A stretch of DNA of 64,000 nucleotides. It comes from an uncultured Dehalococcoidia bacterium. GTDB taxonomy: Bacteria > Chloroflexota > Dehalococcoidia > Lucifugimonadales > GCA-2712585. Position 1 is the stretch's first letter. Every line of letters begins with the position of its first letter. Below are positions 1-64,000 of this stretch, one piece after another. The notes under the pieces were generated by a model. The model searched no databases and had not been told where the DNA came from. It saw only the letters and a program-made list of their open reading frames with translations. Both the position numbers and the translations under genes were made by a program. Location of the stretch: the NCBI GenBank assembly GCA_958295715.1, contig OY282371.1:124001-188000 (forward strand). The letters are read 5' to 3'.

Positions 1-2084
1 GCGGGGGAACCTGGCCCCTCGTGGTCCTACTGCTCTTTTCGTGGGGTCTATCCCCGCGCGTGCGGGGGAACCATGCCGGCTGCCTACCATCCCGCCGGCG
101 GGCAGGGTCTATCCCCGCGCGTGCGGGGGAACCGGACGGCGAAGGCGTGACGCAGACTGTGGTGACGGTCTATCCCCGCGCGTGCGGGGGAACCGCCCGC
201 CCGTGGACGCGGGCCAGCCGTGGATAAGGTCTATCCCCGCGCGTGCGGGGGAACCCCCCGCCCCTGGAGGTCGCTGAGCGGAGCGCGCGGTCTATCCCCG
301 CGCGTGCGGGGGAACCAGCCGGGAGACAGTGGACGAGCAGGACGAGCAGGGTCTATCCCCGCGCGTGCGGGGGAACCACAGGGTGCGCCGGTGGGGAAGC
401 GACCGCGTGGGGTCTATCCCCGCGCGTGCGGGGGAACCCTTCATCTGTCTCCTCCTTATTTGACGGGTTATGGTCTATCCCCGCGCGTGCGGGGGAACCG
501 CGTCGCCAGGCACCGACCGACCGGTCGGTCGGGGTCTATCCCCGCGCGTGCGGGGGAACCGATCCTGCGCTGAGGCGAGGGCGGCGCGAGCGCGGTCTAT
601 CCCCGCGCGTGCGGGGGAACCGTCGTCACTGACCCTCCCTATTTTCTGGACGGCGGTCTATCCCCGCGCGTGCGGGGGAACCGGTGGACTAACATGTTGA
701 AATACGGTCACAAGGGGTCTATCCCCGCGCGTGCGGGGGAACCCTTATCTAACAACAATACGAAGAGGTACAATACGGTCTATCCCCGCGCGTGCGGGGG
801 AACCGACCTGGCGCCGGGGATCTGCCCGGAGGTAGAGGGTCTATCCCCGCGCGTGCGGGGGAACCGCCGTTAGGCCCTTCCTCCACCTGGTAGATGTCGG
901 TCTATCCCCGCGCGTGCGGGGGAACCGGTGTATGGAGCCACGACAAGGCGCGGGCGGCGGTCTATCCCCGCGCGTGCGGGGGAACCGGTTCTGGTTATGC
1001 TGGCCCTGATTGCGGCTGAGGTCTATCCCCGCGCGTGCGGGGGAACCCAGACCTTCAACGTGCGCGCCAAACTCTATGACGGTCTATCCCCGCGCGTGCG
1101 GGGGAACCGAACTGAATCATCAGATTCAATATTACTCAATGGGTCTATCCCCGCGCGTGCGGGGGAACCTAGATATGTACTCATTATATCCGAACGCATC
1201 AAGGTCTATCCCCGCGCGTGCGGGGGAACCCCCTGTGCGCTTGAACTTGCCCGCAGGCACACCGGTCTATCCCCGCGCGTGCGGGGGAACCAACCCGTCA
1301 CCCGTAGTGGGGGGCCGTTGCGGAGGTCTATCCCCGCGCGTGCGGGGGAACCACTGGGCCTATGGCTCTGGCGGCAACGGGGTGAGGTCTATCCCCGCGC
1401 GTGCGGGGGAACCGACTGGTACGAGCCGAAGGCGCAGGCGGGGATGGGTCTATCCCCGCGCGTGCGGGGGAACCAAAACACCTGACAAAGGCAAAGATAT
1501 GGTAATGGGTCTATCCCCGCGCGTGCGGGGGAACCAGTTCTACATCTACGCCCTCATGGACAGTGGCGGGTCTATCCCCGCGCGTGCGGGGGAACCTAGG
1601 GGTGACAGTGAACCGAGGCTGCAAGGTAAGGTCTATCCCCGCGCGTGCGGGGGAACCTGGAGGGAACGTTCCCCCAGTCCTTCGAATACGGGTCTATCCC
1701 CGCGCGTGCGGGGGAACCGCCGAGAAAGCCTTGGAAGCCGCCGAGAACGACGGTCTATCCCCGCGCGTGCGGGGGAACCCTCATGGCCTTCAAGGAGACG
1801 GGGCTGGGCGACGGTCTATCCCCGCGCGTGCGGGGGAACCTGGTTCAAAGACGGGGACACCAACAATGTGCTCGGTCTATCCCCGCGCGTGCGGGGGAAC
1901 CTGCGAGAGCTAGGGTCAACCCCGACCACCGGCCGGTCTATCCCCGCGCGTGCGGGGGAACCCACCGACGCCAAGTTCCACTCCGACAGTACGCGGGTCT
2001 ATCCCCGCGCGTGCGGGGGAACCTGGTTCAAAGACGGGGACACCAACAATGTGCTCGGTCTATCCCCGCGCGTGCGGGGGAACC
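1..2084 (-). CRISPR. CRISPR array 1, type I-E, 34 full repeats plus one partial
   Basis: There are 34 identical 28-bp repeats spaced 61 bp apart (one interval is 60 bp), from 45-72 to 2057-2084. A partial repeat at 1-11 shows that the array continues beyond the window. Read on the minus strand, the repeat starts GGTTCCCCCGCACGCG and ends GGGGATAGACC, which is the type I-E class with a GC-rich hairpin. crRNA is therefore minus-strand and the leader end is near 2085, next to cas2. Spacers are 33 nt (one is 32). The leader-proximal spacer (2024-2056) is identical to the fourth one (1841-1873). The uniform repeats suggest an actively growing array. Confidence 0.99.
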
Positions 2085-2144
2085 CCTTGGCTTTTTGCGC
2101 AATTTACGCCTAATTTTCCTCTCGTCTACCGCCAAGGGGGCGAT
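2085..2144 (-). promoter_or_regulatory. CRISPR array 1 leader
   Basis: This 60-bp stretch lies between the cas2 stop codon and the first repeat. On the minus strand it becomes AT-rich just before the array (GAAAATTAGGCGTAAATTG, then CAAAAAGCC). Its position and composition fit a short I-E leader. The promoter may overlap the end of cas2. No IHF-type site can be assigned with confidence. Confidence 0.6.
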
Positions 2145-2432
2145 TTAGTGGTATTTCACCAGATAGACGCCATCGGCGTCTACAATCTCCTTGGGAGCCT
2201 CGCCCAACGTGCGGATGCTTTGCTCGCCCACTGCCCCGGGGTCCTGCCACGTCATTACTATCGAGCCCCGGCCCAACTCGTAGTACCATCGCGTCAGCAC
2301 GTCCCACACCCTCTCGCGGATGCCGACGGTCATTAGTGGCGAGGTGTAAACCCCGGGGGCTATCTCCAGCATCACCGAGGCCAAAAAGCCTCTGTAGCGG
2401 GATTCCACGTTCACGGTGACGACTACGGTCAT
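2145..2432 (-). CDS. cas2: Cas2e, CRISPR adaptation protein (type I-E)
   Basis: This is the 95-residue Cas2 of the type I-E subfamily, which bridges two Cas1 dimers in the spacer integration complex. It opens with the ferredoxin-like strand MTVVVTVNVESRYRGF and contains the family's GVYTSP and VWDVLTRWY segments. It starts 10 bp after the cas1 stop, with a GAGGAG ribosome site, so it is co-transcribed with cas1. The array leader follows directly. There is no fused DEDDh exonuclease domain, unlike some I-E Cas2 proteins. A separate exonuclease of that type lies at 12406. Confidence 0.96.
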   Translation of the reverse strand: MTVVVTVNVESRYRGFLASVMLEIAPGVYTSPLMTVGIRERVWDVLTRWYYELGRGSIVMTWQDPGAVGEQSIRTLGEAPKEIVDADGVYLVKYH

Positions 2433-2442
2433 GGGCTGCTCC

Positions 2443-3360
2443 TCACTCCGAGTCCGGCGGGGCCAACGCTTCCTCGTCCAAAGACACGTCCTCGAAAAGG
2501 GTCTTTATCCGGTCGATCATCTTTGGGATGACGCGCTCAGTTCGAAGCATCTCCCCGGTGGTCCGCCTGGTATGTCTCTCGATGTTCAGTGTTGGGTCAT
2601 CCATGACGGCCTTGGCCGCTTTGAAAGCGGCGGGCAGTAGGATGGTGTCTCGGAACAGGTCGGCGACGTCTAAGGCGAAGGCGTCGCCGCTGTGCTCGTG
2701 GATGAAGCCCAACTGGGGAATGGCCCCCAGAGCGGTTACGGCGATTACCGCCGCGGAGGTGACGGCCACGGACGCGTGGTTGATGGCTTGGTTGGGGATG
2801 TCGGCGGCCAGCGGGGCGGACCGGTCGTAGCGGCGGCCCCGCCAGACGATGCCTTGTTGCTGGGCCAGAATCCGGTAGGTGCGTTTCATGCGGGCGCCTT
2901 CAATGCCCCTGAGGGCGTCGAGGCTGCGATGAGGCAGCACCTCGCCCAGCCGCAGGGCGTACATCTTGCGGGCAATGGTTATCCGGCTGCCCGTGGGGTT
3001 GCCCCAAGCGCGCATCTGCCGGCGCGCGACCTCGGATGTGTCGGGGGTCAGCGGCGGGGCCGTGTAGCACCTAACGCCGTCTTCGCCGACGGCCACAAGG
3101 CTGGTCCCGTGGCGGGCCATCAGCCGCAGCGCGTCGTGGCTGACCGTTGACCCAGGCCCCAGGAGGATCATCGAAAGGGACTGGAAGGGTATGCCGTATT
3201 CGCCGTTGTCGATGGAGCTTCCCGCGTCTTGCTTAGCCTCCCGGATGAAGCGCAGCGTGCCCTCCCGGACGGTCAGCGCGCCACGGCTCAGCCACAGGAG
3301 GCCGTGACGGTCTGCGTGGGGAATTCGCGCGGTCTCTAGTCCAAGCCTTCCTCGCAGCAT
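2443..3360 (-). CDS. cas1: Cas1e, CRISPR integrase (type I-E)
   Basis: Cas1 integrates prespacers at the leader-repeat junction. The 305-residue length is normal for Cas1e. The metal-binding triad is visible: E154 in RGIEGARM, H221 in GFIHEHSGD and D234 in DVADLFR. The 13-residue spacing between the last two equals that of E. coli Cas1. The ATG start has a GGAGGTG site 7-8 nt upstream. It is separated from cas6e by 153 bp that carry short tandem repeats, so adaptation genes could have their own promoter. Confidence 0.97.
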   Translation of the reverse strand: MLRGRLGLETARIPHADRHGLLWLSRGALTVREGTLRFIREAKQDAGSSIDNGEYGIPFQSLSMILLGPGSTVSHDALRLMARHGTSLVAVGEDGVRCYTAPPLTPDTSEVARRQMRAWGNPTGSRITIARKMYALRLGEVLPHRSLDALRGIEGARMKRTYRILAQQQGIVWRGRRYDRSAPLAADIPNQAINHASVAVTSAAVIAVTALGAIPQLGFIHEHSGDAFALDVADLFRDTILLPAAFKAAKAVMDDPTLNIERHTRRTTGEMLRTERVIPKMIDRIKTLFEDVSLDEEALAPPDSE

Positions 3361-3373
3361 TTCAGTTCACCTC

Positions 3374-3403
3374 CGATAACGGGCGATAGTGGGCGATAAC
3401 GGG
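3374..3403. repeat. 10-bp tandem repeats upstream of cas1
   Basis: The 10-bp unit GGGCGATAAC/GT is repeated about three times in tandem (3374-3380, 3381-3390, 3391-3400), immediately upstream of the cas1 ribosome site on the minus strand. A 10-bp period puts every copy on the same face of the helix. The rest of the 153-bp cas6e-cas1 gap shows no gene. Confidence 0.55.
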
Positions 3404-3513
3404 TTGAGGGGTTGGCCCCTGCAACCCGCTTCCGCCCACTTTGAATTGTACCGTGGTTTCCGGCGGTGGTTTGATATTTGGCTGTTAAGGTGCATTAAGG
3501 TTGGGTGATGCGC

Positions 3514-4284
3514 CTATGGGTTGGTTGAACTGAGGGCCGGACGCAGAAGAAGCATCCCGTACCCATAGGCGCGGTGTCGTCCTATCCCGCGAGTCACCAG
3601 GTCATGGAAGCCGCCGCCGTCTGTGACGGTCAGCACGCCCTGCATTAGGGCCCGCGGCCCCTCCGTGGCAGGCGCGCCGCGTTTGCGGATGTCCCGCGTC
3701 CTTTGGAAGGAAGTCAGCTTGGCTCTATCCAGACGCGCTCCCCGGAGCTGCAACCTGTCGGCCAGCCAACGGCCGTAAACGTCCTCCCTGCTGAGCTCCA
3801 TCTCTCCCTTGGGACGCCGGCAGGCTTCCCACTGGAACGCGTCGGTCTCTGCTCCGGGGCGCTGTCCACCCTTGGCGCGCCGGATTACGGGGCGGATGAG
3901 GGCTTCGAAGCCCAGCTTATGGCCCTGTTTCCACGAAGCGGGCATGGGCTTGCTCATGATGCTTGAGGGGGGCAGGGCCGCTTGTTGAAGGGGGCAGGCG
4001 TAGAGGGCGGAGGCCTCTTTCAGCGCGCCGGCGTCGCTGCCGCAGTAGCCGTAGAGGGCTGCCTTACGGTTTCTATCCCGGGGAATGAACAGCCGGAAGG
4101 GTTTGGGGGCCAACTCCCCAAAGCTCTCCACCAGCAGGCAGTGCATGGCGTAGCCATCGTCAAAGGCGCTTCGGCTGATGAGGTTCCCGCGCCCCGCCCA
4201 ACGCTGAAAGGCGGCAACGTTTAGCTCGGCACGCACCATGTGAAGGGGTTCAGACGCCGCGGTCGTGATATGAGGGGTGGTCAT
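3514..4284 (-). CDS. cas6e: Cas6e, crRNA-processing endoribonuclease
   Basis: Cas6e (CasE/Cse3) cuts the repeat hairpin of pre-crRNA and stays bound as the Cascade head subunit. This 256-residue protein has two RRM-like halves. The C-terminal glycine-rich signature is clear (GIGRHRAYGYGMLLLRP, about residues 233-249), and a candidate catalytic histidine sits in YAMHCLL near residue 48. The start overlaps the cas5e stop by 4 bp (ATGA), so translation is coupled. Confidence 0.95.
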   Translation of the reverse strand: MTTPHITTAASEPLHMVRAELNVAAFQRWAGRGNLISRSAFDDGYAMHCLLVESFGELAPKPFRLFIPRDRNRKAALYGYCGSDAGALKEASALYACPLQQAALPPSSIMSKPMPASWKQGHKLGFEALIRPVIRRAKGGQRPGAETDAFQWEACRRPKGEMELSREDVYGRWLADRLQLRGARLDRAKLTSFQRTRDIRKRGAPATEGPRALMQGVLTVTDGGGFHDLVTRGIGRHRAYGYGMLLLRPALSSTNP

Positions 4285-5045
4285 TCCTGTTCCTCCTCGC
4301 CGCCCTCGGGAGTGGACGGGAAGCGTTCTGTAGGCGCCGTTCCATCGAAAACCAGGCGTCCTCCCCCGTGGAGTCCCGATATCCAGTTGCGCTGGTCGGT
4401 CAGCATATAGGACCTGATGGGATCAATGCCCTCCGCGCCCTCGCCCCGGGGCCACAGCAGTTTAACGGACTTGGAGGAATCCGGGCCGTGTTCCAAAGGC
4501 GTGATTTTCAGGGCTTGAAGGGCTGAGTTCGCCTCGCGGCATCCTGCGAATAGGGGCGTTGAGGGGAGGCAGGGCTTGCGTCCGATGAAGAGGGGCCGGG
4601 CCGGTTCCTGAAGGGCGCGAGCTATATCGTCCAGGGTGGGCCGCTCCTGTTCCGGCTCCAGCCGCAGGGCGACGGTGACGCGTCCGTCGGCGAGATAGTC
4701 GCGGTATCGCAGGTGGGGCGAGAGGTAGGTTGCGGGGCCGCCGGCGCGGCTCTCGGGTCTGCCGCGTGTGGTCCAACCCCTATCCCTGGCGTTCAACTGG
4801 GCCGTCTGAAAGTCCGTCAAAGTCCCGCCTCCCGAAGGCTCCCGGTCTATGCGGGCCGCGAAAACCAGGCGGTCTTGCAACTGCTGGTGCCGTTGCCGGT
4901 GGACCCGCCGCCAGCCCAGGGCGTTGGCCAGCAGCCCCGTTAGCATGGACGCCGCCGGGAACCGGCGGGTGACGCCGTAGTTGTCGATGGCCTCCCCGCC
5001 GAAGGCCATCAGCGGCGATTCCAGGTTGATAATGAGGTGTCGCAT
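4281..5045 (-). CDS. cas5e: Cas5e, Cascade subunit binding the crRNA 5' handle
   Basis: A 254-residue Cas5 of subtype I-E (CasD) that caps the crRNA 5' handle in Cascade. The N-terminus (RHLIINLESPLMAFGG) followed by PAASMLTGLLANALGWRR is the typical RAMP-fold start of Cas5e. It lies 3 bp after the cas7e stop and overlaps cas6e by 4 bp. The C-terminus ends in an acidic run (EEEQE). Confidence 0.95.
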   Translation of the reverse strand: MRHLIINLESPLMAFGGEAIDNYGVTRRFPAASMLTGLLANALGWRRVHRQRHQQLQDRLVFAARIDREPSGGGTLTDFQTAQLNARDRGWTTRGRPESRAGGPATYLSPHLRYRDYLADGRVTVALRLEPEQERPTLDDIARALQEPARPLFIGRKPCLPSTPLFAGCREANSALQALKITPLEHGPDSSKSVKLLWPRGEGAEGIDPIRSYMLTDQRNWISGLHGGGRLVFDGTAPTERFPSTPEGGEEEQE

Positions 5046-5048
5046 GGC

Positions 5049-6224
5049 TCAGCTCGCCTCGCCCTCCCGGATTGCCTGGGCTGCCCAACAAGCCAGTTGG
5101 TCCAGGTTAACCCGCTCGGCCTCCGGCATGGCGCACGAGTCCAAGGACATCACCCGGCGGCTCTCCCGCGCGCCGTAGGCCTCATCCATCTTGAGCAGGT
5201 GGCCGGCCATGGCGTCGACGGCCTCGCCGGTTTGAGCGGCTACCGCTCCCCTGAAGGCGTTGGCGAGGCTGCGGGGCTGCCGCGAACCGGCTTCCACCAG
5301 GGCCAGGTCGGCGTAGGCGTAGGGAGCCGTGGAACCCAGCTTGGCGCCGGGGGACACGGTGGCTATCAGGTGCACGAGATGCTTAACTACGTCGGCCGCA
5401 AGCTCGCGGTCCGCGCTCAGCCAGTCTTTGGACTCGCACCCCGTGAGGTTGGAAACCAGGGCCGGCGCGTCCACGACCACGTATCCGTAGAACAACCCGG
5501 CGGTGAGTTCCGCGTCGCCTATGTGGGCGGCGCCTGCGTCCTCGTCGGCGCGCTGGAGGTCGTCCACCACTGAGAAGTAGTCACTCTCCGACTCCTCCGG
5601 GTGGACGGTGAAGGCGTGGGCCACGTGGATGGCGGCGTCGATGTTCGCGGCGGTGTCGGAGGTCACCATGCGTCCGAACAGCGCGCTAACCAGACCGCCG
5701 GGCAGGCTGGTCCGCTCCCGGAAGGCCCTAAAGTTTTCACGTTCGCCGTCCTTGGACTTAAAGAGCGCGGTCGCGGCATCGCCGGCCTTTTCCGGGTCGC
5801 TGCCATGTTCAGCCAAAATTGCGGTGGCTTTTTCGGTGAGGTATTCGACCTCCGGGAGTCCCAACAGCAGGGGCTGCCGTCCGGATTCGGTTTCTCCCTT
5901 GTCGCCATACACGCCCCGGTTCAAGGCGTTCTCCACCGCCGCTAGGGCCTCTTCGCTCGCGCCGTTGGCGGCGCGCAACGGCTCCATCACGCTGCGCGAG
6001 ACGACGTTGCGGGAGCGTATAGCCCCCTTGGAGTTGGCGATGTTTTCCAAGGAGAATTCGTCGTCGGCCATCCGCCAGTGGCGCTTGAGGCACTGGGACG
6101 AGATGCGCGTGCGGACGCTGCCGCCGAAGGGCATCCGCTTGGCAAGGCCGCTGTCGTCCCGGTTCAGCAGGGCCGCCGGGTAGGAGTGCAGCGTGTGGAT
6201 TTGCAGGAATTTGGGTATCACCAT
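5049..6224 (-). CDS. cas7e: Cas7e, Cascade backbone subunit
   Basis: Cas7e (CasC/Cse4) forms the six-copy crRNA-binding backbone of Cascade. The N-terminal signature is LQIHTLHSYPAALLNRDDSGLAKRM, close to the family motif (HxLxSYPPSNLNRDD), followed by RISSQCLKRHWR. I place the start at the ATG at 6224 (391 residues), preceded by an AAAGGGG site. A TTG start 18 bp earlier would place that ribosome site inside the gene. It lies 45 bp downstream of cse2. Confidence 0.95.
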   Translation of the reverse strand: MVIPKFLQIHTLHSYPAALLNRDDSGLAKRMPFGGSVRTRISSQCLKRHWRMADDEFSLENIANSKGAIRSRNVVSRSVMEPLRAANGASEEALAAVENALNRGVYGDKGETESGRQPLLLGLPEVEYLTEKATAILAEHGSDPEKAGDAATALFKSKDGERENFRAFRERTSLPGGLVSALFGRMVTSDTAANIDAAIHVAHAFTVHPEESESDYFSVVDDLQRADEDAGAAHIGDAELTAGLFYGYVVVDAPALVSNLTGCESKDWLSADRELAADVVKHLVHLIATVSPGAKLGSTAPYAYADLALVEAGSRQPRSLANAFRGAVAAQTGEAVDAMAGHLLKMDEAYGARESRRVMSLDSCAMPEAERVNLDQLACWAAQAIREGEAS

Positions 6225-6269
6225 GGTTAAGGCCCCTTTCAAAATTGTTGATAGCGTTGTCTGGCTGGT

Positions 6270-6857
6270 TTACGACTCCGGCCGTTGCGCGCGGTTCTCC
6301 GCCCAGTAGTAGTCACGAGCTATATCGTGCCGGATTTTATCCGACCTCTCATTGTCGCCCAGGATTAGTTGAGCCATCTGATACCAGTCGAAGGGCTGCC
6401 CGGCGGCCCCCATCATGCGGAACATGCGCGCAAGAAGCGTTCTCAGCATCGGCCCGCGAGCGGTGAGCAGCCGGTTGAAGCGCTGCGGGCTGTAGAAAGC
6501 CTGCCCTCTGCCTGGGTCGCCGCCTTCAAAGAGGGCCTTGCCGACTTTGGCGCTCCTGTCATGGGCGGACCTGGATGACCGGTCGGTTCCGGCGGTGCGG
6601 GTCATTAGGGCGATGCCATGCAGAACAAGGCCCCACTTTTGCTCAATGCCGGGATTCCCTAGCAGGTCCTCACTCGCCATGAGCCGCCAAAATGCGGCCG
6701 CGTCGGGGTTGTCAGGGTCCATCCTGCGGAGGCCGGCCAAGTCTCCGCGTTTGAACCATTCTTCCGCCATCTCCCTCGCAAATCCGACGGCTATCTCGGG
6801 CCACCAGGGGGTCTTCTGAACCCCCTCAGGGGGCGGGCTAGTCGTTCTCGTCGTCAC
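6270..6857 (-). CDS. cse2: Cas11e/Cse2, Cascade small subunit
   Basis: Cse2 (CasB), two copies of which stabilise the R-loop in Cascade. The 195-residue, mostly helical protein has the family's LGVVLHGIALM-like segment (WGLVLHGIALMTR) and ends with QLILGDNERSDKIRHDIARDYY. The GTG start at 6857 has a GGAGGTGA site 6 nt upstream. It overlaps the end of cas8e by 20 bp, so the two are translationally coupled. Confidence 0.93.
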   Translation of the reverse strand: MTTRTTSPPPEGVQKTPWWPEIAVGFAREMAEEWFKRGDLAGLRRMDPDNPDAAAFWRLMASEDLLGNPGIEQKWGLVLHGIALMTRTAGTDRSSRSAHDRSAKVGKALFEGGDPGRGQAFYSPQRFNRLLTARGPMLRTLLARMFRMMGAAGQPFDWYQMAQLILGDNERSDKIRHDIARDYYWAENRAQRPES

Positions 6858-8406
6858 TCGTCACCTCCGGTTGGTCAAAAAGGTGTGGCAGTCCCTTATT
6901 GCCGCGCAGTCTGCCGTTGAACACACTCTCCGCTCGCACCCTGGCGCGGTAGTGTTGGATTGCCGGGCACGGCAGCGAATCTTCAGCTTGGCGCAAGAGT
7001 TCCCGTGCGCTGTCAATGACCCCGCGCAGCCAGGCGTTGCGAATCTTCTCGCGCTCATCCGCGCCGTCGGCTTCGAACTCGTTTTGCAGGTCTTCAAAGA
7101 ATCCGGCGTCCACGGGTTCATCCAGCCTGTTCGCCCACGGGTTGGCGCGGGAGCGGTGGTCGTCGCTTATGCTTTCCGTTTTGCCGCCGGCGGCAAACAC
7201 CGATACGGCGTGTCGGAGTATCCCCTGGACTGTGCCGATGTCTTTAATTCGCTCTTTGGCAATGTCGCCCAAGTCGTCCATTTCCTGCGGGTTCCCAAAA
7301 ATCCGCTTAGTCTTAGGTCTGAAGGGGATGATGCGCTCGTGATAGCCCTCGGTCTTGCCCTTGCCGCGCACCGTTGCGCGCGCTACCAAGGTCATTGGTT
7401 TGGAAGAACGCTGCTCCGCTTCCGTTGCACAGAGCAAAGAGGGTTGTATCCAGTTTCCGGGTGTCAGATATTCCACCGTTCGTTTGTACGTGAACCCGCC
7501 GGCGGCCAGGGTCAGCGACTTTCCCTCTTCTCGCCGGTCAATGGGCGTCCACGGGTCGCCCGTGTTTCCCTTCAGGGCTTTGGCCTCGATTCGAGAGGCC
7601 TTTGACGTTGCCCTGACAGCGTACAAGCGGCCCGTAGGAGCGGCGCGCAGGCGCACACGCCGGCAAATCTCAATGTAAAGCGGGCGGTCCAGGGCGGTGA
7701 AGCTCAGGGACTCCGCCTTGCCGCCGTCCCAAGGTTGCGTCCAGAGCAGACCAATGCCTCCCTCGTCCACCGGATAGCTGTTCAACAGGGCGACGATGTC
7801 CCGGCGCGCGTGCCCCCCCGGTCTGGTGGATGGAGTAATGCTGAACGCGGGCCTGCCTCCCAGCCCCCCGTTCATCCGGGAAATCCCATAGTTGCCCGCT
7901 CCGGAGAAACCCTCCGAGGTCTGTAGGCTTATCAGGGCGAATAGCCAGTCGTTGGCCTGGGCCGACGAGGCCACCGATGACTTGAGGTCGTGGTTCTTTG
8001 ACGTGACCAGCATATCCAACTCGTCGGGCGTCTCGACCCTGTTCTTGTAGTCGGACTGCCGGTCTTTGGAGGACGCCGGCGGCTGCATAAAGGCCGGCTT
8101 GGTGATGTCATCCACCACCATCTGCCAGGGTTCGTCGTCGGGATAGCCGGCGGTGAGGCCGCGTATCAGGCCCAGCCATTGGTGAGCGTCCTTGGGGGGC
8201 TGGCTCACCCCGGCCCGGCCCATGGCCATTGCGCCCAACTGCACTAGGAAGGCGTGCCACGCGTGGCGCTGGTGGGGCCGCAGGGCGGGGAAGCTGTCCA
8301 CCTCGTCCCGCATCAGGGCGGCAAGCGTTTCCACCAACGAGGTCTTCACTCGCGCGCCTCCAGACGTGTCCATGTGGATTAGGCCCTCAGTTAAGACGTT
8401 ATACAA
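6838..8406 (-). CDS. cas8e: Cas8e (CasA/Cse1), Cascade large subunit
   Basis: The large subunit recognises the PAM and recruits Cas3. It is 522 residues long, the usual size. The start is a TTG at 8406: the N-terminus MYNVLTEGLI matches the family opening FNLLxEPWI, and GGAGGG lies 7 nt upstream. The C-terminal four-helix bundle region and internal segments (SLQTSEGFSGAGNYGISRMNGG) are typical of CasA. The gene is separated from cas3 by the ribbon-helix-helix gene and array 2, so it needs its own promoter in the 145-bp gap 8407-8551 or upstream of the regulator gene. Confidence 0.95.
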   Translation of the reverse strand: MYNVLTEGLIHMDTSGGARVKTSLVETLAALMRDEVDSFPALRPHQRHAWHAFLVQLGAMAMGRAGVSQPPKDAHQWLGLIRGLTAGYPDDEPWQMVVDDITKPAFMQPPASSKDRQSDYKNRVETPDELDMLVTSKNHDLKSSVASSAQANDWLFALISLQTSEGFSGAGNYGISRMNGGLGGRPAFSITPSTRPGGHARRDIVALLNSYPVDEGGIGLLWTQPWDGGKAESLSFTALDRPLYIEICRRVRLRAAPTGRLYAVRATSKASRIEAKALKGNTGDPWTPIDRREEGKSLTLAAGGFTYKRTVEYLTPGNWIQPSLLCATEAEQRSSKPMTLVARATVRGKGKTEGYHERIIPFRPKTKRIFGNPQEMDDLGDIAKERIKDIGTVQGILRHAVSVFAAGGKTESISDDHRSRANPWANRLDEPVDAGFFEDLQNEFEADGADEREKIRNAWLRGVIDSARELLRQAEDSLPCPAIQHYRARVRAESVFNGRLRGNKGLPHLFDQPEVTSDDEND

Positions 8407-8551
8407 TAGAATCCCTCCGCGGTCATGGCGTCAACTAAGAAATTATGTACTGCACTTTACGGTTATTCATCGCTTCTGTCAATAGGAGGATCTATGGATT
8501 CACCTTGGTCAATTGCGTACTGGAAATTCCTGCGCTTTCATGTGGTGGGAA

Positions 8552-8716
8552 TTATCGAAGGAAGCTGGACTGACCATAGCCCGCTTCCTTATCAGCCATC
8601 CTTCTAAGCCACTCCGATACAGACAAGCCCTTGGCCTTGGCATATTCCTTGTACGCCGCCCGGCGCGGCTTACCAAGGTCTAAGTTCATGCGGTAGCGCA
8701 CTTGTTTCTTACTCAT
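8552..8716 (-). CDS. Small ribbon-helix-helix (CopG/Arc-like) DNA-binding protein
   Basis: A 54-residue protein with a basic start (MSKKQVRYRMNLDL) giving the DNA-contacting strand, followed by two helices (PRRAAYKEYAKAKGL and SVSEWLRRMADKEAG). This is the CopG/Arc ribbon-helix-helix pattern. I chose the ATG at 8716 because AGGAGG lies 8 nt upstream; a longer reading from 8788 lacks such a site. It lies upstream of cas8e on the same strand and downstream of a 14-bp inverted repeat. No toxin gene is adjacent, so it may be an orphan antitoxin or a regulator of the effector genes (inference). Confidence 0.7.
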   Translation of the reverse strand: MSKKQVRYRMNLDLGKPRRAAYKEYAKAKGLSVSEWLRRMADKEAGYGQSSFLR

Positions 8717-8808
8717 GGCTATCTCCTCCTCTACTAGTTGCGACTTCTTCACACTTATTATATCCTTCAAGAAAAGTTGCTCGGCCATATTATCCCCTTA
8801 GATGTCTA

Positions 8809-8910
8809 TCAATCTGACGTAGAGTTATTGATATTGGGCTACCTTAACATGAGCGCGGATAAGCTGTCAACTCCCAAAAGCTTGGGAATAGTCCTTCTAC
8901 GTCAGATTGA
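8809..8910. promoter_or_regulatory. 14-bp inverted repeat between the RHH gene and array 2
   Basis: Perfect 14-bp arms lie at 8809-8822 (TCAATCTGACGTAG) and 8897-8910 (CTACGTCAGATTGA), 74 bp apart. The second arm ends 17 bp before the first repeat of array 2. It could be a paired operator for the adjacent ribbon-helix-helix protein, the array 2 leader, or the ends of a small mobile element. The sequence alone does not decide. Confidence 0.5.
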
Positions 8911-8927
8911 CGACGTTTTCTGACGAT

Positions 8928-9618
8928 GGTTCCCCCGTACACGCGGGGATAGACCCATGTCGCCGGTACGCTGAGGCCCCCGCGCCGGGGTTCCCCCGCA
9001 CACACGGGGATAGACCCGACGGCCAGCCGCCCGTTATTATTGAGTACAGGGTTCCCCCGCACACGCGGGGATAGACCCACCCCGTAGCCGGTCCCACCTA
9101 TGACGCCCGCGGTTCCCCGCACAAGTGGGGATAGACCCGACGAGTGGGTTCGTATTGCTGGCACGTTCCGGGTTCCCCCGCACGCGCGGGGATAGACCTG
9201 AATGTCTACAACTGCATCAATGACTACATCAGGTTCCCCCGCACGCGCGGGGATAGACCCGTCCGCATGGCACGGCAGGCTATCTACAAGCGGGTTTCCC
9301 CGCAAGCGCGGGGATAGACCGGGCTTCATGGAGGGGCGGTTGAGGATGACCACGGTTTCCCCGCACGCGCGGGGATAGACCGGAGTGGCCGGCCACCCCG
9401 AAGGTTGTCAGTCGGGTTCCCCCGCACACGCGGGGATAGACCGTACTGCCGGTTCAGCGTGCTGAACAGGTTCCGGGTTCCCCCGCACGCGCGGGGATAG
9501 ACCTAAGAAAGGATTCACAATCGCAAATGGGCCTAAGGTTCCCCCGCAAGCGCGGGGATAGACCCTCCCAACTGGCGAACTCCCGGTCACGTGGGAAGGT
9601 TCCCCCGCACACGCGGGG
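8928..9618 (+). CRISPR. CRISPR array 2, type I-E, 12 degenerate repeats
   Basis: Eleven full repeats start at 8928, 8989, 9050, 9111, 9171, 9232, 9293, 9354, 9415, 9476 and 9537. A truncated twelfth (9598-9618) loses its 3' end at GGGGTTG. The repeat is the same family as array 1 but in the opposite orientation (crRNA on the plus strand). Its copies vary (CGTACACG, CACACACG, CACACGCG, CACAAGTG, CAAGCGCG cores), and one has lost a C. The damaged right end is the leader-distal end. The left flank does not resemble the array 1 leader, so this array is probably old and no longer acquiring spacers. Confidence 0.98.
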
Positions 9619-9643
9619 TTGTTATGGACGCCGGGTTGGGCGG

Positions 9644-12301
9644 CTACAACCGCCGCAGCCCCAGCCGGTCGTACACGAAGCGGCGGTCGCCCACGCTGAA
9701 CCGGAACCCGCCCTCAACGGGCGACGGCGTTACCGACTCCGGGGCCTTCTCAGCCGGGAGCCAGCGCACCGACACCGCCAGCCCGTCTATCTCGCGCGAC
9801 CCTCCGAAGGGGCTGGACTGGGCGGGGTTGAAGGCTATGTCGATGCGGTCGTCTCCCAGCCGGGTCCGTATCTTTTTGTCGTCGCTTGGGAACACCACCT
9901 TGTCGTTATCCAATAGAAACGACTTGTCGCGCCGGATGATGTTGAGGAGCGCGGATTGTCTCTCGGCATAGCCGCCGCCCTCCACTTCGTTGGCGTGCTT
10001 CTGCCAGCCCTCTTCCATCTCTTTGACGATATCGTGGAGGACTTCAGGATGGGTGGCCCTCTCGACCAGCATCCTGTTCATTTCGGGAATGTTCCACTGG
10101 GGATGCCCGGCGATGAGCCGCCTCGTGGCTTCGAGAACCATTAGGTTGGTGTACACGCCGCCATAGGGACCTAGGCCGTTGGCGTCCTGGCGGCGTTTCA
10201 ACATCGGCGACAGGTCCCCGCCGGGCGGGGCAAGCACGATGCAGACGGGATCTGCGTATCCGTCGGGGCGGTTATTGACGTGGCGGTGCAGTCGGCCGAT
10301 GCGCTGCAACAGCACGTCCACGGGGCAGAGGTCGGTTATCAGCAGGTCGGCGTCGATGTCTAGGGACTGCTCCAGGGTCTGAGTGCCCACCAGAACGCGC
10401 CCGCCGGGCTGCCGGTCCCGGTCTTTGCCGAGCAGGGCCTCCACTTGTCCATCCAGCGACTTGCGGTCGCAGGCGGCGAAGCGTCCGTGGTGCAGCGTTG
10501 TTACGCCGTCAACGGCGAAGAGCAGGGCCGCGTCGCTGGGGCCGGCCATATCTTCCAACGCCTGCTGGGAGCTTATGGCGTGTCCAACCGTGTTCCTGAC
10601 CACCAGGACCTTGGCTCCTGCGCGGGCCGCCTCCAACGCGCGGCGGGCGGTACCGGCGAAATCGTGCATGGTGGGGGTTATTTCCACCCGAACCCTCTTT
10701 TCCTGGTTGTTTTCCCCGGCGGCCATCAGGTTTTCCCCGTCGCCGGCGGGCGCGCTCACGGCGGGGTAGGGCGCCGCGATGGCCTCAGCCATAGCCATAG
10801 ATGGAAGCGCGCTGGCGGACCTCTTGCCGTGACGCAGCCACCGGAGCCGGGCCACGGAGCCAAGGGTGGCAGACATCAGCAGCGCGTGGCCCCCTGCGCC
10901 TACGTGGGCGTTGAGCAGGGCCTCTATGACCACGCTCATGTAGGTGTCGGAGGCGTGGGCCTCGTCCACCACCAGCAGGTTCCGGGCCAGGCAGGCCGTC
11001 CGCATGTGGGCGTTTTTCACTTGAAGCGCTCCCATCATCGCTTGGTCTACGGTGCCCACGGCTATCTGCGCGGCCAAGAACCGTTTGGGATGCTCTGTGG
11101 CCCACCGCCGCTCTGCGCCCTCCCAGTGGGGGTTGTAGTCATGCAGTCCTGCCTCACCGGGAGGAGGGGAGGCGGCGTATCCCGGCACGGCCAAGGCCAC
11201 GTAGGGTCTGTGCATGGTGGGGAACAGGTTGGCGACGAACTTCTCAACGCGTTGGTGGATTTGGATGGCGGCCGCGCGGGTGGGAAGGGCGAAGTAGAGG
11301 CCGTCCACCAGCCCGGCCTCGTACATGCCGGCGAAACGCCACAGGGCGGCCTCCGTCTTGCCGGAGCCGGTCTCGGACTCGATGATGACCAGGGGCTCGT
11401 TCAGGGACACCTCTTGCGCCTTCCGCTGGATGGCGTTTGGACCGGATGACTCGGTGAGTCCGAAGAGGTCTCGGAAACCCGGCGTTCCCCCGAAACGGCT
11501 TCTCTGGGCCGACAGGTCCAGCCCTATGGCGTTGACGGCGGTCTTGGCCTGCCGTTGGGCGTGTTGGAAGTAGTCGTCTTGTGGCGAGTCTTTGAAGTTG
11601 AACCAGTCTTCTTTGGAGCCAATCCAGTCGGCCAGGTTGCACAGGCCCAGGAACATGTGCTGGAACTCCGGCGCAGGCGGCAGGGAAGGCGCGCGGGAGG
11701 CGAAGGCCGTGGGGAACCACTGACGCGCCAGCTTGCCGATGCGCCGCACGGACTCCTCAGGGCTCAGGCCGCCGAAGGGCCGCCAGATGCACGGGTTCTT
11801 GTGGAGGGGGTTTCCCAGATTCAGCGGGCGGCCGTGATGCGACAGGGTTGCCAAGAGCAGCGCGCCGAACGTTTCTCCTCCACGGTCGTCCCAAGCGCAG
11901 AACTCCTCCCAGCCCAGGGCGTCGGAGAACCAATCCGCGGTTGCGACGTCATCATTCATCAGAATCGGCTTTAGGTCGTCGTAGTGGGAGGCCCTGTGCG
12001 GCCGGCGCTTTCCTTTTAAGTCCTGCTGTCTCCATATCTGGGCCTGGAATCCCATGTTGACCTTGCCTATGTCGTGCAGGGCCGCCAAGACGCTGAGGCG
12101 GGCCGCCGTCACGTCGTCAAGGGAATCTAGCCCGGCGGTCCGGGCCAACCGAAGCCTGATAGTGGGTTGAGCCAGCAGCGCCTCAAAGCAGGCTCCCACG
12201 TCGGCTAGGTGATGCTCCAGCAGATGAATGCGGGCCTTGTCCTGGCGGTCGGACTTGCCCCAGGGATGGCGGGTGTAAACCGGCGGCTTCTCGTCGTTCA
12301 T
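9644..12301 (-). CDS. cas3: Cas3, HD nuclease-helicase of type I-E CRISPR
   Basis: Cas3 unwinds and degrades DNA marked by Cascade. Domains in order: an HD nuclease (LHDIGK near residues 75-80, SHHGRP near 155), a DExH helicase (ETGSGKT near 312, VDEAH near 446, MSATLG near 480), a helicase C domain (GTQTLEQSLDIDAD and QRIGRLHRH near 666-674), then a C-terminal domain. I start at the ATG at 12301 (885 residues), which has AGGAGG 10 nt upstream. A TTG 48 bp earlier has no ribosome site. It is cut off from cas8e by array 2, which is unusual for I-E loci. Confidence 0.96.
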   Translation of the reverse strand: MNDEKPPVYTRHPWGKSDRQDKARIHLLEHHLADVGACFEALLAQPTIRLRLARTAGLDSLDDVTAARLSVLAALHDIGKVNMGFQAQIWRQQDLKGKRRPHRASHYDDLKPILMNDDVATADWFSDALGWEEFCAWDDRGGETFGALLLATLSHHGRPLNLGNPLHKNPCIWRPFGGLSPEESVRRIGKLARQWFPTAFASRAPSLPPAPEFQHMFLGLCNLADWIGSKEDWFNFKDSPQDDYFQHAQRQAKTAVNAIGLDLSAQRSRFGGTPGFRDLFGLTESSGPNAIQRKAQEVSLNEPLVIIESETGSGKTEAALWRFAGMYEAGLVDGLYFALPTRAAAIQIHQRVEKFVANLFPTMHRPYVALAVPGYAASPPPGEAGLHDYNPHWEGAERRWATEHPKRFLAAQIAVGTVDQAMMGALQVKNAHMRTACLARNLLVVDEAHASDTYMSVVIEALLNAHVGAGGHALLMSATLGSVARLRWLRHGKRSASALPSMAMAEAIAAPYPAVSAPAGDGENLMAAGENNQEKRVRVEITPTMHDFAGTARRALEAARAGAKVLVVRNTVGHAISSQQALEDMAGPSDAALLFAVDGVTTLHHGRFAACDRKSLDGQVEALLGKDRDRQPGGRVLVGTQTLEQSLDIDADLLITDLCPVDVLLQRIGRLHRHVNNRPDGYADPVCIVLAPPGGDLSPMLKRRQDANGLGPYGGVYTNLMVLEATRRLIAGHPQWNIPEMNRMLVERATHPEVLHDIVKEMEEGWQKHANEVEGGGYAERQSALLNIIRRDKSFLLDNDKVVFPSDDKKIRTRLGDDRIDIAFNPAQSSPFGGSREIDGLAVSVRWLPAEKAPESVTPSPVEGGFRFSVGDRRFVYDRLGLRRL

Positions 12302-12381
12302 CGCTTCTGCGCCTCCTGCCCTGCGTGTTACGCTTGCGTCGGCGTCCAATATATCAGAAACTAGGCGGCGGGATTATTTGA

Positions 12382-15092
<2,711 letters not shown>

Positions 15093-15109
15093 GCCGGGCC
15101 GCGAACGGC

Positions 15110-15380
15110 TCCATCCGTCATTCCCGCACAGGCGGGAAGGGCGCGTGCGCCCACTTATGTTTTGAAGAGTCTTGGTTCTGCGTTGGGGGCTTCGGATGGC
15201 CGCCCCCCTCGTCATTCCCGCGAAGGCGGGAATCCATCTTTCCACCTCGGCAAGGACGGGGAGCGCCCGTACATAGAGGGCGTCCCCACGAGTGACGCCG
15301 GGGTTTCGGGCTTTGGTCCTGCTGTGTAAGGTTCCTGGATTCCCGCCTGCGCGGGAATGACGGGAGGAGGGAAAGCGGGA
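15110..15380. repeat. Mosaic palindromic repeats (dRS3-like), 15.1-15.4 kb
   Basis: This non-coding gap carries a half palindrome joined to GGGCGCGTGCGCCC and a TTTTGAAGAG tail (15119-15175). Palindromes of the form ATTCCC-N8-GGGAAT lie near 15213 and 15337, with a CACGAGTGACGCCGGGGTTT segment between them that is also seen near 30460 and 34720. The remainder up to 15480 holds nothing recognisable. Confidence 0.8.
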
Positions 15381-15480
15381 ATGACGAGAGGTGGTTGCAA
15401 TGCCGGGAGGGAGAACGTGAGAGCGATGATTAGGCGGGGGCTGGAACGGCTGTAACTGGCTCAATTAGCCAACGGCAAAC

Positions 15481-15951
15481 CTATTTTGCTCTACATAGCT
15501 TCTTATCGTTGAGCATATCTCTATGGGCACGAGTAAAGTTTTTACACTTGAGGGTTGAATATATTTTACCGAGTGGTTTATCTATCAGCTTTTTGTTCTT
15601 AAAATCCTTACGCAAGTCCTTGTCGTTGGAATACAATAAACGGGCTCCGCTGACCTGAGCGAGGGCAAGAATGTGCGAGTCGTTAGATTTGCACACCCCA
15701 CTATTCTTGATATGCCTTGTCCTAGTTTCGACTAGGGCCGTATTTTCGGTCCTCATCCTTCCCCGCTGCCTAGCCGTAGCCGCCCACTTCCTGAAGGGTA
15801 TGGAGCTTTTATAGAGATCCTCACTCAGCTTGCCGCCGACCACCAGCATCCCGTTTTCACTGTTCATCCACTCATAGAATTTCTTCCCCGCCGGATGCTG
15901 CGTTGACCCGAACACCTCGCTAATGACACTTGCGTCAAGAATAGCGCACAT
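15481..15951 (-). CDS. PIN-domain ribonuclease-like protein
   Basis: The 156-residue protein has the PIN-domain acidic residues: D6 in AILDASVISE, E44 in KLSEDLY, D91 in SNDSHILALA, and D110/D112 in YSNDKDLRKD. PIN proteins are metal-dependent RNases, often VapC-type toxins or abortive-infection effectors. It follows the AAA ATPase gene by 3 bp, so the two form an operon. No VapB-like antitoxin is nearby. A-T-rich codons differ from the flanking genes, which suggests transfer. I infer an effector role with the ATPase as sensor. Confidence 0.8.
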   Translation of the reverse strand: MCAILDASVISEVFGSTQHPAGKKFYEWMNSENGMLVVGGKLSEDLYKSSIPFRKWAATARQRGRMRTENTALVETRTRHIKNSGVCKSNDSHILALAQVSGARLLYSNDKDLRKDFKNKKLIDKPLGKIYSTLKCKNFTRAHRDMLNDKKLCRAK

Positions 15952-15954
15952 CCT

Positions 15955-17316
15955 CTAACTCGGTACAACCTCCTCCTGCTTCCACAGGGACCTTGTTATC
16001 TCATCCATGAAGAATTTTCCATAGCCATGAGGAGCGTTGATAACATTGCCCTCTTTGTCGATTCTGATGGGATGAATCTGAACATCCAGGTCCCCACGCT
16101 CGAAATAGAGGATGGAGACGTCGCTAGGCTTCAGATTTGTGACGCCGTCGCGCACGTCCATACTCACGCGGTTTATCAAAAATTCGCTATGGGTCTCGAC
16201 TATCAGCTGGCGTTTTGAAGAGGCGACCTGGCAGAACAGGCTCCCGAGAGCGGCCTGGGCGCTGGGGTGAAGGTGGACCTCCGGCTGCTGGATTAGGAAG
16301 GTGTTCAGCGCGTCCGGGCGCAAAAGCTCAGTAATCACAGGCAGGGCCTGGCTCACGCCGTATCCCACGTCAATCAGGTTGCGCCATGGCCCCTTTCGCT
16401 TGCCCCCGGACTTCCGGATCTGCACCTGAAATGGGTCACTTCCCTTTTCCCCCAGCTTCCTTATGACTATCTCATCGAAGAGGCCTGAGGCCTTGCCAAA
16501 GTGTTCAAGCCGCCCTCTAAGGACTTTCCAAGCATCCTTGTCTCTGGAAAATATGTCTGCGAGATACATGGGGACATAATCACCTTCGGGGTCCCGCGTG
16601 GGACGGGCTGGGTCGTAGGTGCGGTGTGGCTTGGAGCGGACCGGGGCGCTTGCAAATGGTCGCCGCTGGGAAATCCCCACTTGTGGTATAGTCAGACGCC
16701 GAAGCTGTTTAAAGTCTTGTGAACTAATATCGGGAGAACCGGGCAATGGTTGAAAATTGTCAAGCGCTTCTTCGTAGCTATCGGAATAGCCCATCAAAAG
16801 AAAAAACCATGGATCTATCACACGGCCTTCACCAAAGAGAAACGGGGAATCGAGTTCCTCAGGGTTCTTCATTTTCCACGTTCCTCTGCCGGTCCCAACT
16901 TGGACCACATAGGGTTCGCCGCTCGCAAAGGATGCGCTGATACTGGTTTCCCCACGGGCAATGCGACGTTTTATAGGAACGGGCGCTGTTCCACCTTTAC
17001 CCAAGGCGAACTCAAAATTATAGTCAAGGTTCCTATTTAGCGTTGACCTAGCGCTAAATCCTGCTTCGAAGGTATCCGCCCGACTTCCTCGAGCTCCCCG
17101 GTGGTGAGCTATCTCGTCAAAGCTACCCAGGTCGTACGGGTACTCCTTAAAGTCAGGGGTACGAAATTCATAGGCTAACTCCATTAGGGCTCGGACCATG
17201 GCTAGGAAGGACGTTTTGCCTGTGCTGTTTTCGCCAACGAGAAGGGTCAGGGGGGCCATGGGGACGGTCTGCTCCTCGCGGAAGCACCTGTAGTTTTTAA
17301 GCGTAATACTTTCCAT
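15955..17316 (-). CDS. OLD/RecF-like AAA ATPase, partner of the PIN gene
   Basis: A 453-residue ABC-type AAA (AAA_15/AAA_21 class) ATPase. It opens with ITLKNYRCFREE, has a Walker A in VGENSTGKTS (28-36), a signature-like/Walker B region in LIQQPEVHLHPSAQAAL (about 360) and the switch VETHSEFLINR (about 385). No TOPRIM nuclease domain follows, so the nuclease function is presumably supplied by the PIN protein encoded 3 bp downstream. ATPases of this class recur as sensors in anti-phage systems. The ATG has GAGAGG 9 nt upstream. I know of no named system with exactly this pair. Confidence 0.85.
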   Translation of the reverse strand: MESITLKNYRCFREEQTVPMAPLTLLVGENSTGKTSFLAMVRALMELAYEFRTPDFKEYPYDLGSFDEIAHHRGARGSRADTFEAGFSARSTLNRNLDYNFEFALGKGGTAPVPIKRRIARGETSISASFASGEPYVVQVGTGRGTWKMKNPEELDSPFLFGEGRVIDPWFFLLMGYSDSYEEALDNFQPLPGSPDISSQDFKQLRRLTIPQVGISQRRPFASAPVRSKPHRTYDPARPTRDPEGDYVPMYLADIFSRDKDAWKVLRGRLEHFGKASGLFDEIVIRKLGEKGSDPFQVQIRKSGGKRKGPWRNLIDVGYGVSQALPVITELLRPDALNTFLIQQPEVHLHPSAQAALGSLFCQVASSKRQLIVETHSEFLINRVSMDVRDGVTNLKPSDVSILYFERGDLDVQIHPIRIDKEGNVINAPHGYGKFFMDEITRSLWKQEEVVPS

Positions 17317-17378
17317 AGCGGTGACCTCTCTTTACCTGGGGCCACTATAGAATATCATACCGGCGCGCGGGTATGGGC

Positions 17379-18359
17379 TTAGGAGACCTTCTTGTAGATC
17401 TGTATGCGGTCGCGGCGGCCGTCGAGCACGTAGATACGGTTCTCGCTGTCTACCTCAACGGCTACGGGTTCGCGGAACCGCTTCTCCTTTTCCGCCATGT
17501 CGGGCACGCTGGCCCGCTGCTCCCAGAAGGCGGTGTTCCCGCCCAGTTGGAGCTTGCCCCAGGTGGAGAGTCCGGCGTCGCCCGTCCACAGGGTGATGAA
17601 GGCGCCCGTCCTGTCGAAGACCTGGACCCGGTCGTTGCCCCAGTCGGTAACGTAGATGTCGCCGTCGCTGTCCACGGCCACCCCGGTGGGTCGGTAGAAC
17701 TCGCCGTTGCCCGTTCCGGAAGAGCCGAACTTGAGAAGGAACCTGCCGTCGGGTGAGAACTTTTGGATGCGGTCGTTGCGCCAGTCGGCCACGTAAACGC
17801 TGCCCTCGCCGTCTACGGTGACGCCCCAGGGGTAGTTGAGTTGGCCGTCTCCGTCGCCAAAGCCTCCCCAGGCCGCCAGGAACCGGCCGTCGGGGGTGAA
17901 CCTCTGGATGCGGTGATTCTCGCCGTCGGCCACCAGCAGGTTACCATCAGCCTCAAAGACCAGCCCGGCGGGGCCGTTAAGCTGGCCGTCGCCGCTGCCC
18001 TTCTCGCCCCACTTGCCCAGGTAGGCGCCCTCCCGGCTGAAGATGGTGACGCGGTTGAGCCACTCGTCGCACACGAAGACCCGGCCATCGGGATGAGCGG
18101 CCACGGAGAGGGCCCAGATGAACTGGCCGTCCTCCTCCCCGCGCTGCCCGAAGTCCCCCAGAAACTCCTCGCGGATGTTCAGGCGGCACACGCGGTGCCC
18201 CAGGACCTGCCGCTCGGTGGTGCGGTTCAGGACGTAGATGTCGTCGTCCATTCCCAGGGCTATGTCAATGGGGGTGCGGAAGGACTCGCCGGTGACGGAA
18301 CTGCGTCCAATGGTCAGTTGATATTCGTAGGCGCGGGTGGCTTCAGCTTTAGTTGTCAT
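17379..18359 (-). CDS. NHL-repeat beta-propeller protein
   Basis: A 326-residue protein made of about six NHL repeats, visible as recurring DGxIYVxDxxNxRIQxFxxDGxFLxxWG units (for example NLLVADGENHRIQRF, SVYVADWRNDRIQKF, DIYVTDWGNDRVQVF). It has no signal peptide or membrane segment. It is downstream of the DUF1501 and DUF1800 genes on the same strand and probably in their operon. A paralogue lies at 50235, again behind a DUF1800 gene. Function is unknown; NHL propellers bind proteins, sugars or RNA. Confidence 0.85.
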   Translation of the reverse strand: MTTKAEATRAYEYQLTIGRSSVTGESFRTPIDIALGMDDDIYVLNRTTERQVLGHRVCRLNIREEFLGDFGQRGEEDGQFIWALSVAAHPDGRVFVCDEWLNRVTIFSREGAYLGKWGEKGSGDGQLNGPAGLVFEADGNLLVADGENHRIQRFTPDGRFLAAWGGFGDGDGQLNYPWGVTVDGEGSVYVADWRNDRIQKFSPDGRFLLKFGSSGTGNGEFYRPTGVAVDSDGDIYVTDWGNDRVQVFDRTGAFITLWTGDAGLSTWGKLQLGGNTAFWEQRASVPDMAEKEKRFREPVAVEVDSENRIYVLDGRRDRIQIYKKVS

Positions 18360-18410
18360 CCCTTTCCCAACCTCGATTAGTTATGAGTAGTTATGGCCTC
18401 GCGTGGGGGC

Positions 18411-19541
18411 CTACAGGAAATCCAACTGTTCGAAGGTCCCGCCGATGCAGGGCTTGGCGTCCAGGCCCATCCAACGCTCCAACACGGTGGCGTAGAGGCC
18501 GCGGAAGTCGTAGTTGAAGTGGAGGTCTCCGTCCAAGAGCTTCGCCTCATCGATGGAGGGGTACTCGCTGTAGAAGCCGCCCTTGACCGGGTCGCCGATG
18601 AGGAAGGCCCCGCCGCCGGTGCCGTGGTCGGTGCCGGTGCCGTTGTCCCTCGCGCGGCGTCCGAACTCGGTGAAGAGCAGTATCGCCACGTTGTCGCTGG
18701 CGTCGTGCTCGCGTAGGTCGTCGTAGAAGTCGACCAGGGCCGCGGAGAGGTTTTGCCACAGGGGTTCGTGGGAGGCCAACTCGTTGGCGTGGGTGTCGAA
18801 GTTGCCGTACTCGGCGTACAGCACCCTGGCGCCCAGGTTGGCCAAGTGCACCTGGGCCACGCCCTTCAGGCTTTGGGCTATGGGCGTGTTGGCGTATTCC
18901 ACGGTGGATGAGTAGCCGGCGGGGGCGGTCTTGAGGATGTCGGCGCCTTTCAGGATGTCCGAACCCGTTTGGCTCAGGTAGTCCATAACGTATCCGGAGC
19001 CAATGGTGGGGCCGTACATGCGGGCGAAGACGTCAAGGGCCTGGTCCCGCTCTGCCTGGGGGGATATGCCCGTCATCACGCCGTACCGCTCAAGCTCCAT
19101 GACCGAGGCCACGGGGACGCCCGGCAGGGCCAACGCCCTGGGAAGACCGGGGCCGAAGCTGATGGCGGTGAGCACGTTCTCCCCCTTGGGGTCAAGCTCG
19201 CGGGTGGCGCGGCCCAGCCAGCCCTCGGTTCCCATGCGGTCGGGCTCCGCGGTGTGCCAGACGTCCATGGAGCGGAAGTGGGAGCGGTTGCAGCCTTCGA
19301 AGCCCACGCCGTGAATGACGGCCATCTTGCCCGCGTCCCAAAACCGCTCCTTCAGAGGCGCCAGGTTGGGGTTGAAGCCCAGGTCGTCGTCGATGGGAAT
19401 CACGGTGTCTTGGGGGATGCCGATGTTGGGCCGGTAGTCCTGGTACAGGCCGTTGTTGTAGGGTATTACGGTGTTCAGGTAGTCGTTGCCGCCGGTAAGC
19501 TGCACCACCACCAGCACGGGGTCTTTTGTGGAATTGGCCAT
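18411..19541 (-). CDS. DUF1501 family protein (sulfatase-fold, function unknown)
   Basis: A 376-residue DUF1501 protein. Family features are VVVQLTGGNDYLNTVIPYN at the start, GCNRSHFRSMDVWHT, NFDTHANE, LLFTEFGRRARDNGTGTDHGTGGGAFLIG and a C-terminal LDFL. Unlike many relatives it has no Tat signal, so it appears cytoplasmic. The ATG has AGGAGG 7 nt upstream. It sits between a DUF1800 gene (20 bp upstream) and the NHL gene. DUF1501 and DUF1800 genes are commonly paired; their joint role is not established. Confidence 0.9.
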   Translation of the reverse strand: MANSTKDPVLVVVQLTGGNDYLNTVIPYNNGLYQDYRPNIGIPQDTVIPIDDDLGFNPNLAPLKERFWDAGKMAVIHGVGFEGCNRSHFRSMDVWHTAEPDRMGTEGWLGRATRELDPKGENVLTAISFGPGLPRALALPGVPVASVMELERYGVMTGISPQAERDQALDVFARMYGPTIGSGYVMDYLSQTGSDILKGADILKTAPAGYSSTVEYANTPIAQSLKGVAQVHLANLGARVLYAEYGNFDTHANELASHEPLWQNLSAALVDFYDDLREHDASDNVAILLFTEFGRRARDNGTGTDHGTGGGAFLIGDPVKGGFYSEYPSIDEAKLLDGDLHFNYDFRGLYATVLERWMGLDAKPCIGGTFEQLDFL

Positions 19542-19561
19542 TGCTTTCCTCCTAAAGGGTG

Positions 19562-20971
19562 TTAGGCGAACTGATACTCCCTGGTTGCCGCGATGAGTTG
19601 GAGGACGCGGCCCACCCTGCGGGCGAAGTCGCCGCGCTGCTCCTCGGTGTCTCTAAGGAGGTCTCCGCCCTGCTCCACGTGGGCGATTAGGGCGGTTCTT
19701 GCTTCGGGGGCCACGGTGAGGGGTCCCATGAGGTCCAGGCAGCCGTCCACGAAGTCGCCGGGGGTCATGGGGCCGGGCCGGGTCTCCAGCCGTTCAATGA
19801 TGGAGCGAACCCCGGGGAGGGTGGTGTCGCCCACCCGGTTGGCGACGAAGTTGACCCGGTTGGATAGGGAGCCGCTGTTAATCCACTCCTTGCCATAGTG
19901 CCAGCCCTCAACGCTGGGCGGGTTCATTATCATCTGCCCCATGTAGCCGGCCTGGACCACCAGGTCGTCGATGCCCGGCTTGGGCGTGATGTAGTCGCCG
20001 ACTAGCCGCAGGGCGCCGACGACCACTTCCACCGGACTCTTGACCTTGGCGTACCACACGGCCTCGTCCTTGAAGAAGTCGGAGTTTAGCAGCGTTCGCA
20101 TGACGGAGCGCATGTCGTAGTTGGACTGTAGGTAGGCGTCGGCCAGGATGTTTATGGCGGCGCCGTCTCTGGGCGGGGTGTGGGGCCACGCCGGGACCTG
20201 GGCCTCGTCGGCCACGAAGAAGTTGTACAGGTGCCGCGCGATGAACCGGGCGGTGGCCGGCTGCCTCACCACTATGTTGATGATGTCGTCGCCGTTGAAG
20301 TTGCCCCGTTGACCCAGGAACACCTTTTCGCCGTCGTCGTGGTCATCGGCCTTGTATTCGAACTCCAAGAAGTAGCGCTGGAAGGGGTAGAGGGGCGGGA
20401 AGGGCTTGTGAGTCCAGCCGGTGAAGGCCCGGGAGGCTTCCTTCACGTCCCTTTCGGTGTAGTTGCCGACGCCCATGGAGAAGAGTTCCAGCAACTCACG
20501 GCCCCAGTTCTCGTTGATGGCCCCGTTGTGGTTGTCCCGGTTGTCCAGGTAGATGATCATCGCCGGGTCCCGGGCCAGGTCCGCCAGGAGTTCGCGGTAG
20601 TTGCCAAGGCAGTGACGCCTGAGCATCTCTATCTGCTTCTGCACCGTTTGGGGGTGGTCGACCTTGGCGTTGCCGGTGCAGAGGATGGAGTGCCAAAAGA
20701 GGGTCATCTTCTCTTCCAAGGGCCGGTGGGTGGATATCATCCGCTGAAGCCACCAGCCCTGGGTCTCCGGGAGGCCGTTGCCGTAGCGCGCGCCAATGTG
20801 GTGGCGGCGGGCCAAGTCCTCGTCCCAAGGCGGTTGGGAGTCGGGGTGGAGGAGGTCTTCAACGACGGCCTCGTATCCCTTGGCTGCCAGCCGCTCCAAC
20901 TCGTCCCTAGTCGCCCCGAACCCCGCCCTGCGCATGAGGTGGGCCATAAGGGCTATCTCTTTTTCTGCCAC
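19562..20971 (-). CDS. DUF1800 family protein, copy 1
   Basis: A 469-residue DUF1800 protein: HLMRRAGFGATRDELERLAAKGYE at the N-terminus, then FWHSILCTGNAKVDHP, NENWGRELLELFSMGVGNYTERDVKEASRAFTGWT and RFIARHLYNFFVADE, the family's most conserved blocks. I start at the GTG at 20971 (AAGGAGG 8 nt upstream), which matches the start of the paralogue at 48729. No signal peptide is seen. It is the first gene of the DUF1800-DUF1501-NHL operon. Confidence 0.9.
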   Translation of the reverse strand: MAEKEIALMAHLMRRAGFGATRDELERLAAKGYEAVVEDLLHPDSQPPWDEDLARRHHIGARYGNGLPETQGWWLQRMISTHRPLEEKMTLFWHSILCTGNAKVDHPQTVQKQIEMLRRHCLGNYRELLADLARDPAMIIYLDNRDNHNGAINENWGRELLELFSMGVGNYTERDVKEASRAFTGWTHKPFPPLYPFQRYFLEFEYKADDHDDGEKVFLGQRGNFNGDDIINIVVRQPATARFIARHLYNFFVADEAQVPAWPHTPPRDGAAINILADAYLQSNYDMRSVMRTLLNSDFFKDEAVWYAKVKSPVEVVVGALRLVGDYITPKPGIDDLVVQAGYMGQMIMNPPSVEGWHYGKEWINSGSLSNRVNFVANRVGDTTLPGVRSIIERLETRPGPMTPGDFVDGCLDLMGPLTVAPEARTALIAHVEQGGDLLRDTEEQRGDFARRVGRVLQLIAATREYQFA

Positions 20972-21181
20972 GTTCCCGCCTCCTTGTGGGTGATGTGAAG
21001 TGGGGGCTGTATGCCCAAAATCTACCATCCCCCGCTTGGGGTGTCAATGCGGACGGAGGCGCGCCGGGGGGGCTTACCAATATCTTTGCAGATTGGCGCC
21101 ACTGCCTGATATTCAATTCCTGAGCCGCTCCTAGTCAATCTTAGGGAATCTCGTTCGCTGGACTCTCTTCGTGATACACTG

Positions 21182-21210
21182 TTGACAAAGTTGGCGTCGG
21201 GAGAGATTAA
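21182..21210 (+). promoter_or_regulatory. Candidate promoter of the DUF1828 module
   Basis: A perfect TTGACA at 21182-21187 is followed after 17 bp by GATTAA (21205-21210), a weak -10 box, 19 bp before the ATG at 21229. The remainder of the gap 20972-21228 holds nothing else recognised. Confidence 0.4.
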
Positions 21211-21228
21211 AGTAGAAGAGCGAACGCA

Positions 21229-21678
21229 ATGGTCCTGAGTAAGGCGGAATACTACGCTATTATTAGAGACAATACTAAGGTTATCTTAGAAGATATCGTA
21301 TGGGAAAGCGCTTCGAATTCAACGGCGCGGTTTAGAGCAAACGTTGATTCTGATGAGAAATATCCCATATTCATAAACGGTTGGTTCAGTCCTCTTTCCG
21401 GCAAATTGTCCTATGCCATCATCCATAGAGGCGTAGGCAGAATCTATGGGCTTGATTTAGGGGCGGATCATTACAATCCCGATGGTGAATCTGTTGGAGA
21501 GAAGCACAAGAACTACTGGACGCCGGGTAGCAAGGATAAATGGGCCTATGTGCCTACGGAAATTACCGAGACATGGGACCAGCCGGCGGCAGTCTGGAAC
21601 CAGTTCTGTAAGGAGGCAAATCTGAGGCACTCGGGTACAATTAGGGACCCGGATATTCAGAGGGGAATGTCATTATGA
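21229..21678 (+). CDS. Small protein upstream of a DUF1828 gene, unknown
   Basis: A 149-residue soluble protein that I do not recognise with confidence. It contains YPIFINGWFSPLSGKLSYAIIHRGVGRIYGLDLGADHYNPDG and HKNYWTPGSKDKWAYVP. It overlaps the DUF1828-type gene by 4 bp (ATGA), so the two are co-translated. Small proteins of this kind (DUF6978-like, unverified) often precede DUF1828 genes in phage and island settings. Codon use is AT-richer than the neighbours, which suggests horizontal origin. Confidence 0.75.
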   Translation: MVLSKAEYYAIIRDNTKVILEDIVWESASNSTARFRANVDSDEKYPIFINGWFSPLSGKLSYAIIHRGVGRIYGLDLGADHYNPDGESVGEKHKNYWTPGSKDKWAYVPTEITETWDQPAAVWNQFCKEANLRHSGTIRDPDIQRGMSL

Positions 21679-22481
21679 ACGTTAATGAATTTTGCGTCTT
21701 CATTGGTAATTCACTGCCCCCGTTATTTGTGTGCTCGCCTGCTCCAAAAGAGGGTGTGCGGGTGCGCACCCCGCTGCTATACCCCGACGGTGGCGTTGTG
21801 GATGTGTTTGTGTTGGAGCAGGCCAACCGCTACACGGTTACTGACTTCGGGGATGCGCTTGGGTGGCTTGGGCTACAATCGGTTAGTCGTCGACGTTCGT
21901 CCAAACAGGAAATGCTGGTCAAAGACGTATGCGCGACACTTCGTATAGAGCTAAGTCAAGACCAACTGGTCCTTCGTTTGGTAAGGAGGGACCAGTTGGG
22001 GGAAGCGGTTCTGCGCGTTGCTCAAGCAGTCATAAGAGTTTCGGATCTGTGGTTCACCATGCGGAGCCAATCTCTTCAGACGACAGCGGATGAGGTGGAT
22101 GAGTGGCTGCGAGAAAAGCAGATTCGCTTTGAACGGCAAGTGAAGAAACAGGGCCAGTCTACTCGAAATTGGACGATAGATTTTGAAACACGAATCGACG
22201 ACCGAACATCCTTAATTTTTTTGCTTAGCGCTGGTTCCCAAGGAGACGCCCGCCGCATTTCAGAACACGTTCTTGCGGGGTGTGCCGATCTCAACTATTT
22301 GAGGAAAAAGGTTCCCAACCTGAGCTTCATATCTTTGTTCGATGATTTTTCGGACGTTTGGCGGGAAGAGCATTTTGGGATGGTTACGCAATTTTCGAAG
22401 GTCGTACGCTGGTCGCGCTCCGAGGAGTTCGAACGCGCGTTAATGACGGAACCCCCCATTACTGAAACCGATTTTGTGTAG
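21675..22481 (+). CDS. DUF1828/DUF1829 two-domain protein
   Basis: This 268-residue protein has an N-terminal DUF1828-like part: RVRTPLLYPDGGVVDVFV, then YTVTDFGDALGWL, a short motif of the family. A DUF1829-like C-terminal part runs from about residue 120. Both domains are of unknown function and are frequent in phages and mobile islands. With the overlapping upstream gene it makes a two-gene module beside other likely defence genes. A toxin-antitoxin or anti-phage function is inference. Confidence 0.7.
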   Translation: MNVNEFCVFIGNSLPPLFVCSPAPKEGVRVRTPLLYPDGGVVDVFVLEQANRYTVTDFGDALGWLGLQSVSRRRSSKQEMLVKDVCATLRIELSQDQLVLRLVRRDQLGEAVLRVAQAVIRVSDLWFTMRSQSLQTTADEVDEWLREKQIRFERQVKKQGQSTRNWTIDFETRIDDRTSLIFLLSAGSQGDARRISEHVLAGCADLNYLRKKVPNLSFISLFDDFSDVWREEHFGMVTQFSKVVRWSRSEEFERALMTEPPITETDFV

Positions 22482-22581
22482 GGGCGGGATCGCCCTTGGT
22501 GTGCAGGGCATCCTGTCCCCCCTAAAGGCGCGGGCGCGCTCCGGGGCCTAAAGCAGTCTCCGCCGCCGCCCCCGGTTCCGG

Positions 22582-23685
22582 CTACGTCGGCTCGGCGATG
22601 GTGAGGGCGCGCCGGGGGTTCTCCACCATCATCTTGTGTATCTGCCCCTCGGTCACGCCCAGTATCCGCAGGTAGGGCAGGAACTTTTCCAGCACGAAGG
22701 AGTACCCGGTGCCGCCGTAGGCCTTGAGGTGCATCTTCATGCACACGTCTTGGGACAGCAGGATGCGGTCCTCGTATCCGGCCTGAAGGAGTTGGGGGAT
22801 GGCCTCGGCGACGAGGGCGTCGGAGGCCACCTGCGGGTCGGTGGGCCGGGGCGGGGCCAGGGTTATAGGTCGCCGGGCCACGGGGGCCGATACCCGTCCC
22901 AGGGTGTCGAACTGCACGTAGACGCCCAGTTCCAGGAGTTCCAGCAACAGAGGGACCTCGCCGGCGTAGGAGTTGCTGTGGCCGTATATGACGCGGGTGA
23001 GGTCTGCTCCCTCATCCGCAAGCATGGCGGCCACGGCCAGCTTCTCCCGCCCGGAGCCGCCGTTGTGGAAGGATATTGCCGCGCCGGTGGCCCTGCTGGC
23101 CCTCGCCGAGGCGCGGATGCTCTTCTCCTCGTTGGGGGTCAGGGGGTGCCCGTTGACGCCCACCTCGCCGATGATGCCGGAGCGGACCCCGGTATTGCCC
23201 ACGCCCACGTTAACGTCCCGTATTATCTCCTCGGAGAGGTCTTCTATGGTGCGCTGGTCCATGTCCTTGGGATGGTAGAAGCGCTGGTACCACCCGGACC
23301 CCATCACGATGTTCAGGCCGGTGGCGTTGGAGACGCGTTGGAGGGCTAGCGGGTCTCTCCCCAGGCCGATGTTGGTCACGTCAACAATGGTGTCGCCGCC
23401 CAGGTTGCGGAAGTAGGTGACGTCTTTGATGGTGACGGCCTCGTCGGTTAGGAGGTAGTTGTCCTTTATGGGCTTGTGGCTGCGGGCCAGGTGGAGGTTT
23501 TCCAGGGTGAGCTTGTCGTTCCAGTGGGCCACCTCGGTGGCGGGGGCGTTGTAGCCCGGTTCCTTGTCGCGCCAGAAGTCGATGAATAGGTGTTCGTGCA
23601 TGATGCAGGTCCCCACCGCCGCGGGGTCTATGGGGCCGTTGACGGTCATCACGGAGCCGGTGGCTGGGCCGTTGGTTGCGTTCAT
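22582..23685 (-). CDS. Phosphotriesterase-family metal-dependent hydrolase
   Basis: The 367-residue protein belongs to the phosphotriesterase/lactonase (amidohydrolase) family. It shows the HxH of strand 1 (IMHEHLF), IGEVGVNG (the usual bridging carboxylate region), ISFHNGG, VIYGHSNSY and the strand-8 aspartate in LLSQDVCMK. The substrate is unknown; lactones or phosphoesters are likely. I start at the ATG at 23685 with AAGGAGG 11 nt upstream. The ribosome site is part of a 69-bp sequence that recurs at 28603, in front of another gene. Confidence 0.88.
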   Translation of the reverse strand: MNATNGPATGSVMTVNGPIDPAAVGTCIMHEHLFIDFWRDKEPGYNAPATEVAHWNDKLTLENLHLARSHKPIKDNYLLTDEAVTIKDVTYFRNLGGDTIVDVTNIGLGRDPLALQRVSNATGLNIVMGSGWYQRFYHPKDMDQRTIEDLSEEIIRDVNVGVGNTGVRSGIIGEVGVNGHPLTPNEEKSIRASARASRATGAAISFHNGGSGREKLAVAAMLADEGADLTRVIYGHSNSYAGEVPLLLELLELGVYVQFDTLGRVSAPVARRPITLAPPRPTDPQVASDALVAEAIPQLLQAGYEDRILLSQDVCMKMHLKAYGGTGYSFVLEKFLPYLRILGVTEGQIHKMMVENPRRALTIAEPT

Positions 23686-23693
23686 TGCCGGGT

Positions 23694-23762
23694 TCCTCCT
23701 TGCTGTGCTGGAGTATGGGTTCATAGTAGCGCGGGCGGCGGTTAGGGTCAATGAGCAGGGAG
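23694..23762. repeat. 69-bp direct repeat, left copy
   Basis: The sequence from TCCTCCTTGCTGTG to TGAGCAGGGAG is repeated at 28603-28671 with one mismatch (T23720 against C28629). It includes the ribosome site of the minus-strand phosphotriesterase gene and presumably its promoter. The two copies bracket a four-gene operon. Confidence 0.95.
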
Positions 23763-23796
23763 CTTGGGGGGAACCCTTGCCTCGTTTGCTATCTGC

Positions 23797-24645
23797 TCAA
23801 GGGGTCGCTTTCAGGATGTCCGGGGAGAGGTAGGCCAGCCAGTTGAGGACGGTTTCCATGTCTCTGCGAGCCTCGCCTATACCAAGGCTATAGACGCCGG
23901 CGAGAAGGCTGGAGGCGTCATCTGTGCCGTGCAGTCGCATCACCGTGTTGGTGAAGGGAGCGGCTAGAAGGCAGGCCGATATCCACGAGTGGACTTGCTC
24001 TCCGGTCAGACCCGGAGGAATTTGAAGCGCTTGGATATCTCGCCGCGCCGCGCCCTGTTCGTCGGATGAGGCTATCTCCTCCTCTTTGCCCTGGTAGGAG
24101 AGCATCAGATGTCTAGGGTCGCGAGTCGCCGGCCTCCACGCGTCAAGCTGAGGCTGGACATTGGCGGTGGGGTTGTCGTTTTCGGCGCTTATCCGGACTA
24201 TCGCTTGCCAGCGCAGAAATTCATAGTCGCTAATCTCCCTCGATTCCCTCAGCAGCTTTTCCCGAAAGGCGCAGGCGTCAAAGTCATTGCTGGGACGACA
24301 CAGAATTTCCAGGTTTGGCTGGGACGACCATCCCAGGGCTGGAGCCGTTAGGTTGGCCGACCCAATTAGGACTGTGTCATCAATCTGATAATACTTGGCG
24401 TGTAGGGTCGGATGCAGTCTAAAGGAACCACCGAATTCTTTGACGATGTCGCGGCATTGGGTGTCGGAGGCGCCCGCGACGATATCCTGCGGATTCCATC
24501 TGGTGACACAGATGAGGGTTGCCGCCGGGCTGACTTCAGATAAAACCCTTTTGAGGGCATCGGCTTTGATGTACGGAGCCGCGACGACTAGGCGTCGCGC
24601 GCCACGGCATAAACGGCTCAACGTGTCCCCGGGCCGCTCTGTCAC
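23797..24645 (-). CDS. PLD-family (HKD) nuclease-like protein
   Basis: A 282-residue protein with one phospholipase D active-site motif: H82-x-K84 in LHAKYYQIDD and GSANLT at 95-100. A single HKD per chain means that a dimer would form the active site, as in bacterial Nuc and BfiI-type nucleases. The second half is unrelated to known domains I can name. The GTG start is 2 bp after the GHKL stop, so it is the last gene of the operon. I infer that it is the DNA- or RNA-cutting effector. Confidence 0.85.
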   Translation of the reverse strand: MTERPGDTLSRLCRGARRLVVAAPYIKADALKRVLSEVSPAATLICVTRWNPQDIVAGASDTQCRDIVKEFGGSFRLHPTLHAKYYQIDDTVLIGSANLTAPALGWSSQPNLEILCRPSNDFDACAFREKLLRESREISDYEFLRWQAIVRISAENDNPTANVQPQLDAWRPATRDPRHLMLSYQGKEEEIASSDEQGAARRDIQALQIPPGLTGEQVHSWISACLLAAPFTNTVMRLHGTDDASSLLAGVYSLGIGEARRDMETVLNWLAYLSPDILKATP

Positions 24646-24647
24646 CT

Positions 24648-26504
24648 CTAGCCATCCCTATCGCGCAGTTGCCGAAAAACCTTATCCACTTGGCGTCCCC
24701 AATTGTTGGCGATGTCCTGTATTTGCCTCCGCTCTGCCGATAGTTCAGTCTGGTCCTCCATCCGAGCCCACGACGAGAGCAGTAATCTGATGGCAACGCT
24801 GGACTGGAAGGCAGGGTCATTCTCATCGCTATTCTCGGGGAGGCTGTCTTCAATGTGTTTTAGCAGGTCGTAGATGGGGTGGTCAGTGTTGAGATTGATG
24901 TGTAGAACTCCCTGGTTTGAGCGCACGTTAAAGATCAAGTATCCATCAAGTTGAGCCGGATTGAATTGGTATGAGATGCCTTGCTCCACTAATAGTTTAG
25001 CCAGTTGTTTGGCTCTCTCTTCGGTATGACCGGTTTCAATGAACTGTTTTTTAAGGCCCTCCTGACGTTCTTGGGGCGGAATCTGAGCGCGAGCTTCGTC
25101 AGTCTTGGTAGGATTCTCTTTGCCGGAGGCTACGGCGTCTCGGTCAGCCTCCGTTTGAGTCTCCACCGCCTTGGTTTCGGGATTCTTTCGCCTTTTCGAG
25201 CCGTCAGATGGGTCAGCCCCACGCCGCCTCGCAAACATCTGCCCGATTTCACGCATCATGGCGCGCGTCTCGTCTCGGATATCTCCGACAATTTCGTGAA
25301 TTTTGTCATCGTCAAGACCCATCTCATCCAGGATCAGCTGCCTGCTACGATCGTCACGGGCAAGGGTTTTCGCAGCCTGGGTGAACTTCACGGCCATCTG
25401 CTTGTTATGGTCCACGCCAAACAGCTCATCGCAATCGCGTCCGAAGTGCACCTCGCAGCCCCACCAGCGATTCTGTGGATTTTCAGCGCTGCCGCCCTCC
25501 CTTCGGAAAGCCTCTTCTAAAACAATTTCCCTATCCTCTCGAACGACTGAGACGCCAATGTTATGTCTGGCGTGCTGACCGCGAGGGGTGTTACCCGGCA
25601 AACGTCTTATCGCGTCAGTCTTCAGGGCTTCGGGCTTCACGATGGAATACTTCACTTCTATGGTTGATTCCCGCCCGTCCACCGTGGTTTTGTAGTACTT
25701 GGTGTCTCCCCATTGCGTGAACATCGGCTCATTGTTCCAAGGCTCCTCCGGCACGGACGAGGGTTTCATCAGATAAAGAGGGTCGTTCGCCACAAATTGC
25801 GTACGGTTCTCTAGGTTATATGGTTGGTTCTTTTGGAAGGAGGCTGCTTTGATAGTGTGTATATCGGCATCGATGTAGTGCCGATGAATACGTCCAACTT
25901 CGCGGGACGTGTTGTTAATTAGGGATTGAGCGGTTTTCCACTGAACTTTGTCTAGTTTGCTCCACACGACGAGGGCGCCTGAGCGATTCTGATAGATTTC
26001 ATCGCTGCCAGCGCGCCTCCACGCCTCAGGTATGGGCGTGTCTCTATCAGGAAAGGGAACAAGGTGGTTTCCTCCTTCAATGTCTTCAGCGTCTATGCTG
26101 GAGTGCAGTAGGGAATCCAGCCCTTCCTGCCAAGTCCACACATCCACCCTTTTGCACTGGGACATAGATGAAGTGGGGAGGCCCATGCCGTACTTGCCGA
26201 TGCCCCTTTTGGAATTGTGGCGTGTTCCTCCACCAAACTTGAGGGCTTCAAGAAGGGTCTTTCTGTCCATTCCTGTGCCGTTGTCCAAGACTGCTATTTG
26301 AGTCACTTCCCGGCGTATCCGGAATTGCTGCTTTTTGGCCTCTTCCATACACAAAAGCTCTATCAACGCAGCGGATGCCTCAATGGAGTTGTCAATGAGT
26401 TCCGCAATGGCGTAAGCGGTGTTGTGATATCTGCTGTCCCTAAGGGCGCGTATGGTAAGGCTGCCGGGGAATAGGCGCCGGTCTACGTCTGGTTGTTCGA
26501 CCAT
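24648..26504 (-). CDS. GHKL ATPase, MORC/Hsp90-like
   Basis: A 618-residue GHKL-fold ATPase. The N box is AELIDNSIEA (N39), G1 is LDNGTGMD (74-80) and G2 is RGIGKYGMG (100-108). A second S5-like domain follows, then a charged linker (about 430-490) and a C-terminal domain. Prokaryotic MORC-like GHKL proteins have been described in restriction-type neighbourhoods with helicases and nucleases. That matches the partners here: the helicase overlaps it by 22 bp and the PLD nuclease follows at 2 bp. GGGAGG lies 5 nt before the ATG. It probably clamps or loads on DNA (inference). Confidence 0.88.
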   Translation of the reverse strand: MVEQPDVDRRLFPGSLTIRALRDSRYHNTAYAIAELIDNSIEASAALIELLCMEEAKKQQFRIRREVTQIAVLDNGTGMDRKTLLEALKFGGGTRHNSKRGIGKYGMGLPTSSMSQCKRVDVWTWQEGLDSLLHSSIDAEDIEGGNHLVPFPDRDTPIPEAWRRAGSDEIYQNRSGALVVWSKLDKVQWKTAQSLINNTSREVGRIHRHYIDADIHTIKAASFQKNQPYNLENRTQFVANDPLYLMKPSSVPEEPWNNEPMFTQWGDTKYYKTTVDGRESTIEVKYSIVKPEALKTDAIRRLPGNTPRGQHARHNIGVSVVREDREIVLEEAFRREGGSAENPQNRWWGCEVHFGRDCDELFGVDHNKQMAVKFTQAAKTLARDDRSRQLILDEMGLDDDKIHEIVGDIRDETRAMMREIGQMFARRRGADPSDGSKRRKNPETKAVETQTEADRDAVASGKENPTKTDEARAQIPPQERQEGLKKQFIETGHTEERAKQLAKLLVEQGISYQFNPAQLDGYLIFNVRSNQGVLHINLNTDHPIYDLLKHIEDSLPENSDENDPAFQSSVAIRLLLSSWARMEDQTELSAERRQIQDIANNWGRQVDKVFRQLRDRDG

Positions 26505-27757
26505 AGTTCCTCCCAGTTTGTAAAGGCATCCGTCACGGATCCAAACCCCGGCAGGTTGGTATCAACAACGGTGAAGATATCAGCATGTCGGTTTCCCCCC
26601 GCTCTGGGGCCGCGCATGGCCCGGCCGGCCATTTGGGAGTATAGCACTAATGAGGTGGTAGGGCGGGCTATAATGACGCAACGGGTGCGGGGCGCGTCAA
26701 AGCCGGTGGTGAGAACTCCATAGTTGAAGAGGGCCATATGTCCCCCTCGGTCATCTTTGAAAGCGGCCACGATGGCGCGGCGTTCCTCAGAGGGGGTGTT
26801 GGCCGTAATGGCCGCGCTGGCGACTCCCACCGCTTTAAGGAGCTTGGCGCATTCCACGGCGCACTCCACAGAGGGGCAAAATACGATGGTGCGGAAATGG
26901 CGCTTGGCCGCGTTCCTGGCAAGTTCAACTATCTCACGGGTGCGCCTGAGATTGCGGCCCATGCTGGCTAAGGCATCGGCGCCGTAGTCCACTCCGGGTT
27001 GAGTATGTGTGATTGGAGCTTTGGATTCAAAGGTGATGGGCCGAAATCGCGGTTCTGCCAGAAAACGGTTTTGTATCAGGTAGGTGACGGGGCTATCATG
27101 CCCGCGCGGGTCTATGGAGACTTTGCAGTGGTTGAACATCTTCGCAAGGCGATGGTCGGCGTCGGTCAGGTTTGCCGTGCGTCCAGGGGTGGCCGTAAGA
27201 CCCAGGAGAGGCGGCCGGGCGCTGCATAGCTGCTCGGTTACGAATAGGTAAGTCTCGGCAACGGCTTGGTGCGCTTCATCAAATATAACCGCCGCGGCGC
27301 GGCCTGCAAGATGGGCAAGCAGGGTATGGTCTTGCAATGCGGCGGAGCGCAGTTTGGCAAGACCGGTGACTAAGAATCCCGATGGGAGGTCCCGCAAGTC
27401 AAGGGGTTGGGCGCCCCAGTATCTGTGGACGTGGGCTCCACGTAGGCCCAGATGCTTCCAGCCAATAGACAGTTGCTCTGCGGCCTGTTCGCATAGTTCC
27501 TCCGCAGCCGCAAGCCAGATAACAAGGGAGCCATCCGCGTCGCTTTCGTTGAGGAGATGGCAGGCCGCATGAACCGCAACCCGTGTTTTGCCGGCCCCGG
27601 TAGGCAGATGCGCTACGGCGCGGCGATCATTGGCGTTAGAATTCAAGGCGCGCAATATGTCCCGCAGGACCTGCCTCTGGTAGGGGTGCAGCGAGTATTT
27701 AGGGCTGACCGCTCCATCGTTAGAATCAGACGCCACAGAGACCTTCACACTCTTCAT
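26483..27757 (-). CDS. Superfamily II DEAD/DEAH helicase
   Basis: An SF2 helicase of about 424 residues with HPYQRQVLRDI (Q-motif-like), LPTGAGKT (Walker A, about 54-58), FDEAH (about 160), LTATPGR (about 187), TGFDAPR and QMAGRAMR (motif VI, about 375). This is the UvrB/Res-subunit style found in restriction systems. The start is uncertain: ATG at 27757 overlaps the upstream gene by 32 bp, and a GTG at 27736 has GAAGG 5 nt upstream. It overlaps the GHKL gene by 22 bp. Confidence 0.9.
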   Translation of the reverse strand: MKSVKVSVASDSNDGAVSPKYSLHPYQRQVLRDILRALNSNANDRRAVAHLPTGAGKTRVAVHAACHLLNESDADGSLVIWLAAAEELCEQAAEQLSIGWKHLGLRGAHVHRYWGAQPLDLRDLPSGFLVTGLAKLRSAALQDHTLLAHLAGRAAAVIFDEAHQAVAETYLFVTEQLCSARPPLLGLTATPGRTANLTDADHRLAKMFNHCKVSIDPRGHDSPVTYLIQNRFLAEPRFRPITFESKAPITHTQPGVDYGADALASMGRNLRRTREIVELARNAAKRHFRTIVFCPSVECAVECAKLLKAVGVASAAITANTPSEERRAIVAAFKDDRGGHMALFNYGVLTTGFDAPRTRCVIIARPTTSLVLYSQMAGRAMRGPRAGGNRHADIFTVVDTNLPGFGSVTDAFTNWEELWSNNQT

Positions 27758-28595
27758 TGAAATAGTCGACTGAACTTGGCGTACCTGCTTCCCGCTCGGC
27801 GATAACAGTGGCCAGAGGACGGCGCTCACGGTGGAGATAGGGCCTTCCGTTCAGCAACGCTCTTACCGGATTGGTCCTGCTTTTTCTAAGCCACCGGTCG
27901 AATTTAACAGCCTCGTCGTAACTGTCCGGTTCAGACCTTTTCAGTTCTAACCAGTGATCGTCAGACCGGTAGGGGCATATTACGCAGGCTGAGCGAGGGA
28001 GGACGCGCCCCGGGTAGTTGTAGGCAAACCATTCGGCGCATTCACGCCGGGTCATTCCAATATCCACCAGCGGCCATTGATGTTCCACCCACGGTTCCCT
28101 ACTGGGCTTCATCCGGCCCGCTTCATCCGTTGATATGCCAAGCCACATCTCGGCGTGTTCATCCTTGGGGAAAGGGCGTCCGCGCCGTCCGCCCGCAAGT
28201 TCCCTAACCCGCCGGTGGATGGGGACAATTTTGTAGTGAGTTGTGCACTGCCTACGCAGCATGCCCTTCTTGCCGGATTCGTTGACTAGGAATAGAGGAA
28301 CATCAACGAACCGGTGGCCTGTCGACGTGCGGCCTTGCCTCAGATTCTTTCTGATATCACCGCTGGATACCCGGATTAGCGGGTAGTTTAGCTGCTTCTC
28401 TAGCCAATCAAGATGTTGATAGACATAGTCAGGTTCCCATCCTGTATCGGCGAATATGGCGGTGTCCGGTTTGAGGTAACCGAGTTCTGTTAAACGCGGG
28501 TCGGACCGTGCGAGCAGAAGGGCCAAAACCGAGCTCTGGACACCGGCTCCCAAGCTCAGGGCGCGATAGACTACCTTGCTCGTATTTTCCGCCAT
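27726..28595 (-). CDS. PAPS-reductase-like PP-loop protein
   Basis: The 289-residue protein has the PP-loop of adenine-nucleotide alpha hydrolases (SLGAGVQSS, 14-22). Paired cysteines lie in RRQCTTHYK, SACVICPYR and the C-terminal ECEGLCGV, possibly binding a metal or FeS cluster. Relatives are common in phages and islands; DndC, a DNA phosphorothioation enzyme, is a distant member. It is not QueC-like. It is the first gene of the operon and is read from the right-hand copy of the 69-bp repeat, whose ribosome site (AGGAGG) lies about 8 nt before its ATG. A nucleic-acid modification role is inference. Confidence 0.85.
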   Translation of the reverse strand: MAENTSKVVYRALSLGAGVQSSVLALLLARSDPRLTELGYLKPDTAIFADTGWEPDYVYQHLDWLEKQLNYPLIRVSSGDIRKNLRQGRTSTGHRFVDVPLFLVNESGKKGMLRRQCTTHYKIVPIHRRVRELAGGRRGRPFPKDEHAEMWLGISTDEAGRMKPSREPWVEHQWPLVDIGMTRRECAEWFAYNYPGRVLPRSACVICPYRSDDHWLELKRSEPDSYDEAVKFDRWLRKSRTNPVRALLNGRPYLHRERRPLATVIAEREAGTPSSVDYFNEECEGLCGV

Positions 28596-28602
28596 TCATC
28601 CC

Positions 28603-28671
28603 TCCTCCTTGCTGTGCTGGAGTATGGGCTCATAGTAGCGCGGGCGGCGGTTAGGGTCAATGAGCAGGGAG
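28603..28671. repeat. 69-bp direct repeat, right copy
   Basis: This is identical to 23694-23762 except for C28629. Here it drives or leads the PAPS-reductase-like gene on the minus strand, while the left copy leads the phosphotriesterase gene. The sequence beyond it (28672-28700) still resembles the sequence beyond the left copy in patches (CTTG, GGAACC, CCCTTGCC). Confidence 0.95.
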
Positions 28672-28759
28672 GCTTGAGGAACCGCTCGGCCCTTGCCCCG
28701 CCGTGGCTGGCGATGCTAGTCTAGCCGCCATGTTTGAGCGGTTGGCGTTGGGAGGAGCG

Positions 28760-29980
28760 ATGGAACGAGGCGGCTACTCGACGGGGCTTGACAGACCCCT
28801 TGGGCGTCTTGAACGGCGGTCCGTGGCCGTTGTCGGCGGCGGGATAGTCGGCGTGTCGGCGGCTTACGCCGCGGCGGTCCTGGGCGGCGGGCGGGTGAAG
28901 GTGTCGCTCTATGAGGCGGCGGAGGCGGGCCACTCCGGGGCCGCTTCCTACGACGCGACTCGCGTCTTCCGGTATCTCAACGGGCCGGACCCCGTCCTGA
29001 CGGCCTGGGCGAGGGAGTCCCACGCCCTGTGGGACAGGGTGGGGCGGCTGTGGGGCAGCGCCGCGCTGCATCCCGTCGGCGTCCTGTTTCTGGTGGAGCG
29101 GCGGGACGGGGCCTCCGTCAGGGGTCGTCACGTCTGGCCTTACGACAGCGCGGAGGGTTGGCTGGAGGACTCCCTGCGAGTTATGGATGAGCACAACGCG
29201 CCCTACCGTCGCCTGAGCGCACCGGCCCTGGCGCGGGTATATCCCCAGTTTCACGGCCCGGCCATCGAGCAGGCGGTGGTGGACCCGGGCGCGGGGTTCG
29301 TGGAGGCGTCCAAGGCGGTTTCGGCCCTGCTGCGCCTGGGCATAGGAGCGGGGGTTGAGTATCACCCCAATACCAGGGTGACGAGGGTGGAGGCCGTGGG
29401 GGACGGGTGCGTTCTGCACACGGACGGCGGCGGCGAGGCGCGGTTTGACTCGTCGGTGATAGCGGCCAACGGGTGGGTGGGAGACATCCTCCCGGCGCTG
29501 GCCGGAACCCTGGCCCTGACGGAGCAGCCGTTGGTCTACCTAAAGGCCCCCGTGGAGGCCCCTGAGTTGTCCGTGGGCCGTATGCCGGTGTTCATATCAC
29601 TAAGCTCCGACTGCTACGGCTTCCCAATCCACGACGGCGTTATCAAGGTGGCCGACGACAACCCCGGCCGCGCCATCGACCATCCCGACGAGCGTAGGGA
29701 GGCTGAGGAGGGTTACGTTGGCCGGGTGGTGTCTAAGGTGAGCCGGTTTGTTCCAGCCCTGAAGGACGCCAGCGTGGACCGTACCCACGTGTGCTTCTAC
29801 GACCGGTCGGAGGACGGGCGGTTCATTCTGGACGCCTGGGATGAGGAGGCGAGGGTTGTGTACGGGTGCGGGATGAGCGGCCGCGCCTTCAAGTTTGGGC
29901 CGGTGATAGGGGAGCGGCTGGCCCGCTTTGCCCTGTCGGGGCGGCGGCCCTCGGACCTGGAGGGTTTCCGCGCCCGGTGA
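28760..29980 (+). CDS. FAD-dependent oxidoreductase, DAO/sarcosine-oxidase-like
   Basis: A 406-residue protein of the D-amino-acid-oxidase superfamily. It has an N-terminal dinucleotide fold (VAVVGGGIVGVSAAYAA) and, near the C-terminus, a GCGMSGRAFKFGPVIGERLA segment typical of sarcosine or N-methyl-amino-acid oxidases. A covalent flavin cysteine may be the one in this GCG motif. ATG at 28760 has GGAGGAG just upstream; ATGs at 28730 and a GTG further upstream are alternatives. The substrate is probably an N-methylated or D-amino acid. Confidence 0.85.
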   Translation: MERGGYSTGLDRPLGRLERRSVAVVGGGIVGVSAAYAAAVLGGGRVKVSLYEAAEAGHSGAASYDATRVFRYLNGPDPVLTAWARESHALWDRVGRLWGSAALHPVGVLFLVERRDGASVRGRHVWPYDSAEGWLEDSLRVMDEHNAPYRRLSAPALARVYPQFHGPAIEQAVVDPGAGFVEASKAVSALLRLGIGAGVEYHPNTRVTRVEAVGDGCVLHTDGGGEARFDSSVIAANGWVGDILPALAGTLALTEQPLVYLKAPVEAPELSVGRMPVFISLSSDCYGFPIHDGVIKVADDNPGRAIDHPDERREAEEGYVGRVVSKVSRFVPALKDASVDRTHVCFYDRSEDGRFILDAWDEEARVVYGCGMSGRAFKFGPVIGERLARFALSGRRPSDLEGFRAR

Positions 29981-29990
29981 CTCGAAGCCG

Positions 29991-30185
29991 TTAGTCTCTG
30001 GGCTGAAGCCTCTTGATTAGCTCCACCACCCGCGGGTCTATCTCGTCCTCGTTGAGGGCGCGCCCACTGTCCACGCAGGCGATGCCCAGGTGGGCGTGGC
30101 GGTTCAGCAACTCCCAGTCCGGCGATTGCCGCCAGTTGTCGTACAGTTCGGAGAAGAGGGCGTCTATCTCTTTTTTTGTGAACAC
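29991..30185 (-). CDS. Small hypothetical protein
   Basis: A 64-residue charged, mostly helical protein (FTKKEIDALFSELYDNW, then DEIDPRVVELIKRLQPRD). The GTG at 30185 has GGAAGGGA 7 nt upstream. A longer TTG reading to 30206 lacks a ribosome site. It is convergent with the FAD oxidoreductase. I do not recognise it. It has coding-like composition and sits alone. Confidence 0.55.
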   Translation of the reverse strand: MFTKKEIDALFSELYDNWRQSPDWELLNRHAHLGIACVDSGRALNEDEIDPRVVELIKRLQPRD

Positions 30186-30289
30186 CGCTATCGTCCCTTC
30201 CGGCAATGTCGTTCGGGGTCTTGTGCGACCAAGATAGTTTTGCGCCTCGACGCTGTCAAGTTGGCGGGGCGCCGGTTTTCACCTCCCTC

Positions 30290-30880
30290 TCCGTCATTCC
30301 CGCCCCCCCTCTCGTCATTCCCGCACAGGCGGGAAGGGCGCGTGCGCCCACTTAGTTTTGAAGAGTGCTGGTTCTGCATCTGGAGCTTCGGCTTCCCGCC
30401 CTCTTATCCGTCATTCCCGTGAAAACGGGAATCCAGGAACTCTGCACAGCAGAGCCAACGTCCCAAACTCCGGCGTCACCCGTAGGCGCTTCCCTAACGC
30501 GGGGGTGGCCGTAACGGGATCAGCTCTTACCGGCGCCGTTGCATTGTCGCAGCGGCGGTAAGGGGAGAGGCGCGGCGCGGTCTATGGGGTCAGTTCTGCG
30601 GCGTGACCTTCCTGGATTCCCGCCTGCGCGGGAATGACGGGAAGAGGCGCGGGAATGACGGGAGTGGGAGGCAATGATGGGGTGAGGGCGCCGGTTTTGG
30701 TATGAGGGGGGATGGATTCCCGCCTGCGCGGGAATGACGGAAAGAGGGCGCGCGGGAATGACGGAAAGATGGCGCGGGAATAACGGCCCTGATACCGGGT
30801 TGGCGGTAGCCGGTATGCCTCACGGCAACGGCCCACCGCCCCTCCACCAGGGGATGGATTCCCGCCTGCGCGGGAATGAC
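30290..30880. repeat. NIME-like mosaic repeat array, 30.3-30.9 kb
   Basis: ATTCCC-N8-GGGAAT palindromes occur near 30411, 30617, 30716 and 30857, with partial ones near 30296 and 30319. The unit between the first two (about 30410-30640: TCCAGGAAC, GGCGTCACCCGTAGGCG, GCCGTTGCATTGTCGCAGC) recurs almost unchanged at 34775-35000. A GGGCGCGTGCGCCC hairpin with TTTTGAAGAG follows the 30319 copy. No gene is present in this gap. Confidence 0.9.
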
Positions 30881-30978
30881 GGATATGCGATGGGGCTGGC
30901 GCTACCCGCGCGGCGCTCCGGCGGCCTTCACGTCCCCCCTCTCCCGTCAGGGGAGGGGAGACGTGGGCTTTTCAGTGT

Positions 30979-33018
30979 CTAGGCAGGGCTGTCGAGGCTA
31001 ACGTACTTCCCGCCGGCCAGCCCCTGAAAGAGCTTCAGGACGTGGCGAGGCTCCAGGTCGAAGTCGAACTCGGCGCCGATGGCCTCGGCAATCTGGTTCA
31101 CGGTGCGGCGTCCGTCGGCGAAGTTCCAAATCTCGTCGCCGATGATGCGCAGCGAGTCGTACCGCATCTTGGGGTCGCGGGCCTCCATCTCCTCGGCCAT
31201 GTCGTACAGGTCCCAGTAGTCCGTTCCCACCAGCCCCGGGGCGTCCCGTTCCACCAGGCGGCGGGGGACAACCTCTCCGGCGGGGAATGACTCCGGCTCC
31301 GAGGGGCCGTTCTCAAGCCAACCGGTGACCTCCTCCAGGCGGGCCTGGATCTCCTTCTGAACGGCGTCCTTGGTGGACTCCAACTCCGGATGCTGTTGGG
31401 CCTCTTCCTCGTTGACGAGAACCATCGCGGAGGCCACGGCCTCCTGGTCGCGGCGGGCGATGTGGGAAAGGCGCCGGTGGATTCTGCCCTCGTCGGGAGA
31501 GCCTTTGCCCTCCATGGCGATGCGGGAGAGCCTGAACTGGCTGCGGGTTCCCACCTGCCGCATGATGTCCTGGGCGTCGGACGCCCCCGCGTTGGCCAGG
31601 AGGAGGGCGGCTAGGGCCGTGGTGGTTCCCCCCCGCTTGAAGACCATGGGGTCCAGGTTGTCCGCCGTCAGGTGGTCGGTGTGGAAGTAGAGGTCGGGCC
31701 AGGACATGAGGAGGGGGGAGGGGATGCCGAAAGCGGGGTAGTACTTGTTGTCGCTCCAGGGCGTGTAGGGGTGGTCGATGAAGTTGACGAAGGGGATGGT
31801 GTCGGCGTTGTGGAAGACCCACCGGGTCTCCTTGGGGGTCTGCTCCATCAGGTTCACGTAGAAGTCGTTGATGAAGGTGGGCACGGAGTCCGGGGAGTGG
31901 TAGTAGAGGAGGGCGGACTTGCACTTGCGCTGGTCGTGTCCCACGCTGTCGAGGGCGATGACGACCATGGTCTTTCGGAGTTCGGGGCCGTGGTTGTGGA
32001 AGTAGAACTTGGTGCCCTGTCCCTCCACGTTGACCAGGAAGCGGATGCTGCGGCGGGGCCTGGGCACTTGGCCGCTGGCTATGAGAGAGCTTATGGTGCG
32101 GCCCATCTCGGCGAGGAGGGCGGGGCCGGAGGCGCAGTTGGCGCCGGGCTTGGTGCCCGCGGTGGCGTGGCAGACGAACTGTACGTACTCGTCGGCCTTG
32201 TCGGTGCCGCGGATGTCGGCCAGTAGGTTTTGGCCCTCGCCCCGGAAGGTCTTGGCGTGGATGTCGGCCCAGACCTTGACTCCGCCGTTGGCGGCCTTGG
32301 CGGCCAGCTCCTCGGCGGCGTGGTAGTTGACCACGATGGCCCAGGCGGTGTTGTGAATGGAGGGCATCCGCAGGAGCATTACGGGGTCGGTGAGGGTCTC
32401 CCGGGTGCGGAAGGGGGCCGTCTGGTACAGCAGATAGTCGGTGACGATGCCGGCGGCCCCGTGTTCCATGGCCAGGTTGGCCGCGTGGCCCCATCCGCTG
32501 GCCCGGTCGGTGCTTCGTATGAGGACGGCCTTGCCGCGCACGTCCTGCTTCTGGTAGTCCTCCGGGCGTTCGCCGGTGCCCACGTCCACCAGGTCGAGGG
32601 TGACGCCGCTCTGAATGGTGGAGGGCGTCCACCAGGGGAGGCAGGAGGGGGATTCCTCGTAGGAGACCATGAGCTTGCCCTGGGGGGAGCCTATCCTGAG
32701 CTCGGCGCTGATGGGCTCCCAGGCCAGGGGCATGGGCATCCCGCCGCTCCAGAAGCCGCCGCGCAGCTTGGTGGCCTGTTCCCAGGCCTTAAGGGTGGCC
32801 GGGCTAACGAACTTGGTCTCGCCGTCTAGGGGGTAGCGCTCCACCCACACCTCGTCCATGCCGTTCTCGCGGAAGAGGTCGGCTACGAAGTCGGTGGCGC
32901 GGTGGTATCCCGAGGCCCCGGGGGAGCGGTAGAAGCTGGTCATGTGGGTGGCGGACTCCTTGGCCCGCTCTCCGGACAACTCCCGGTTAATCAACCCTAT
33001 CAGGTCTCTGCGGTTCAT
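30979..33018 (-). CDS. M28-family metallopeptidase with PA-like domain
   Basis: A 679-residue M28-type (aminopeptidase Y-like) zinc peptidase. It has a protease-associated-like insertion (VRGKAVLIRS through HGAAGIVTDYLLY, about 165-210), then the catalytic part with VEGQGTKFY, VALDSVGHDQRK and HTDHLTADNLDP. A C-terminal helical tail (from about 560) includes a PqqD-like segment (RRTVNQIAEAIG). No signal peptide is seen. The ATG at 33018 has GAAGGGAG 8 nt upstream. It follows the M20 gene by 2 bp, so both form a peptide-degrading operon. Confidence 0.85.
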   Translation of the reverse strand: MNRRDLIGLINRELSGERAKESATHMTSFYRSPGASGYHRATDFVADLFRENGMDEVWVERYPLDGETKFVSPATLKAWEQATKLRGGFWSGGMPMPLAWEPISAELRIGSPQGKLMVSYEESPSCLPWWTPSTIQSGVTLDLVDVGTGERPEDYQKQDVRGKAVLIRSTDRASGWGHAANLAMEHGAAGIVTDYLLYQTAPFRTRETLTDPVMLLRMPSIHNTAWAIVVNYHAAEELAAKAANGGVKVWADIHAKTFRGEGQNLLADIRGTDKADEYVQFVCHATAGTKPGANCASGPALLAEMGRTISSLIASGQVPRPRRSIRFLVNVEGQGTKFYFHNHGPELRKTMVVIALDSVGHDQRKCKSALLYYHSPDSVPTFINDFYVNLMEQTPKETRWVFHNADTIPFVNFIDHPYTPWSDNKYYPAFGIPSPLLMSWPDLYFHTDHLTADNLDPMVFKRGGTTTALAALLLANAGASDAQDIMRQVGTRSQFRLSRIAMEGKGSPDEGRIHRRLSHIARRDQEAVASAMVLVNEEEAQQHPELESTKDAVQKEIQARLEEVTGWLENGPSEPESFPAGEVVPRRLVERDAPGLVGTDYWDLYDMAEEMEARDPKMRYDSLRIIGDEIWNFADGRRTVNQIAEAIGAEFDFDLEPRHVLKLFQGLAGGKYVSLDSPA

Positions 33019-33020
33019 GG

Positions 33021-34445
33021 TTAACTCCCTTCTGCGTAAGACTTGAGCATGTGGATGTGGGACAGGGAACACTCGACGATGCCGCCGACCTGTTCCGTGC
33101 CGTCAATGACGATGTACTCGTTGGTCCCGGCGCTGCCCGTCCCGACGCCCACGCTGCGAATCATGGGGATGCCCAACTCCGTGGGGAACAGGGACCAGGG
33201 GCCGCCGCCGCCGCTGCATGGCGCCATGGATAGGGGAACCTCCATGCGTTCGAAGGCGCGGGCTATGGACTGGACCAGTTCCGATTGGGGGTCGGCGTTG
33301 GACGGGTCGTAGGCGCCCATGACCTTGAACTCCAGGTCCTGGTATCCCGCCGCGTCCAGGTGCTCCCTTATGAGCCTAACGGCGGTCTGTGCCCTGTAGC
33401 CCCGGGGCACCCGTATGTCGAACCGGGCGGAGGCCTCGTGGGGCAGGCTGAAGGGCAGGGTGCCGGGGCCTGTGAATCCCCCGCGTATGCCGTTGATGTT
33501 GAGGCTCGGGGCGTAGTAGAAGTTTAGGATGGTCTGCTCGTCGCTGAGGTCTCCGGCGGGGACCTTGGCGCCGGCGACGCCGGGGAGGGCCTTGTTCCAG
33601 GGCGCGCCGCTGAGAACGGCTTGCCGCTCCTCCTCGGTGGGGGGCATGACTTCGTCGTAGAAGCCCTTGACGGCCACGGTGTTGCCGTCGGGTTCGGTGA
33701 GGGTGGATAGGGCGTGGACCAGACGCCAAACGGGGCTGTCGACCACGGACTTGGTCATGCCGTGGAGGGGGCCTCCCTGAGGGCCGCGGCCCCAGGCGTC
33801 GCCGTTGGCGATGAGGTCGGCGTAAATCATGCCCTTGTATCCCAAGGTCATGCCCGCGACGCCGGCGGCGTTCTGCGAGGCCCCGGGGCTCAGGCTGGCG
33901 TCGGCGGTGGCCAGGCGGTCCCTGTAGCGGTCGAGCATGTCGCGGTAGTAGGGGCTGCCCAGGATTTCGTCACCCTCCAAAAGGGTCATCACGTTGACGG
34001 GCAGGGTCCCCTCCACGGCGATAAGGGCTTCCAGGGCGTTGAGCCAGGCGACGTAGGGGCCTTTGTAGGAGAAGGCGCCCCGTCCCATGAGAACCCGGCT
34101 GTAAGGCCCCGCCGAGGTGAGGGTTCCACTAAAGGGCGGGTTCTCCCACTTTTCGTGGGGAAGGACGGGCCGGGTGTCGAAGTTGGCGTAGACGATGATG
34201 GTCTTGGGCGCGCCGGCGTCGTAGTAGGCCCAGAGCCCGGGGAGGCCGCCGGTCTCAACGGCGCTGGCCTCCTGGCAGCCGATCTCCTTGTGGAGTTCGA
34301 CGAGTAAGTCGGCGCACTCGCGCACGCCGTTGTCTTCCGTTGAGATGCTGGGCTGTCGCACCAGCTTTTGAATGCGCTCAATGTGACGTGGCTTGTTGTC
34401 TTCCAGGTATGCTTGCAGCTTCTCCAGCCCTGCGCCTATGGGCAT
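33021..34445 (-). CDS. M20-family dipeptidase/deacylase
   Basis: A 474-residue M20 metallopeptidase. IIVYANFDTRPV stands where the family has GHxDxxP, LLEGDEILGS carries the catalytic glutamate, and the lid domain and a C-terminal GTGSAGTNEY follow. The first zinc ligand appears as N in ANFDT rather than H, an unusual substitution that might reduce or alter activity. The ATG at 34445 has GGAGGGAG 8 nt upstream. It is the first gene of the operon with the M28 peptidase. Confidence 0.85.
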   Translation of the reverse strand: MPIGAGLEKLQAYLEDNKPRHIERIQKLVRQPSISTEDNGVRECADLLVELHKEIGCQEASAVETGGLPGLWAYYDAGAPKTIIVYANFDTRPVLPHEKWENPPFSGTLTSAGPYSRVLMGRGAFSYKGPYVAWLNALEALIAVEGTLPVNVMTLLEGDEILGSPYYRDMLDRYRDRLATADASLSPGASQNAAGVAGMTLGYKGMIYADLIANGDAWGRGPQGGPLHGMTKSVVDSPVWRLVHALSTLTEPDGNTVAVKGFYDEVMPPTEEERQAVLSGAPWNKALPGVAGAKVPAGDLSDEQTILNFYYAPSLNINGIRGGFTGPGTLPFSLPHEASARFDIRVPRGYRAQTAVRLIREHLDAAGYQDLEFKVMGAYDPSNADPQSELVQSIARAFERMEVPLSMAPCSGGGGPWSLFPTELGIPMIRSVGVGTGSAGTNEYIVIDGTEQVGGIVECSLSHIHMLKSYAEGS

Positions 34446-34614
34446 GTGCGTCTCCCTCCGGCGGCGTGGGTTTTGGGGTGTCCCGTCCCGTTGGCCGCCG
34501 AAGGGAGTATATAACGGCTGGGGGTTCTTGTGAAGCCCGAATAGCGGGCCGCCGGTTGGCACGCGGCTGCCCACAAAGGGACGGCCTACATGGGTAGAGC
34601 TGGTTCTGATTCGT

Positions 34615-35215
34615 CATTCCCACCTCTCAATTCCGTCATTTCCACTCCCTCCCTTTCCGTCATTCCCGTGAAAACGGGAATCCAGGAACCCTACACAGCA
34701 GGGCCAACGCTCCAAACTCCGGCGTCACCCGTAGGCGCTCCCTCCCTTTCCGCCGTAGCCGCCCGCTCTTATCCGTCATTCCCGTGAAAACGGGAATCCA
34801 GGAACGCTACACAGCAGAGCCAACGCTCCAAACTCCGGCGTCACCCGTAGGCGCTCCCCCTAACGCGCGGGGTGGCCGTAACGGGACCGGCGCCGTTGCA
34901 TTGTCGCAGCGGCGGTTAAGGGGAGAGACGCGGCGCGGTCTATGGGGTCAGTTCTGCGGCGTGGCCTTCCTGGATTCCCGCCTGCGCGGGAATGACGGAA
35001 AGGGCCGGTTGGCTTTTCTTGCTAATGGCCGTGGGTTTGGGTATCATCCCTCCCATTGAGACCTTTGCGCATCCGTAATGCCCTCCACCCAACCCCCACT
35101 CCCCCTTCATGTCGCGCCCACCCGTCAATCCGTCATACACGCCGCCCTTCACGGCATACCCGCTCCCTTTTCCGTCATTCCCGCGCAGGCGGGAATCCAT
35201 CCCTTCCCCCAAGAG
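34615..35215. repeat. NIME-like mosaic repeat array, 34.6-35.2 kb
   Basis: Palindromes of the TTCCCGTGAAAACGGGAA type lie near 34664 and 34776, and of the GCGCAGGC type near 34974 and 35176. The segment after each GTGAAAAC copy (ACACAGCAG, CCAACGCTCC, GGCGTCACCCGTAGGCG) is the same, so one unit is tandemly repeated. The unit at 34775-35000 is nearly identical to 30410-30640. From 35215 to 35454 no feature is seen. Confidence 0.9.
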
Positions 35216-35454
35216 CGCAGCCGCTTTTGCCTTGGAGCCCGCCGCCACCTCCTCCCTTCCCGCGAAACCGGGAGGACGGGAAGCCGTGACTAGGTTGGCG
35301 ATGACCGACAAGGGCCCAAGGCGTCCTCCACCTTGGCGAAACCTCGTCAAAGGGGCCGGTTGCGGGGCGGCTCCGGGGCTGAGGGTCCTTGGCGTGGTGG
35401 CGTCCCCCGGCATCGAAGCGTGGCCTTGACCGGCCTCGGCGGGGTAGCCTAGCC

Positions 35455-36174
35455 ATGAGTCCCGCGCCGGGAACGCCTGCGATAGAGGCCACGGGTCTCC
35501 ACAAGTCCTTTGGCGTCGCTCCCGTCCTGCGGGGGCTGGACCTGCGGGTGGAGTGGGGCCGCGTTCTGGTCGTCTTCGGGGCCAACGGGTCGGGCAAAAC
35601 CACCTTGTTGAGGCTCCTCGCCGCCCAGTACCGGCCGGACCGGGGCCGGGTTGTGGTGGGCGGAATAGACCGCAGCCGGGACCCGTCTTCCATCCGCCGG
35701 ATGATAGGCGTGGTGGCCCACCAGCCCATGCTCTATCAGGACCTGACCTGCCGGGAGAACCTCACCTTTTTTGGACGTATGCGCGGCTTGAACGACCTCC
35801 CGCGCCGGGTGGACGAGGCCCTTCGCCGGGTGGGACTGGAGGCGCGGCGTCACCGGAGGGCCCGCGCCCTCTCCCACGGGATGCAGAAGCGGTTGGCCCT
35901 TGGCGTGGCGACCCTTCACGACCCGCCGGTCCTCCTTCTGGATGAGCCGGCGTCGGGTCTGGACCAGGAGGCCTTGGCCGGCTTGAGGGGCATGTTTTCC
36001 TCAGCGTCGGGCGGCCGGCGCGCCGTGGTCATGGTCACTCACAACCTGGAGCGGGGCCTGGAGTGGGCCGACGAGGTGGCCGTCCTTTCCGGCGGCGTCA
36101 TCGCCTACAAGGCCGAGCGGGAGGGCCTGGACGAGGGCCGCTTTGAAGAGGCGTATCGCGGCGGGTTGAGGTAG
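35455..36174 (+). CDS. ccmA: CcmA, ATP-binding subunit of the CcmABC cytochrome c maturation transporter
   Basis: A 239-residue ABC ATPase: Walker A in FGANGSGKTTLL, signature LSHGMQKRLALG, Walker B LLLLDEPASGLD, and H-loop VTHN. With CcmB and CcmC downstream it powers release of heme-loaded CcmE in system I cytochrome c maturation. Start ATG at 35455. The assignment rests on the ccmB-ccmC neighbours, since the ATPase alone is generic. Confidence 0.88.
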   Translation: MSPAPGTPAIEATGLHKSFGVAPVLRGLDLRVEWGRVLVVFGANGSGKTTLLRLLAAQYRPDRGRVVVGGIDRSRDPSSIRRMIGVVAHQPMLYQDLTCRENLTFFGRMRGLNDLPRRVDEALRRVGLEARRHRRARALSHGMQKRLALGVATLHDPPVLLLDEPASGLDQEALAGLRGMFSSASGGRRAVVMVTHNLERGLEWADEVAVLSGGVIAYKAEREGLDEGRFEEAYRGGLR

Positions 36175-36178
36175 GGCG

Positions 36179-36865
36179 GTGAGGGGAGTGAAGGGGCTGC
36201 TGTGGCCGGTTTTCCTGGTGGCCCGGAAGGACCTTCTGGTGGAGTTTCGCAGCCGCGAGGTCGTTATCGGCTCCGCCGTTTTCGCCGTGACGCTGGTGGT
36301 CATCTTCAACTTCGCCCTTAACATAACCCCGGAGACGGTGGATATTCTGGCCCCCGGCGTGTTGTGGGCCGCCTTCTCATTCGCCGGCGTTCTGGCCATG
36401 AGCCGCGCCTTCGTGACGGAGAAGGACCAGGGGAGCCTTGAGGGGCTGCTCCTCACTCCCGTCAGCAGGGATTCCATCTACTTCGGGAAGATGCTGGCCC
36501 TGTTCATCTTTATGACGGCGGTTGAGGCGGCCCTGCTGCCGGTGTTCGCCGTTCTCTTCGACTTTTCGGCCTTCTCCCCAACCCTCGTGGGGGCCGTTCT
36601 CCTAGCCACCCTGGGATTCGCCGCCGTGGGAACCCTGTTTTCCGCCGTGGCCGTCAACACCCGGTCCCGGGAGATAATGCTGCCCATCCTCTTCTTTCCC
36701 GTGGTGTCTCCGGTGATAATCGGCGCCGTGGAGGCGACCACCGGGGCCATCGGCGCCGGCGTCAGCGCCGCGGGGCCGGGACGGTGGCTTCAGCTGATGG
36801 CTGTTTTCGACGCCGTTTTTCTGGTACTGTGTCCGTGGCTTTTCAGCCTCATAATGGAGGAGTGA
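36179..36865 (+). CDS. ccmB: CcmB, permease subunit of the heme export complex
   Basis: A 228-residue protein with six predicted membrane helices and the CcmB pattern: RKDLLVEFRSREVV near the start, SFAGVLAMSRAFVTEKDQGSLEGLLLTPVSRDSIYFGK in the middle, and ILFFPVVSPVIIGAVEATTG. GTG start 4 bp after ccmA. Its stop overlaps the ccmC start (GTGA). Confidence 0.93.
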   Translation: MRGVKGLLWPVFLVARKDLLVEFRSREVVIGSAVFAVTLVVIFNFALNITPETVDILAPGVLWAAFSFAGVLAMSRAFVTEKDQGSLEGLLLTPVSRDSIYFGKMLALFIFMTAVEAALLPVFAVLFDFSAFSPTLVGAVLLATLGFAAVGTLFSAVAVNTRSREIMLPILFFPVVSPVIIGAVEATTGAIGAGVSAAGPGRWLQLMAVFDAVFLVLCPWLFSLIMEE

Positions 36866-37614
36866 CTACTATTCAAGCGACGTCGACGGGCGCACCGGGG
36901 GGAAGGCCCCACTTCAGGTTGACGCGGCGGGAGTTGGCGGTGGCGGCGGCCGGGCTCCTCATGCTGGCCAACACGTATCTCATATTCATGTGGGCCCCCA
37001 CGGAAGCGACCCTGGGCCACGTCCAGCGGATACTGTACATCCACGTGCCCATGGCTTGGCTGGCCTTCTTCGCCTTTTTCGTCGTCTTCGTTGGCAGCGT
37101 GATGTACCTGTGGAAGCGGCAGCGGCGGTGGGACGCCTTGGCCAGTTCCGCCGCGGAGCTCGGGGTCCTGTTCACCACGCTGGTGTTGATAACGGGCCCC
37201 ATATGGGCCAAGCCGGTGTGGGGGGTGTGGTGGACTTGGGACGCCCGGCTCACCACCACCCTTGTGCTGTGGCTGATATACGTCGGCTATCTCATGCTCC
37301 GGTCCTACGGGGTGAACCGCTCCCAGGGCGCCCTCTACTCCGCGGTGCTGGGGATAGTAGGGTTCGTGGATGTTCCCATCGTCTACTTCGCCGTCGACTG
37401 GTGGCGCACACAGCATCAACGCCTGGTCATTGGCGGGGCCACCCTGGAGGGGAACCTCCACCCGGACATGAGAACCACGCTGTTCTTTTCCCTTGCATCC
37501 TTCACCCTGCTGTTTCTCGTTCTGCTGTGGCAGAGGGTATCCATGAAGCGAACGGAGACGGAGTTGGAGGCGCTGGAGGGTTCTCAGGAGCTTATGGGCG
37601 GCAGGAGCGTTTAG
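36862..37614 (+). CDS. ccmC: CcmC, heme-handling membrane protein of cytochrome c maturation
   Basis: A 250-residue CcmC with six membrane helices. It carries the tryptophan-rich WWD signature (VWGVWWTWDARLTTTLVL) and flanking histidines in YIHVPMAW and in the RTQHQRLV segment that coordinate heme. GTG at 36862 overlaps the ccmB stop, with GGAGG just before. It attaches heme to CcmE. ccmE, ccmF, ccmG and ccmH are not in this window. Confidence 0.93.
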   Translation: MTTIQATSTGAPGGRPHFRLTRRELAVAAAGLLMLANTYLIFMWAPTEATLGHVQRILYIHVPMAWLAFFAFFVVFVGSVMYLWKRQRRWDALASSAAELGVLFTTLVLITGPIWAKPVWGVWWTWDARLTTTLVLWLIYVGYLMLRSYGVNRSQGALYSAVLGIVGFVDVPIVYFAVDWWRTQHQRLVIGGATLEGNLHPDMRTTLFFSLASFTLLFLVLLWQRVSMKRTETELEALEGSQELMGGRSV

Positions 37615-37622
37615 AGGTGAGC

Positions 37623-37805
37623 ATGATTATCTTGGCGGCGCCGGCCGGCAACATACCGTATCTATTTGCGGCCTTCATCATCTGTTGGGCCGTGTTCTTT
37701 GGCTACGTGTTCTTTACCTCCAGGCAGCAGCGCGAGTTGGACCGGCGGATGACGGAGTTGCGGGAGGGGTTGGAACGCGAGGGGCGGTCCCGGGAGGGGT
37801 CTTAG
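37623..37805 (+). CDS. CcmD-like small membrane protein
   Basis: A 60-residue protein with one membrane helix (YLFAAFIICWAVFFGYVFFTS), then a charged helix (RQQRELDRRMTELREGLERE). This is the CcmD pattern: short, one helix, directly after ccmC. ATG at 37623 has GAGGTG 5 nt upstream. It probably tethers the CcmABC complex. Its stop overlaps the convergent vsr stop by 4 bp. Confidence 0.82.
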   Translation: MIILAAPAGNIPYLFAAFIICWAVFFGYVFFTSRQQRELDRRMTELREGLEREGRSREGS

Positions 37806-38224
37806 GCGCGGCTTCGTCTGCCGAGGAAGGAAACAAGGCGTTCGGCGACCGCTTGCAAGTCCCCCAGTTGGCACTCCCAAACCGTTTGCGCCTCCCAACC
37901 GCCCTCTTTCAGCAGGGCCGCGTTGCGCCTGTCCCTTGAACTGTTCCGCTCCAGTTTAGACAGCCAGTAGTCCCGGTTGGCGGCGGGAATTCGCACCCGT
38001 TCGCAGTCCGGGTGGTTGTGCCAAAAGCACCCGTGGACGAACACGACCTTGCGCCTTGAGGGGAAAACGAGGTCGGGACGCCCGGGCAGGTCGGCCCTGT
38101 GCAGCCGGTAACGGTAGCCAAGGCCGTGGAGCAGCCGGCGCACCTTCATCTCCGGTTTCGTGTCCTTGGACTTGACCTGAGCCATGGTCCAACTCCGGAC
38201 TTCAGGCGTTACGGTGTCAGTCAT
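37802..38224 (-). CDS. vsr: Vsr, very-short-patch mismatch endonuclease
   Basis: A 140-residue Vsr that nicks 5' of the T in T:G mismatches arising from deaminated 5-methylcytosine. Catalytic residues sit at D51 (RPDLVFPSRR), H64 and H69 (VFVHGCFWHNH), and zinc-site residues at H71, C74 and C118. The numbering is nearly the same as in E. coli Vsr. It overlaps the endonuclease gene upstream by 8 bp and serves the C5 methyltransferase at 38911. Confidence 0.96.
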   Translation of the reverse strand: MTDTVTPEVRSWTMAQVKSKDTKPEMKVRRLLHGLGYRYRLHRADLPGRPDLVFPSRRKVVFVHGCFWHNHPDCERVRIPAANRDYWLSKLERNSSRDRRNAALLKEGGWEAQTVWECQLGDLQAVAERLVSFLGRRSRA

Positions 38225-38951
38225 GGAACTTAACCCAATCCTCCTGGAACTGAATCTGATTCAAGATGATTGAAGGGTCAATGGTAGGAACATCCGGTCC
38301 GATAGAAAACTTACGCGCCGAACCTGGAACATCCCTGAAAATGGTGAACTGGCTTCCGGAGAATTGCCATGTGAATCTCTGATTTTTTGTTATCTTATCC
38401 AATCCTCGCAGGTTGTCTTTCTTCGTGTATGACCATTCATAATTATCTGGAATAAAACGTTGCGTCTCTTCCTCAAAAAGCGTGAACTCCCTAGTCTCGA
38501 TATTTCGAATCAACACAATAATGCGCAGATCTTCGTATTCGTCCAAAGCTTCATCCACTCGTGCATTCCAAATAGATAAAACTGCCCGTCCAGTTGCGGA
38601 GATGTCAGCATGGGGGTCTTTTATCCCCAACGAGTAGTCAGGTGAATTGCGTCCAGAAATAAGTCTCACTTTGCGCTGTTTGAACGGTTTAGAAGCTTTA
38701 ACCGTTTTAACGGACCATGCGCAACCGTTCGTTTCAACATCGGCGAGACCCAATGGGCTGGCACGATGTATTCCTTCTATAGCTCCAGCAAATATGGTTC
38801 CAAAATCGTTCCCTTCAATGTCCCCTACTCCAATTGCTAGGCGATGAACAATTTGCTTGCCGATTGCCAACAATGCCTTGTTAGGAATCTGGCCAAGAGG
38901 ATAGGGTCCACTACGGCGCGGCTTGCCTCCGCGCAATCTGGGTTCGCTCAA
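38217..38951 (-). CDS. Putative type II restriction endonuclease
   Basis: The 244-residue protein lies between a C5 methyltransferase gene and vsr, overlapping both (41 and 8 bp), the usual place for the cognate endonuclease. A possible PD-(D/E)xK core is GLADVETNGCAWSVKTVK (about residues 71-88), with D73 and the terminal lysines. Specificity cannot be read off. TTG start at 38951 is weak and a later start is possible. Codons are AT-richer than the flanks, suggesting transfer. Confidence 0.65.
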   Translation of the reverse strand: MSEPRLRGGKPRRSGPYPLGQIPNKALLAIGKQIVHRLAIGVGDIEGNDFGTIFAGAIEGIHRASPLGLADVETNGCAWSVKTVKASKPFKQRKVRLISGRNSPDYSLGIKDPHADISATGRAVLSIWNARVDEALDEYEDLRIIVLIRNIETREFTLFEEETQRFIPDNYEWSYTKKDNLRGLDKITKNQRFTWQFSGSQFTIFRDVPGSARKFSIGPDVPTIDPSIILNQIQFQEDWVKFHD

Positions 38952-39912
38952 TGATTCTTACCATCCTCTTAATTACTGTTTGAACCATTGGTACAGGCAC
39001 AGCGTTTCCGGCCTGCTTGCGGGTCTGCGCGTCATTGCACACTATCTCCCAACTGTCGGGGAACCCTTGCAGCCGTAGCAACTCCCTAGGTGTCAACCGC
39101 CGCTCGCCGTCTACTAGCAGGTAGTTGTGGGAGGCCCCGGCCCGCAGCGCGCAGGACCACTCGTGGCTTGAGACGTTGCCGCCCTTGTTCTCATGCCAGA
39201 TTGCGGGGGAGAATTTTGCTGTGTGCGCCTTATGCCGTTTGTGGCGGATCGCCGTAGAGACATAGTGTTTCGCGTCTGGTTCAGACTCTAAGATGTCTGC
39301 GAGCGGTTTCCTCGGGGTCGTGTGACTTGGCCATGGAAAGCTGTCGAAAGGTTGTCGTGTAGCTACTATGATGGTTCTTTCGCGTTTTTGAGGCAACCCA
39401 TAATCCAGTGCATTAAGGACTTTGTAATCGACCGAATAACCGAAATCTGATATATCCTCGAGGATGCGTCGCAATACTTTTCCTTTATCGACGGTCTTCA
39501 ACTGCTTCACGTTCTCTAACACGATTCCCAAGGGGCGTTTAGCTTGGATAAATCGCAGTACTTGGAAGAACAGGGTTCCCCGCGGGTCGGCGAACCCCCG
39601 TTGTCGCCCAATGATGGAAAAGGGTTGACAGGGGAAGCCGGCAAAGAGCAGGTCGTGGTCCGGTACGTCGTCAGGCCGTAGGGAGACGATATCACCCGCA
39701 GGGCGCAGACCGAAGTTAGCGTGGTAGGCCTTCCGCGCCGGCTCGTCGATGTCGCAGGCGAAGACCACCTCAAGCCCAAGATTTCTTGCCGCTAGGTGGA
39801 AGCCTCCGATGCCGCAAAAGAAGTCCGCGCACTTCAGCCCGGGGCCGTTCCGGGGCGAAGGGGGGGCAGCGCTCCGCAGTGGCCGTTCAACTGAACTCAA
39901 CGCGGTTATCAT
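38911..39912 (-). CDS. DNA cytosine-5 methyltransferase
   Basis: A 333-residue C5 methyltransferase. Motif I is FFCGIGGFHLA, motif IV GFPCQPFS with the catalytic cysteine, motif VI ENVK, motif VIII QKRERTIIVA, and motif X GNAVPVP. The target-recognition region lies at about 200-285. The N-terminus has only about 28 extra residues, too short for a regulatory HTH domain. ATG at 39912. The gene leads an operon with the endonuclease and vsr. A promoter with a perfect palindrome lies just upstream. Confidence 0.95.
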   Translation of the reverse strand: MITALSSVERPLRSAAPPSPRNGPGLKCADFFCGIGGFHLAARNLGLEVVFACDIDEPARKAYHANFGLRPAGDIVSLRPDDVPDHDLLFAGFPCQPFSIIGRQRGFADPRGTLFFQVLRFIQAKRPLGIVLENVKQLKTVDKGKVLRRILEDISDFGYSVDYKVLNALDYGLPQKRERTIIVATRQPFDSFPWPSHTTPRKPLADILESEPDAKHYVSTAIRHKRHKAHTAKFSPAIWHENKGGNVSSHEWSCALRAGASHNYLLVDGERRLTPRELLRLQGFPDSWEIVCNDAQTRKQAGNAVPVPMVQTVIKRMVRIIERTQIARRQAAP

Positions 39913-39932
39913 GCTCAATCTCTATGATGGCA

Positions 39933-39975
39933 CTAGGATATCCTAGACTTTACTACAGTTGTTTTTACTTGACAA
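39933..39975 (-). promoter_or_regulatory. Promoter and palindromic operator of the R-M operon
   Basis: On the minus strand TTGTCA (39970-39975), a 17-bp spacer and TAAAGT (39947-39952) form a promoter. A perfect 14-bp palindrome, CTAGGATATCCTAG, directly follows the -10 box (39933-39946) over the likely start site. Half of it (CTAGGATA) recurs at 40013-40020. The remainder of 39976-40192 holds no gene; a plus-strand TTGACA at 39969 might serve the NYN gene. Confidence 0.6.
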
Positions 39976-40192
39976 ACCATGTGACTTATGGTGCTTATCC
40001 GCTAACATCTATCTAGGATAGCCAACCCAGCGGCCTTATGTTGGTTCCACGCGTACACCCTGAAGCCCATGCGCAATTCTGGCAGAGGGCGTTAAGGCCG
40101 TGGTGTGTTACAATGCCCCCGGGCTTCATGCCCACAAGACTATGCAGCAGGCTGAGGAGCAGCCTTAATAAATTGCAGAAAGGTCGTGATTA

Positions 40193-40789
40193 TTGACTCA
40201 GCGCGTAGCCGCTTTCATTGATGGCAGCAACCTATACCATGCCTTGGAGGAGAACTGTGGCCGTACGGACCTGGACTTTAACGCCTTCGTAGCCAAGCTC
40301 TGCGGAGAGCGCCAGTTGTATCGCGCCTACTACTACAACATCATCCAGGACCCGGAGCGCCGGGGCACCGCCTACCAGGAGCAGCAGAAGTTCCTGGCCA
40401 CCCTGTACAACACGCCCTACCTGGAGGTCTGCCTGGGCACCTCTAAGTACCGGGGCGAAGTGCTAATTGAGAAGGGCGTTGACATTATGCTGGCCACGGA
40501 CCTCCTCCAGTTGGCTTGGCGAGACCTCTACGACGTTGCGGCGTTGGTGAGCGGCGACGGCGACTTTGCCTACGCCGTGCAGGTGACCAAGAACTTGGGC
40601 AAGCACGTTGAGGTGGTGGCCTTCCCCAGCAACCTCTCCCACGAGTTGGGACAGACCGCGGACCTCCTCCGGTCCCTAGACAGCAGCTTCTTTGACGAAC
40701 TCTGGTCTTCAGGCCCCAAGCGGCGCCGCCGCCGTCGCAGGGTCACGCCCGTCAAGACCGCCGCCCCGAAGGGCGAACCGGAGGCCTAG
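40193..40789 (+). CDS. NYN-domain (LabA/PIN-like) protein
   Basis: A 198-residue NYN-domain protein: VAAFIDGSNLYHAL (D10), EKGVDIMLATDLL, and LVSGDGDFAYAVQVTKNLGKHVEVVAFP give the conserved acidic residues of the PIN-like RNase fold. The C-terminus is strongly basic (KRRRRRRRVTPVK), fitting nucleic-acid binding. TTG start at 40193 with AAAGG 11 nt upstream. It is likely an RNase in RNA processing, and is unpaired with any antitoxin. Confidence 0.88.
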   Translation: MTQRVAAFIDGSNLYHALEENCGRTDLDFNAFVAKLCGERQLYRAYYYNIIQDPERRGTAYQEQQKFLATLYNTPYLEVCLGTSKYRGEVLIEKGVDIMLATDLLQLAWRDLYDVAALVSGDGDFAYAVQVTKNLGKHVEVVAFPSNLSHELGQTADLLRSLDSSFFDELWSSGPKRRRRRRRVTPVKTAAPKGEPEA

Positions 40790-40797
40790 ACCGCCCG

Positions 40798-41592
40798 CTA
40801 GGGGCCGCCGTCCAGGGCCTCCACCGCCTCCACCACCTGGGCCAGGCCCTCCACGGTGGCGTCGGGCTTGGCGGCCCGGGGCGCGCCGTAGCGGTCGAAC
40901 TCGCCGTAGGAGCCTTCGGGCCGGGGTATCCAGATGGCCCGCATCCCGGCGGCCTTGGCCCCGGCTACGTCGTTGGTCGGGTCGTCGCCCACGTGGACCG
41001 AGGCCCCCGGCGCCGCGCCAAGGGCGTCTAGGGCCAGGCGGAAGATATCCATGGACGGCTTTGCCCTCCGCGCCTCGTTGGAGAAGACTAGGACGTCGAA
41101 AGGCTCCAGAATCCCGGCCTCCCCCATGTACGCGCGAAAGGTGGATCCCGGGGTCATTCCCGTGTTGGATATCAGCCCCAGGGCCAGGCCCCGTTCCTTC
41201 AGCGCGGCCAAAACGCCCGGGGCATCCGGGTCTAGGGCGGGCGGGAACCGGAGGAAGGCCCGATCGTAGACGGCGGCCACCTCATCCACCACCTCCGGGG
41301 GCAACTCCCTGGCAAGCCCGCGCCGTATCTGCTCTATGAACAGTTCGACCTGCTCCGAGAAGCTGATGTCCCGCTCCTGGGCGCGGATGGCGTTGCACAG
41401 GGTGGCGCAGCTTCTGTAGGCCGCCCACAGATGTCCCTCGGAGAACCGGAACCCGGCTTTGCGCAGGGCCGCCGCGGCTCCATCCACCCTCAGCCGCCCG
41501 CGCTTCTCGCCCAACTCCGGGCGGTCGAGAATCAGCGTCTGCCACAGGTCGAAGGTAACGGCCCGTATCTTTTGGGGAACGCCGCCCGTCAT
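40798..41592 (-). CDS. HAD-superfamily hydrolase
   Basis: A 264-residue HAD hydrolase with nucleophile D15 in FDLWQTL, motif II LISNTG, motif III AKPS and motif IV HVGDDPTNDVAGAKAAG. The residue two after the nucleophile, normally Asp in phosphatases, is Trp (DLW), as in dehalogenase-like and some archaeal members, so phosphatase activity is not certain. It follows the S9 peptidase gene by 13 bp. Confidence 0.88.
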   Translation of the reverse strand: MTGGVPQKIRAVTFDLWQTLILDRPELGEKRGRLRVDGAAAALRKAGFRFSEGHLWAAYRSCATLCNAIRAQERDISFSEQVELFIEQIRRGLARELPPEVVDEVAAVYDRAFLRFPPALDPDAPGVLAALKERGLALGLISNTGMTPGSTFRAYMGEAGILEPFDVLVFSNEARRAKPSMDIFRLALDALGAAPGASVHVGDDPTNDVAGAKAAGMRAIWIPRPEGSYGEFDRYGAPRAAKPDATVEGLAQVVEAVEALDGGP

Positions 41593-41605
41593 AATCCCAG
41601 GCGTC

Positions 41606-43561
41606 CTACTGAGGATTGAGCCACCGGTTGAACCATGCCAGGGTTCGCGCCAGGTACTCCTCGCGCATCTTGGGGTGTCCTCCCCGCAGGAAGAGGTGGG
41701 AACAGCCGGGGAACCGGGCCATCTCCACCGTCTTGCCCAGCCGCTGGAGGGCGACGAAGTACTGCTCGCTCTGCTCTATGGGACAGCGATGGTCCGCCTC
41801 GCCGTGGAGCAGCAGGACCGGCGTTTCCACCCTGTCGGCGTAGGAGATGGGGGAGTGGTCCAGGTAGGCTTGCACGTTGTCTTTGCGGAGGCCGCCCCAC
41901 TGGCGCTCGCCGAAGCTGACGCCGATGTCGGATGTGCCGTACATGCTGAGCAGGTCTATGCAGGGGGCGCCCACCACGGCGGCGGAGAACCGGGTGTCGT
42001 GGCCGATTGCCCAGGCGCTCATGTACCCGCCGTAGCTGTAGCCGTGGATACCCATGTTATCGCCGTCCACGTAGGGGAGGGAACGAGTCTCCTCCACGGC
42101 GGCCATAATGTCCCTGTAGTCCTCGCCGCCCCAGTCCCGGAGCACGGCCCGCAGGAACTCGGCCCCGTAGGTGGAGGAGCCGCGGGGGTTCACGCCCAGC
42201 ACCGCGTATCCCGCGGTGGCTAGGACCTGCTCAACTGGGTTGAAGGCGTCGTAGAAGGAACCATGTGGGCCTCCGTGGACGTCTATCACCAAGGGGTACT
42301 TCTTGGTCTCGTCAAAGTCGGGGGGAAGCAGCAGCCGGGACTGGATCTCCATGCCGTCCCTGGTCAACGACGTCTTCTTCATAATGGCGGGCGGGCAGTT
42401 CGTAAGGTAATCGGCGTTGCTATCGGTGAGGGGCGTGGAGGCGCCGGAGGCCAGGTCAACCCCGTGAAGGTCGCCGGGGGAGTCGGGGGACAGGGCCAGG
42501 ACCACCGCCGTTTGAGCCTGCTTGTCGATGGTGATTCCGCCGTACTGGACGCCGCCGGCGGTTATCCTTTGCACTGGGCCGCCGTCAACGGGCAGACTGC
42601 ACACGAAGGACTCGCCCCGGGAGTCGGCCACGAAGATGAGGCGTCCGTCCCCCGTCCACCGGAACTCTGGCGTCGGGATGTTGGGCGGCAGCCCGGCGGC
42701 GGGCCTCATGGAGTCGTCGTTGAGGCGCTTAGGCTCTGCCCCGGGCTGAATCAGGAAGAGGCTGCCCTGCCACACGGCGCTGATTTCGTCGTTATCTGAT
42801 CCCACCACGGCCAGCCGCTCCCCGTCGGGCGACCAGGCGATGGCCCCCACGCTGGAGAGGCCCTGGGACCATAGGGCGGCTTCTCCACCGCCGGCGGGGA
42901 CCACGTAGGCCTCGTTGTAGGCCACGAACTCCCTGTCCGGGCGGCGGGCCGAGATGAAGGCTATCCGGGAGCCGTCGGGAGACCATACGGGGCCGCTGTT
43001 GTCCCAGTCTCCCTCGGTAATCTGCGTGGCCTCTCCCCCCGTTAGGGGCACGGTGAAGAGGTGACGGCGGGAGGCGCCGCGCCAGCCGATGTCATCGGCG
43101 CGGTAGGTGATTCTCCGCGCCACGCGGATACGGGGGTCCTTGGCGAAGTCGTGGTCGTCGGGCGGGCGGTCCGGGTCCACGTCGGAGACCACCGCCAGCG
43201 CGTCGGAGTCCGGCGACCAGGCGAAATCCGACACCGCGCCGGGCATGTTCGTCAGCCGGACGGCCTCGCCGCCGGAGACGCTGATGGTCCACACTTGGGC
43301 GCGGCCTTTGTCGTCGGGGCGCAGGAAGGCGATGGTCTCGCCGTTGGGGGAGAAGCGGGGCGCGGCGTCCCTAGGCCCCTGGGTGAAGGCGAAGGCGTCG
43401 CCCCCGGGCAGGGACTTGAGCATAACGCGGGAGCGGGTTTTCATGGTCTCCCGGTCGACCTTCGACTGGGCGAAGGCCAGGCGGGAGCCGTCGGGCGACA
43501 GGGTGGGGGAGCCGTAGGAAGTGAGTTGGTATACGAGGTCGGGGGTTATGGGGCTTGGCAT
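41606..43561 (-). CDS. S9-family prolyl oligopeptidase (dipeptidyl/acylaminoacyl peptidase-like)
   Basis: A 651-residue serine peptidase. An N-terminal WD40/TolB-like beta-propeller shows repeated SPDG units (TLSPDGSRLAF, RFSPNGETIAF, WSPDSDALAVV, WSPDGSRIAFI). The C-terminal alpha/beta hydrolase has the nucleophile in GYSYGGYMSAW, aspartate in LLHGEADHRCP and histidine in GCSHLF. No signal peptide is seen. ATG at 43561 has AAGGAG 7 nt upstream. It cleaves short peptides, probably with the peptidases at 31-34 kb in a peptide-scavenging economy. Confidence 0.93.
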   Translation of the reverse strand: MPSPITPDLVYQLTSYGSPTLSPDGSRLAFAQSKVDRETMKTRSRVMLKSLPGGDAFAFTQGPRDAAPRFSPNGETIAFLRPDDKGRAQVWTISVSGGEAVRLTNMPGAVSDFAWSPDSDALAVVSDVDPDRPPDDHDFAKDPRIRVARRITYRADDIGWRGASRRHLFTVPLTGGEATQITEGDWDNSGPVWSPDGSRIAFISARRPDREFVAYNEAYVVPAGGGEAALWSQGLSSVGAIAWSPDGERLAVVGSDNDEISAVWQGSLFLIQPGAEPKRLNDDSMRPAAGLPPNIPTPEFRWTGDGRLIFVADSRGESFVCSLPVDGGPVQRITAGGVQYGGITIDKQAQTAVVLALSPDSPGDLHGVDLASGASTPLTDSNADYLTNCPPAIMKKTSLTRDGMEIQSRLLLPPDFDETKKYPLVIDVHGGPHGSFYDAFNPVEQVLATAGYAVLGVNPRGSSTYGAEFLRAVLRDWGGEDYRDIMAAVEETRSLPYVDGDNMGIHGYSYGGYMSAWAIGHDTRFSAAVVGAPCIDLLSMYGTSDIGVSFGERQWGGLRKDNVQAYLDHSPISYADRVETPVLLLHGEADHRCPIEQSEQYFVALQRLGKTVEMARFPGCSHLFLRGGHPKMREEYLARTLAWFNRWLNPQ

Positions 43562-43679
43562 GACGCGCTCCTTGGTGGGGATGGGGCTAATGAGGGGATT
43601 ATAGTACAACCTCAGCCCAAGGGCGACATGCAGGCCGGTTTTGCTTGGCGGCGGGCCCTTTCGCGGCATTGCCCCCCCC

Positions 43680-44430
43680 CAATCATTCCCGACGCTCCTA
43701 CCCGTCATCCCGCGCCCTCCCATCCGTCATTCCCGCGCAAGCGGGAAGGGCACGCGCGCCCACTTAAGTTTTGAAGAGCGCTGGTTCTGCGTTGGGAGCT
43801 TGGCTTCCCGCGCCATAACGCCTAAGTGGGCTGGATTCCGGCACCCAACCCTCCGTCATTCCCGCGCCGGCGGGAATCCAGGAACCCTTCATCCCAAAAC
43901 CAAGGCTTCAAACCCCAGCGTCACCCGTAGGGGAGACCTCTTTACTCAGCCTGTCGCACCAAAAGAGGAACGCAGGCCGGCCTTTCCTTTCCATACGCGT
44001 CCCTACTTGCAACCGTCCCCCCCCATTCCGTCATTCCCGCGCAGGCGGGAAGGGCGCGCGCGCCCATTTTTGTTTTGGGGAGCGTTGGTTCTGCGCTGGG
44101 GGCTTCCGGATTCCCGCCCCGCTATCCGTTCCCGCCCTCGCCCTCTTATCCGTCATTCCCGCGTAGGCGGGAATCCAGGAACCCTTCATCCCAAACCCCA
44201 TGCCCCAAGCCCTAGCGTCACCCGTAGGCGCGCCCCTAATGCGGGTGGCGGTAACGGGACCGGCTTCTACCGGCGCCGTTGGATTGCCACAGCCGTGGTA
44301 AGAAAGATGGATTCCCGCCTGCGCGGGAATGACGGATGGGAGGGCGGTAACCGTGTGCGCCCGCGGCGCCGGCCCACCGCCCCTCCACCATGGGATGGAT
44401 TCCCGCCTGCGCGGGAATGACGGAGTGGGA
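43680..44430. repeat. NIME-like mosaic repeat array, 43.7-44.4 kb
   Basis: Palindromes lie near 43856, 44154, 44310 and 44398, with half-palindromes joined to GGGC(A/G)CGCGCGCCC and TTTTG tails near 43728 and 44031. The unit 44150-44335 (GGCGTCACCCGTAGG-like, CGGCGCCGTTG, GGTAAG) is a diverged copy of those at 30.4, 34.8 and 60.8 kb. No gene is seen from 43562 to 44977. Confidence 0.9.
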
Positions 44431-44462
44431 GGCGAGAGCGTGGATTACGCTAAGGATAGCAA

Positions 44463-44640
44463 GGCAAGGGCCTGACGCATCTCCCGGCTGGATGAAAAAA
44501 AGCCCCTTCTGCCGTATACTGCTATGTCCGAATGGCGTAGTCATGCGGTGAGACCTGTGCGCAAGGCGATGGGCGGGTGGTTCCCCGCGCTGTCCTGATG
44601 AGAGGAGGGGGAGGAAAGTATGGCAAGAATGGGATGGATT
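44463..44640 (+). repeat. Dispersed ~180-bp element, copy L, with 24-codon ORF
   Basis: This segment recurs in inverted orientation at 51541-51720, with long identical blocks (GGGCCTGACGCATC, GGCTGGATGAAAAAAAGC, CCTTCTGCCGTATACTGC). A TATACT box is followed at once by an ATG (44524) opening a 24-codon frame (MSEWRSHAVRPVRKAMGGWF, then PALS). The other copy has the same length and frame. It is followed by a palindrome at 44637. Confidence 0.75.
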
Positions 44641-44825
44641 CCCGCCTTCGCGGGAATGACGGAGAGGGAGGACGGGTATTGACGAGACAGAGGGAAAGCG
44701 GGAATGGCGAATGGACGGATGGCGCGCGCGCTTCCATCGGTAGGGGAGAGCCGCGGCGTGGTCTAGGGGGTCGTGGTTCTGCGGTGTGGCCTTCCTGGAT
44801 TCCCGTTTTCACGGGAATGACGGAG
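44637..44825. repeat. Palindromic repeats upstream of the MFS gene
   Basis: ATTCCC-N8-GGGAAT palindromes lie near 44639 (GCCTTCGC) and 44800 (GTTTTCAC). Between them GATGGCGCGCGC and CGGTAGGGGAGAG match the segment at 53560-53600. Nothing coding is seen up to 44977. Confidence 0.85.
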
Positions 44826-44977
44826 GGGGAGTGCGGGAATGACGAGAGGGATCGCGGGTATTGACGGAGGGGGAGGCGCGGGTATTGACGAGGGGACGGC
44901 GCTAGAACGAAGGATGGCAAGAACGCCGGTTGTACAGGGCCTCCGGAATCGGGGAGAGGGCTTTATGAAGTTTGACA

Positions 44978-46270
44978 ATGGCCGGTAAAACCCGCCGGCT
45001 CACGGTGGTGGAGTACGTAAACACCAGCGTTTTGGCCTTCGGGCTGGCCGCCATGTCCACCAGCCTGGGGCAGATAATCCTTCCCCTGCGGGTCCTGGAC
45101 CTGGTCCCGGAGACCCTCAAGAACACCTATCTCGGCATCCTCACCTTCATCGGCATGGCGGCGGCCATGGCCGTTCAGCCCTTGGTGGGCTGGCTCAGCG
45201 ACAAGACCACCCTATCGTGGGGGCGGCGGCGTCCCTACATCGCCGTAGGATCCGTCCTTGCCACCGTGCTCATGGCGGGCATCGGCATAGCCTCCAACTT
45301 CGTGTGGCTGGTGGTGGCCTCGGTGCTGGTGCAGCTCTGCGCCAACATGGCTCAGACCCCCTACGACGCCATCGTGAAGGACCGGGTGCCCCAGTCCCAG
45401 AGGGGGCAAGTCTCATCCATACGGGCCATCGCCGGGGCCGCCGGCGCCGTTATGCTGCTGGTGGCCACCGGCTTCCTGATGGACCGGCACGAGGTCAGAG
45501 AGCGGGACATATGGCTGTGGCTGTCCCTCGCCCTTCCCGCCATCGTCATGGCCTTGACCACCCTATGGACCGTCTTCGCCGTGGAGGACGAGTGGGTTCC
45601 CGCCACGCCCAAAGGAGCGGATGCGGCGAAGCGGCCTCCGGAACCCAAGACCCCCAAGCGGGTGTACATGCTCTTGGGGGCCGCCTTCTCCTTCACCCTC
45701 GCCGGGGGGATCCTCCAGACCTACACCCTCTTCTTCCTGAAAGACGTGGTCAAGATAGACAACCCGGCCTCGGGCGTGGGCATTCTGGGCATCGCCGTGG
45801 GCATAACCATCATAGTCACCCTCTATCCCGCCGGCCTCCTGTCCGACAAGTTTGGCCGCCGGACGCTCCTTTTTGTTTCGGCGGCCCTCGGCAGCGGGGG
45901 CAGCCTCCTGTTCCTGCTGGCTCAAAGCCTGACCCACGTTGTCCTCATAGGGATAATTCTGGGGGTTGCGGTGGGAATTTTCATGGCCGCGGGGCGGGCG
46001 CTGATAACCGACATGGTGTCGGAGAACCGGGCGGCTCAGCAGATGGGCTTGGCCAACTTCGCCCTCATCGGCGGCCTGGCCGTCTCCAAGCTGGGGGGCG
46101 GAGCCGTGGACTTCCTCAACGGCTTCAGCGACAACCTGGGCTACTACACCCTCCTCGTGGTCTGCGCGGGGGCCTTCCTAATGGGCGCCTTCTTCATTAA
46201 CCTGCTCAACCCGCAGCCCGTCGCAGAGGCGGCGGCGACTAGTTCCGACGACGCCGGCGGAGACGAGTAG
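44978..46270 (+). CDS. MFS transporter
   Basis: A 430-residue major-facilitator permease with 12 hydrophobic segments. The loop 2-3 motif is GWLSDKTTLSWGRRRPYI, and the second-half equivalent is GLLSDKFGRRTLLF. The RRRPYI form resembles glycoside-pentoside-cation symporters and sucrose carriers. The substrate is unknown. ATG at 44978 is preceded by an overlapping seven-codon frame (44965-44988), which could modulate translation. Confidence 0.9.
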   Translation: MAGKTRRLTVVEYVNTSVLAFGLAAMSTSLGQIILPLRVLDLVPETLKNTYLGILTFIGMAAAMAVQPLVGWLSDKTTLSWGRRRPYIAVGSVLATVLMAGIGIASNFVWLVVASVLVQLCANMAQTPYDAIVKDRVPQSQRGQVSSIRAIAGAAGAVMLLVATGFLMDRHEVRERDIWLWLSLALPAIVMALTTLWTVFAVEDEWVPATPKGADAAKRPPEPKTPKRVYMLLGAAFSFTLAGGILQTYTLFFLKDVVKIDNPASGVGILGIAVGITIIVTLYPAGLLSDKFGRRTLLFVSAALGSGGSLLFLLAQSLTHVVLIGIILGVAVGIFMAAGRALITDMVSENRAAQQMGLANFALIGGLAVSKLGGGAVDFLNGFSDNLGYYTLLVVCAGAFLMGAFFINLLNPQPVAEAAATSSDDAGGDE

Positions 46271-46320
46271 GATGGCGATAGGTGGCGGGGCCTTGCCCTC
46301 CCCACGACGCGCCGCCGGTG

Positions 46321-47922
46321 ATGTATACTAGATATATGTTGACGCTAAGGGTCTTGCTGGCGGTTCTTGCCACCCTCGCGGTAGGGCTAATCTTCTTGGG
46401 CTGCGGAGGCGGGCCGGCTACGGAGGAATACGTGGAACCTGAGCCTTCCCCAACCGCGCCGGCCGCCGCTCCACCCCTGTTGGCGTACCTGGAACCCGGG
46501 GCCTACCGGACCGGCCTCATGCCCCTATACTTCCACGACCCCAACAGGCCCTTCGACGGTTGGAACGCCCGCCACGCCTCCGACGGCTACAAGGCCACCC
46601 TCGCCGAGGTTAACGCCGCCGGTGAAAACCAGATAGTCGCGACCCACGCCTGGTATCCGCTCCAGGCGGCGGATGGGTCAGCGCAGACGCCCACGGCGGG
46701 AGGTCCCTTCCCGGTCATCATAGCGGCCCACGGGCTGGGCGGAAGCTCCCAGGGCTGGTCGACCTTCGCCCAGTACCTGGCCAGCCACGGCTACGTGGTG
46801 GTGGCCGCCAGCTTCATAACGGACAGCCCGCAGCCCAGGTCCTTTGAAAGCCCCGACTCCAAGTACGCTCAACAGGCGGGAGACGCGGGAGTCGACAAGG
46901 TCTACGGGGTCATCCGCAACGAGTTCAAGGTCATCCCGGGGTTCTACAAGTACTTCTTTGGAAACGTAAGCGCGGCGACCTTCGGAGGCTCGCAAACTCA
47001 ACAAGGGCTGCGCGCCGCCCCCGACGGCCCCGAGAAGGTCGGCGGCATGATGGCCGAGTTCTTTACCCAACGGCTGGACGACGTGGACACCATCTTGGAC
47101 GGCCTCTACAGCCTCAACGGGAGCGCGGAGTCCTGCGCCGCCGAGTATCTGGCGCGGGGACAGCCCAACCACGGCGCCCAGGTGTGCGGCCTCTTCTCCG
47201 GCTCCCTCGACCTGGACAGGGTGGGAATTATGGGCCACTCCCTCGGCTCCATGACCGCCCAGTTCGCCGTGGCCAGAAGCGGCCGCATAACCGCCGCCGT
47301 GGGGTACAACAACGGCCCGCCGCGCCTCTGGGAGCCCAAGGGCGTCTTCGGGACAGGCTCCGCGGCCGACGGACAACCGGCCGGCAGCCCCAAGCCGGTC
47401 ATGCAGATTCACGGGTCGGAGGACGCCTTCGTGCAGGGCGTGTTCCGCGGCCTCATGTGGAACACCTTCAGCGCCGCCGGCGGCAACCCGGAAGACCTTT
47501 GGCCCCTTGAAGCCGAAAGGGTCCTTCCCACCGACGAGAACCCCCAGCCTGTGGCCCGGAACGCCTACACCCGCGCCACTGGCGACAAGGTCATCATCTC
47601 CGTCAAGGACCTGGACCACGACGCTTTGACGAGCGGCCTCACAATCTCCGATGGGAACCGGGGCGACCCCGGTCAGCGTCCCAGAAAGGCCGTGGGGCAG
47701 GACGTTCTGTTGCCGTCATTCCAAGGCGAGAACTTCGCGCCCCTCGGCTGGGGAACCGTGGAAGGCCGCGAGGTCTACATGCCCGCCTTCATCAGAAACT
47801 ACTACACCAAGAACTGGTTCGACTTCTACCTAAAGGGAGATGAGGGCGGTCTCCGCTTCATCGGGAACCCCATTGAGGACATGGGCATCCTGGACATCCG
47901 CAGCAGCCTGCAAGACCGCTAG
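46321..47922 (+). CDS. Lipoprotein alpha/beta hydrolase (PAF-acetylhydrolase/dienelactone-like)
   Basis: A 533-residue exported esterase. The N-terminus has a signal peptide and lipobox (VLLAVLATLAVGLIFLGC), then a proline-rich linker. The hydrolase has the oxyanion turn AAHGLGGSS, nucleophile elbow IMGHSLGSM and a C-terminal IHGSEDAF acidic site. Starts at 46321 or 46336 are possible; both keep the lipobox. It is anchored to the membrane outer face and hydrolyses an unknown ester. It follows the MFS gene on the same strand. Confidence 0.85.
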   Translation: MYTRYMLTLRVLLAVLATLAVGLIFLGCGGGPATEEYVEPEPSPTAPAAAPPLLAYLEPGAYRTGLMPLYFHDPNRPFDGWNARHASDGYKATLAEVNAAGENQIVATHAWYPLQAADGSAQTPTAGGPFPVIIAAHGLGGSSQGWSTFAQYLASHGYVVVAASFITDSPQPRSFESPDSKYAQQAGDAGVDKVYGVIRNEFKVIPGFYKYFFGNVSAATFGGSQTQQGLRAAPDGPEKVGGMMAEFFTQRLDDVDTILDGLYSLNGSAESCAAEYLARGQPNHGAQVCGLFSGSLDLDRVGIMGHSLGSMTAQFAVARSGRITAAVGYNNGPPRLWEPKGVFGTGSAADGQPAGSPKPVMQIHGSEDAFVQGVFRGLMWNTFSAAGGNPEDLWPLEAERVLPTDENPQPVARNAYTRATGDKVIISVKDLDHDALTSGLTISDGNRGDPGQRPRKAVGQDVLLPSFQGENFAPLGWGTVEGREVYMPAFIRNYYTKNWFDFYLKGDEGGLRFIGNPIEDMGILDIRSSLQDR

Positions 47923-47944
47923 AGCCGGCCCTCTCCCCCTCTCC

Positions 47945-48620
47945 GTCATTCCCGCGCAGGCGGGAAGGGCGCGTGCGCCCATTTTGTTTTGAAGAGTGTT
48001 GATCCTGCGTCGGGAGTTACGACTTCCCGCTCCCCCTGTCCGTCATTCCCGCGCAGGCGGGAATCCATCTTCCTTAGCCCCGGTTTCGCGGGGCATACCG
48101 CCAACCCGGTATCAGGGCCATCATTCCCACCCCCTGTCCGTCATTCCCGCGAAGGCGGGAAGGGCGCGTGCGCCCATTTTGTTTTGAAGAGCGTTGGTTC
48201 TGTGTCGGGGGCTGCGACTTCCCGCCCCTCCTCTCCGTCATTCCCGCGCAGGCGGGAATCCATCCCTCCCTCCCCCCGTTGTGCCGGAGCAACCACATAT
48301 CTACACACCTCCTGCCCCCGCCCCTAAGGGCCACCGCCACTGGCGACGCTGGAGGTTCAAGCGTTGGTTTGCCTCTTATCCGTCATTCCCGTGAAAACGG
48401 GAATCCAGGAACGCCCCACAGCAAGACCGCCAATGTGTCGCTATCACGCCCCCGGCCCAACATGCCGCCCCAATCCGGCGTTCTGTCAGAAGAGGATGAT
48501 GGCGTCAGAGGAGAATCGGAGAAGATGGATTCCCGCCTTCGCGGGAATGACGGATAAGAGGGCGGGAATCCGAAGTCCGCAACGCAGAACCAACGCTCTT
48601 CAAAACAAAGTGGGCGCACG
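47945..48620. repeat. NIME-like mosaic repeat array, 47.9-48.6 kb
   Basis: At least six palindromes lie near 47948, 48043, 48141, 48240, 48382 and 48529. Two are half-palindromes running into GGGCGCGTGCGCCC and TTTTGTTTTGAAGAG. The unit [palindrome, hairpin, GAAGAGYGTTGATCCTGCG, GACTTCCCGC, palindrome] is tandemly repeated at 47945-48050 and 48140-48250. No gene is seen until the DUF1800 start at 48729. Confidence 0.92.
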
Positions 48621-48728
48621 CGCCCTTCCCCCTTCCCACCCTTTCTTGACACCCTTCAAACCGCCTGCCTATCATGTCAACATCAGAGGCCCTTCTTGAA
48701 CACAACCCCGCGATAGAGGAGGAAGCAA

Positions 48729-50147
48729 GTGGCGAGCAAAGAGATTGAACTAATGGCACACCTCATGCGGCGCGCCGGTTTTGGCGCTGCCAGGGACGAA
48801 CTTGAGGCCTACGCCGCCAAGGGCTACGAGGCGACGGTGGAGGAGTTGGTGGACCCCGACGCCCACGGCGTCCCCCACGTGGACGAGGACAACTTCTACC
48901 GCCACCACCCGGCCGCCGAGAACCCGGGCGGAAACCCCACCAACGGCCAGGCCAACTGGATGTACCGCCTCATCAACACCCCGCGGCCGCTGGAGGAGAA
49001 GATGACCCTCTTTTGGCATCACGTCTTCGCCACGGGCAACGCCAAAATAGACCACTGCGCCGTGGTGCTTGAGCAGATAGACACCTTCCGCAAGCACGGC
49101 ATGGGCAGCTTTAGAGACCTGCTGGTTAAAGTGGCCAGGGACCCGGCCATGATCTTCTGGCTGGACAACAACGAGAACCACAAAGGCGCGCCCAACGAGA
49201 ACTGGGGCAGGGAGCTGCTGGAACTCTTCTCCATGGGACAGGGCAACTACACGGAGAACGACGTTAAGGAGGCCTCCCGGGCCTTCACCGGCTGGACCAT
49301 CTCCCCCAGCCTTCCGAGGATGCCCTTCCAGCGCTACCCCTGGTACTTCGAGTACCGCCCCGAGGACCACGACGACGGCGAGAAGGTGTTTTTGGGGCAC
49401 CGGGGCAGATTCAACGGCGAGGACATCATCGACATCATCGTAAGGCAGCCCGCCACCGCCCGGTTCATCGCACGCCACCTCTACAACTTCTTCGTGGCCG
49501 ACGAGGTGCAGGTCCCAAGCTGGCAGGACCTCCCGCCCGGGGACCCGGTGGCCATCAACCGCATCGGCGAGGTCTTCGTGAGTTCCGGCTACAACATGCG
49601 CGAGGTCATGCGGATGCTGCTGAACTCCGACTTCTTCAAAGACCCCCAGGTGTGGTACGCCAAGGTCAAAAGCCCCGCGGAGGTCGTCGCCGGGGCCATG
49701 CGTCTGGTCGGCGACCACCGGTCGCCAAGTCCCGGCATAGGGGCCATCGGCCTGGAGCCGGGATACCAGGGCCAGGCCCTGTTGGACCCCCCCAGCGTGG
49801 AGGGCTGGCACACCGGCAAGGAGTGGATAGACAGCGGCTCCCTCCTGCGGCGCATCAACTTCGTCGCAGACCGCATCGGCAGCGTAAGCCTGCCGGGGGT
49901 ACGCTCCATCATCGACCGCCTAGCCGACAGGGAGGACATGTCGTCCCACGAGCTTGTGGACGCCTGCCTTGACCTGGTAGGCCCCGTTAGGGTGAACGCG
50001 GACACCCGCGACGAAATCATCGCCCACGTGGAGAACGGAGGCCCCGTCCGCCGCGGCTCCACGGAGTCGGAGAAGGCCGCCTTCGCCCAGCGAGTGGGCG
50101 AGACCCTCCAACTCATAGCCTCCACCAGGGAGTACCAGTTCGGCTAG
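48729..50147 (+). CDS. DUF1800 family protein, copy 2
   Basis: A 472-residue paralogue of the protein at 19562, with the same start (KEIELMAHLMRRAGFGAARD), FWHHVFATGNAKIDH, NENWGRELLELFSMGQGNYTENDVKEASRAFTGWT and RFIARHLYNFFVADE. GTG start with AGGAGG 6 nt upstream. An NHL gene follows after 87 bp, but there is no DUF1501 gene here, unlike the first locus. Confidence 0.92.
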   Translation: MASKEIELMAHLMRRAGFGAARDELEAYAAKGYEATVEELVDPDAHGVPHVDEDNFYRHHPAAENPGGNPTNGQANWMYRLINTPRPLEEKMTLFWHHVFATGNAKIDHCAVVLEQIDTFRKHGMGSFRDLLVKVARDPAMIFWLDNNENHKGAPNENWGRELLELFSMGQGNYTENDVKEASRAFTGWTISPSLPRMPFQRYPWYFEYRPEDHDDGEKVFLGHRGRFNGEDIIDIIVRQPATARFIARHLYNFFVADEVQVPSWQDLPPGDPVAINRIGEVFVSSGYNMREVMRMLLNSDFFKDPQVWYAKVKSPAEVVAGAMRLVGDHRSPSPGIGAIGLEPGYQGQALLDPPSVEGWHTGKEWIDSGSLLRRINFVADRIGSVSLPGVRSIIDRLADREDMSSHELVDACLDLVGPVRVNADTRDEIIAHVENGGPVRRGSTESEKAAFAQRVGETLQLIASTREYQFG

Positions 50148-50234
50148 GGGGCGCGTTCCCCCTTCCATCCAATCGGGCCAATAGGGCCAACAGGGCCATC
50201 AATCAGGGCCACCAACTCAGGGAGAGGTGAGCAG

Positions 50235-51254
50235 ATGCAAACGCTAACGGTACAGGGCCGGGTCTACAACTACGCCTACTGCGTGGGCCGCAACGCCGTG
50301 TCGGGCGCCGGCTTCCACTACCCCAACGCCATCGCCCGCGGGAAGGGCGACCTCATCTACGTGGTGAACCAGCCCGACGAGCTCCAACCCGTTCCCCACG
50401 TGTCCATCGTCTATGTGGGAAAGGCCTGGGGCGAGGAGGAGCACGTCACGGACTTCGGGAGCCACGGCGACGAGGACGGCAACTTCATCTGGCCATCGGC
50501 CATCGCCTTGGACAGCGACGGCAACGCCTACGTCGCCGACGAGTGGCTCCACCGGGTCAGCGTCTTCGACAAGGACGGCGCCTTCCTCAGCAAGTGGGGC
50601 AGCCCCGGCCCTGAGCAGGGTTGCCTGAACGGCCCGACGGGCCTGGCCTTCGACAGCCAAGACAACCTCTACGTGGTCGATATCCTGAGCCATCGCGTGC
50701 AAAAGTTCACCAAAGACGGCAAGTTTCTACTGGGATGGGGCGGCCAGGGCGCCGGCCACGGCCAGCTTTGCCAGCCCTGGGGCGTGGACGTTGACAAGGA
50801 TGACAACGTGTACGTGGCCGACTGGCGCAACGACCGGGTGGAGAAGTTCACCTCCGGCGGCCGGTACCTGGCCACCTTCGGCTCCCCGGGAGACGACCGG
50901 GGGACGCTGCGGCGTCCCAGCGACGTGGCCGTGGACTCCGATGGCGACGTCTACGTGGCCGACTGGTGGAACCACAAGGTGGAGGTCTACGACGCGGCCG
51001 GCGGCCACGTGACCACCTTCATCGGCGACGCCGAGCGGCTGTCCAAGTGGGCGCAAACGGTGGTGGAGTCCAACCCCGACGCCGTGAAGGCCCGACTGCG
51101 GGTGAAGAGCCTGGAGCCGGAGTGGCGGTTCACCCGTCCCACCGGCATCGACGTTGGAGACGACGGCAGGATAATGGTGGTTGAGAGCCAGCGTATGCGG
51201 GTGCAGATCTACCAGAAGGAGGAGAACTGGGTGGAACCCCAGTTCAACCTCTAA
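50235..51254 (+). CDS. NHL-repeat beta-propeller protein, copy 2
   Basis: A 339-residue NHL protein with repeats NAYVADEWLHRVSVF, NLYVVDILSHRVQKF, NVYVADWRNDRVEKF and DVYVADWWNHKVEVY. It is similar throughout to the protein at 17379, including the C-terminal RPTGIDVGDDGRIMVVESQRMRVQIYQKE. GAGAGGTGAGCAG precedes the ATG. No signal peptide is seen. It is co-oriented with DUF1800 copy 2. Confidence 0.88.
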   Translation: MQTLTVQGRVYNYAYCVGRNAVSGAGFHYPNAIARGKGDLIYVVNQPDELQPVPHVSIVYVGKAWGEEEHVTDFGSHGDEDGNFIWPSAIALDSDGNAYVADEWLHRVSVFDKDGAFLSKWGSPGPEQGCLNGPTGLAFDSQDNLYVVDILSHRVQKFTKDGKFLLGWGGQGAGHGQLCQPWGVDVDKDDNVYVADWRNDRVEKFTSGGRYLATFGSPGDDRGTLRRPSDVAVDSDGDVYVADWWNHKVEVYDAAGGHVTTFIGDAERLSKWAQTVVESNPDAVKARLRVKSLEPEWRFTRPTGIDVGDDGRIMVVESQRMRVQIYQKEENWVEPQFNL

Positions 51255-51344
51255 GCCGCTTCCAGCCCGCCGGCCGCCGGTTATACCCGCGGCCATCACC
51301 CCGCCCATCGTCATCCGCGATGGCCCTTTCGCCGCGCCCCCCAT

Positions 51345-51540
51345 CCGTCATTCCCGCGCAGGCGGGAATCCATCCCATTCTTGATGAGTTCAGCTAGACG
51401 TGTTCCAGCCATCCTTTATTCTCGCGACCCTCGCCAATTACTACTCATCCCCTTCATTATTCCGCGTTCCCCTTCGTCATTCCCGTCATCCCCCTCCGTC
51501 AATACCCGCGCGCCCTCCGTCATTCCCGCGCAGGTGGGAA
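51345..51540. repeat. Palindromic repeats near 51.4-51.5 kb
   Basis: Palindromes lie near 51351 (GCGCAGGC) and 51523 (GCGCAGGT, giving an imperfect ATTCCC-N8-GGGAAT). Degenerate CGTCATTCCCG fragments lie in 51470-51520. They flank copy R of the 180-bp element. Confidence 0.8.
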
Positions 51541-51720
51541 TCCATCCCATTCATGCCATACTCCCCTCCCCCCACTTCTCTCATCAGGGCAGCACGGGGA
51601 ACCCCCCGCCCATCGCGTTGCGGAAAGGTCTCATCGCGCGGCCGCGCCTTTCGGACATAGCAGTATACGGCAGAAGGGGCTTTTTTTCATCCAGCCGGGG
51701 GATGCGTCAGGCCCTTGCCA
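51541..51720 (-). repeat. Dispersed ~180-bp element, copy R, with 24-codon ORF
   Basis: On the minus strand this matches 44463-44640, with substitutions concentrated in the middle. The short frame is kept (MSERRGRAMRPFRNAMGGGF, then PVLP and TGA), also 24 codons. TATACT precedes it at the same distance. Because it is in inverted orientation, recombination with copy L would invert the 7-kb interval. Confidence 0.75.
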
Positions 51721-51738
51721 TCCCCACGAGGGACGCCG

Positions 51739-53157
51739 CTACTTTACACGGCCTCCCAGGGGAGGGCGGGGGCTTCCACTGGTGAGGAAGCGGCCGTAGC
51801 CGGGTTTCTGCCTCAACACGCCGCGGTCCAGCAGCACCTGACCCCTCAACAGGCTCATCCACGGCTTGCCGGTCACGTTCCATCCCTCGTACAGCGTGAA
51901 GCCGGAGTTGCCGTGATGGTCCTCGGCCCTTATCACCATGTCATCGTCAGGGTTGATTATCGTCAGGTCCGCGTCGGACCCCACCTGTATCACGCCCTTC
52001 CTCGGATACAATCCAAAGATGCGCGCCGGGTTCTCCGACATGCTCCGCGCCATCCAGCTTATGGGCAGACCACCCTTCGCCACCCCCTCGCTGTACACCA
52101 ACGGCGCCAACGTCTCTATGCCAGGCGCTCCAAAGGGCACAGGGCCACCGTCAGGCGTCACGAATATGTTGTCCCAGCCGGGCTTCTTCAACTCCTGGAA
52201 GTGGGGCGCGTGGTCGCTGCCGATGGTTGAGATGTAGCCCAACTCCAACCCCTTCCACATAGCTTGGCGATCTGGGCCGTCCTTCGGACGCAACGGCGGC
52301 CCTATCTTCGCCAACGGCCCCACCTTCGCCATCTCCTCATCCGACAGCAGCAGATACTGGGGGCACGTCTCCGTCCACACCCGCTGTCCCTCTCCCTGGG
52401 CCGCCTTTATCCGCTCCAACCCCACTTGACTGCTCAGGTGCACCACGTACACAGGGCAGTTGGTCACGCCGCCCATCTTCACCGCCCGGTTTATCGCCTC
52501 CTCCTCCGCCCAGTCGGGGCACGCCGACGGGAAGTCCGTGGGATGGGTGCAGCCGTTCTCTATCAGCTTGTTCTCCAGGTAGTCGATGATGTTGCCGCTC
52601 TCGCAGTGAAGCTGCACTATCCCGCCGCCCTTGGCCACCGTCTCCATCACCTCGCAAATGAAGTCGTCGCTGCACATGCGGATGCGGTTCTTCTTGTAGG
52701 TCATAAACATCTTGTAGGAGGTGACGCCCATCTCAAGGGCCTGGGGCAGGCTCTTAAGGATGTAGGGCCTGTTGTTCAGGATGTAGTGGAAGGCGAAGTC
52801 CACCACCGCCGTGGATTCTATCTCCTCGCGGTGGCGGTTGATGGCCGACGGCAGCGGCTCCTCGGCCTCCACGTCGTAGGTGCCAAAGGGGATGAGGGTG
52901 GTGAGACCGGAATGGGCGGCGGCCACGGAACCCAAGCCGTAGCTGTCGCACCGGTCCAGGTGGACGTGGCAGTCGATGAGGCCCGGCAGCACGTACTTGC
53001 CGGATGCGTCTATGTACCGGTCGGCAGGCGGCAGCAACTCCTCCGGGCCGATGGCCGCTATCTTTTCGCCCACGATGGCCACCGACGCCTCGAAGACCTC
53101 CGACGACGTCACCACCTTGCCCCCGCCAACTATCGTGTCGACTCTCGTATCCGCCAT
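51739..53157 (-). CDS. Dihydropyrimidinase/hydantoinase-family amidohydrolase
   Basis: A 472-residue cyclic-amide hydrolase. Metal ligands are visible: LIDCHVHLD, the carboxylated lysine in SYKMFMTYKK, LHCESG, VVHLSS and GSDHAPH. It is of the D-hydantoinase/dihydropyrimidinase class; the substrate is not determined. ATG at 53157 has AAGGAGGTG 6 nt upstream. Confidence 0.93.
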   Translation of the reverse strand: MADTRVDTIVGGGKVVTSSEVFEASVAIVGEKIAAIGPEELLPPADRYIDASGKYVLPGLIDCHVHLDRCDSYGLGSVAAAHSGLTTLIPFGTYDVEAEEPLPSAINRHREEIESTAVVDFAFHYILNNRPYILKSLPQALEMGVTSYKMFMTYKKNRIRMCSDDFICEVMETVAKGGGIVQLHCESGNIIDYLENKLIENGCTHPTDFPSACPDWAEEEAINRAVKMGGVTNCPVYVVHLSSQVGLERIKAAQGEGQRVWTETCPQYLLLSDEEMAKVGPLAKIGPPLRPKDGPDRQAMWKGLELGYISTIGSDHAPHFQELKKPGWDNIFVTPDGGPVPFGAPGIETLAPLVYSEGVAKGGLPISWMARSMSENPARIFGLYPRKGVIQVGSDADLTIINPDDDMVIRAEDHHGNSGFTLYEGWNVTGKPWMSLLRGQVLLDRGVLRQKPGYGRFLTSGSPRPPLGGRVK

Positions 53158-53274
53158 GCCGCACCTCCTTCGCTGGTGGGCCTGCTCGGCCCTTGCCGTA
53201 CCGGTTGACGCCATTATAGGGGTGAAGGGACAAAAAAACACCTCCTCTTGTGGATTGCCGCCCCTGTCCGTCAT

Positions 53275-53760
53275 CCCCGTCCCCCCTGTTCCGTCATTCC
53301 CGCGCAGGCGGGAATCCATCTTTCCTCCTCCCATCGTATGAACAGACCAACCAATACTGATAATAACGGCGGGCTAGGGCCGGAAGCCGCCGATAGGGGA
53401 CGCCCCCTCCCGTCATTCCCGCTCCCCCTGTCCGTCATTCCCGTGAAAACGGGAATCCAGGAACCTTGCACAGCAGAACCAACGCTCTTCAAAACTAAGT
53501 GGGCGCACGCGCCCTTCCCGCCTGCGCGGGAATGACGGGATGGGGGGCGGGAATGGCGAATGGACGGATGGCGCGCGCCCTTCCATCGGTAGGGGAGAGT
53601 CGCGGCGTGGTCTAGGGGGTCTTGGTTCTGCGGTGTGGCCTTCCTGGATTCCCGTTTTCACGGGAATGACGGATAAGAGGGGGCAACGCTTTTCAAAACT
53701 AAGTGGGCGCACGCGCCCTTCCCGCCTGCGCGGGAATGACGGATAAGAAGCGGGAATCCG
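53275..53760. repeat. NIME-like mosaic repeat array, 53.3-53.8 kb
   Basis: Palindromes lie near 53296, 53437, 53647 and 53719. The CTAAGTGGGCGCACGCGCCC hairpin module occurs twice (53490-53520 and 53698-53720). The GATGGCGCGCGCCC and GGTAGGGGAGAGTCGC stretch matches 44.7 kb. No gene is seen between 53158 and 53894. Confidence 0.9.
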
Positions 53761-53894
53761 GAAAGCCCGCGGGCGTAGAGCGGTTGTCCCGGTGCCCGCC
53801 CCCAACGGGATTCTATGGTAAAGTGGTGGCGCGGCCTTTGGCCCTTTTCACGCTGACAGGCTTGAACCCTGATGACGCATACGCGAGGTGACGC

Positions 53895-55244
53895 ATGGCA
53901 GACTACCTGGACAGGTTGGCGGAGTTCGCATCGGGCTTGGCCTATGAGCGGCTGAGCGACTCGGCCAAGAACGCCGCCCGTCGTGTGGTCCTGGACACCG
54001 TCGGCGCCATACTGGCGGGCAGCCGCCTGCCTGAGAACGCAAACCTGGCTCAGTACGCCGCCAGCGCCACGACGGACGGCCCGTGCGTCCTTCTGGGCCA
54101 CCCCCTCAAGGCGCAGCCCATGATGGCAGCCCTCGCCAACGCCACCGCCGGCGTGGGTCTGGAGATGGACGAGGGCACCCGGTTGGGGGGCGGCCATCCC
54201 GCCATCCACGTGCTCCCCGGCGCGCTGGCGGCCGCCGAGGAGTCGGGGGCCGGGGGCCGCAGCCTCATGGAGGGTCTTGTGGCCGGCTATGAGGTGTCAT
54301 CCCGCATCGGCGGGGCCACCACTGCCCGTCCCAACGTCCACTCCCACGGCACTTGGGGGACCATCGGAACGGCGGTGGCCGTGGCCAGGATTATGGGGTT
54401 GGACGCCCCAAAGACGCGTCAGGTCATAAATCTGGCCGCCTCCATGAGTCCCGCCAACACTTGGACGCCCTGCTTTGAGGGCGCCACCGTGCGAAACGTC
54501 TACCCGGGCCGCTCCGGGATGCAGGGGTTCCTCGCGGCCCAACTGCAACGCTGCGGCTTCACGGGGCTGCGGGACGCCCCCACCGACGTCTACACGACCA
54601 TCCTAGGAGACGCCTTTGACGCCGGGGCCGCGGTGGATGGGCTGGGGGAAACTTCCCTCAGAATCGAGCAGAACTACTTCAAGTTTCATGCCTGCTGCCT
54701 CTACAACCACCCCGTTCTCGACGCGGTGGAGGCCATCGTAGGCCGGGGGCGGTTCGGCCACGAGGATGTTGAGCGGGTGGAGGTGACCACCGTGCCCTTC
54801 GCCGTCCGCATGGCCCAAGACTACCCGGCAAACATGCTTTCGGCCAAGTTCCACGTCCCCTACGCGGTGGCGGCCCTCCTGGTCAAGGGCAGGACCGACG
54901 TCACCGCCTTCTACCCCGAGTCCGTCGGCAGCGACGCCATTCGCGCCCTAGCGCGGCGGGTCGCGGTGGTCGGGAACCCGGAGATGAACATGGCGCGGAG
55001 GGACCGGCCCTGCGCCACGGTGTCGGTGGGGCTGAAGAACGGCCTGGAGCTGTCGGAGAGCGTCACCTTTGTCAGGGGCGACTTCGAGAGGCGGCGGGAC
55101 GAAGAGGAACTGCTGGACAAGTTCCGCTTCCTGGCCGCCGGAACCCTGGGGCAGGCGCGGGCCGAGGAGGTCATCCGGGCCTCCGACGCCCTTGATGAGA
55201 TTGACGACGTGAGGGAGTTTACGGCCCTGCTGGGAGGCGGCTAG
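53895..55244 (+). CDS. MmgE/PrpD family protein
   Basis: A 449-residue MmgE/PrpD protein (2-methylcitrate dehydratase fold): DSAKNAARRVVLDTVGAILAGSR at the start, ANATAGVGLEMDEGTRLGGGHPAIHVLP and FKFHACCLYNHPVLDAV (KxHACC-like). The real substrate of such paralogues is usually unknown; hydro-lyase or isomerase activity on a carboxylic acid is likely. Its stop overlaps the convergent LLM gene by 4 bp. Confidence 0.92.
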   Translation: MADYLDRLAEFASGLAYERLSDSAKNAARRVVLDTVGAILAGSRLPENANLAQYAASATTDGPCVLLGHPLKAQPMMAALANATAGVGLEMDEGTRLGGGHPAIHVLPGALAAAEESGAGGRSLMEGLVAGYEVSSRIGGATTARPNVHSHGTWGTIGTAVAVARIMGLDAPKTRQVINLAASMSPANTWTPCFEGATVRNVYPGRSGMQGFLAAQLQRCGFTGLRDAPTDVYTTILGDAFDAGAAVDGLGETSLRIEQNYFKFHACCLYNHPVLDAVEAIVGRGRFGHEDVERVEVTTVPFAVRMAQDYPANMLSAKFHVPYAVAALLVKGRTDVTAFYPESVGSDAIRALARRVAVVGNPEMNMARRDRPCATVSVGLKNGLELSESVTFVRGDFERRRDEEELLDKFRFLAAGTLGQARAEEVIRASDALDEIDDVREFTALLGGG

Positions 55245-56191
55245 AGGCCTTCCACCCGGGGCATCACCTCTTGGGCGAACCGTCCCATCAGGTCAACCGA
55301 CTCCTGGGCGTCATCGCTGCGGAAGTCGAAGACCAGGTGGCTGGTTCCCGCCTCGGCGAACTCCCGGATGTCGGCGGCCACCTTGCCGGCGGGGCCGACA
55401 AAGGGCTGGGAAGCGTCGCCGGAGTCGGTAATCCGGCAGGCCGGCGCCCGGTAGGCCACCTCAATGTCCCCGGGGTCGCGGCCCGCCTTGCGAGCGTAGG
55501 CGCCAAGCCGCTCAACGGCGGCCCCAAGCTGGCTGGCGTTCGTCAGGGGGAACCTGGGGTTGGAGCCGATGGGATGCCAGGCGTCGCCAAGGGCGGCGGC
55601 GCGGCGCAGGGCTGGCGGGCTTTCGCCTCCCACCCAAATGGGCGGGTGGGGCTTCTGAACGGGCTTGGGCTCAAACAGGATGTCGGAGAACCCGCAGTAG
55701 CGGCCCTCAAAGGACGGGTTGGCCTGGGTCCAAAGCTCCTTGAAGGCGAGGATGTACTCGTTGCCCACGGCCCCCCGCTCCTCAAAGGGCGGCAGCCCCA
55801 TGGCCTGGAACTCCTCCTTCAGCCAACCGACGCCCACCCCGACGATGAGCCGGCCCTTGGAGAGGACGTCTATGGTGGCCAGGACTTTGGCCGCCGCGAC
55901 GGGGTTGCGGTGGGGCAGTATGAGGACCCCGGTGGCTAGGCGAATGCGCCGGGTCCTGGCGGCGACGAAGGTCAGGACGGTAAGCGGCTCAAGGCACTCC
56001 CCGGAACCCGCAGCGGTGAAGCTGCCGGTGGCGCTGTACGGGTATTCGGAGGCGAAGCTGCGGGGGATGACGATATGGTCACCCAGGAAGGCCGAGTCAA
56101 ACCCCAACTCCTCGGCCTTGGCGGCCACCAGGGCCAGGTTGTCGGGGGAGGCCGCGGGGCCGCGGCTCTGAAGGCTGATGCCGAATTTCAA
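55241..56191 (-). CDS. LLM-class F420-dependent oxidoreductase
   Basis: A 316-residue luciferase-like TIM barrel: AEELGFDSAFLGDHIVIP, TRRIRLATGVLILPHRNP, TIDVLSKGRLIVGVGVGWLKEEFQAMG and PPIWVGGESPPALRRAAALGDAWHP are hallmarks of the F420-dependent group rather than FMN luciferases. The substrate is unknown. Its presence suggests that the organism makes coenzyme F420. Confidence 0.93.
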   Translation of the reverse strand: MKFGISLQSRGPAASPDNLALVAAKAEELGFDSAFLGDHIVIPRSFASEYPYSATGSFTAAGSGECLEPLTVLTFVAARTRRIRLATGVLILPHRNPVAAAKVLATIDVLSKGRLIVGVGVGWLKEEFQAMGLPPFEERGAVGNEYILAFKELWTQANPSFEGRYCGFSDILFEPKPVQKPHPPIWVGGESPPALRRAAALGDAWHPIGSNPRFPLTNASQLGAAVERLGAYARKAGRDPGDIEVAYRAPACRITDSGDASQPFVGPAGKVAADIREFAEAGTSHLVFDFRSDDAQESVDLMGRFAQEVMPRVEGL

Positions 56192-56318
56192 GGGTGTCCT
56201 CCTCGGTTCGGGATTCGCCCATTGTACCGCAAACCAAGGGGCGCGCGCCTTTTGGTTTGGGGAAGGGGTGAGGGGCTTTCCCGTCTCCCAGTTTCGTCAT
56301 TCCCGCCCTCCCCTCTCG

Positions 56319-57329
56319 TCATTCCCGCGCAGGCGGGAATGTGAATTCACATTTCAAGTGCAACACCTTGTTCCAGAAAGTTTCGGCTGGGGTCCGGTAG
56401 TCCAGACACTTGCGAGGGGTCTGGTTGTAGGCTTGGACCAGTTGGGTGAAGCGCTCCTGGGACACCGCCGCCAGGTCGGTCTTGCGGGGCAGGGTGCGCC
56501 TGAGCCGGCCAATGGCGTTCTCCACGCCGCCCTTCTGCCAGGGGGAGCGGGTGTCGCAGAAGAAGGTCTGGATGCCGAGGGCGTGGAGAAGGTGGTGGCG
56601 GGCGAACTCCGTGCCGTTGTCGAAGGTGACCGTCTGGCGCCACTCCTGGGGCAAGGGACCCAGGGCCTCGGCTATGGCCATGGCGATAGGCTCCGCGGCC
56701 TTCCCCGGGGGCCGTAGGGCTATGAGCAGGCGGGTGCAGCGCTCGTGGAGGATGAGGACGACTTGGCCGTAGGCGCTGAAGAGCATGGTGTCGGCCTCCC
56801 AGTGACCCGGCTTCTGGCGGTCATCCGCATCCTGAGGACGCTCTTCCAAGGGAAGGCGGTCGGGGATGAAGGACACAGAACTGCCGCCCCTGCGCCCCCG
56901 CCAGCCTCGTCTGGACTTGCGCCGGGGCAGGTAGAGCCGCCACGAGTAGTCCTTCCTGCGGGCTATCTGGGCGTAGATGAACCGGTAGATAGACTCATGG
57001 GAGATGACCGTCCTTCCCTTCTCCAGGGCCAGCCGGCCCGACACCTGCTCCGGGGACCAGCCTAGCTTGAGACGGGCGAGGACATCCTCCCGAAGGGTGG
57101 GGTCGCGGGTCAGCCGGTGACCGTGCCAACGGCGGGCGTGGGCCTGTTGGTCGGCGTACTTGGGCCGGTAGGCGCCATTGGCCGAAGGATTGCGCTTCAA
57201 CTCCCGAGCAACCGTTGATGGCGAGCGATCCAGAGCTGACGCGATTTGGCGGAGGGAGCGTCCCGTGGCATGTAGTCGGGCAATTTCACACCGTTCCACA
57301 ATGTCGAGCTGCGTGTAGTGGAGTCCCAT
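56319..57329 (-). CDS. IS30-family transposase
   Basis: The 336-residue protein has an N-terminal HTH (GRSLRQIASALDRSPSTVARELKRN) and the DDE core: GHWEADTM, VTFDNGTEFARH and KGGVENAIGRLRR. This is the IS30 family. ATG at 57329 has GAGGTG 5 nt upstream. The reading frame runs through the left inverted repeat without a stop. It ends in the flanking palindrome (FPPARE then TGA at 56319-56321), so the last residues and the stop codon come from the insertion site. Confidence 0.96.
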   Translation of the reverse strand: MGLHYTQLDIVERCEIARLHATGRSLRQIASALDRSPSTVARELKRNPSANGAYRPKYADQQAHARRWHGHRLTRDPTLREDVLARLKLGWSPEQVSGRLALEKGRTVISHESIYRFIYAQIARRKDYSWRLYLPRRKSRRGWRGRRGGSSVSFIPDRLPLEERPQDADDRQKPGHWEADTMLFSAYGQVVLILHERCTRLLIALRPPGKAAEPIAMAIAEALGPLPQEWRQTVTFDNGTEFARHHLLHALGIQTFFCDTRSPWQKGGVENAIGRLRRTLPRKTDLAAVSQERFTQLVQAYNQTPRKCLDYRTPAETFWNKVLHLKCEFTFPPARE

Positions 57330-57373
57330 GGCAACACCTCAATTAAGTGTTGCACTTCGTTTGTGAGTTTAGC
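56341..57373 (-). mobile_element. IS30-family insertion sequence inside a dRS3-like repeat
   Basis: A 1.03-kb element with imperfect inverted ends sharing AAGTGCAACAC next to TCACA (left 56342-56366, right 57347-57371). It starts directly after the palindrome ATTCCCGCGCAGGCGGGAAT (56321-56340). The repeat's usual continuation (CCATCC) is found on the other side after GAAT (57374-57377), so a short duplication (GAAT or less) flanks it. The transposase is intact. Confidence 0.88.
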
Positions 57374-57560
57374 GAATCCATCCCCTCCCCCCTTGTTGCG
57401 CCGGGGAACCGCGTATCGGCGGGCGTCATACGGATGAGCGTCCCGCGTTGGAAGCTCCGGCTTCCCGCCCGCCCTCTTATCCGTGATGGTTGGATGGTCT
57501 GTTCATCTGATGAGAGGAGAGAAGATGGATTCCCGCCTGCGCGGGAATGACGGATGGGAT
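57374..57560. repeat. Right half of split repeat and a further palindrome
   Basis: 57374-57400 continues the repeat that was split by the IS. A palindrome lies near 57529, preceded by GTCTGTTCATCTGATGAGAGGAGAGAAGATGG, which matches the inverse of 53330-53355. 57561-57672 holds only the leader of the ggt gene. Confidence 0.8.
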
Positions 57561-57672
57561 GAGGGGGAATGGGGATAGGGGGCGGGGAAAAGACGAGAAG
57601 GGGCTGGTGTAGTATCATAAACATGACATCCCGCAGCCGCGGGCCGCATCCAACAAACCTAAGGAGGCTCCC

Positions 57673-59373
57673 ATGCCGCAGTCCCCCCACGGCGTTAACT
57701 ACTCCTCCCACCGCCCCGTGGTCATGGGGCGCCGGGGCATGGTCTGCTCCGGCAACTCCCTGGCCTCCCAGGCCGGGGTGTCGATACTGCAACGGGGCGG
57801 CAACGCCGTCGACGCCTCCGTGGCCGTGGCCGCCGCGCTGAACGTGGTGGAGCCGCTGATGTCGGGGATAGGCGGCGACGGCTTCATCATGGTCTACAGC
57901 AAAAAGGACGACCGGTTGAAGGTGGTCAACGGCACAGGGGCCGCCCCCCACGCCGCCTCCCGCGAACGGTATCTGCCTTCAGGCATCCCCCTCAAGGGGA
58001 TACTATCCGTATCGACGCCGGGGCTGCTGATGGCCTGGACCGAGGCCCACTCCCGCTACGGCGTCCTGAAGCTGGAGGAGGTCCTGGAGCCGGCCATCCA
58101 GTTGGCTGACGAGGGATTTCCCGTCAGCCACACCGTCGCCGCCTCCATCGCCGACGACAGCCTCCTCTGCGAGTTTCCCACCTCCAAGGCCATCTTCACC
58201 CGCGACGGCCGCCCCCTGAGACCGGGGGAGATACTGCGTCAGCGAGACCTGGCCGAGACCTTTCGCGCGGTGGCGAGGGAGGGAGCGGCGGTCTTCTATG
58301 AGGGGCAGATAGCCCGCTCCGTGGTGCGGTTCGTTGAGGAGCAGGGCGGGCTGCTGTCCATGAAGGACCTGGCCGGCTTCCGCGTGCGATGGCAGGAGCC
58401 GATATCCACCACCTACCGGGGCTACACCGTATATGAGGCCCCGCCCAACTCCAGCGGCCACGTCCTCCTCCAGGAGTTGAACCTGGTGGAGGGGTTCGAC
58501 CTGAAGTCCCTGGGCTGCAACACCGCCGAGAGCGTGCATCTGATGGTAGAGGCGAAGAAGCTGGCCTTCGCCGACCGGGAGGCGTATCTGGCGGACCCTG
58601 AGTTCGTGGACGTGCCCATTCCGGGCCTGCTATCTAAGGAGTACGCCCGCGAGCGGGCAGCCGCCATCGACCCGGAGCGCGCCGCGGCGTTGGTCTTGGC
58701 CGGCGACCCCTGGCGGCGCCAGCCTGAGGGCAGCCGCGCCCCCCAGCCCGTGAAGCGGGTGGGTTCCCCCCAGGAGGACACCACCTGTTTCGTCGTGGTG
58801 GACCGGTGGGGCAACGCCGTGTCCCAGCTTCAGAGCCTCCAGAGCGCCTTTGGTTCCAGCATCGTCGCGGGGGACACGGGGATCCTGCTCAACAACCGGA
58901 TGAGCTACTGGCACCTGGAGGAGGACCACGTGGACTGCCTACAGCCGGGCAAACGGGTGCGTCACACCATGAACCCGGTCATGGTCTTCGACGAGGGCGG
59001 CGGCTCCCGTGAGCTTAAGCTGGCCTTGGGCACGCCCGGGGCCGACACCCAGGTGCAGACCAACCTTCAGGTCATATCCCACGTGCTGGACTTCGGGATG
59101 ACGGTGGCCGAGGCGGTGGAAGCGCCCCGGTGGAGGCACACGCAGGATTCCACCGAGTCAACCTATCCCCACACCTGCGAGGATGAGCTTCATATGGAGG
59201 GCCGGTTCCCCGAGGAGACGCGGCGGGGGCTGGAGGACAAGGGCCACCGGCTGAACGTCTTAGACGACTGGGGGGCCATGGGCAGCGAGATGATGATACA
59301 GGTCGACCCCGTGGAGGGGGCCTTTCACGGCGGGGCGGACCCCCGGCGGGACGGCTACGCGGCGTCGTGGTGA
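57673..59373 (+). CDS. ggt: Gamma-glutamyltranspeptidase
   Basis: A 566-residue Ntn-hydrolase precursor that self-cleaves before the catalytic threonine in EDTTCFVVVDRWGNAVS (about residue 372). The large-subunit signature NAVDASVAVAAALNVVEPLMSGIGGDGF and the GILLNNRM loop of the small subunit are present. It acts on glutathione and gamma-glutamyl compounds. No signal peptide is seen, so it may be cytoplasmic or GGT-like (for example an acylase). ATG with AAGGAGG 6 nt upstream. Confidence 0.93.
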   Translation: MPQSPHGVNYSSHRPVVMGRRGMVCSGNSLASQAGVSILQRGGNAVDASVAVAAALNVVEPLMSGIGGDGFIMVYSKKDDRLKVVNGTGAAPHAASRERYLPSGIPLKGILSVSTPGLLMAWTEAHSRYGVLKLEEVLEPAIQLADEGFPVSHTVAASIADDSLLCEFPTSKAIFTRDGRPLRPGEILRQRDLAETFRAVAREGAAVFYEGQIARSVVRFVEEQGGLLSMKDLAGFRVRWQEPISTTYRGYTVYEAPPNSSGHVLLQELNLVEGFDLKSLGCNTAESVHLMVEAKKLAFADREAYLADPEFVDVPIPGLLSKEYARERAAAIDPERAAALVLAGDPWRRQPEGSRAPQPVKRVGSPQEDTTCFVVVDRWGNAVSQLQSLQSAFGSSIVAGDTGILLNNRMSYWHLEEDHVDCLQPGKRVRHTMNPVMVFDEGGGSRELKLALGTPGADTQVQTNLQVISHVLDFGMTVAEAVEAPRWRHTQDSTESTYPHTCEDELHMEGRFPEETRRGLEDKGHRLNVLDDWGAMGSEMMIQVDPVEGAFHGGADPRRDGYAASW

Positions 59374-59406
59374 GACGCCGGGGCTAGTCCTCAACGCCCT
59401 GTGGCG

Positions 59407-60555
59407 CTAGACGGTGGCCTCCAGCAGCCGGGGGCCGTATAGCCGCACGGAGTTGTCCCACAATATCTTGCGCTTAGACTCCTCGGAAATGGGCTGGTTC
59501 ATCATGTTGGGCACAGGCTCCCAGGGGTCGGGGGCGTCGGCGTGGGGGTAGTCGGTGTTGAAGACTATGTTGTCGTCGCCAACGTGCTCTATGGCGAACT
59601 TGATGCCCGGCTCGTCGGCGTCGCAGGCAATGAAGCACTGGCGGTCGAAATACTCGTAGGGCGTGGCTCCCAGGGGGTCGGCGTCAAAGGTCACCGCCTG
59701 CCTCCCGTCGGAGCAGTTCTGGAGGCGGCTCAGCCAGAAGGGGAGCCAGCCGCAGTTGGCCTCCAGGATGGAGAGCTTCAGCGTGGGGAACCGGTCCAGG
59801 ATGCCGGTGAGCATGAAGTGGGCGACGCCAATCATGTTCTCCATGGGGAAGTTGATGGCGTGGTGAATGGCCTCGAAGGGGCCTCCCATGCCGCCGTACC
59901 GGTCATAGGTGGCGGGGTCGCCGGTTCTGGTCTCGTTGCCGTGCAGGGATATGGGCGCGTCCAACTCCACGGCGGCCTGCCACACCGGGTCGAACTCCGG
60001 CTGGTGCCACCAGTGGCCCGGGGCCGGTGTTGAGATTATGAAGGAAACGGCCCCAAGCTGCCCAACGGAGCGTCGCGCTTCAACGGCCATCTCCGCGGCG
60101 TCTCCACCCGGGACCACGGAGACGAACTTCACCCGGTCGGGGGCCTCGCCGCAGTAGTCCCGCGCCCAGTTGTTGTAGGCCCGCGTCACGGCGGCGCCGA
60201 GCTTGGGGTCCTTGCGAGACATCTGAGCGCCTACGTGTCCCGCCGTGGGGAGGCACACCTGAATGTCCCAGCCGTACCTGTCCATGTCGTTGACGCGGCT
60301 CTCGCAGCTCCACCAGGCGCGGTAGGCGTCGCCGTACTTGGCCTCCTGGTTGGCGTACCGCTTGGTGGTGGCGGCGGATATCTTGGACTTCAGGAAGAAG
60401 ACGCCGTCCACCTCGAAGTCCATGCGGGAGCGGCCGAAAATCTCCCGCACCCGCGGGCGGCGGGCGTGGTGCTCCGGCTCCACGTACCTGTCCCAAATGT
60501 CGCGGGGTTCGTAGAAGTGGCCGTCGGCGTCAATGACCTTGAAGCCCTGGTGCAT
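59407..60555 (-). CDS. Amidohydrolase-2 family protein (ACMSD-like)
   Basis: A 382-residue metal-dependent hydrolase or decarboxylase. It opens with KVIDADGHFYEPRDIWDRY, has PISLHGNET, EANCGWLPFWLSR and NIVFNTDYPHADAPDPWEP near the end, as in the ACMSD-like amidohydrolase-2 family. It may decarboxylate or hydrolyse an aromatic-derived acid. ATG at 60555 has AAGGAGG 5 nt upstream. Confidence 0.9.
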   Translation of the reverse strand: MHQGFKVIDADGHFYEPRDIWDRYVEPEHHARRPRVREIFGRSRMDFEVDGVFFLKSKISAATTKRYANQEAKYGDAYRAWWSCESRVNDMDRYGWDIQVCLPTAGHVGAQMSRKDPKLGAAVTRAYNNWARDYCGEAPDRVKFVSVVPGGDAAEMAVEARRSVGQLGAVSFIISTPAPGHWWHQPEFDPVWQAAVELDAPISLHGNETRTGDPATYDRYGGMGGPFEAIHHAINFPMENMIGVAHFMLTGILDRFPTLKLSILEANCGWLPFWLSRLQNCSDGRQAVTFDADPLGATPYEYFDRQCFIACDADEPGIKFAIEHVGDDNIVFNTDYPHADAPDPWEPVPNMMNQPISEESKRKILWDNSVRLYGPRLLEATV

Positions 60556-60704
60556 GGCTGCCTCCTTGGGTGGGGGGATGTGACTGCGTGGGGTATTTGT
60601 ACCAAGGCTCCCGTTGGCAGTCAAGAGGGGGGGGGCACGCCCCGGCTGGCGTTCCCCCGCCCCCGCGTCGCTCGCCGCTCGTCGTTCCCCGCCACTCGCA
60701 GTCA

Positions 60705-60935
60705 TTCCCGCCCCCACTCCGTCACTCCCGCACCCCCCACTCCGTCATTCCCGCGCAGGCGGGAATCCATCTTCCTTACCACCGCTGCGACAATGCAACG
60801 GCGCCGGTAAGAACCGCTCCCGTTACGGCCACACCCGCGTTAGGGTCTCCCCTACGGGTGACGCTAGGGCTTGGAGCGTTGGTTCTGCTGTGTAAGGTTC
60901 CTGGATTCCCGTTTTCACGGGAATGACGGATAAGA
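60705..60935. repeat. NIME-like repeat unit, 60.7-60.9 kb
   Basis: Palindromes near 60747 and 60905 bracket an inverted copy of the unit seen at 30.4, 34.8 and 44.2 kb (TTACCGGCGCCG reversed, CTACGGGTGACGC, CTGTGTAAGGTTCC). The rest of the gap 60556-61149 holds no recognised feature. Confidence 0.9.
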
Positions 60936-61149
60936 GGGCGAGGGCGGGAACGGATAGCGGGGCGGGAAGCCGGTAACCCTCCATACCAAAGCCAACGACC
61001 CAATCCCCCGGGCGCGCCGCGGAGGGCTGCGCCGGCAAGGCTCAACCGCGGTTGCTGGAGAAACGGGAGCGGCTGGGGTAAAATCAGGGTTGGGCGGCCC
61101 TCTTGCCGCCGCGGGATGAATTCCGTATCATCCACGGGTTGAACGCCTA

Positions 61150-61890
61150 ATGAAAATCATAACGTCTATGGATAACGCGCCCCGCAGCGCCCTGCTGGTC
61201 ACCCCTCATCAGGATGACGCCGAGGGTGGCTGCGCCGGCGTGGTGTCGAGGTGGGCGAGGAGGGGAACGGAGGTGGTCTATCTCCTCTGCACCAACGGCG
61301 ACAAGGGCTCCACCGACCCGGACATGACGTCGCCGGCCCTGGCCGCCATACGGGAGAGGGAGCAGTTGGAGGCCGCCAAGGTCTTGGGCGTGAAGGACGT
61401 GGTGTTTCTCCGCCACCCGGACGGGGGGTTGGAGGACAGCCTGGAGCTCCGGGCGCAGGTGGCCCGGGAGATACGGCGTCACCGGCCCGAGGTGGTCATG
61501 TGCATAGACCCCTTCCGATCCGTCAGTCACACCCACCGTGACCACCGCGTCAGCGGCATGGTGGCCTTGGACGCGGTCTTCACCTACGCTTGGAGCAGCC
61601 TCCACTTCCCGGAGCAGATATCGAAGGAAGGGCTAAGTCCCCACGGGGTGAGTGAGATCTACCTCTGGGGCAGCGAGGCCCCGGACGTTTACGTGGACAT
61701 CACCGAGGGCGTGGAGGCGAAGGCCCTGTCCCTAAGCAAGCACGTAAGCCAGATGCGGGAGCCTGAGAGGATTCCGGAGCGCGTCCGCTCCCGGGCCAAG
61801 GCCGTTGGCGAGCGGGCGGGGCTTCCCTACGCCGAGGCCTTCCGCCGCATTCGCAGAGACCCCGCCCTTACCCACTGGTCCGAGGTTTGA
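61150..61890 (+). CDS. PIG-L/LmbE family deacetylase
   Basis: A 246-residue PIG-L deacetylase. Zinc motif PHQDDAEGG (PHxDDxE) lies near residue 19, and the second site SHTHRDHRVSG near 128. Members remove acetyl groups from N-acetylglucosamine conjugates, including mycothiol- and bacillithiol-type precursors. ATG at 61150 has no strong ribosome site; the internal ATG at 61168 is an alternative. It lies upstream of selA on the same strand. Confidence 0.92.
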   Translation: MKIITSMDNAPRSALLVTPHQDDAEGGCAGVVSRWARRGTEVVYLLCTNGDKGSTDPDMTSPALAAIREREQLEAAKVLGVKDVVFLRHPDGGLEDSLELRAQVAREIRRHRPEVVMCIDPFRSVSHTHRDHRVSGMVALDAVFTYAWSSLHFPEQISKEGLSPHGVSEIYLWGSEAPDVYVDITEGVEAKALSLSKHVSQMREPERIPERVRSRAKAVGERAGLPYAEAFRRIRRDPALTHWSEV

Positions 61891-61962
61891 GGGCGTCGGG
61901 AGGGGGACGCGAAGGGGGAACGCCGGCCCCACGCCGTGCTAGAATATGGGGCGGAGGTGGAT

Positions 61963-63324
61963 ATGTCCCTTCGTGATCTCCCCAGCGTTGAGAGGGCGCT
62001 TTCGACGACGCCGGCCCAGGCCCTGCGCGAGCGGTACGGCCACGACTGGGTTGTGGGGATGGTGCGGGACTGTGTGGAGGAAGCGCGCCTCAGCGTTCGC
62101 AACGGCGCCGCCGCGCCATCCGTCGACGAAATAGCCGCCCTCTTGGAGGAGAAGGCCCGGCGGCTGGTCGAAAGCCACCCGCGCCGGGTGATAAACGCCA
62201 CCGGGGTTATCATTCACACCAACCTGGGCCGCGCGCCGCTGAGCCGGGAGGCCACGGAGGCCATGACCGGGGTGGCTCAGGGCTACAGCAGCCTGGAGCT
62301 CGACCTGGATTCGGGGCGCAGGGGGAGCCGCCAAGACCGGCTTCAGGCCATCCTGCGCCGGCTCACGGGCGCGGAGGCGGCCCTGGCGGTGAACAACAAC
62401 GCCGCCGCGCTGCTGCTGGGCCTGTCGGCCATCGCCGCCGGGCGGGAGGTCATCGTGTCGCGGGGGGAGGCGGTGGAGATAGGCGGCGGGTTCCGCATTC
62501 CCGACGTCCTCGCTCAAAGCGGGGCCACGCTGGTGGAGGTGGGAACCACCAACCGCACCTACGCGTCGGACTATGAGGCGGCCATATCGGAGAACACGGC
62601 GGCCCTGCTGAAGGTCCATTCCAGCAACTTCAGGGTGACGGGGTTCACCCACTCGCCCGGTACCGGGGAGCTGGTGGAGTTGGGCAGGCGGCGCGGCGTT
62701 CCTATCCTGCACGACGTCGGTAGCGGCTGCCTGCTAGACACCCGGCTCTACGGCCTGTCATCCGAGCCGCGTCCCCAGGACAGCGTGAGGGCCGGCGCGG
62801 GGCTGGTCTTCTTCTCCACCGACAAGCTCTTGGGCGGGCCTCAGGGAGGGGTTATTGTGGGAAGCGAGGCCCTGGTGGGGCGGCTGTCACGGCATCCCCT
62901 GGCCAGGGCCGTGCGGATAGACAAGATGAGCCTGGCCGCTCTGACGGCTACGCTATTGCACTATGTAAAGAGAGAGGCGCCTCGGATGATTCCCATATGG
63001 CGCATGATTTCGGCGTCTCCCCATGAGATTGGAGAGAGGGCGGCCCGGTGGCGGGAGGCGATAGGGGGGGATGCGGAGGTGTCGCCGGTGAAGTCGACCG
63101 TTGGCGGGGGCAGCCTGCCCGGAGAGACCCTCGACTCGTGGGCGGTGGTCATCCCCGGCGCCGGGATTTCGCAGGGAGCGCGGGGCATCGCCCGGCGTCT
63201 ACGGGAGCAGGACCCGCCGGTGATTGCCCGCATTGAGGATGAACGGGTTGTTCTAGACCCCCGCACCGTCCTGCCTGAAGAGGAGGACGCGGTGGTAAAG
63301 TCGGTAAGGGAGGCGGTATTGTAG
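61963..63324 (+). CDS. selA: SelA, L-seryl-tRNA(Sec) selenium transferase
   Basis: A 453-residue PLP enzyme that converts seryl-tRNA(Sec) to selenocysteinyl-tRNA. It shows INATGVIIHTNLGRAPLS, NNNAAALLLGLSA, SRGEAVEIGGGFRIPDV and the PLP lysine in FFSTDKLLGGPQGG. ATG at 61963 has GGAGGTG 7 nt upstream. selB, selC and selD are not in this window. Its presence indicates that the organism makes selenoproteins. Confidence 0.96.
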   Translation: MSLRDLPSVERALSTTPAQALRERYGHDWVVGMVRDCVEEARLSVRNGAAAPSVDEIAALLEEKARRLVESHPRRVINATGVIIHTNLGRAPLSREATEAMTGVAQGYSSLELDLDSGRRGSRQDRLQAILRRLTGAEAALAVNNNAAALLLGLSAIAAGREVIVSRGEAVEIGGGFRIPDVLAQSGATLVEVGTTNRTYASDYEAAISENTAALLKVHSSNFRVTGFTHSPGTGELVELGRRRGVPILHDVGSGCLLDTRLYGLSSEPRPQDSVRAGAGLVFFSTDKLLGGPQGGVIVGSEALVGRLSRHPLARAVRIDKMSLAALTATLLHYVKREAPRMIPIWRMISASPHEIGERAARWREAIGGDAEVSPVKSTVGGGSLPGETLDSWAVVIPGAGISQGARGIARRLREQDPPVIARIEDERVVLDPRTVLPEEEDAVVKSVREAVL

Positions 63325-63327
63325 AGC

Positions 63328-64000
63328 ATGGCCAACTTTCTGCTGGTTCACGGCGAGTGGCACGACGCCACAATGTGGGACGGGGTGATACGGCATCTGG
63401 AGTCCGCCCGGGAAGGGCTAGACGTGGGGCGGGTGATAGCCGTAGACCTGCCGGGACACGGGGCGCGGCGCTCCTTTGACATCGGCCGCATCACCTTGGA
63501 CTACTACGTGGAGGCGGTGGTGACGCCGCCCCAGGTCGACCACCTGTCGGGGATTACCGTGGCGGCCCATTCCTTCGCCGCGGCCTTCATGCCCCAGGTC
63601 GCCGAACGGCTGGGCGACGCCCTGGAGCGGGTGGTGTTCATAGGAGGACTGATTCCTCCCGAAGGCTCTACGCCCTTTGAGGCCCTGCCCCTCCTGACTA
63701 GGAAGGCGACGGGGACCTTTAGGCCCACGGAGAAGGGCATCCGGCCCTCCGACGGGGTCTTGAAGAAGTCCCTCTATAACGACGTGGGCGGCGTGGAGGC
63801 GGAGAAGCGGGTGTCCCGCCTGGTGGCGGAGCCGTACCTGCCGTGGGTGACTCCGGCGCCGGCCCCCCAGTTCCCCGCCGGGGTCTCGCTGACCTACGTG
63901 GTCTTGGGGAAGGACCGGTTCTTGTCCCCGCAGAAGCAGCGCGCCTTCGCCGCGGCCCTGCCGGGCGCCGAGGTGGTGGAGGTGGACGCGGGGCGCCTGG
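63328..64000 (+). CDS. Alpha/beta hydrolase, truncated by the window end
   Basis: The frame opens with ATG at 63328, 3 bp after the selA stop, and stays open to the last base (224 codons). It begins ANFLLVHGEWHDATMWD with the oxyanion HG motif, contains VDLPGHGAR, and has the nucleophile elbow in VAAHSFAAAF, like plant-type methyl esterases and related bacterial hydrolases. The acidic-site region follows (LTYVVLGKDRFLSPQKQ). The catalytic histidine would lie beyond the window. Confidence 0.88.
   Translation, partial: MANFLLVHGEWHDATMWDGVIRHLESAREGLDVGRVIAVDLPGHGARRSFDIGRITLDYYVEAVVTPPQVDHLSGITVAAHSFAAAFMPQVAERLGDALERVVFIGGLIPPEGSTPFEALPLLTRKATGTFRPTEKGIRPSDGVLKKSLYNDVGGVEAEKRVSRLVAEPYLPWVTPAPAPQFPAGVSLTYVVLGKDRFLSPQKQRAFAAALPGAEVVEVDAGRL

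Follow-up and report, generated by a model that had tools for sequence, protein, structure and literature searches.

An IS30-family insertion sequence in the stretch of DNA analysed here (the window: 64,000 nt, C1:124001-188000 of a 2.40-Mb Chloroflexota genome in two contigs, probably from the SAR202/Dehalococcoidia part of the phylum) lies inside a dispersed, interrupted palindromic repeat, at a position and in an orientation shared by most of its relatives, and its transposase gene, which contains no stop codon within the element, terminates on a TGA supplied by the repeat. The fixed position and orientation very probably reflect recognition of REP-like repeats by the transposase of this IS30 lineage, the stop being a by-product on which the gene seems to rely. 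In window coordinates, the features are:

56340..57373, minus strand (transposase strand): IS30-family insertion sequence, 1,034 bp, delimited by alignment of the five copies in this genome and identical copies elsewhere
56319..57329, minus strand: transposase ORF, 336 aa, with HTH_38 at residues 4-47 and DDE spacing D180-(56)-D237-(32)-E270
56319..56321, minus strand: TGA stop of the transposase, lying beyond the IS in the GTCAT arm of the target repeat
56322..56339, minus strand: last six transposase codons (FPPARE), 18 bp of target repeat
56318..56339, plus strand: left part of the interrupted palindromic repeat, GTCATTCCCGCGCAGGCGGGAA
57377..57380, plus strand: right part of the interrupted repeat, TCCA, following the duplicated GAA
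56337..56339: target-site duplication GAA, left copy, its size set by flank co-variation in copies L043, L045 and L046
57374..57376: target-site duplication GAA, right copy
56340..56366, plus strand: terminal inverted repeat on the 3′ side of the transposase, TGTGAATTCACATTTCAAGTGCAACAC, translated in frame as LHLKCEFT
57347..57373, minus strand: terminal inverted repeat on the 5′ side of the transposase, GCTAAACTCACAAACGAAGTGCAACAC

Membership in the IS30 family, proposed in a reading of the sequence alone (hereafter the sequence-only reading), is confirmed by the match of the transposase to the NF033563 profile (NCBIfam transpos_IS30; E=6e-71, 239 bits, with a cut-off of 80). The HTH_38 domain occupies its N-terminus, and the DDE triad fits the family spacing of about D(54-61)D(33)E (PMC2516522), with the second spacer one residue short. 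The terminal inverted repeats (27 bp, imperfect, with AAGTGCAACAC in both) and the 3-bp target duplication fall within the IS30 ranges of 20-30 bp and 2-3 bp, respectively. The C-terminus reads ...LHLKCEFT-FPPARE-stop: in-frame translation of the terminal inverted repeat gives LHLKCEFT, and FPPARE together with its TGA is host repeat GTCATTCCCGCGCAGGCGGGAA on the minus strand, just as had been claimed for a frame without a stop inside the IS that terminates in the repeat. The element had been placed at 56319-57377, which is the right place, though its bounds are refined by the alignment; similarly, it was correctly described as inserted inside a palindromic repeat, but the final T of the ATTCCC...GGGAAT seen at the left junction is the tip of the IS.

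When up to three mismatches are allowed, the interrupted repeat GTCATTCCCGCGCAGGCGGGAATCCA has 754 matches in the genome, 375 of them forward and 379 reverse, while its reversed pattern, used as a control, has none. All five full IS copies (97-100% identical) occupy one and the same repeat base and are oriented alike, with ...GCGGGAA on one side and GAATCCATC on the other, and their outer flanks are unrelated directly beyond the repeat. Since 754 matches compare with no matches for the control, and five copies out of five agree in base and orientation, chance is excluded as the source of the association. The same position and orientation are retained by a left-end and a right-end fragment (L006 and L007), and a search of the genome revealed no further IS30 transposase. 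One dead copy, L005 (G000:C1:1467245-1468299), has lost a single base at the junction, and its transposase frame is broken; the TGA on which this frame terminates belongs to the following repeat, 39 nt further. No copy in this genome lies in unrelated sequence, nor is there an internal stop codon that is mutated only in the window, and the expectation of a common repeat position and orientation is upheld. Across the order, the repeat is patchy, being found in 49 of 147 genomes; the four further genomes of the order in which the IS was detected (G181, G241, G266 and G284) contain at least 45 copies each. Its sequence varies by lineage (TTCCCGCCTGCGCGGGAA, CCCGGATCAAGTCCGGG, TCCCGGCCTTCGCCGGGA, CCCTCGCTTCGCTCGGGA), and its usual layout, TGGRTYC:C-stem-loop-stem-(T/C)GAC, with the colon marking the insertion point, is constant across lineages, as is the base at which the IS is inserted.

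Relatives of 45-76% identity were gathered by a scan of genome contigs and by whole-genome searches. They come from Chloroflexota and at least five further phyla, represented by Nitrospirota, Zixibacteria, Binatia, Nitrospinota and Alphaproteobacteria; plasmid records yielded no relative at E 1e-60. Both ends were located for 82 full copies, the IS and its relatives taken together. About 70 of the 82 are found at palindromes that are equivalent but differ in sequence: the 3′ end of the IS is directly followed by a hairpin with a stem of 5 bp or longer in 62 copies (about 3% would be expected by chance), and about 8 more have imperfect versions of it. The 3-bp target duplication is likewise present in 62 of the 82. 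At these sites the 3′ end of the IS faces the palindrome, the mirrored arrangement being limited to one degenerate copy, and a single repeat point is used by 3/3 copies in genome G408 and by 5/5 in Sphingopyxis (G410). About a dozen full copies, five of them in one Nitrospirales chromosome (G400), have no repeat on the 3′ side, and most of these also have no target duplication. IS30 elements cause deletions and rearrangements adjacent to their ends, and most of the repeat-less copies look like the outcome of such events. Copy L032, however, has kept its target duplication in unrelated sequence, so the specificity for the repeat is strong but not absolute.

The exact ends could be fixed with the aid of three G408 copies (L043, L045 and L046), which are 100% identical over 1,034 bp and occupy one TGGATTC repeat and two TGGGTCC repeats. 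Their 5′ and 3′ flanks co-vary, TGGA(TTC)-IS-(TTC)CCG versus TGGG(TCC)-IS-(TCC)CCG, and because the duplicated bases follow the individual repeat while the element itself is invariant, both IS ends are defined and the copies represent separate insertions. A 4-bp duplication (GAAT) would be compatible with the copies in the window's own genome, but is ruled out by L019-L024 and by L043/L045, in which the duplication is 3 bp.

With respect to the end of the reading frame, the copies fall into three classes. In class A (47 copies), the frame is open and the TGA is located exactly 18 nt beyond the IS, in the TGAC of the repeat. In class B (13 copies, after two of the 15 listed by script, L031 and L075, were removed by hand as not being at clear repeats), the frame is also open, but the repeats end in CGAC and provide no stop at that point, leaving tails of 27-645 nt. 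In class C (5 copies), a shifted frame runs into a TGA that belongs to the inverted repeat of the IS itself. The remaining frame, which would have neither an internal nor a repeat-supplied stop, is absent from all intact copies, and no frame-0 element has a stop inside the IS end. The target-supplied stop, seen in the intact copies of this genome and in most relatives, depends on the repeat variant, being present with TGAC and absent with CGAC. The three identical G408 copies have tails of 183, 171 and 42 nt, indicating that recent transposition continued without a borrowed stop; since the listed G408 repeats are nearly all CGAC, these copies do not descend by decay from class A, and post-insertion decay of TGAC to CGAC is ruled out for this genome. 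The existence of copies at repeats without a stop indicates that a borrowed stop is not essential, and the lineage is probably active or recently active.

The linker that joins the last conserved motif to the inverted repeat measures 6, 9, 12, 15 or 18 nt in open-frame copies and 7, 16 or 19 nt in closed-frame copies. On a transposase tree with many weakly supported branches, linker length has changed, by a rough count, at least 14 times and the frame only twice. This suggests selection for either of the two frames that terminate close to the IS boundary, although selection on the last residues would look alike. A stronger version, according to which the IS30 lineage gave up its own stop and depends on the dispersed repeat, with the gene correctly bounded only after insertion into a proper target, seems unlikely; if true, it would couple target choice to the form of the transposase and possibly to its activity. 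Were the IS ends joined in a circle by a 3-bp spacer, the frame would stay open for 389 codons before reaching a stop.

Under the preferred explanation, the transposase itself would recognize short, widespread REP-like palindromes, which on the transposase strand read TGGRTYC:CCG-loop-CGGGRA(T/C)GAC, and would make a fixed staggered 3-bp cut in the TGGRTYC arm; transposition would proceed via the joined-ends intermediate typical of IS30. The IS would be inserted with its 5′ end toward TGG and its 3′ end toward the palindrome. Because the frame is open across the 3′ inverted repeat, it would be read on through the 18-nt palindrome, and in the cell translation would normally end at the TGA of the conserved TGAC. 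Orientation would then be set by target recognition and not by the supply of a stop, which would come free to a gene that grew to rely on it; a stop occurring by chance farther downstream could take its place.

The sequence-only reading had instead suggested that orientation is selected: insertions would arise in both directions, and only those provided with a stop by the repeat would be functional and kept. Such selection would agree with the 47 copies that terminate exactly on the repeat TGA, with the absence from intact copies of the one frame that has neither stop source, and with linker changes that are almost all in frame. It would not, however, act on classes B and C, which would then be expected in both orientations, and all 13 copies at stop-less CGAC repeats and all five with internal stops share the standard one. 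Identical and recent copies exist without a borrowed stop, and dead copies (L005, L071) are likewise in the standard orientation. The only mirrored insertion, L096, uses the same TGG-side cut site with the IS flipped; it is degenerate, the most diverged of all (45% identity), and has a stop in its own inverted repeat. A stop-driven orientation is thus not supported by these classes, and we consider it improbable. Somewhat less probable still is a function of the repeat-encoded tail as a target-derived transposase C-terminus, beyond mere stopping. In many copies the frame is indeed kept through the inverted repeat and the 18-nt palindrome to yield six extra residues, but these vary widely (FPPARE, PGSSPG, SRPSPG, GPLAQE), following nothing but the repeat DNA, and in other genomes they give way to tails of 9 to 215 residues. 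Spread of copies by recombination or duplication between repeats, with the shared position inherited from one ancestral insertion, could draw on the repeats as abundant homologous patches, but is ruled out for practical purposes by outer flanks that are unrelated right beyond the repeat, with no long shared flanks, by G408 duplications (TTC/TTC versus TCC/TCC) that match individual repeats, and by the use of different repeat sequences by different lineages in different phyla.

Insertion at a fixed point of a REP-like repeat places the element alongside the REP-targeting IS (ISPsy8, ISPpu9/10, ISRm22, IS621, IS1397), all copies of which occur at one point of the REP (PMC1525189). The five copies in the window's own genome conform to this pattern (type 1 of Tobes and Pareja), as do those in G408 and G410, with Nitrospirales G400 as an exception, and the 3-bp duplication is shared with ISPsy8 (PMC1525189). 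The families covered by that survey are IS3, IS110, IS4, IS256 and IS5, with IS30 absent, and nowhere does the survey use the term “stop codon” (PMC1525189). IS30 is known to favour near-palindromic hot spots or its own ends (PMC9333248). The window element resembles IS30 and IS1655 in its IS30-scoring transposase, DDE spacing, 27-bp inverted repeats and 3-bp duplication, but appears to differ from the IS30 members described in the literature examined in that it enters a dispersed repeat at a single base and in a single orientation, and that its transposase gene lacks a stop codon within the IS. The dRS3 repeats of Neisseria, present in about 700 copies and serving as targets for a filamentous phage, have the ATTCCC(N8)GGGAAT pattern (PMC3898611), which is also seen here, although Neisseria belongs to a different phylum from the present host.

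Transposase stops located in the host insertion site are a feature of IS870-type elements of the IS630 family. The same is true of ISLxc2 and ISLxx4 (IS481 family), with NCTAGN as the site in ISLxc2 (PMC2516522). In ISLxc2 and ISLxx4 the stop lies in the short duplicated target, whereas here 18 nt and a whole palindrome separate it from the IS, and it depends on the repeat variant. While REP targeting and target-borne stops are each known in other IS families, their combination in IS30 is apparently new: we found no description, in the literature examined, of an IS30 member inserted at REP or other dispersed repeats or having its stop in the target, although that literature does not include the IS1655 target work (Kiss 2007), so that a prior report is possible.

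IS30 would hereby join the families that home on REP-like repeats, with about 70 natural insertions in which both base and orientation are fixed. The combination of TGAC and CGAC repeats with open and closed frames constitutes a clean natural experiment in which target recognition can be told apart from selection on the transposase C-terminus, and DDE transposases specific for both site and orientation are uncommon and of practical interest. The common repeat layout in distant phyla also raises the question of its spreading agent.

Several minor observations concern the IS ends and the repeats. In most relatives, the outer inverted repeat at the IS 3′ end, GGTGGATTCACA, includes TGGATTC, as does the target flank TGGATTCCC, and a single DNA-binding domain may possibly read both. 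A diverged relative from an uncultured Dehalococcoidia (L077, the same as L102) ends in LSCLTLEPT in place of LHFKCEST; its frame still terminates on the same repeat TGA, suggesting that target use outlasts the sequence of the inverted repeat. In the window, the palindrome ATTCCCGCGCAGGCGGGAAT is found at 29 sites with up to two mismatches, often grouped at a spacing of about 97 bp (e.g., 48045, 48143 and 48240). A second version, TCATTCCCGTGAAAACGGGAATCCA, is common in the same genome near the main one (e.g., C1:4019-4043). The related repeat of G408 frequently forms opposite-strand pairs about 95-100 bp apart, resembling BIME/REPIN pairs.
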